In this document: one piece after another, positions 1-19,564 of the stretch
Layout: each line of letters opens with the position of its first letter
Position numbering within the stretch: position 1 is the stretch's first letter
Assembly (NCBI GenBank): GCA_900555605.1
Contig: USLW01000003.1
Span: forward strand, 1-19,564
DNA from: an uncultured Clostridium sp.
GTDB lineage: Bacteria > Bacillota > Clostridia > UBA1212 > UBA1255
DNA: 19,564 nt
Direction: 5' to 3'
Made by a program: the position numbers and the translations under genes
Notes under the pieces: generated by a model
The model's database searches: none
What the model saw: the letters and a program-made list of their open reading frames with translations, nothing else
What the model was told of the DNA's origin: nothing

Positions 1-694
1 GGCCACCCGCGGTCTCCGATAGACAGCTGGCACCGAATATACTGTGCCGCTCCCCGCAGGAGGGACATTGGAAGTAAGACATATTTTCCACGATTCCCAG
101 CACCGGAACATCCATCATGTCTGCCATTCTGACCGCCTTCTCCACAATCATGGCCACCAGCTCCTGCGGCGAAGTCACTACCACAATTCCATCTACAGGC
201 AAAGATTGAAATACGGTCAGCGGCACGTCTCCGGTTCCCGGAGGCATATCTACAAACATGTAATCCACATCGCCCCAAAGAACATCGGTCCAGAACTGCT
301 TGACCGTACCGGCAATAATCGGTCCCCGCCAAACCACGGGATCATTGGTATCTTCAAGCAGCAGATTTACAGACATGATTTTAATGCCGGTCTTCGTTTC
401 AACAGGAAGAATTCCATCCTCATTTCCCATAGCCTTCTCTTTGATTCCGAAGGTTTTCGGGATCGACGGTCCGGTGATATCCGCATCTAAAATCGCCGTC
501 CGATATCCTTTCCGCTGCATTAGAACAGCGAACATAGAGGTAACAAGGGACTTTCCGACCCCGCCTTTGCCGCTGACAACAGCTATGACTTTTCCGATAT
601 GGGACGTTGCATGCGGCTTTTCCTTTAAATTCTGTGCGCGCTCCGCACAATCCGCACCGCAGTGACTGCAGTCATGATCGCAGTTTTCATTCAT
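1..694 (-). CDS. mrp: Mrp/NBP35-family Fe-S cluster carrier ATPase (3' end beyond window)
   Basis: This is a SIMIBI-class P-loop ATPase of the Mrp/ApbC/NBP35 family, which in known members binds and transfers [4Fe-4S] clusters in the cytoplasm. Translating the minus strand from the ATG at 694 gives 231 uninterrupted codons that run off the window. Residues 41-49 are the deviant Walker A SGKGGVGKS, followed by the switch regions LDADITGPS and VDMPPGTGD. A CxxC (YFQCPSCG) near the visible end is the cluster-binding motif of the family. The N-terminus carries extra cysteines at C5, C9, C12 and C16, recalling the ferredoxin-like N-terminal motif of NBP35 proteins. The start overlaps the end of the upstream DUF134 gene by 8 bp (ATGAATGA), so the two are translationally coupled. 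The C-terminus is missing only because the window ends. Confidence 0.93.
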   Translation of the reverse strand, partial: MNENCDHDCSHCGADCAERAQNLKEKPHATSHIGKVIAVVSGKGGVGKSLVTSMFAVLMQRKGYRTAILDADITGPSIPKTFGIKEKAMGNEDGILPVETKTGIKIMSVNLLLEDTNDPVVWRGPIIAGTVKQFWTDVLWGDVDYMFVDMPPGTGDVPLTVFQSLPVDGIVVVTSPQELVAMIVEKAVRMADMMDVPVLGIVENMSYFQCPSCGERHSIFGASCLSETAGG

Positions 695-1097
695 ACTCCG
701 TTTTCCTCTTTTCCATAATGATTTCTTCTGTAAGATGATCCGTGTCGTCCTGAAACGTGCAGCAGCAGAGTCCATTTGCAGTACGGCAGGTTTCGCCTCT
801 GTCGCAGAGCGCTACGTTTCCGCCCTCAATCATAAGGCGCTTGCCATTCACCACTGCATCCGCAATTTTCCGGCGTGCTGCTTCATAAATTCCCGTTACC
901 GTGGTTCGGGAAATCCCCATCTGCTTTGCGCACTGGGCCTGTGTCAGCGCCTGCAGGTCAAGCAGACGGATCACTTCATATTCATCTCTTCCTAAGCGGA
1001 CAACCTGACAGGCCTCTGTCTCCCGGATCCCGATGGGCGCAAATCCGCGCGGACAGGGCATCGCGCAGACGCGCCTGCATTTTTGCGGTCTCGGCAA
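687..1097 (-). CDS. DUF134 (UPF0251) family DNA-binding protein
   Basis: This 136-residue protein belongs to the DUF134 family, small proteins with a sigma-region-4-like helix-turn-helix often encoded beside Mrp/NBP35 ATPases or dinitrogenase-cofactor proteins. The N-terminus MPRPQKCRRVCAMP is the family signature. The HTH lies at about residues 50-72 (LTQAQCAKQMGISRTTVTGI). The C-terminal part is cysteine-rich (C98, C104, C111-113), which could bind a metal or an Fe-S cluster. The start is a TTG at 1097: the conserved family N-terminus begins exactly there and GAGGTGA lies just upstream. It is the first gene of a two-gene operon with mrp and has a near-consensus promoter at 1151-1178. A role as regulator of the Mrp operon is an inference. 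Confidence 0.9.
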   Translation of the reverse strand: MPRPQKCRRVCAMPCPRGFAPIGIRETEACQVVRLGRDEYEVIRLLDLQALTQAQCAKQMGISRTTVTGIYEAARRKIADAVVNGKRLMIEGGNVALCDRGETCRTANGLCCCTFQDDTDHLTEEIIMEKRKTEYE

Positions 1098-1150
1098 TAC
1101 AGTTCACCTCTGTTTCGTGCATAGACCGCTGCCGGCTTATGCTACGTCAA

Positions 1151-1178
1151 ATTATACCCCGATTCCGACATATGTCAA
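1151..1178 (-). promoter_or_regulatory. Sigma-70-type promoter of the DUF134-mrp operon
   Basis: On the minus strand TTGACA (1178-1173) is followed after 16 bp by TATAAT (1156-1151); both boxes are perfect. The predicted transcript begins near 1143, about 45 bases before the TTG start of the DUF134 gene. The -35 region sits in the short palindrome GACATATGTC. Confidence 0.82.
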
Positions 1179-1225
1179 TAAACAATTCATCACCCGTTCA
1201 CGGCGTGTTTTTTTGTTTGTTTTTA

Positions 1226-1254
1226 TTGACAAGAAATTTAATCTCATTTATAAT
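1226..1254 (+). promoter_or_regulatory. Sigma-70-type promoter of the tRNA gene
   Basis: TTGACA (1226-1231), a 17-bp spacer and TATAAT (1249-1254) form a fully consensus promoter. It precedes the tRNA by about 80 bases of leader with no coding content, and it diverges from the DUF134-mrp promoter with 47 bp between the -35 boxes. Confidence 0.85.
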
Positions 1255-1332
1255 GTGACGGATGGCTGATAAACCATATGGTCTTAATCTAAAAAGCCGT
1301 ATGGGCATTGCCCCAAAAAGACTAACAAATAG

Positions 1333-1409
1333 GGATCATTAGCTCAGTTGGTCAGAGCTACCGGCTCATAACCGGTTGGTCCGGGGTTCGAGTCCCTGAT
1401 GATCCACCA
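1333..1409 (+). tRNA. tRNA with CAU anticodon (elongator Met, or Ile2)
   Basis: A complete 77-nt cloverleaf is visible. The acceptor stem GGATCAT pairs with ATGATCC, followed by discriminator A and an encoded CCA. The D-arm is GCTC/GAGC, the anticodon stem ACCGG/CCGGT encloses loop CTCATAA with anticodon CAT, and the T-arm is CGGGG TTCGAGT CCCTG. The first acceptor pair is a proper G-C and the anticodon stem lacks the three consecutive GC pairs of initiators, so this is not initiator tRNA. CAU could be elongator methionine or the lysidine-modified Ile2 isoacceptor; sequence by eye does not settle it. A terminator follows immediately. Confidence 0.95.
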
Positions 1410-1412
1410 AAT

Positions 1413-1454
1413 AAGAACGCTAATTTTGATATAAAGTTAGCGTTCTTTATTTTT
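1413..1454 (+). terminator. Rho-independent terminator of the tRNA
   Basis: An 11-bp perfect stem (AAGAACGCTAA at 1413-1423 with TTAGCGTTCTT at 1437-1447) and a 13-nt loop are followed by a T-rich run, starting 3 nt after the tRNA CCA. Confidence 0.85.
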
Positions 1455-1505
1455 GCTCAAAAAGCTTTATTTTATGGGCATTTCGGGACTTTTCAAATTC
1501 AAACG

Positions 1506-1541
1506 AAGCCGTCGCAGCGGTCTGCTGTGGCGGCTTTTTCT
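1506..1541 (+). terminator. Second hairpin with T-run downstream of the tRNA
   Basis: AAGCCGTCGCAGC (1506-1518) pairs with GCTGTGGCGGCTT (1524-1536) with two G-U wobbles and a 5-nt loop, followed by TTT and, shortly after, another TTTTT. It is a strong terminator shape, but no gene lies between it and the tRNA terminator. It may be a back-up terminator or the remnant of a displaced gene's 3' end. Confidence 0.65.
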
Positions 1542-1576
1542 GCTTTTTGGGGTTGATTTGCGTTTTAATCGGCTTT

Positions 1577-1632
1577 GTAATCGTTAAAAGATAGGTATTC
1601 GTTAAATTTTAGAGGTAATCGTTAAAAGATAG
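1577..1632. repeat. Three tandem 18-bp AT-rich repeats
   Basis: GTAATCGTTAAAAGATAG occurs perfectly at 1577-1594 and 1615-1632. A diverged copy, GTATTCGTTAAATTTTAG, lies between them at 1595-1612; the third copy is offset by 2 bp. There is no ORF here. The direct, closely spaced arrangement resembles iterons or integrase/excisionase arm-type sites, and its place between a tRNA and an XRE regulator fits a mobile-element end. No binding protein can be named. Confidence 0.7.
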
Positions 1633-1644
1633 AAAATAGCAAAG

Positions 1645-1693
1645 AAAAAGCACATTGTGCCTCTCCTCTTTGAGAGGTTCAATGTGCTTTTTT
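1645..1693 (-). terminator. Terminator of the XRE regulator gene
   Basis: A 13-bp perfect outer stem (1645-1657 with 1680-1692) continues into a CCTCTC/GAGAGG inner stem. On the minus strand it begins within the stop codon of the XRE gene and is followed by a T-run. The A and T runs flank it symmetrically, so it could act in both directions. Confidence 0.8.
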
Positions 1694-1994
1694 ACATCGT
1701 ATTCATCAAATCAAGCAATAGTCGTTTCTGCTCATCCGTCAGGGTACTCCACTTTGAAAAGAGCTCCTGCTGTTCGGGTGTTAATGCGTTCGGCTCATCC
1801 CCTTCGGAGAAGAACTGTGCCAAGGTGATCCGAAACGCTTTGCAGACCGCTTTCAATGTAGGGAGCGTGGGTGCGTTGTTTCTGTTGAACATATTTGTAA
1901 CGGTGGAATGGGATAACTCTGCTTCCTTTGCCAAGCGATAATCCGTCCAGCCGCGTTCTTCCATCAATTGCTTCATTCTTTTTTGTGCATCCAT
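1692..1994 (-). CDS. XRE-family helix-turn-helix transcriptional regulator
   Basis: This 100-residue protein has a Cro/CI-type HTH in its first 65 residues: RMKQLMEERGWTDYRLAKEA, then ELSHSTVTNMFNR as recognition region, and the family's NAPTLPTLKAVCKAFRI. The C-terminal tail (LTPEQQELFSKWSTLTDEQKRLLLDLMNTM) is helical and typical of small clostridial repressors of this type. The ATG at 1994 is preferred: AGGTGAGG lies just upstream, whereas the in-frame TTG at 2009 has no ribosome binding site. The gene diverges from the small gene at 2101 across a palindromic operator that covers its own promoter, so negative autoregulation is likely. Such pairs are common on mobile elements and prophages. 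Confidence 0.9.
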   Translation of the reverse strand: MDAQKRMKQLMEERGWTDYRLAKEAELSHSTVTNMFNRNNAPTLPTLKAVCKAFRITLAQFFSEGDEPNALTPEQQELFSKWSTLTDEQKRLLLDLMNTM

Positions 1995-2018
1995 ACCCTC
2001 ACCTACCAATCTGTATCT

Positions 2019-2077
2019 ATTATAATCCCCAAAAGGGTGATATCAAGGTTACTCTTTTGGAATAGCGGTAATACTAT
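2019..2077. promoter_or_regulatory. Divergent promoters with a 32-bp palindromic operator
   Basis: For the XRE gene, minus strand, TTGATA (2046-2041), 16 bp and TATAAT (2024-2019). For the gene at 2101, plus strand, TTACTC (2049-2054), 17 bp and TACTAT (2072-2077). An imperfect palindrome runs from CCAAAAGGGT (2029-2038) to ACTCTTTTGG (2051-2060), overlapping the spacer and -35 of the XRE promoter and the -35 of the plus-strand one. A dimeric repressor bound there could silence both; the XRE protein is the obvious candidate. Confidence 0.7.
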
Positions 2078-2100
2078 TAAAAAAGCAGGAGGATTGCACA

Positions 2101-2352
2101 ATGGAAAAGCAAGATAACTTCTTTGAGCGGTTGGCTCGTGAAAGAAATATTACGGTGGAGCAGATGAAAGAAATCATCTCGGCTCGGATAAAGCAAGGAC
2201 TCAATGATCCTGACCCCGATAAACGCAAATCCTGGGAGGCTATTCCCTGCGAAGGTGATATACCAACGCCGGAGGAATGGTTGAAGTATGCGGTGGAAAA
2301 ATTGGAGATAAGCGGTCAGGAAGATTTGCTACAATGGCCGACAAATCAATAA
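2101..2352 (+). CDS. Small protein resembling stand-alone Spo0A C-terminal-type domains
   Basis: This 83-residue protein has AGGAGG 8 nt before its ATG. Its pattern, ERLARERNITVEQMKEIISA, then NDPDPDKRKSWEAIPCEGD and PTPEEWLKYAVEKL, matches a recurrent family of short Firmicutes proteins often annotated as sporulation initiation factor Spo0A C-terminal domain proteins. I recognise the family from memory and could not search. An N-terminal helical segment could be a degenerate HTH. It diverges from the XRE regulator and probably shares its operator. It ends 20 bp before the convergent LysR gene with no clear terminator between. Function is unknown. Confidence 0.75.
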   Translation: MEKQDNFFERLARERNITVEQMKEIISARIKQGLNDPDPDKRKSWEAIPCEGDIPTPEEWLKYAVEKLEISGQEDLLQWPTNQ

Positions 2353-2372
2353 TATTTACAAAGCAAAACAGC

Positions 2373-3260
2373 TTACTCTGCTGAAAGAATAATGCTCTGC
2401 AATCTCTTTAAGAATTGCTCTGCTGCTCTTGAAAACACCTGATACTTTTTCCACACGATGCAAAGACCGGCTTCAAGTGTCGGAGAAAGCGGACGGAAGC
2501 ATAATTCACTCTCTCCCGTAGTGTTGACGAGCTTATCTAAAGCGATTGCATAGCCAAATCCTTTTTTTACAAAATGGGAAGCGTTATAAATCAAATCATA
2601 AGTTGTTACAATGTTCATCTTCGAGATGTCACGCTTCATCCAAGCCGACATCTCACTGCTTGCAGTGGTCTGATGAGAAATAATCAAAGGTTTGTCCCAT
2701 AAATCCTCGGCACAGACTGTTTCTTTTTCTGCAAGTGGACTGTCTTTTCGCATGAGGACACCCCAAGTATCTTTTTGTGGCAAGCGCATATAGTCATACT
2801 TTGTAATATCCACAGGCTCGACCAATAATCCAAAATCAATCAATCCTTTGTCAAGCCGCTCGGTCACATGATTTGCGTCACCGCTGTAAATATGATAACG
2901 GATTAACGGATGTTCTTTCTGCAAATCTTTTGCTGCCTGTGCGATAACATAAATTGCGTCCGTTTCACCACCGCCGATATATACATCTCCGCTTATATTT
3001 TCATCGGAAGCGGAAAGCTCTGCCTTTGTCTTTTCCATTAAATCAACAAGTTCCTCCGCCCGTTTGCGGAGCAGCATACCGTCCTCTGTCAAGGTTACCT
3101 TTTTGCTTCCCCGAATCAGCAGTTGTTTTCCGAGTTCTTCTTCCAAATCTTTTAATTGTCTCGACAGCGGTGGCTGAGTCATATGCAGGACTTCAGCCGC
3201 TTTTGTTATACTTTCCTCTCTGGCGACAGCAAGAAAATATCCCAATACGCGAATGTCCAT
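2373..3260 (-). CDS. LysR-family transcriptional regulator (module A)
   Basis: This is a 295-residue LysR-type regulator with an N-terminal winged HTH (residues 1-60; AAEVLHMTQPPLSRQLKDLE is the recognition region), a linker helix, and a C-terminal periplasmic-binding-like effector domain from about residue 90 (DVYIGGGETDAIYVIAQAA). The ATG at 3260 is chosen because GGGAGG precedes it and the family N-terminus starts there; the open frame extends 44 codons further upstream without support. It is divergent from the redox operon starting at 3387, the classical layout for a LysR activator of its neighbour. The regulator at 9054 is a close paralogue over the whole length, with blocks such as SRQLKDLEEELGKQL and TGESxLCFRPLSP identical. 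The inducer is unknown. Confidence 0.95.
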   Translation of the reverse strand: MDIRVLGYFLAVAREESITKAAEVLHMTQPPLSRQLKDLEEELGKQLLIRGSKKVTLTEDGMLLRKRAEELVDLMEKTKAELSASDENISGDVYIGGGETDAIYVIAQAAKDLQKEHPLIRYHIYSGDANHVTERLDKGLIDFGLLVEPVDITKYDYMRLPQKDTWGVLMRKDSPLAEKETVCAEDLWDKPLIISHQTTASSEMSAWMKRDISKMNIVTTYDLIYNASHFVKKGFGYAIALDKLVNTTGESELCFRPLSPTLEAGLCIVWKKYQVFSRAAEQFLKRLQSIILSAE

Positions 3261-3281
3261 ATTTGCACCTCCCTTGCTTAT

Positions 3282-3310
3282 AGTATAGCATATTTTCTCA
3301 TACCTTTCAA
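3282..3310 (-). promoter_or_regulatory. Promoter of the module A LysR gene
   Basis: Minus strand: TTGAAA (3310-3305), 17-bp spacer, TATACT (3287-3282), with the ribosome binding site about 10 bp beyond. It lies back-to-back with the promoter of the redox operon. Confidence 0.75.
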
Positions 3311-3337
3311 GTATGCGACTCAATATAATATATGTAT

Positions 3338-3365
3338 TTGATATTTTTACGCTTCTGAGTATAAT
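3338..3365 (+). promoter_or_regulatory. Promoter of the module A redox operon
   Basis: TTGATA (3338-3343), 16-bp spacer, TATAAT (3360-3365), then AAGGAGG and the first gene at 3387. The stretch TATTTGATATTTTTA at 3335-3349 resembles the left half of the LysR-type box found upstream of both module B operons, but its right half is degenerate and its distance to the -10 differs. Confidence 0.72.
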
Positions 3366-3386
3366 AGAAATCAAGGAGGCGAGTTC

Positions 3387-3620
3387 ATGCAAAAAAGCAC
3401 AAAGTCAAACCGGGATTTGACAGATATTTTGAAAGATGCAGGATGTGACGAGGCGTTGGAAAAGCAGCTAATCGTATTGAAACAGACCGGACAGACAGAC
3501 GAGTTCCTGCGATTACTTGCAAAACACAAAACAAGCCTGCTCGCAGATCTGCACAGAGTTCAAAAGCGCATCGACTGCCTTGACTTTTTGGTTTACAAAA
3601 TAAAAAAAGAAACGATTTAG
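3387..3620 (+). CDS. Small helical protein, paralogue of the 16480 gene
   Basis: I do not recognise a named family for this 77-residue soluble protein. It is predicted mostly helical. Its pattern is an N-terminal ILKDAGCDE, a middle helix, and the C-terminal block SLLADLHRVQKRIDCLDFLVYKIKK. The gene at 16480 encodes a clear paralogue with the same start (LKDAGCDE) and C-terminal block (LLDDLHKDQKQIDCLDYLVYKL). The C-terminal part recalls the dimerisation helix of MerR-type regulators, without a DNA-binding domain. AAGGAGG stands 7 nt before the ATG. It is the first gene of the operon and its stop codon overlaps the ribosome binding site of the dehydrogenase. A regulatory or scaffold role is only a guess. 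Confidence 0.85.
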   Translation: MQKSTKSNRDLTDILKDAGCDEALEKQLIVLKQTGQTDEFLRLLAKHKTSLLADLHRVQKRIDCLDFLVYKIKKETI

Positions 3621-3633
3621 GAGGAACAATCTT

Positions 3634-4809
3634 ATGAATATGAATTTTGATTTTAACAACCCCACCCGCATTTTATTCGGTAGCGGCAAGCTGAACGAAC
3701 TCGGTAATCAGGCAATGCCCGGCAAAAAGGCAATGGTACTGATTTCAAACGGCAAATCCACAAAAGTAAACGGTTATCTTGACAGAACGCTGGAACAGCT
3801 TCATAAAGCAGGCGTGGAAACCGCTGTGTTTGACGGCATTATGGAAAATCCGTTGAAAGAAGCTGTCATGGACGGCGCAACCTTTGCAAGAGAAAACGGC
3901 TGTGACTTCATCGTAGCCCTCGGAGGCGGCGCAGTGCTGGATTCCTCCGTAGCGATCTCCGCAATGGCAACCAATGACGGCGACCTGTGGGATTATGTGC
4001 AGGGCGGTACAGGAAAAGGCAAGCCGCTTGCAAACAAGGGGCTTCCTATTGTAACCATCACGACTACCGCAGGAACAGGCTCGGAAATAAATTGCTGGGG
4101 CGTTATCTCAAATTTCGAAACCAAAGAAAAAATCGGATTTGGCGATCCGATCCTTACGCCTGTTCTTGCTGTTGTCGATCCTGAGCTGATGAAAACCGTA
4201 CCGCCGAAATACACGGCATATCAGGGCTTTGACGCCTTGTTCCACAACACAGAGGTCATGATTTCAAACGGCGTAAATATTTTCAGCGAAGCCATTGCTT
4301 TGTCGGCAATCGAAAACATCGTGAAGTACCTGCCTCGTGCGGTTAAGGACGGAAATGATTTGGAAGCAAGAGAACATATTGCATACGGCAGTACCGTCGC
4401 AGGCATTACCATGCAGCTTACTTCTACAACCGCACAGCACTCTATGGAGCATTCTATGAGCGCCTACCATCACAATCTGCCCCACGGTGCGGGACTGATT
4501 ATGATTTCAAAAGCATTTGCAGAATTTTTCATTGAGAAGCACGCCTGCGATGAACAGTTTGTCAAGATGGCAAAAGTTATGGATATACCAAATGCCGATA
4601 AGCCGGAGGACTTTATTACCGCACTTTTGAAGTTGCAGAAAGAATGCGGCGTTGCCGATTTGAAAATGAGTGACTACGGTTTTACGCCCGATGAATTTAT
4701 GACATTAGCAAAAGGCGCACGCTCTATGCAAGGAGGGCTGTTCCTTGCAAATCCTTGTGAAATGACGGATGAAGATTGCGCCGCAGTGTTTGAAAAATCA
4801 TATCACTGA
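3634..4809 (+). CDS. Iron-containing (group III) alcohol dehydrogenase
   Basis: This 391-residue cytoplasmic NAD(P)-dependent dehydrogenase belongs to the Fe-ADH family, which interconverts aldehydes or ketones and alcohols. It resembles clostridial butanol dehydrogenases/YugJ. The N-terminal Rossmann-like domain has GGGAVLD at 97-103. The helical C-terminal domain holds the presumed metal ligands D200, H204, H269 and H284 (DALFH, and QHSMEH...LPHGAG), with H273 the additional conserved active-site histidine. The usual lysine after GGGxxxDxxK is replaced by valine (SSVAIS), which could affect cofactor handling. AGGAGG ends 9 nt before the first ATG. It sits between the small helical protein and an aldo/keto reductase, which suggests carbonyl reduction as the shared theme. 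The exact substrate is not deducible. Confidence 0.95.
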   Translation: MNMNFDFNNPTRILFGSGKLNELGNQAMPGKKAMVLISNGKSTKVNGYLDRTLEQLHKAGVETAVFDGIMENPLKEAVMDGATFARENGCDFIVALGGGAVLDSSVAISAMATNDGDLWDYVQGGTGKGKPLANKGLPIVTITTTAGTGSEINCWGVISNFETKEKIGFGDPILTPVLAVVDPELMKTVPPKYTAYQGFDALFHNTEVMISNGVNIFSEAIALSAIENIVKYLPRAVKDGNDLEAREHIAYGSTVAGITMQLTSTTAQHSMEHSMSAYHHNLPHGAGLIMISKAFAEFFIEKHACDEQFVKMAKVMDIPNADKPEDFITALLKLQKECGVADLKMSDYGFTPDEFMTLAKGARSMQGGLFLANPCEMTDEDCAAVFEKSYH

Positions 4810-4831
4810 TAGAAAGGCAGGTATAACAACT

Positions 4832-5776
4832 ATGGCAGCATCTACAACAAAAATTGCTCTTGGCGCTTGGTCTTGGGGTACAGGCGCAGCGGGCGGAGAT
4901 CAGGTTTTTGGAAATCATTTATTTGAAAACGAATTAAAACCAGTATTTGATAAAGCAATGGAATGTGGGTTGAATTTATGGGATACAGCCGCCGTTTACG
5001 GAGAAGGAAGTTCCGAGCGGATTCTTGGAAATTTTATAAAAGAAATCCGTCGTTCAGATGTAATGATATCTACAAAATTCACTCCGCAGATTGCCGACAA
5101 TTCCTCAAATGCCATGCAGGATATGCTTAACGGCAGTAAAAAGCGGCTGCATACGGATGTGATTGATATTTACTGGATTCATAATCCGATGGATGTAGAA
5201 AAATGGACGCCTGATTTGATTCCGTTAGCTCAAAGCGGACAAATCAAGTCAATCGGTGTTTCCAATCACAATCTCGCAGAGATAAAAAGAGCGAATGAAA
5301 TTCTCAATGCGGAGGATTTGAAAGTTTCTGCGGTACAAAATCATTACAGCTTGCTTCATCGCTCGTCTGAGCGTGCGGGGATTTTGGAATACTGCAGGGA
5401 AAACGGTATCACATTTTATTCTTACATGGTATTAGAACAAGGTGCGCTGACTGGCAGATACAACACGCAAAATCCTTTCCCTGAAGGTACAGGTCGTGGA
5501 GATTCATACAATCCTTACTTGGACAAAATTGAACTGCTGGTTGCTGAATTGAAAAGTATAGGAGAAAAATATAACGCAAGTCCTGCACAGATTGCAACCG
5601 CTTGGGCTATCGCAAAGGGGACGCTTCCGATTATCGGTGTGACAAAAGTAAAACAGGTGGAGGAAGCAGCGTCAGCAGCGCAAATCAAACTCTCTGACGA
5701 GGAAATTAAGCGCTTAGAAAGGCTTGGAGATGAAACAGGCGTTCATACCCTTCGTGAGTGGGAAAAGGAGATGTGA
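4832..5776 (+). CDS. Aldo/keto reductase
   Basis: This 314-residue (alpha/beta)8-barrel NADPH-dependent oxidoreductase is of normal length for the family. The catalytic tetrad is visible: D51 (WDTAAVYGEGSSE), Y56, K82 (ISTKF) and H117 (YWIHNPMD). The NADPH-binding C-terminal region is present (IIGVTKVKQVEEAASAA). The ATG at 4832 is preferred because GAAAGGCAGG precedes it and the family N-terminus starts there; the in-frame ATG at 4769 would overlap the dehydrogenase gene. It lies 22 bp after the Fe-ADH stop, in the same operon. It resembles the AKR branch annotated as general aldehyde reductases; the substrate is unknown. Confidence 0.94.
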   Translation: MAASTTKIALGAWSWGTGAAGGDQVFGNHLFENELKPVFDKAMECGLNLWDTAAVYGEGSSERILGNFIKEIRRSDVMISTKFTPQIADNSSNAMQDMLNGSKKRLHTDVIDIYWIHNPMDVEKWTPDLIPLAQSGQIKSIGVSNHNLAEIKRANEILNAEDLKVSAVQNHYSLLHRSSERAGILEYCRENGITFYSYMVLEQGALTGRYNTQNPFPEGTGRGDSYNPYLDKIELLVAELKSIGEKYNASPAQIATAWAIAKGTLPIIGVTKVKQVEEAASAAQIKLSDEEIKRLERLGDETGVHTLREWEKEM

Positions 5777-5779
5777 GTT

Positions 5780-6373
5780 TTGAATGTGGAAGAAGTAATC
5801 AAGTGCTTTACCGATAACATCGATCCTGAAACAGAAAAGCAATTAACAGCCAATGATTTGTTTCAAGAAGCAATAAAAATTACTATGGAGATGAATAATC
5901 AGTACCATACGCCGGACAAACTGCGAAAAATTATGAGCCGACTGACCGGAAAGAAGGTCGATGATACGTTTCGTTTGTTCCCTCCGTTCTATACCGATTT
6001 CGGAAAAAATATTACAATCGGAAAAAATGTGTTCATCAACTCCGGCTGCCACTTTCAGGATCAGGGCGGTATTGTTATCGGAGACAACACGCTGATCGGT
6101 CATAATGTCGTACTTGCCACAATCAATCACGATTTGAATCCGTCGAACAACAGAAAAAACCACTATGCGCCCATCCATATTGCAAGCAATGTATGGATAG
6201 GCTCAAACGCAACAGTTCTTCCGGGAGTTACAATCGGAGAATGGTCGGTCATTGCAGCAGGTGCAGTCGTTACTAAGGATGTGCCTCCCTATACAGTAGC
6301 AGGCGGTGTTCCGGCGAAAGTGATTAAAACCGTGGAGAATGGAGGAAGCCAGAATGAAAGTATTAGCGATTAA
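5780..6373 (+). CDS. Hexapeptide-repeat O-acetyltransferase (maltose/galactoside acetyltransferase-like)
   Basis: This 197-residue protein is a left-handed beta-helix acyltransferase of the maa/lacA type, which transfers acetyl from acetyl-CoA to a hydroxyl group, often of a sugar. The N-terminal Mac-like helical region (to about residue 55) is followed by hexapeptide repeats: [47 protein letters not shown]. The presumed catalytic histidine is H117 in TINHDLNP, and the C-terminal GGVPAKVIK is the family signature. The start is a TTG at 5780, with AAGGAG 9 nt upstream and only 3 nt after the preceding stop. The C-terminal 20 bp overlap the next gene. Such genes are often next to LysR and reductase genes in gut Firmicutes; the acceptor here is unknown. 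Confidence 0.92.
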
Positions 6374-6914
6374 CGGCAGCGCAAGAAAAGACGGAAATAC
6401 AGATATTCTGATTAGCAGGATATTTGAAAAATTAGAAGCCGCAGGCATTGAAACGGAAAAGGTGCAGTTTTCTGGGCAAGTAATTGAACCCTGCAAAGCC
6501 TGTTTTGCCTGTGGAGGAAAAGGAAACTGTATTCATAAAAAAGACGCCTTTCAAGAAGTTTTTGAAAAGATGGTCAAAGCAGATGGAATTATCCTCGGCT
6601 CACCTGTTTATTCCGCAAATATATCGGCAAATATGCAGGCGTTTTTAGAGCGTGCAGCGGTTGTTTGCGATATGAACCCCGGTTTGCTGAAACATAAAAT
6701 AGGCGCTTCTGTTGCAGCAGCGAGACGAGGCGGCGCACTGAACGCCATTGATTCAATGAACCACTTTTTCTTGAATCACGAAATGTTTGTTGCGGGAAGC
6801 ACCTATTGGAATATGGCTTACGGTCAAATGCCCGGTGATGTTGCAAATGACAAAGAAGCGATTGCCAATATGGACAATCTTGCAGAAAATATGATTTGGT
6901 TATTCAAAAAATAG
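6354..6914 (+). CDS. Flavodoxin-fold NAD(P)H-dependent oxidoreductase with Isf-like cysteine motif
   Basis: This 186-residue protein is an FMN-dependent reductase of the flavodoxin-like fold. The N-terminal FMN phosphate loop is [11 protein letters not shown] (residues 7-17), and the second flavin-contact region is [20 protein letters not shown]47, C50, C53 and C59 form CX2CX2CX5C, which matches the compact cluster motif of archaeal and clostridial iron-sulfur flavoproteins (Isf); a [4Fe-4S] cluster is therefore possible. The ATG at 6354 is chosen over 6339 because GGAGGAAG lies just before it. It overlaps the acetyltransferase gene by 20 bp, implying translational coupling. The protein from 18274 is a paralogue with the same cysteine spacing. 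Confidence 0.92.
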
Positions 6915-6930
6915 AGAAGGAGGAGACTGT

Positions 6931-8493
6931 ATGAAACGCATAACAGCAGTTTTAATGACATTGATTCTTTTGCTCTGTTTTACTGCCTGCGGAAATCAAC
7001 CGGTGGAGAAAAATCCATCTTCAACGGTATCGTCCGTTGAAGATACTGCCACATCCCCAAATACTGATACAGAAGAAGGTGAAAATACAGATATGAATCA
7101 AGAACAGAATATGGAAAGCTCCAAGCAACCGAAGCCGGACCCTGATAATAATATCTTGGTAGCATATTTCTCCTGCACCAATACAACGGAAGGGATTGCG
7201 GAAATCATTGCAGACGAAACAGGCGGTGCGCTCTATGAGATCGTGGCGGCCGATCCCTATACAGAGGACGATTTGAAGTATTATACCAACGGTCGTGCCG
7301 ACAAAGAGCAGGCTGATTCCTCCTGCCGCCCGGCAATTTCAGGTTCGGTAAGTGATATGTCAGCGTATGATACTGTATTTATTGGTTATCCGATCTGGCA
7401 TGGGCAAGCGCCGAGAATTATCAGTACATTTCTTGAAAGCTACGATTTTTCAGGAAAGACAATTATACCGTTTTGCACCTCGCATAGCAGCGGAATCGGT
7501 TCAAGTGACAGCGATCTGCATTCCCTCACTTCTGACTCTGCTGTTTGGATGGAAGGCAAAAGATTTTCAAGCAGTTCTGATAAATCCGAAATCACGGAAT
7601 GGGTTAAAATGTTGAACCTTGATACACAACAACCATCTGCTGCCAATCGTGATGTTTCGTCTTTTAATCTTGCTTCGGGTAAAAATGGCAGCGCCCCTAC
7701 CGTTATGCTGAACAGCGGATATGAGATGCCGATTTTGGGGCTTGGGACATATTCTTTACATGGAGATACCGTAAAGAGTTCTGTTACGGCTGCGTTGAAC
7801 CACGGTGTTCGTTTGATTGATACTGCCTATATGTACGGAAATGAAAAAGAAATCGGGGAGGCAATCCGAGCTTCTGATGTTCCGAGAGAAGAAATTTTCG
7901 TTATCACGAAAATCTATCCGGGCGAACAGTTTGCAAATCCTGAAAAGGCGATTCAGGACGCCCTTGATACGCTTGATATTGATTATATTGATATGATGCT
8001 CCTGCACCATCCCGGTGAAAACGATGTGAAAGCCTACCTTGCCATTGAAAAGTTTGTGGAACAAGGAAAAATACGCTCTATTGGGCTTTCTAATTGGTAT
8101 ATCGAGGAAATTGACGATTTTATAGCGCAAGTCAACATCAAACCTGCCCTAATACAAAATGAAATTCATCCCTACTATCAGGAAAAAGAAGTTGTTGCGT
8201 ATATGCATGGTCTCGGCATTGTCATGCAAGCGTGGTATCCGTTTGGCGGCAGAGGTCATACAGGTGAAATCTTTGCAAATGAAACGATCAGCTCTATTGC
8301 CGAGTCACACGGTGTTTCCCCGGCACAGGTTATTTTGCGTTGGCATTTGCAGCGTGGTATCGTTGCGATCCCCGGCTCAAGCAACCCGGATCACATTCTC
8401 GAAAATATCTCCGTTTTTGATTTTGAACTGACGGACAAGGAAATGGAGGATATTGCTGCTCTTGACCGAAACGAAAAGCATGATTGGTACTAA
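6931..8493 (+). CDS. Lipoprotein: flavodoxin domain fused to aldo/keto reductase
   Basis: This 520-residue protein starts with a lipoprotein signal peptide (MKR, hydrophobic core, lipobox FTAC with lipidated C20). A Ser/Thr/Asp/Glu-rich linker runs to about residue 72. A flavodoxin domain (about 74-228) opens with NILVAYFSCTNTTEGIA, where SCTNTTEG is the FMN phosphate loop, and contains IGYPIWHGQAP. An aldo/keto reductase domain (about 257-520) follows, with D297, Y302, K327 and H359 as the catalytic tetrad and VAIPGSSNPDHI for the nucleotide phosphate. Both domains look intact and the frame is continuous. The export signal implies action outside the membrane, where free NADPH is not expected, so the electron source is a puzzle. 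It follows the soluble flavoprotein by 16 bp. Confidence 0.92.
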   Translation: MKRITAVLMTLILLLCFTACGNQPVEKNPSSTVSSVEDTATSPNTDTEEGENTDMNQEQNMESSKQPKPDPDNNILVAYFSCTNTTEGIAEIIADETGGALYEIVAADPYTEDDLKYYTNGRADKEQADSSCRPAISGSVSDMSAYDTVFIGYPIWHGQAPRIISTFLESYDFSGKTIIPFCTSHSSGIGSSDSDLHSLTSDSAVWMEGKRFSSSSDKSEITEWVKMLNLDTQQPSAANRDVSSFNLASGKNGSAPTVMLNSGYEMPILGLGTYSLHGDTVKSSVTAALNHGVRLIDTAYMYGNEKEIGEAIRASDVPREEIFVITKIYPGEQFANPEKAIQDALDTLDIDYIDMMLLHHPGENDVKAYLAIEKFVEQGKIRSIGLSNWYIEEIDDFIAQVNIKPALIQNEIHPYYQEKEVVAYMHGLGIVMQAWYPFGGRGHTGEIFANETISSIAESHGVSPAQVILRWHLQRGIVAIPGSSNPDHILENISVFDFELTDKEMEDIAALDRNEKHDWY

Positions 8494-8507
8494 TGGGGAG
8501 GTTAGTT

Positions 8508-8834
8508 ATGAATAAGGTTAAAATTACAATTCTCAAAACAACCTTTGATAAGGAGATTGCTTCACAATACGCCAAACCCGGACTTGGACCCTGTTCACGG
8601 TTTCGGGAAGGTCAGGTATTTACAGGCGGCGTAAAAAAGCCGGAGGGGTTTTGTGATACAGCGTGGAATTGTATTTATCAATATGTATTTGCTCTCGCAA
8701 ACGGAGCAGGAGAAAACGGCTTCTTCTTTGACGATTGGGCAAAAGAACCCAAAATGGCAATCAGTAGCTGCAACGATGGATTAAGACCTGTTATTTTTAA
8801 GATTGAGGCAACAGATATTCCCGATTCAATTTAG
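8508..8834 (+). CDS. TIGR04076 family protein
   Basis: This 108-residue protein matches the small TIGR04076 family: VKITILKTTFDKEIASQYA, then GPCSRFREGQVF, a central CDTAWNCIYQYVFAL and a C-terminal SCNDGLRPVIFKIEA. Cysteines are conserved in this family and a metal or redox role has been suspected, but no function is established. The ATG at 8508 has GGGGAGG 7 nt upstream; an in-frame TTG at 8484 would overlap the preceding gene and lacks a ribosome binding site. It is the last gene of the module A operon, ahead of the terminator at 8868. Members frequently sit beside aldo/keto reductases and flavodoxins in clostridia, as here. Confidence 0.85.
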   Translation: MNKVKITILKTTFDKEIASQYAKPGLGPCSRFREGQVFTGGVKKPEGFCDTAWNCIYQYVFALANGAGENGFFFDDWAKEPKMAISSCNDGLRPVIFKIEATDIPDSI

Positions 8835-8867
8835 TTTGATGGGATATCAGCACTTTATATTATAAAC

Positions 8868-8908
8868 AAAAACACAGTCGTTTTCGATGAGAATGACTGT
8901 GTTTTTTT
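8868..8908 (+). terminator. Terminator of the module A redox operon
   Basis: A 12-bp perfect stem (AAAAACACAGTC at 8868-8879 with GACTGTGTTTTT at 8895-8906), extended inward by TTTTC/GAGAA, is followed by T residues. It lies 33 bp after the last stop codon. Confidence 0.88.
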
Positions 8909-8959
8909 AGCTGCTTTACCGCTTTATATGATTCGCAGATAATAAATGAAAAAGTACCA

Positions 8960-8998
8960 CCTGCCGCCAAGAGGGGATTATGCCCTTTTGGTGACAGG
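8960..8998 (-). terminator. Long hairpin downstream of the module B LysR gene
   Basis: CCTG (8960-8963) pairs with CAGG (8995-8998); after one mismatch, CGCCAAGAGGG (8965-8975) pairs with CCCTTTTGGTG (8983-8993), leaving loop GATTATG. On the minus strand it lies about 55 bp after the LysR stop and is followed by TGGTACTTTTT, so a terminator role is plausible although the T-run is not immediately adjacent. The flanking bases (8999-9020) can form further small hairpins. It could instead be a conserved structured element. Confidence 0.55.
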
Positions 8999-9053
8999 AG
9001 AAGGTGAACCTCCTACCTGAAAACAGATTACATCAGAAAGAAACAGAGTAAGT

Positions 9054-9938
9054 TTATGTTTTTATAAGTTCCTGCAATTTTTCAAGGAATTTTTCAGCCG
9101 GCTTACTGAGCATCTGATATTTTTTCCATACGACGTTCAATCTGGTCTCAAGTTTTGGAGACAGAGGTCTGAAACATAGATTACTCTCTCCGGTGGAATT
9201 GATGATATGGTTCAGACACAGCGCATAGCCCATTCTTTCCTCCACCATCAGCGAGCCGTTGAAAAGAAGATTATAGGTGGCAACAATATTAAGTTCATCC
9301 GGCTCTTTACCCAGCCATTCAAACAGTCCCCGGCTCTTATTGACTGCTTGCCGGGAAACGATCAATGGTTTATCCCACAAGTCTTCCGGGATAATCATTC
9401 TTTTTTCTGACAGTGGCGCATCACGCCGCATGAGGACGCCCCATTCGTCTTTTGCGGGAATTCGAAGATAATTGTACTCCGATAAATCGGTAGGTTCAAA
9501 AAGCACGCCGAAATCAAGCAGTCCCTTGTCTAACTGCTCTATGACATCGGTGGCATCGCCACTTGAAATATGGAAACAGATTTTGGGATAACTCGCTTGC
9601 ACTTGATTTGCCGCCCTTGCGAGAATACGCACAGCGTCGGTTTCGCCTGCACCGATATAAATATTGCCTGATAAGCTGTCGTCTGAAAGTATGATTTCAT
9701 CTTCAGTCTTTTTTACTAACTGTACGATCTCTTCCGCTCTTTTGCGGAGCGTCATTCCTTCGTCTGTCAGGGTTATTTTACGGTTTCCCCGAATAAAAAG
9801 CTGTTTGCCGAGTTCTTCTTCCAAATCTTTTAACTGACGCGATAGAGTTGGCTGTGAAAGATGCAGATATTCTGCTGCGCCAGAAACGCTCTGCTCTCTG
9901 GCTACTGCAAGAAAATATTGTAAAACTCTAAATTCCAT
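9054..9938 (-). CDS. LysR-family transcriptional regulator (module B)
   Basis: This 294-residue LysR-type regulator has its winged HTH at residues 1-60 (AAEYLHLSQPTLSRQLKDLE) and effector domain from about residue 90 (NIYIGAGETDAVRILARAA). It is a full-length paralogue of the module A regulator; domain order, length and most residues of the HTH agree. The ATG at 9938 is preceded by AGGAGGAG. It is divergent from the Ntn-amidase operon, with a LysR-type box in the shared intergenic region at 10006-10020. The same box recurs before the second module B operon at 15725-15739, so this protein is the best candidate to control both. The effector is unknown. Confidence 0.95.
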   Translation of the reverse strand: MEFRVLQYFLAVAREQSVSGAAEYLHLSQPTLSRQLKDLEEELGKQLFIRGNRKITLTDEGMTLRKRAEEIVQLVKKTEDEIILSDDSLSGNIYIGAGETDAVRILARAANQVQASYPKICFHISSGDATDVIEQLDKGLLDFGVLFEPTDLSEYNYLRIPAKDEWGVLMRRDAPLSEKRMIIPEDLWDKPLIVSRQAVNKSRGLFEWLGKEPDELNIVATYNLLFNGSLMVEERMGYALCLNHIINSTGESNLCFRPLSPKLETRLNVVWKKYQMLSKPAEKFLEKLQELIKT

Positions 9939-9964
9939 GAAAATCTCCTCCTGTTATCAGCTAT

Positions 9965-9994
9965 AATATATCACAATCTATATATAGCCGTCAA
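9965..9994 (-). promoter_or_regulatory. Promoter of the module B LysR gene
   Basis: Minus strand: TTGACG (9994-9989), 18-bp spacer, TATATT (9970-9965). Its -35 abuts the shared 32-bp element starting at 9997, so a LysR protein bound there would also be placed to repress its own gene. Confidence 0.7.
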
Positions 9995-9996
9995 GC

Positions 9997-10055
9997 ATAG
10001 ATAAGTATTTGATATAAGTATTTTCTATTTTTCAATGCGATTGCTATACTATAAT
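9997..10055 (+). promoter_or_regulatory. LysR-type box and promoter of operon B1
   Basis: The box TATTTGATATAAGTA (10006-10020) is an imperfect dyad TAnTT-N5-AAnTA with the T-N11-A spacing of LysR sites, inside two direct copies of ATAAGTATTT 13 bp apart. A poor -35 (TTTCTA, 10022-10027) starts 2 bp after the box, 17 bp before TATACT (10045-10050); an overlapping TATAAT is at 10050-10055. A weak -35 next to an activator site is typical of LysR-activated promoters. Confidence 0.72.
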
Positions 10056-10092
10056 TGTAAAATGGACGAAAGTAAGGAGGCTCTTTGGAAGG

Positions 10093-11196
10093 ATGAAAAG
10101 AACGATCGTTTTATTTTGTGTACTTGCCGCTATTGTAACTTTGTCAGCAGGCTGCGGTAAAAATGCAGAGTCGCCTGTCAGTACAGATGCCGAGCGTACA
10201 CAGAGCATTGAAACAGAAAACAATACCACCGTTATAACGCCGAGTACAACGGTTACCGAATTGGAAAGCGGTCTGTCCGCCGTAAAATATGAAGGAAACT
10301 CCATGTTCGATGAATTTCTTGCACAAGGCGGCGCTTCCTCCGATGCAGCGGTTGTTGCGTTTCTTTCTCAAAACCTGTTCTCTGGTGCAAACGGGCTTTC
10401 TTTTGACGGAATGCCGTTCGGGTGCAGCACGATATCGGTTAAGGACGAAAACGGCGACTCCTTGTTCGGCAGAAACTTCGACTGGAATACCTGCAACGCC
10501 ATGATCGTACAAAGCAAGCCGGAGAGCGGCTATGCCTCTATATCCACAGTCAACACGGATTTTATCAATATGAGCGGAATGCGGCTGTCCGACCTGCCGG
10601 ATCAGGCACAGGCTGTCATCTGTCTGTATGCTCCGCTGGACGGCATGAATGAAAAGGGGCTTGCCGTTTCGGTCAATATGATTCAGGACAATGCGACGAT
10701 CAATCAAGATACAGATAGACCGGATATCACAACGACAACGGCAATTCGCCTGCTGCTGGATCAGGCGGCAGATGTAGGCGAAGCAGTTGAACGATTGCAG
10801 CAGTACGATATGCACGCCTCTATGGGATATATGATGCACATAGCGCTTGCCGACTGCAACGGAAAAAGCGTGGTTGTCGAGTATGTGAACAACGAAATGA
10901 TCGTTACCGAAACGCCGGTTGTCACCAACTTCTATCTTACAGAGGGAGAGAAAAACGGCATCGGAACAGCGCAGTCCCATGAACGGTACGATATTTTGAC
11001 AAAAGCGCTGACCGACCGGCAAACCATGAGTATGGATGATGTGCGTGACGCTCTCGGCAGTGTGAGCAAAAAGAACTTCGGAGAATTTGAATCGACCGAG
11101 TGGAGCATTGTATTCAATCAAAGCACAGGCGAGGTGCATTACTACCACAGAGAAAATTACGACATACAATACACCTTTCAGATCGAAGCGAGGTGA
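10093..11196 (+). CDS. Lipoprotein Ntn-hydrolase, choloylglycine hydrolase-like (linear amide C-N hydrolase)
   Basis: This 367-residue protein has a lipoprotein signal (lipobox LSAGC, C21), a Ser/Thr-rich spacer, and from about residue 105 a choloylglycine-hydrolase/C45-type Ntn-hydrolase domain. C111 in FGCSTIS is the presumed nucleophile, and GRNFDW (R127, D130) is the family hallmark. NEKGLAVSVN (N186, N195), TNF (N279) and SHERYD (R298) fit the remaining active-site positions. The family cleaves or forms linear amide bonds in bile-salt conjugates, penicillin V or acyl-amino acids. The nucleophile lies deep in the chain, so autoproteolysis before C111 would be needed to free it, as in C45-like relatives. 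AAGGAGG is 12 nt before the ATG. It heads operon B1 with an adenylating enzyme and an ABC transporter. The substrate is not shown by sequence. Confidence 0.9.
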   Translation: MKRTIVLFCVLAAIVTLSAGCGKNAESPVSTDAERTQSIETENNTTVITPSTTVTELESGLSAVKYEGNSMFDEFLAQGGASSDAAVVAFLSQNLFSGANGLSFDGMPFGCSTISVKDENGDSLFGRNFDWNTCNAMIVQSKPESGYASISTVNTDFINMSGMRLSDLPDQAQAVICLYAPLDGMNEKGLAVSVNMIQDNATINQDTDRPDITTTTAIRLLLDQAADVGEAVERLQQYDMHASMGYMMHIALADCNGKSVVVEYVNNEMIVTETPVVTNFYLTEGEKNGIGTAQSHERYDILTKALTDRQTMSMDDVRDALGSVSKKNFGEFESTEWSIVFNQSTGEVHYYHRENYDIQYTFQIEAR

Positions 11197-11201
11197 ATCG
11201 T

Positions 11202-12572
11202 GTGAAATACTTAAAGCTGCTTTGCGAGCTATATCGGCTGAAGCAGAATACAAAGAAAACGAGGGAACAAATCGCCGATTTACAGGAGGAAAAACTGCGA
11301 AGCCTGCTGCGGTTCTCCTATCAACATTCCGCTTTTTACCGCAAGACCTTTGAAAAGAATGGAATTACCGCAGAGAATATCGACGCCTGCCCGCTCTCAG
11401 CATTTCCCACGATGGATAAAAAAACATTACTGGAGCATTTTGATGAGCTTGTCACAGTTCCGGATTTAAAGCAAGAAGAACTTCGCCGGTTTGATGCCGA
11501 AGAAAAAGCCGATCGCAGACCGTACAAAGATAAATATCATATCGTGCATTCCTCCGGCAGCACCGGAAAGCCGGGATACTTTGTTTATGATGAGGCGGCA
11601 TGGAACAATATGCTGTTGGGGATTATTCGTGCCGCTCTATGGAATATGTCCATGCCGCAAATATTAAGGCTGCTTGCCAAAGGTCCACGCATTGTCTACA
11701 TTGCGGCAACGGACGGTCGATACGGCGGAGCGATGGCAGTGGGCGACGGTATTGACGGCGTTCACGCCAAACAGCTGTATCTGGATATTAAAACGCCGCT
11801 TACCGAGTGGATTAGCCAAATCAGGGAATTCAAGCCGAATATGATTATCGGTTATCCTTCTGCAATTAAAATACTCGGTGAACTGGTAGAACGCGGAGAG
11901 GTTCGGTTAAATATCTTCCGTGTCATCTCCTGCGGCGAACCGCTGGGAGCCAGTCTGCGGCATTACTTAGAAGAAGTTTTTCAGGCCGAGGTCATTAACT
12001 TTTACGGTGCAAGCGAATCCCTTGCACTCGGTGTGGAAATGAGTCCCGCAGACGGAATGATTCTCTTCGATGATCTGAATGTGATCGAGGTTGAAGACGG
12101 CAATATGTATCTGACCTCCCTATATAATTTTGCACAGCCGCTGATTCGCTACCGTCTGTCCGACAGTCTTACGCTCAAAGAGCCGGATGCAGACAGCGGG
12201 TATCCGTTTACCGGCGCTGTAGGGCTGCTGGGGAGAAACGAAGATATTTTGTGGTTTGAGGACGGAAACGGTCATCGGGAGTTTCTCCATCCGCTTGCAG
12301 TGGAAGGCATTTGCATCGAGGGACTTCGTGATTATCAGTTCCGACAGATTAGTCCGGATGCTTTTGAAATGCTTGCAGAAATTACCGAAACAGCATCAGA
12401 GAACGCCATTCGTGCTGAGATTCTAACGCAGATGAAAGGGATACTTATGGAAAAGAATCTCTGCTATGTGCAGTTCTATGTGAAGTTTGTGAATGAAATC
12501 CTTCCGAACACACAGACCGGGAAAAAGAATCTGATTATAAAAGACACAGAACGAATGGAGGCGGTGAGATGA
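11202..12572 (+). CDS. PaaK/CapK-like adenylate-forming enzyme
   Basis: This 456-residue protein is an ANL-superfamily enzyme nearest to phenylacetate-CoA ligase/CapK proteins, which activate a carboxylate with ATP. Core motifs are present: HSSGSTGKPG (about 116-125), YGASES, RYRLSD, and a C-terminal TQTGKKNLI with the expected lysine. Length is normal. GTG at 11202 is chosen as start because AGGTGA, overlapping the previous stop codon, lies 5 nt before it; the frame stays open to 11100 within the amidase gene but without support. It is translationally coupled to the ABC ATPase gene by a 4-bp overlap (ATGA). The acyl substrate and acceptor are unknown; a carrier protein gene is not visible nearby. 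In context it may activate an acid for amide formation or recycle one freed by the amidase. Confidence 0.88.
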   Translation: MKYLKLLCELYRLKQNTKKTREQIADLQEEKLRSLLRFSYQHSAFYRKTFEKNGITAENIDACPLSAFPTMDKKTLLEHFDELVTVPDLKQEELRRFDAEEKADRRPYKDKYHIVHSSGSTGKPGYFVYDEAAWNNMLLGIIRAALWNMSMPQILRLLAKGPRIVYIAATDGRYGGAMAVGDGIDGVHAKQLYLDIKTPLTEWISQIREFKPNMIIGYPSAIKILGELVERGEVRLNIFRVISCGEPLGASLRHYLEEVFQAEVINFYGASESLALGVEMSPADGMILFDDLNVIEVEDGNMYLTSLYNFAQPLIRYRLSDSLTLKEPDADSGYPFTGAVGLLGRNEDILWFEDGNGHREFLHPLAVEGICIEGLRDYQFRQISPDAFEMLAEITETASENAIRAEILTQMKGILMEKNLCYVQFYVKFVNEILPNTQTGKKNLIIKDTERMEAVR

Positions 12573-13330
12573 AAGATATCGTGCTGCAAGCGAAAAACCT
12601 GTGCAAATCTTTTGCGCAGGGCGGCAAAGAAGCGCAAATACTGAAATCCGTCACAGTCGATATTTATAAAGGTGATTTTACAGTGATTATGGGTTCGTCC
12701 GGAGCGGGAAAATCTACCTTATTATACGCTTTAAGCGGTATGGACAGCATTACCGGCGGAACGGTCATACTTGACGGAGTGGAAATCAGTCGCTTTAACG
12801 AAAAGAAAATGGCAGAGCTTCGGGCAAAACGGTTCGGATTTGTCTTTCAGCAGACGCACCTTGTGAGCAATCTTACCCTCTTTGAAAATGTTGCCGTGGC
12901 AGGCTATGTCAGCAGGACACAGGATATGAAAACGGTTCGGGAGCGTGCAAATCAGCTTCTTTGCAGGATGCACGCAGAGGAAGCGAAAGACCGTCTGCCT
13001 TCTCAGGTGTCCGGAGGTGAAGCACAAAGGGCGGCAATCGCAAGAGCCATGATGAACTGTCCTGAAATCCTGTTTGCAGATGAACCGACCGGCGCGCTGA
13101 ACAAGTCAAACAGTGAGCAAGTGCTAAATCTGCTGAGCGGTTTACACGAAAACGGACAAAGCATTCTGATGGTTACGCATGACATTCGGGCGGCTGTCCG
13201 CGGAAACCGCATTCTGTATCTGGAAGACGGGAACATTTTAGATGAGTTGGAACTGCCCGCCTTTCACGCAGAAGAACTGCAAAAAAGAGAGTCTAAAGTC
13301 AATGAATGGCTTACTTCTTTGCAGTGGTAA
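12569..13330 (+). CDS. ABC transporter ATP-binding protein (MacB/LolD type)
   Basis: This 253-residue ATPase drives the FtsX-type permease encoded next. Walker A is GSSGAGKST (42-50), the Q-loop lies at Q94-Q95 (FVFQQTHL), the signature is VSGGEAQR (147-154), Walker B is ILFADEPTGAL (167-177) and the H-loop histidine is H204 (MVTHD). The Q-loop/DEPTGALN pattern is the hallmark of the MacB/LolCDE/FtsE subfamily, which exports or extracts substrates, or works mechanically, rather than importing through a binding protein. A 40-residue C-terminal tail follows the core. Its ATG overlaps the stop of the preceding gene by 4 bp and the permease starts 12 bp downstream. Confidence 0.95.
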   Translation: MKDIVLQAKNLCKSFAQGGKEAQILKSVTVDIYKGDFTVIMGSSGAGKSTLLYALSGMDSITGGTVILDGVEISRFNEKKMAELRAKRFGFVFQQTHLVSNLTLFENVAVAGYVSRTQDMKTVRERANQLLCRMHAEEAKDRLPSQVSGGEAQRAAIARAMMNCPEILFADEPTGALNKSNSEQVLNLLSGLHENGQSILMVTHDIRAAVRGNRILYLEDGNILDELELPAFHAEELQKRESKVNEWLTSLQW

Positions 13331-13342
13331 GGAGGTCTTGCT

Positions 13343-15691
13343 GTGGAATACAGAACGCTGTTAAAAGCAAATCTGAAAAAACACAAAGGCGGACTGACAG
13401 GCGTTTTTATCCTCATGCTGTTGGTGGCGGCTTCTCTTGGGACGGTGCTGTCCGTATGGACAAATTCAGGTGCATATATCCGAAACGAAATGCAGAGAGC
13501 CGGTTTTGGAGAACTGACCGCTTGGGTTTCGGGCGTTCCCGATACAAAACAATTGATCGGAGATATCGAATCTCTTGAAGCGGTTGACCGAATTGAGACG
13601 CAGACAGTTATTTTCTCCAATTACACCGCAAACGAGCAGGAATCTGACAGCGAGGGGCAGCTGATCACCTTTGCTTCGGAAGAAAACCGCTACCGCTTTT
13701 TTACGGACGATTTATCCGATTATACCGACGCTCCCCATCAAATTCAGCCGGGAGAGGTCTATGTATCACCGTCTATGGTTTCCATGTTCGGTATACAGAT
13801 CGGCGATGAAATTACCTTTCCCATTGCGAGAGCCGGAAAAAACAAGATATTGACCGTAAAGGGCTTTTACGAAGATCCGTTTATGGGAAGCTCCATGATC
13901 GGAATGAAGGGCTTTCTCATTTGCGAGAACGACCGTGCAGAAATTCTCTCGATTCTGCAAAACGCCGGCATTGATGCGTTAGCTCGGAATGGCACAATGC
14001 TTCATATTTTTTCTTCTGACAACACGATGACCGTTTCAGAACTAAACAGTATGATCAATGGAAATACAGCCCTTGCAGAGTATACCGAGTTTGTGCACAG
14101 CAACGATGCCATTGCGGGCTTTATGCTGGTTCTGCAAAACGCTTTCAGCGGACTGCTGGTCGCATTTGTCGCTGTTCTTCTGTTTGTTGTGCTGATCGTG
14201 CTCAGCCACAGTATCAGCAGCACCATTGAAGCGGATACGGTCAATATGGGGATTTTGAAAACGATCGGCTTTACCTCACGCAAGCTGCGGCTGATTCAGC
14301 TTTGGCAATATCTCATCGGGATGATTGCCGGAATGGTGTGCGGGCTATTGCTCTCCATTCCTTTGAGTCGGGTGGTAAGCAGCATGACGCTGACCACCAC
14401 CGGTATTCGGATTCCCACCGCTTTGCCTTTGGCGTGGATCGCCTTGTCTTTCATGGCAATATTGCTTCTCTTGGCAGGCTTCATCCTCTTGCGGACACGA
14501 AAGATCGGCAGGATCACGCCGATGAAAGCCATTCGGGGTGAAACGGAAGCAGTGCGGTTTCATCCTCAGAAATCTGTCTCCGCTTTTGGAAAATGCGTTC
14601 CATTAAGACTTGCGTTCCGTCAGCTTGTGATAGGAAAACGTCGTTACATTGGTGCGCTGACCGTGGCAGTCGTTTTGGTGTTTTTTGCCTCTCTTGTGGG
14701 GCGGATGAATGCATGGTTAGGTGCAGACGGCAAAGGGATGATGGATGCCTTTAACCCGGCAGATCATGACATCGGCGTACAGGTATTCGGCGATTTAACC
14801 GCAGAGGAAGCAGAGAACATGGTTCGTTCCTATACGGATATTACCGACACCTACCTGTTGGCTATGCCGGGCGTGGCGGTCAACGGTGTGGACTATACGG
14901 CGAATGTGATTTCGGAGCCGGAACGCTTTCATATTTTAGAAGGCCGAACCTGCACAGCGGATAACGAAATCGTATTGACTGAGTTTGTAGCGGCAAGCTT
15001 CGGCGTTTCCGTCGGCGATACGGTCACGGTTCGGGGTGACAGCGGCAGCGGCGAATATACCGTATCCGGTATCTATTCCTGCGCCAACGACATGGGCGAT
15101 AATATCGGCATGAGCCGTGAGGGATACTTAAAAATCGGACGGGATAATCCGCACATTTGGTGCTGGCATTATTTCCTTGCAGACACTTCACAGAAGGCGG
15201 CGATTACACAGGCGCTGGAGGACGCTTACGGCGGTGATGTCCACGTGCATGAAAACACATGGCCGGGGCTGTTCGGAATCATTTCTGCCATGCACCTGCT
15301 AATCGTGTTTATGTATGTCATGGTGATCGTCTTTATTTTAATTGTAACCGTAATGACCGGCAGTAAAATCCTATCAGCGGAACAGAAGGATTTAGGAATC
15401 TATAAAGCGGTCGGTTTTGGGTCAAGAGAGTTGAGACTCACTTTTGCTCTTCGTTTCGGAATGGTTGCGATGATTGGCTCTGTGATAGGGACAATTCTTG
15501 CCTCTCTTTTTACCGATCCGCTGGTGTCGGCAGTCATGAAGCTGGCGGGAATCAGCAATTTTGCCTCCGCTCCATCGGTCGGAAGCGTTCTTCTCCCGGC
15601 AGGCGTTGTGATCCTGCTCTTTACCGGCTTTGCATATTTTGAAGCGGGCAAAATAAAGAATACCAATCCGACAATATTGATCAGCGAATAG
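13343..15691 (+). CDS. ABC transporter permease with two FtsX domains
   Basis: This 782-residue membrane protein is the partner of the ATPase just upstream. One N-terminal membrane helix (about 14-37) is followed by an extracytoplasmic MacB-PCD-like domain to about 240, then three helices of a first FtsX domain (about 255-385). A further helix near 437 leads into a second outer domain, and three helices form the last FtsX domain (about 655-775), for eight in total. The coupling-helix region KTIGFTSRKLRLIQ recurs as KAVGFGSRELRLTF in the second half, showing the internal duplication. Start is GTG at 13343 with AAGGAGG 7 nt upstream. One polypeptide thus supplies both transmembrane halves, unlike homodimeric MacB. 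Substrate is unknown; the amidase and adenylating enzyme in the same operon hint at a small amide or acyl compound. Confidence 0.93.
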   Translation: MEYRTLLKANLKKHKGGLTGVFILMLLVAASLGTVLSVWTNSGAYIRNEMQRAGFGELTAWVSGVPDTKQLIGDIESLEAVDRIETQTVIFSNYTANEQESDSEGQLITFASEENRYRFFTDDLSDYTDAPHQIQPGEVYVSPSMVSMFGIQIGDEITFPIARAGKNKILTVKGFYEDPFMGSSMIGMKGFLICENDRAEILSILQNAGIDALARNGTMLHIFSSDNTMTVSELNSMINGNTALAEYTEFVHSNDAIAGFMLVLQNAFSGLLVAFVAVLLFVVLIVLSHSISSTIEADTVNMGILKTIGFTSRKLRLIQLWQYLIGMIAGMVCGLLLSIPLSRVVSSMTLTTTGIRIPTALPLAWIALSFMAILLLLAGFILLRTRKIGRITPMKAIRGETEAVRFHPQKSVSAFGKCVPLRLAFRQLVIGKRRYIGALTVAVVLVFFASLVGRMNAWLGADGKGMMDAFNPADHDIGVQVFGDLTAEEAENMVRSYTDITDTYLLAMPGVAVNGVDYTANVISEPERFHILEGRTCTADNEIVLTEFVAASFGVSVGDTVTVRGDSGSGEYTVSGIYSCANDMGDNIGMSREGYLKIGRDNPHIWCWHYFLADTSQKAAITQALEDAYGGDVHVHENTWPGLFGIISAMHLLIVFMYVMVIVFILIVTVMTGSKILSAEQKDLGIYKAVGFGSRELRLTFALRFGMVAMIGSVIGTILASLFTDPLVSAVMKLAGISNFASAPSVGSVLLPAGVVILLFTGFAYFEAGKIKNTNPTILISE

Positions 15692-15715
15692 GCAAAGTAT
15701 TTATGCCTGTTGGTT

Positions 15716-15769
15716 ATAGATAAGTATTTAATATAAGTATTTACTATATATGAGCAAACAGAGTATAAT
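15716..15769 (+). promoter_or_regulatory. LysR-type box and promoter of operon B2
   Basis: Positions 15716-15747 match 9997-10028 at 30 of 32 bases. The box is TATTTAATATAAGTA (15725-15739), followed by a poor -35 (TTACTA, 15741-15746), 17 bp, and TATAAT (15764-15769). The box-to-(-10) distance equals that of operon B1. Only a weak 5-bp hairpin (15690-15708) separates it from the B1 stop codon, so read-through from B1 is also possible. Confidence 0.75.
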
Positions 15770-15807
15770 AAGGACAGAAGCTCCGAAAGAGCTTAGAAAA
15801 TTTGATT

Positions 15808-15828
15808 TGCGCTGCACGGTGCAGCGCA
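15808..15828 (+). repeat. Perfect inverted repeat in the 5' leader of operon B2
   Basis: TGCGCTGCAC (15808-15817) and GTGCAGCGCA (15819-15828) are perfect inverted repeats with a single-base centre. In RNA they would give a GC-rich hairpin directly abutting the ribosome binding site AGGAAAGGA (15828-15836). There is no T-run, so it is not a terminator; it may protect the mRNA 5' end or bind a protein. Confidence 0.7.
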
Positions 15829-15843
15829 GGAAAGGAACAGATT

Positions 15844-16452
15844 ATGAAAAAGATTTCTTTCATACTTGCTTTATTTCTCGCACTTACGCTTACATTTACC
15901 GGATGCAGCGATTCCAATACGGATCGGAGTCAAGGTGATGGTACCTCTCAGAGGACGGAAGGCCAAAACCAAGACAGCAGACCTAATAGTACGAATAGCG
16001 AAACAGGCGAAGATACCAATTCTGGTGAAAATCCCAACAGAACGACCGAACTTGAGGTTTGCTTCGGTGACGACGGCGCTCCCTTTATCCTGCATCTGTA
16101 CGACAACGATACAGCGGCAGCGATTGCTCGCCATGTGGGTACAGCCAATTGGAGACTCCCGATTTATCATTATGACGATTACGATAACTGGGAAGTCATG
16201 CAGTATTACGACGTTCCTTCAAGATATGAGATTCCATCCAATCCTGAAACCGTAACCTCAGAAAAGGCAGGAGAAGTTTACTACTCAGCGCCGAACCGTA
16301 TTGTCCTTTTCTTCGGAGACGCTGAGGTTACCGGCGAATACACAAAGGTTGGTTACTTTGACTATACCGAAGAATTCAAAGCTGCTGTTGAGAACAATCC
16401 GGTATTGGAAGGTTGGGATACAAAGATGGTTCTAATCAATCGTGTAGACTGA
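15844..16452 (+). CDS. Lipoprotein with divergent cyclophilin-like domain
   Basis: This 202-residue protein has a lipoprotein signal (MKK, hydrophobic core, lipobox FTGC with C21), then an Asn/Ser/Thr/Glu-rich linker to about residue 72, then a globular domain. LEVCFGDDGAPFILHLYDND, YDVPSRYEIPSNPET, GEVYYSAPNRIVLFFGD and TKVGYF follow the order of cyclophilin-like (Cyclophil_like2) proteins, which share the peptidyl-prolyl isomerase fold without proven activity. The resemblance is weaker than for the lipoprotein at 18826. The start is the ATG at 15844 with AGGAAAGGA upstream; the open frame begins earlier at 15802 but the signal peptide fixes the start. It is the first gene of operon B2. Ligand and function are unknown. 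Confidence 0.85.
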   Translation: MKKISFILALFLALTLTFTGCSDSNTDRSQGDGTSQRTEGQNQDSRPNSTNSETGEDTNSGENPNRTTELEVCFGDDGAPFILHLYDNDTAAAIARHVGTANWRLPIYHYDDYDNWEVMQYYDVPSRYEIPSNPETVTSEKAGEVYYSAPNRIVLFFGDAEVTGEYTKVGYFDYTEEFKAAVENNPVLEGWDTKMVLINRVD

Positions 16453-16479
16453 TTTATCCAAGAGAAAAGAGATGCCAAT

Positions 16480-16710
16480 ATGAACAACGAAAATGCCATC
16501 ATTCAGAACTTAAAAGATGCGGGCTGTGATGAAGATACCATTCAGACCTTCGTAGAAGATCTGCGGAAAGAAAAAGTAGCGGAGGGGCTGAAGCTGCTGG
16601 CAACGCACAGACGCTCCCTGCTGGATGACCTTCATAAAGACCAAAAGCAGATTGACTGTCTTGACTATTTGGTTTACAAGCTTGAAAAAGACCAAAAAAT
16701 GAAAGCATAG
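16480..16710 (+). CDS. Small helical protein, paralogue of the 3387 gene
   Basis: This 76-residue soluble, highly charged, helical protein is not a recognised named family. It shares LKDAGCDE near the N-terminus and LLDDLHKDQKQIDCLDYLVYKL at the C-terminus (written here as one 22-residue region, residues about 48-69, key residues L-L-x-D-L-H, Q-K-x-I-D-C-L-D) with the protein encoded at 3387. Both are embedded in LysR-controlled redox operons, which suggests a common accessory role. The single cysteine in IDCLD is conserved between copies. The ribosome binding site is weak (AAGAGAAAAGAG). Confidence 0.84.
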   Translation: MNNENAIIQNLKDAGCDEDTIQTFVEDLRKEKVAEGLKLLATHRRSLLDDLHKDQKQIDCLDYLVYKLEKDQKMKA

Positions 16711-16733
16711 CGTAGAACGGAGGGAAATGATAT

Positions 16734-17585
16734 ATGACTATGATTACAGGTAAAACCTTTGATGAAGAAAGAGCCTTATACGGGCAGCAGGATATTGTCG
16801 TGAAAAACTGCAATTTTGACGGTCCGGCAGACGGCGAGAGCGCCTTTAAGGAAGGCAAAGAGATCACAGTGGAAAACTGCTTTTTCAATCTCCGCTATCC
16901 CTTCTGGCATGACGATGGGCTGAAAATTGCCGAATCGGAAATGACCGAGCTTTGCCGTGCGGCGCTGTGGTACTCGCACGATATTCAAATCAGCGATACC
17001 AAGCTGCACGGAATCAAAGCACTGCGTGAATGCGGAAATGTCAGAATGCGTGGATGCGATATTATTTCACCGGAATTTGGATGGTCGGTTCAAGGTATCG
17101 ACATGGAGGACTGCACCGCTGAAAGCGAATATTTTATGATGCGCTCCGATCATCTGCATTTTCGAAATGTGCGCATGAAGGGCAAATATTCCTTCCAGTA
17201 CATCACCGATTCGGTATTTGAGGACTGCACCTTTGACACAAAAGACGCTTTCTGGCACGCAAAAAACATCACAGTCAGAAACAGCGTTGTAAAGGGCGAA
17301 TATCTGGCATGGTACAGCGAGAATGTCACCTTTGAAAACTGCCAAATCATCGGCACACAGCCTCTTTGCTACTGCAAAAACCTGAAGCTGATAAACTGTG
17401 AGATGATCGACACTGATTTGAGCTTTGAGCGCTCTGACTTGGAAGCGACCTTGACGGCTCCGATTGTCAGCATTAAAAACCCACTTTCCGGTCATATCTA
17501 TGTGCCGGAGGTCGGAAAAATCATCATGGATATTCCCGACGCCAAAGGCGAGATACTCACGAGAAAGCAGTGCTGCTGTGCATAA
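16734..17585 (+). CDS. DUF3737 family protein (parallel beta-helix)
   Basis: This 283-residue protein matches DUF3737. It begins with TGKTFDEERALYGQQDIVVKN in outline and consists of short repeats of the type ITVENCFF, IQISDTKL, VRMRGCDI, ITVRNSVV and VTFENCQI, the pattern of a right-handed parallel beta-helix related to pectin-lyase folds. No signal peptide or membrane segment is visible, so it is probably cytoplasmic. Histidine and tryptophan residues recur (FWHDDG, WYSHDI, FWHAKN), and the tail ends in CCCA. GGAGGG is 9 nt before the ATG. DUF3737 genes are often near LysR regulators and reductases in Firmicutes; no enzyme activity is established. Confidence 0.9.
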   Translation: MTMITGKTFDEERALYGQQDIVVKNCNFDGPADGESAFKEGKEITVENCFFNLRYPFWHDDGLKIAESEMTELCRAALWYSHDIQISDTKLHGIKALRECGNVRMRGCDIISPEFGWSVQGIDMEDCTAESEYFMMRSDHLHFRNVRMKGKYSFQYITDSVFEDCTFDTKDAFWHAKNITVRNSVVKGEYLAWYSENVTFENCQIIGTQPLCYCKNLKLINCEMIDTDLSFERSDLEATLTAPIVSIKNPLSGHIYVPEVGKIIMDIPDAKGEILTRKQCCCA

Positions 17586-17593
17586 GGTTTTCC

Positions 17594-17627
17594 GGTAAGG
17601 GGATGGCGGCATAGTCTTTCCCTTACC
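17594..17627 (+). other. Intercistronic hairpin between the DUF3737 and LysE genes
   Basis: GGTAAGGG (17594-17601) pairs perfectly with CCCTTACC (17620-17627) across an 18-nt loop. No T-run follows, so it is unlikely to terminate. It lies in the only gap above 60 bp inside operon B2 and could mark an mRNA processing or stability site. Confidence 0.5.
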
Positions 17628-17648
17628 CCGAAAAAGGACGGTGATGGA

Positions 17649-18260
17649 GTGGGAAGTTATTTGTTGAAAGGAATTCTGATCGGACTCCTTTTCGGTATGC
17701 CGGTGGGCGCTGTGGGAGCGATGACAGTACAGAGAACTTACAGCACAGGCGTCAAAGCCGGACTTTTGACAGGACTTGGCTCCTCCGTTGCCGATTGCTT
17801 CTATGCCTGTGTCGGCGCATTCGGTCTGACGCTTGTTTCGGACTTTTTACTAAAGTATCAGACTATAATCAATATTTTCGGAGGTACTTTGATTCTTGTG
17901 ATGGGGCTCAGCCTGATCCTGCGAAAAAAGGAAGTGAGAAAACCGCAGAAGCAGGTAACCGGCAGTATCCCGGTGTTTCTGTCCTCATTTGCAGTGGGCA
18001 TCACGAATCCGGCGGCAATCCTAACCTTTCTGTTTGCTTTCTCCTATTTTGGAATTACGAGTCAATCAGGATGGTCGGGTGGCATACAGCTTGTAGCCGG
18101 TGTGTTTATCGGTACATATATCTGGTGGGGATCGCTGACGGCGGCGGTGGCTTTCATAAAAAGAAAAACGGGAAATCACAGCTTTCGTCATATGAATAAA
18201 GTGTTTGGAACGGTTTTGATTCTGTTCAGCACAGTTGTGTTTATAAAATCTTTTCTATAA
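17649..18260 (+). CDS. LysE-family exporter
   Basis: This 203-residue integral membrane protein is of the LysE/RhtB type, which exports amino acids or related small metabolites by proton exchange. Six hydrophobic segments are visible at about 5-25, 36-62, 70-92, 108-130, 145-168 and 182-202. Family features include GMPVGAVGAM near the N-terminus, GLGSSVADCFYACVGAFG in helix 2 and GITNPAAILTF in helix 4. The start is GTG at 17649 with AAGGA 10 nt upstream; the ATG at 17644 is out of frame and closes quickly. It lies 14 bp before the flavoprotein gene. What it exports is not evident. Confidence 0.92.
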   Translation: MGSYLLKGILIGLLFGMPVGAVGAMTVQRTYSTGVKAGLLTGLGSSVADCFYACVGAFGLTLVSDFLLKYQTIINIFGGTLILVMGLSLILRKKEVRKPQKQVTGSIPVFLSSFAVGITNPAAILTFLFAFSYFGITSQSGWSGGIQLVAGVFIGTYIWWGSLTAAVAFIKRKTGNHSFRHMNKVFGTVLILFSTVVFIKSFL

Positions 18261-18273
18261 GGAGAAATGAGAA

Positions 18274-18813
18274 ATGAGTAAAAATATCTTAGTCATATCT
18301 ACAAGCCCCCGCAAGGGCGGCAATTCCGAAACGCTTGCCGATGCGTTCATCAGCGGAGCGAAGGAAGCGGGCAATCGGGTGGAAAAAATCTGCCTTTACG
18401 ACAAGACCATCGGATTCTGTAAGGGTTGCCTTGCCTGTTTGAAACCGCATCGATGCGTGATTCACGATGATGCGGACACGATAGCGCAGGAGATGAGAAC
18501 AGCCGATGTGTTGGTATTCGCTACCCCGATTTACTATTACGAAATGTGCGGTCAGATGAAGACCATGCTGGACAGAGCCAATCCGCTGTACGATTCCGAC
18601 TATGCCTTCCGTGACGTGTATTTGCTGACAACGGCTACGGAGGATGAAGATACCACAGCAGACGGCGCAATCAAAGGACTTACCGGCTGGGTCGACTGCT
18701 TCCCGAAAGCGAAGTTCGCCGGTGTCCTTTTCTGCGGTGGCGTTAGCGCCGTAGGGGCAATCAAGGGACATTCGGCTTTAGAAAAAGCCTGTGAAATGGG
18801 CAAGTCTGTTTAA
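18274..18813 (+). CDS. Flavodoxin-fold NAD(P)H-dependent oxidoreductase with Isf-like cysteine motif
   Basis: This 179-residue protein has the flavodoxin-like fold, with FMN phosphate loop STSPRKGGNSET (9-20) and ATPIYYYEMCGQMKTMLDR for the isoalloxazine side. C49, C52, C55 and C61 give CX2CX2CX5C, the same spacing as in the paralogue at 6354 and matching the iron-sulfur flavoprotein motif. AAGGAG precedes the ATG. Within operon B2 it sits between the LysE exporter (14 bp) and a cyclophilin-like lipoprotein (12 bp). Length is typical of NADPH-dependent FMN reductase family members. The electron acceptor is unknown. Confidence 0.93.
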   Translation: MSKNILVISTSPRKGGNSETLADAFISGAKEAGNRVEKICLYDKTIGFCKGCLACLKPHRCVIHDDADTIAQEMRTADVLVFATPIYYYEMCGQMKTMLDRANPLYDSDYAFRDVYLLTTATEDEDTTADGAIKGLTGWVDCFPKAKFAGVLFCGGVSAVGAIKGHSALEKACEMGKSV

Positions 18814-18825
18814 TAGGAGGCGTGA

Positions 18826-19410
18826 ATGATGAAACGGCTATTTAGCATTTTGTTGTCGCTTATGATTTTAATTACTGTTACTGCCTGCAGCAACGGAGAC
18901 AAAGGAGAAATTCCCGGCTCGGGTTCCACATCTGACAATACAGTATCTGAATCCGGAACACAATCCAAAACGCCCTCGGCATCCGATACAGAATCCGAAT
19001 CAACAGAGCCGGATTCTCAACCCAATACAGATCAGGAGGAAAAAGAGACTATGATGAACATTCAAATTGGCGATCATCTGCTTACCGCTATCCTTGTGGA
19101 GAACTCCTCTACGGAAGCCTTAATCGAACTGCTGAAGGACGGTCCGATCACAATTGACATGAACGATTACGCCAGCATGGAAAAAGTCGGCCCGTTTCCG
19201 CAAAGCCTTCCGAGAAACGACGAGCAGATCAGCACAGACGCAGGAGACTTGATTTTATATCAGGGCAACTCGTTCGTGATCTACTACGATACCAACTCGT
19301 GGAATTTCACAAGGCTTGGAAAGATCAATGATGTAACCAAACAAGAATTAAGAGATATTCTGGGAAGCGGAAGCGTAACGGCTGTACTGTCCCTTCCCGC
19401 AGAATCATGA
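18826..19410 (+). CDS. Lipoprotein with cyclophilin-like domain
   Basis: This 194-residue protein has a lipoprotein signal (lipobox VTAC, C21) and a very Ser/Thr/Glu/Asp-rich linker to about residue 75. A canonical cyclophilin-like domain follows: MNIQIGDHLLTAILVENSST in outline, FPQSLPRNDEQISTDAGDLILYQGN split around 120-145, SFVIYYDTNSWNFTRLGKI and LGSGSVTAVLSL. Two adjacent ATGs are possible; the second (18829) is 8 nt after AGGAGG and may be the true start. Inside the gene another AGGAGG (19034-19039) precedes ATGATG at 19051, exactly at the start of the cyclophilin-like domain. Stand-alone cytoplasmic versions of this domain are common, so the gene looks like such a protein with an added lipoprotein leader. 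It belongs to operon B2. Confidence 0.92.
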   Translation: MMKRLFSILLSLMILITVTACSNGDKGEIPGSGSTSDNTVSESGTQSKTPSASDTESESTEPDSQPNTDQEEKETMMNIQIGDHLLTAILVENSSTEALIELLKDGPITIDMNDYASMEKVGPFPQSLPRNDEQISTDAGDLILYQGNSFVIYYDTNSWNFTRLGKINDVTKQELRDILGSGSVTAVLSLPAES

Positions 19411-19425
19411 TGGAGGTAAAGATTT

Positions 19426-19564
19426 ATGATTTTTGAAGAAATGTATACGCTGACAAACGGCGTTCAAATTCCGAAACTCGGTCTGGGCACATGGTTTATT
19501 GACGATGCGGACGCAGCAAAAGCCGTATGCGACGCAGTGGAGATCGGATATCGCCATTTCGATA
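19426..19564 (+). CDS. Aldo/keto reductase (N-terminal part, continues beyond window)
   Basis: The ATG at 19426, with GGAGG 9 nt upstream and 15 bp after the preceding stop, opens a frame that runs off the window after 46 residues. YTLTNGVQIPKLGLGTWFID followed by AVEIGYRHFD is the standard start of the 2,5-diketogluconate-reductase-like AKR branch; the final HFD holds the first catalytic aspartate. It resembles the AKR domain of the fusion lipoprotein (VMLNSGYEMPILGLGTY) more than the AKR encoded at 4832. It is the seventh gene of operon B2. Confidence 0.9.
   Translation, partial: MIFEEMYTLTNGVQIPKLGLGTWFIDDADAAKAVCDAVEIGYRHFD

What the first reader, a model, noticed from the sequence alone, without database searches (positions are those of the whole stretch)
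10093..15691. Surface amidase, PaaK/CapK-like ligase and FtsX exporter in one operon
An Ntn-hydrolase lipoprotein of the bile-salt-hydrolase/acyltransferase superfamily is co-transcribed and translationally chained with an adenylate-forming ligase and a MacB-type transporter. Established biochemistry: this Ntn family hydrolyses and sometimes forms linear amides, and PaaK-like enzymes activate carboxylates. The combination suggests making, exporting and cleaving (or detoxifying) an acyl-amide such as a bile-acid or fatty-acid amino-acid conjugate or a signal molecule. I do not know this trio as a described system.
Basis: inference. Interest (0 to 1): 0.75.

Follow-up and report, generated by a model that had tools for sequence, protein, structure and literature searches.

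The report
LysR-controlled surface amidase–ligase–ABC operon
A gene set shared by many Clostridia, apparently mostly gut ones, pairs an enzyme on the cell surface that should cut amide-linked molecules with a carboxylate-activating enzyme inside the cell and an ATP-driven membrane machine, all under one dedicated switch, but nobody yet knows which molecule it handles.

Summary
Window 10093-15691 carries an Ntn-hydrolase lipoprotein, a PaaK-like adenylate-forming enzyme, an ABC ATPase and a two-unit FtsX permease, tightly packed. It is not a chance neighbourhood: of 80 fetched ligase loci 67 have enough flank to judge, and 53 of these keep the four genes contiguous. In a 250-genome family sample all 13 genomes with the close ligase also have the close Ntn gene. 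New here: a LysR-type box (ATAAGTATTTNNTAT) lies before Ntn in 52 of 73 loci and before the next unit, Cyc1, in 35 of 64, against 1-5 hits before four other genes. In ten selected genomes the exact box occurs once or twice each; 14 of 17 sites are these two promoters and 3 lie 10-14 kb away. The Ntn precursor resembles bile-salt hydrolase and penicillin V acylase and, with its pro-segment, AAT, NAAA and acid ceramidase. Best mechanism (inferred): the type VII ABC machine presents a membrane-dissolved acyl amide to the surface amidase, and the ligase activates the freed acid. Make-export-mature is the main rival. Substrate unknown. No description was seen in the literature listings searched.

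The parts
9054..9938 (-). LysR-type regulator, divergent to the operon
   Evidence: Pfam HTH_1 + LysR_substrate; a LysR homologue (>=50% identity) in 57 of 80 ligase loci, divergent next to Ntn in 34 of 67 judged loci
10001..10028 (+). Two overlapping LysR-type boxes (ATAAGTATTTGATAT, ATAAGTATTTTCTAT) in front of Ntn; -10-like TATACT at 10045-10050
   Evidence: box upstream of Ntn in 52 of 73 loci, 1.5 expected from dinucleotide shuffles
10093..11196 (+). Ntn hydrolase precursor, lipoprotein (Cys21), pro-segment about 58-110, nucleophile Cys111
11202..12572 (+). PaaK-like adenylate-forming enzyme (ANL), GTG start
12569..13330 (+). ABC ATPase of the LolD/MacB type
   Evidence: ATGA overlap with the ligase
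13343..15691 (+). FtsX permease, two FtsX units, two large extracellular domains, about 8 TM peaks by hydropathy
15720..15747 (+). Second tandem pair of the same boxes, in front of the Cyc1 unit; -10-like TATAAT at 15764-15769
   Evidence: box upstream of Cyc1 in 35 of 64 loci, 0.6 expected
15844..16452 (+). Cyc1: cyclophilin-like lipoprotein (PF18050), first gene of the co-regulated second unit
   Evidence: in 60 of 67 judged loci; Cys21 in 51 of 51 aligned
16480..16710 (+). Small protein (76 aa), no Pfam family
16734..17585 (+). DUF3737 protein with a beta-helix match
   Evidence: in 52 of 67 judged loci at >=28% identity
17649..18260 (+). LysE-type exporter
   Evidence: in 47 of 67 judged loci at >=35% identity
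18274..18813 (+). Flavodoxin-like FMN reductase, peripheral
   Evidence: 9 of 67 judged loci at >=50% identity; 17 sources in a looser clustering of 80 loci plus window
18826..19410 (+). Cyc2: second cyclophilin-like protein, lipoprotein-like N-terminus
   Evidence: in 43 of 67 judged loci at >=28% identity

Best explanation
A dedicated, LysR-controlled cell-envelope system of Clostridia that extracts, cleaves and activates an acyl amide. SHOWN BY SEQUENCE: a Cys-Ntn hydrolase precursor of the AAT/NAAA/penicillin-V-acylase fold with a lipoprotein signal, a PaaK-like adenylate-forming enzyme and a type VII (FtsX) ABC machine form one conserved operon. A LysR-type box nearly confined to this cluster stands before it and before a second unit that starts with a cyclophilin-like lipoprotein. 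INFERRED: the precursor is exported, anchored at Cys21 and cut at G110|C111, keeping its pro-segment as the alpha part as in NAAA and acid ceramidase. The ABC machine uses ATP-driven movement of its extracellular domains to lift an amphipathic acyl amide out of the membrane and offer it to the amidase, as is proposed for YbbAP with TesA and as saposin D does for acid ceramidase. The freed carboxylic acid re-enters and is trapped as acyl-AMP or acyl-thioester by the ligase. The LysR protein senses the amide or its product. The result is salvage or detoxification of an exogenous acyl amide; its identity is unknown.
Against: No substrate, binding or activity data. Direction of transport is not readable from sequence. 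Three loci (L039, L048, L074) keep Ntn and ligase without the ABC pair, and their genomes gave no permease at E <= 1e-40; remnants in L039 and, weakly, L048 suggest secondary loss, so the ABC is dispensable there. The YbbP match is short (best stretch 526-572, none passing alone), the single permease sequence found nothing in the PDB, it shows 8 TM peaks against the 10 helices of YbbP and misses the YbbP cut-off (37 against 999 bits). The Ntn model is the best of five (74.6; the others 39-45); the ligase model is middling (68.8, pTM 0.61). The fusion is a single cluster of 4 sequences. The ten genomes with the near-private box were chosen by me.
Confidence: 0.4

Rival explanations
1. Make-export-mature: the ligase activates a carboxylate and an amide (or ester) is formed, the FtsX transporter exports it, and the surface Ntn enzyme trims, transacylates or recycles it.
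For: Same operon. PaaK-like relatives NatL2 and ClxA are listed in the PDB with aromatic-acid ligands; that they serve benzoxazole biosynthesis is recalled. Ntn enzymes of the AAT type can transfer acyl groups (family names). A distant Ntn relative (30% identity) directly follows a GH3-type amido-synthetase gene in one genome. Ntn and ligase persist where the ABC pair is lost, which fits a ligase-amidase core.
Against: No carrier protein, condensation domain or amine-adding enzyme among the window genes scanned. The GH3 pairing was adjacent in only 1 of 19 GH3-bearing genomes of the sample. That a producer would not need an inducible surface hydrolase is my inference only.
Confidence: 0.25
2. 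Resistance: the LysR protein senses an antimicrobial; the surface amidase cleaves it, the FtsX ABC protects the membrane, and the ligase modifies what enters.
For: Fold match to penicillin V acylase; patchy, accessory distribution (13 of 250 genomes); the PsdB lantibiotic permease is the second PDB match of the permease profile (E 3.7e-4); a response-regulator-like gene family occurs in the flanks of 16 of the loci (judged from its sequence); redox genes lie nearby.
Against: No two-component genes among the window genes scanned; the ligase has no clear role in resistance; PADLOC matched only the ATPase (best mad3, 91.5 bits), a generic kind of hit.
Confidence: 0.2
3. Penicillin-pathway-like side-chain exchange: the ligase supplies acyl-CoA to the AAT-like Ntn enzyme.
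For: Pfam AAT match of the Ntn protein and phenylacetate-CoA-ligase-family matches of its neighbour; the pairing of AAT with a phenylacetyl-CoA ligase in Penicillium is recalled, not searched.
Against: The Ntn protein carries a lipoprotein signal (Cys21 in 68 of 72) while no signal is seen by eye on the ligase, so acyl-CoA and the Ntn enzyme should be in different compartments.
Confidence: 0.05
4. A loose collection of unrelated genes that happen to share one regulator.
For: The wider cluster is modular: LysE, DUF3737, Cyc2 and flavodoxin vary in order and presence, and 14 of 67 judged loci break the four-gene order.
Against: The four core genes stay contiguous in 53 of 67 judged loci; 13 of 13 co-occurrence of ligase and Ntn; invariant active sites.
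Confidence: 0.05

Closest known systems
YbbAP-TesA of E. coli (type VII ABC transporter plus periplasmic hydrolase; PMC12646458)
   Same: Separate ATPase, long FtsX permease with two extracellular domains, extracytoplasmic hydrolase encoded nearby; YbbP is the best PDB sequence match of the permease profile
   Different: Hydrolase is a Cys-Ntn amidase lipoprotein, not a serine esterase; an adenylate-forming enzyme is in the operon; 8 rather than 10 TM peaks; far below the YbbP model cut-off
Bile salt hydrolase / penicillin V acylase (CBAH family)
   Different: Lipoprotein signal and a conserved pro-segment; 39 bits against a cut-off of 350 for the bile-salt-hydrolase model
NAAA and acid ceramidase / AAT precursors
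   Same: Alignment runs through the pro-segment (from model residue 58 or 61), matching the alpha/beta autoprocessing plan
   Different: 13-15% sequence identity to the precursors; lipid-amide substrate not tested; bacterial, membrane-anchored, linked to an ABC machine
PaaK and PaaK-like ligases (PaaK1/2, NatL2, ClxA)
   Different: Below the cut-off of each NCBIfam model it matched (TIGR02304 113 against 252, PaaK 63 against 646 bits); substrate unknown
Fatty-acid-amide gene clusters of gut Clostridia (Chang et al., as described in PMC13142362, passages read)
   Same: Clostridia; stand-alone adenylate-forming enzyme
   Different: Those use free-standing adenylation, carrier and condensation proteins; no carrier or condensation domain was found in the window genes scanned

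Membership tests
C45 autoproteolytic Ntn hydrolase/acyltransferase (NCBIfam NF040521) | Score above the curated cut-off of 85 bits | tested here: met
   98 bits
C45 autoproteolytic Ntn hydrolase/acyltransferase (NCBIfam NF040521) | Gly-Cys cleavage site with conserved nucleophile and catalytic set (residue roles recalled) | tested here: met
   G110, C111, R127, D130, N279, R298 in 72 of 72; N195 in 70 of 72
C45 autoproteolytic Ntn hydrolase/acyltransferase (NCBIfam NF040521) | Actual self-cleavage | not testable with these tools
   needs protein
Bile salt hydrolase (NF038245) | Score above cut-off 350 | tested here: not met
   39 bits
NAAA / acid ceramidase type alpha-beta amidase | Structural match including the pro-segment | tested here: met
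NAAA / acid ceramidase type alpha-beta amidase | Hydrolysis of fatty-acid amides | not testable with these tools
   no assay
PaaK phenylacetate-CoA ligase (TIGR02155) | Score above cut-off 646 | tested here: not met
   63 bits
F390 synthetase-related (TIGR02304) | Score above cut-off 251.9 | tested here: not met
   113.4 bits
ANL adenylate-forming enzymes | P-loop, YGxSE-type motif, hinge-side Asp, C-terminal Lys (motif names recalled) | tested here: met
   residues 116-122, 268-272, D321, R345, D348, K441 conserved in 73-78 of 78; Pfam AMP-binding 34 against 29.9
Type VII (FtsX/MacB/LolCDE-like) ABC transporter | FtsX permease domain plus separate LolD/MacB-type ATPase and large extracellular domain | tested here: met
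   FtsX 63 bits, MacB_PCD 37 bits, ABC_tran 112 bits; ATPase best NCBIfam match LolD, 216.5 bits, below its cut-off 307.75
YbbP | Score above model cut-off 999 | tested here: not met
   37 bits
YbbP | 10-helix membrane fold (as in PMC12646458) | tested here: inconclusive
   8 hydropathy peaks over 64 relatives; no structure of the permease was predicted
Type VII ABC-hydrolase complex | Physical complex and substrate hand-over | not testable with these tools
   no complex prediction available here
Gut fatty-acid-amide biosynthetic cluster | Carrier protein and condensation domain beside the adenylation enzyme | tested here: not met
   none among the 18 window proteins scanned with Pfam

The most novel reading that the evidence does not exclude
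Gut Clostridia carry an undescribed envelope machine in which an ATP-driven FtsX transporter pulls a host-, diet- or microbe-derived acyl amide from the membrane, feeds it to a lipid-anchored NAAA/ceramidase-like amidase and lets a coupled ligase capture the freed acid. This would be a bacterial counterpart of the saposin-ceramidase pair, switched on by a private LysR regulator that senses that amide.
Probability: 0.3. Interest if true: 0.75.

Novelty: new variant of a known kind. Interest (0 to 1): 0.56.

Why it matters
Acyl amides (conjugated bile acids, N-acyl amines, N-acyl amino acids) carry signals between gut bacteria and host. A conserved, probably inducible cluster in Clostridia whose surface enzyme has the fold of bile-salt hydrolases and human NAAA would add an unrecognised route for breaking or making such molecules. 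It would also add an ABC-plus-amidase case beside YbbAP-TesA. The near-private LysR box makes the inducer, and hence the substrate, directly testable with a reporter.

Tried and rejected
Own genome: not held, so phylogenetic profiling used the family of another genome (handle G004, in which L023, Schaedlerella arabinosiphila, lies).

Literature: ten full-text searches in an open-licence library, of which searches were about YbbAP-TesA, penicillin V acylases and NAAA. Searches returned nothing. One search returned one paper (PMC9600240), seen only in the listing. Searches held 54 and 91 papers, of which 20 and 15 were listed; I saw titles and abstract beginnings only. None of those seen described this gene set, but subscription papers are mostly not held and listings were capped, so absence in print is not proven. 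The Christensenella bile-salt-hydrolase paper (PMC8228234, passages) concerns an enzyme predicted to be intracellular and unlipidated; it is not this one.

Aldehyde or redox stress as the main role: Fe-ADH, AKR and flavodoxin genes next door suggested it, but they are seldom kept with the core (of 67 judged loci: flavodoxin 9 at >=50% identity, AKR-flavodoxin 7 at >=40%, ADH 1 at >=50%; a looser clustering gives 17 sources for flavodoxin and 11 for ADH), and the exact box is nearly confined to this cluster in ten genomes. One of the 17 exact boxes does lie before an ADH-like gene (29% identity, L093).

GH3-Ntn pairing as a rule: adjacent once (G115); not repeated adjacent in the other 18 GH3-bearing genomes of 250; G091 has both about 6 kb apart on opposite strands.

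Ligase-ATPase fusion as strong evidence: one cluster of 4 sequences among the 120 hits listed in each of two searches.

Other Ntn contexts: among nine distant Ntn loci, L081 has type I ABC exporter genes next door and L089 an ABC ATPase (42%) and weak FtsX match (20%) 2.5-5 kb away; not pursued.

Mirror-tree correlations (r 0.47-0.85) had no species-tree baseline and are not used. Plasmids: all 185 ligase matches are under 60% identity, the 8 listed under 30%. Phages: one contig with a partial 38% Ntn match. Pentatricopeptide-protein matches of the Ntn profile are repeated weak local matches and were discarded.

Selections and corrections: rests on the best 80 of 170 confirmed ligase relatives; 13 of 80 had too little flank. 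Hits under the script's identity limits (28-50% by gene) were dropped; 'contiguous' means gaps under 400 nt between tblastn ends. My first box count (Ntn 54 of 75, Cyc1 36 of 65) included the window itself and one artefact (L004, truncated gene); one search leaves out the window, skips truncated cases (L004, L048, L070 for Ntn; L026 for the ligase) and uses dinucleotide shuffles. The ten genomes were chosen mostly because their loci showed a clear box. Of 1961, 5108 and 4742 protein hits only 120 each were listed. A1 and A2 used 20 of 120 each; A3 used the window and 16 loci.
Full report
OBSERVATION. The Ntn precursor (10093-11196) has a lipobox with Cys21 and a Gly110-Cys111 junction. The ligase most likely starts at GTG 11202, since relatives begin there, 5 nt after the Ntn stop. 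The ATPase start overlaps the ligase stop, and the permease follows 12 nt later. The operon is therefore Ntn-ligase-ATPase-permease.

CONSERVATION. A scan of species-representative genomes with a ligase alignment found 170 relatives, of which 80 loci were fetched. Their titles name Lachnospiraceae and other Clostridia or just 'bacterium'; none names another phylum. Many titles point to gut or faeces, but habitat was not tabulated. 67 of the 80 have at least 1500 nt upstream and 4000 nt downstream. Of these, Ntn is directly upstream in 58, ATPase directly downstream in 61, permease after it in 60, and all three in 53. Further neighbours in the 67: Cyc1 60, DUF3737 52, LysR 52 (34 divergent next to Ntn), LysE 47, Cyc2 43, flavodoxin 9. 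In 250 genomes of one family, 14 have a ligase match at E <= 1e-60. One of these is distant (31% identity); the other 13 all have an Ntn match at 6.1e-110 or better, in 10 of the 13 directly before the ligase by position. Sixteen further genomes have only other Ntn relatives. Ten of these were fetched: 30-46% identical to the window's Ntn and none with the ligase.

EXCEPTIONS. Fourteen of the 67 break the order (L005, L021, L039, L046, L047, L057, L061, L062, L063, L073, L074, L078, L079, L080). L039 and L074, and L048 outside the 67, keep Ntn and ligase without the ABC pair, and their genomes gave no close permease. L039 holds a fragment matching permease residues 646-782 and L048 an 18-residue match (weak, E 0.11), so the ABC was probably lost secondarily. 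L046 has no Ntn nearby, but its genome has one on another contig. The genomes of L067 and L080 gave neither Ntn at E <= 1e-20 nor permease at E <= 1e-40, although L080 keeps a match to Ntn residues 303-367 before the ligase. The genome of L026, whose contig ends 85 nt before the ligase, gave no Ntn either. Such draft genomes may be incomplete. In L057, L060, L061, L073, L078 and L079 the LysR gene lies between Ntn and ligase.

REGULATION. Two copies of a 23-nt element, differing in one base, lie in front of Ntn (10001) and Cyc1 (15720); none were expected by chance. Each opens a pair of overlapping ATA-N9-TAT boxes, the LysR type (class name recalled), with a -10-like hexamer 16 nt downstream in both. 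Over the 80 fetched loci a box within 2 mismatches is found in the 250 nt upstream of Ntn in 52 of 73 (1.5 expected from dinucleotide shuffles) and of Cyc1 in 35 of 64 (0.6). Before other genes it is rare: ligase 5 of 79 (0.7), ATPase 2 of 73 (0.2), permease 1 of 70 (0.1), DUF3737 4 of 54 (0.4). The five ligase cases are all loci in which LysR stands directly before the ligase (L057, L060, L061, L062, L078). The exact form ATAAGTATTTGHTAT was sought in ten genomes of 2.1-6.5 Mb that I had selected. It gave 17 matches, one or two per genome, against 0 for the reversed control. Seven lie before Ntn, seven between permease and Cyc1, and three, in two genomes, on the ligase's contig about 10-14 kb away, beside a LysR gene (two) or before an ADH-like gene (one). 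That the adjacent LysR binds the box is inferred. This looks like a nearly private, two-promoter regulon, and it makes the Cyc1 unit part of the system.

THE ABC. The permease has two FtsX units and two large, strongly conserved extracellular domains, with 8 hydropathy peaks. Alone it found nothing in the PDB; its profile's best match is YbbP of YbbAP-TesA, by a short stretch (E 2.3e-4). That type VII system is proposed to lift hydrophobic compounds from the membrane for a bound hydrolase (PMC12646458, abstract and Discussion). The permease is not a YbbP by model score.

MECHANISM. I favour extract-cleave-activate (0.4) over make-export-mature (0.25) and resistance (0.2). Steps shown: gene content, conservation, active-site retention, shared regulatory boxes. 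Steps inferred: export and self-cleavage, ABC-amidase hand-over, re-entry and activation of the acid, inducer sensing.

KNOWN OR NEW. Each of the four core proteins belongs to a known superfamily; the combination and its LysR box were not seen described in the searches named. I file it as a new variant of the ABC-plus-hydrolase kind, by working likeness and not by proven membership.

Noticed in passing
P0097 (737 aa): Ligase and ABC ATPase fused in one protein, one cluster of 4 sequences on 5 contigs.
   Followed up: yes
L088:4934-7810: In genome G115 a distant Ntn relative (30% identity) directly follows a GH3-family amido-synthetase gene; not repeated adjacent in the 18 other GH3-bearing genomes of the sample.
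   Followed up: yes
window 2373-3254 and 3330-3344: A second LysR, 57.6% identical to the first, with one near-match (1 mismatch) of the same box beside it, before an Fe-alcohol dehydrogenase and aldo-keto reductase genes.
   Followed up: partly
window 6931-8493: One reading frame joins a flavodoxin-like domain and an aldo-keto reductase behind a lipoprotein-like N-terminus.
   Followed up: no
window 3387-3617 and 16480-16710: Two small proteins alike by eye and with no Pfam match; a family holding the first occurs in 30 of 81 sequences clustered.
   Followed up: partly
L090:13814-14761: Genome G004 has a second Ntn gene (57% identity) about 2.4 kb upstream of the operon copy.
   Followed up: no
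flanks of the fetched loci: A response-regulator-like family is present in 16 loci and a long membrane protein family (median 494 aa) in 11; not annotated further.
   Followed up: no
L089:1361-7416: A distant Ntn gene with an ABC ATPase (42%) and a weak FtsX match (20%) 2.5-5 kb away on the same strand.
   Followed up: no
MT837906.1:146-757: A 6 kb unannotated 'Bacteriophage sp.' contig from human faeces encodes a partial 38%-identical Ntn match; it may be a bacterial fragment.
   Followed up: no
window 1333-1406: tRNA gene, the only Rfam match at gathering threshold in the window.
   Followed up: no
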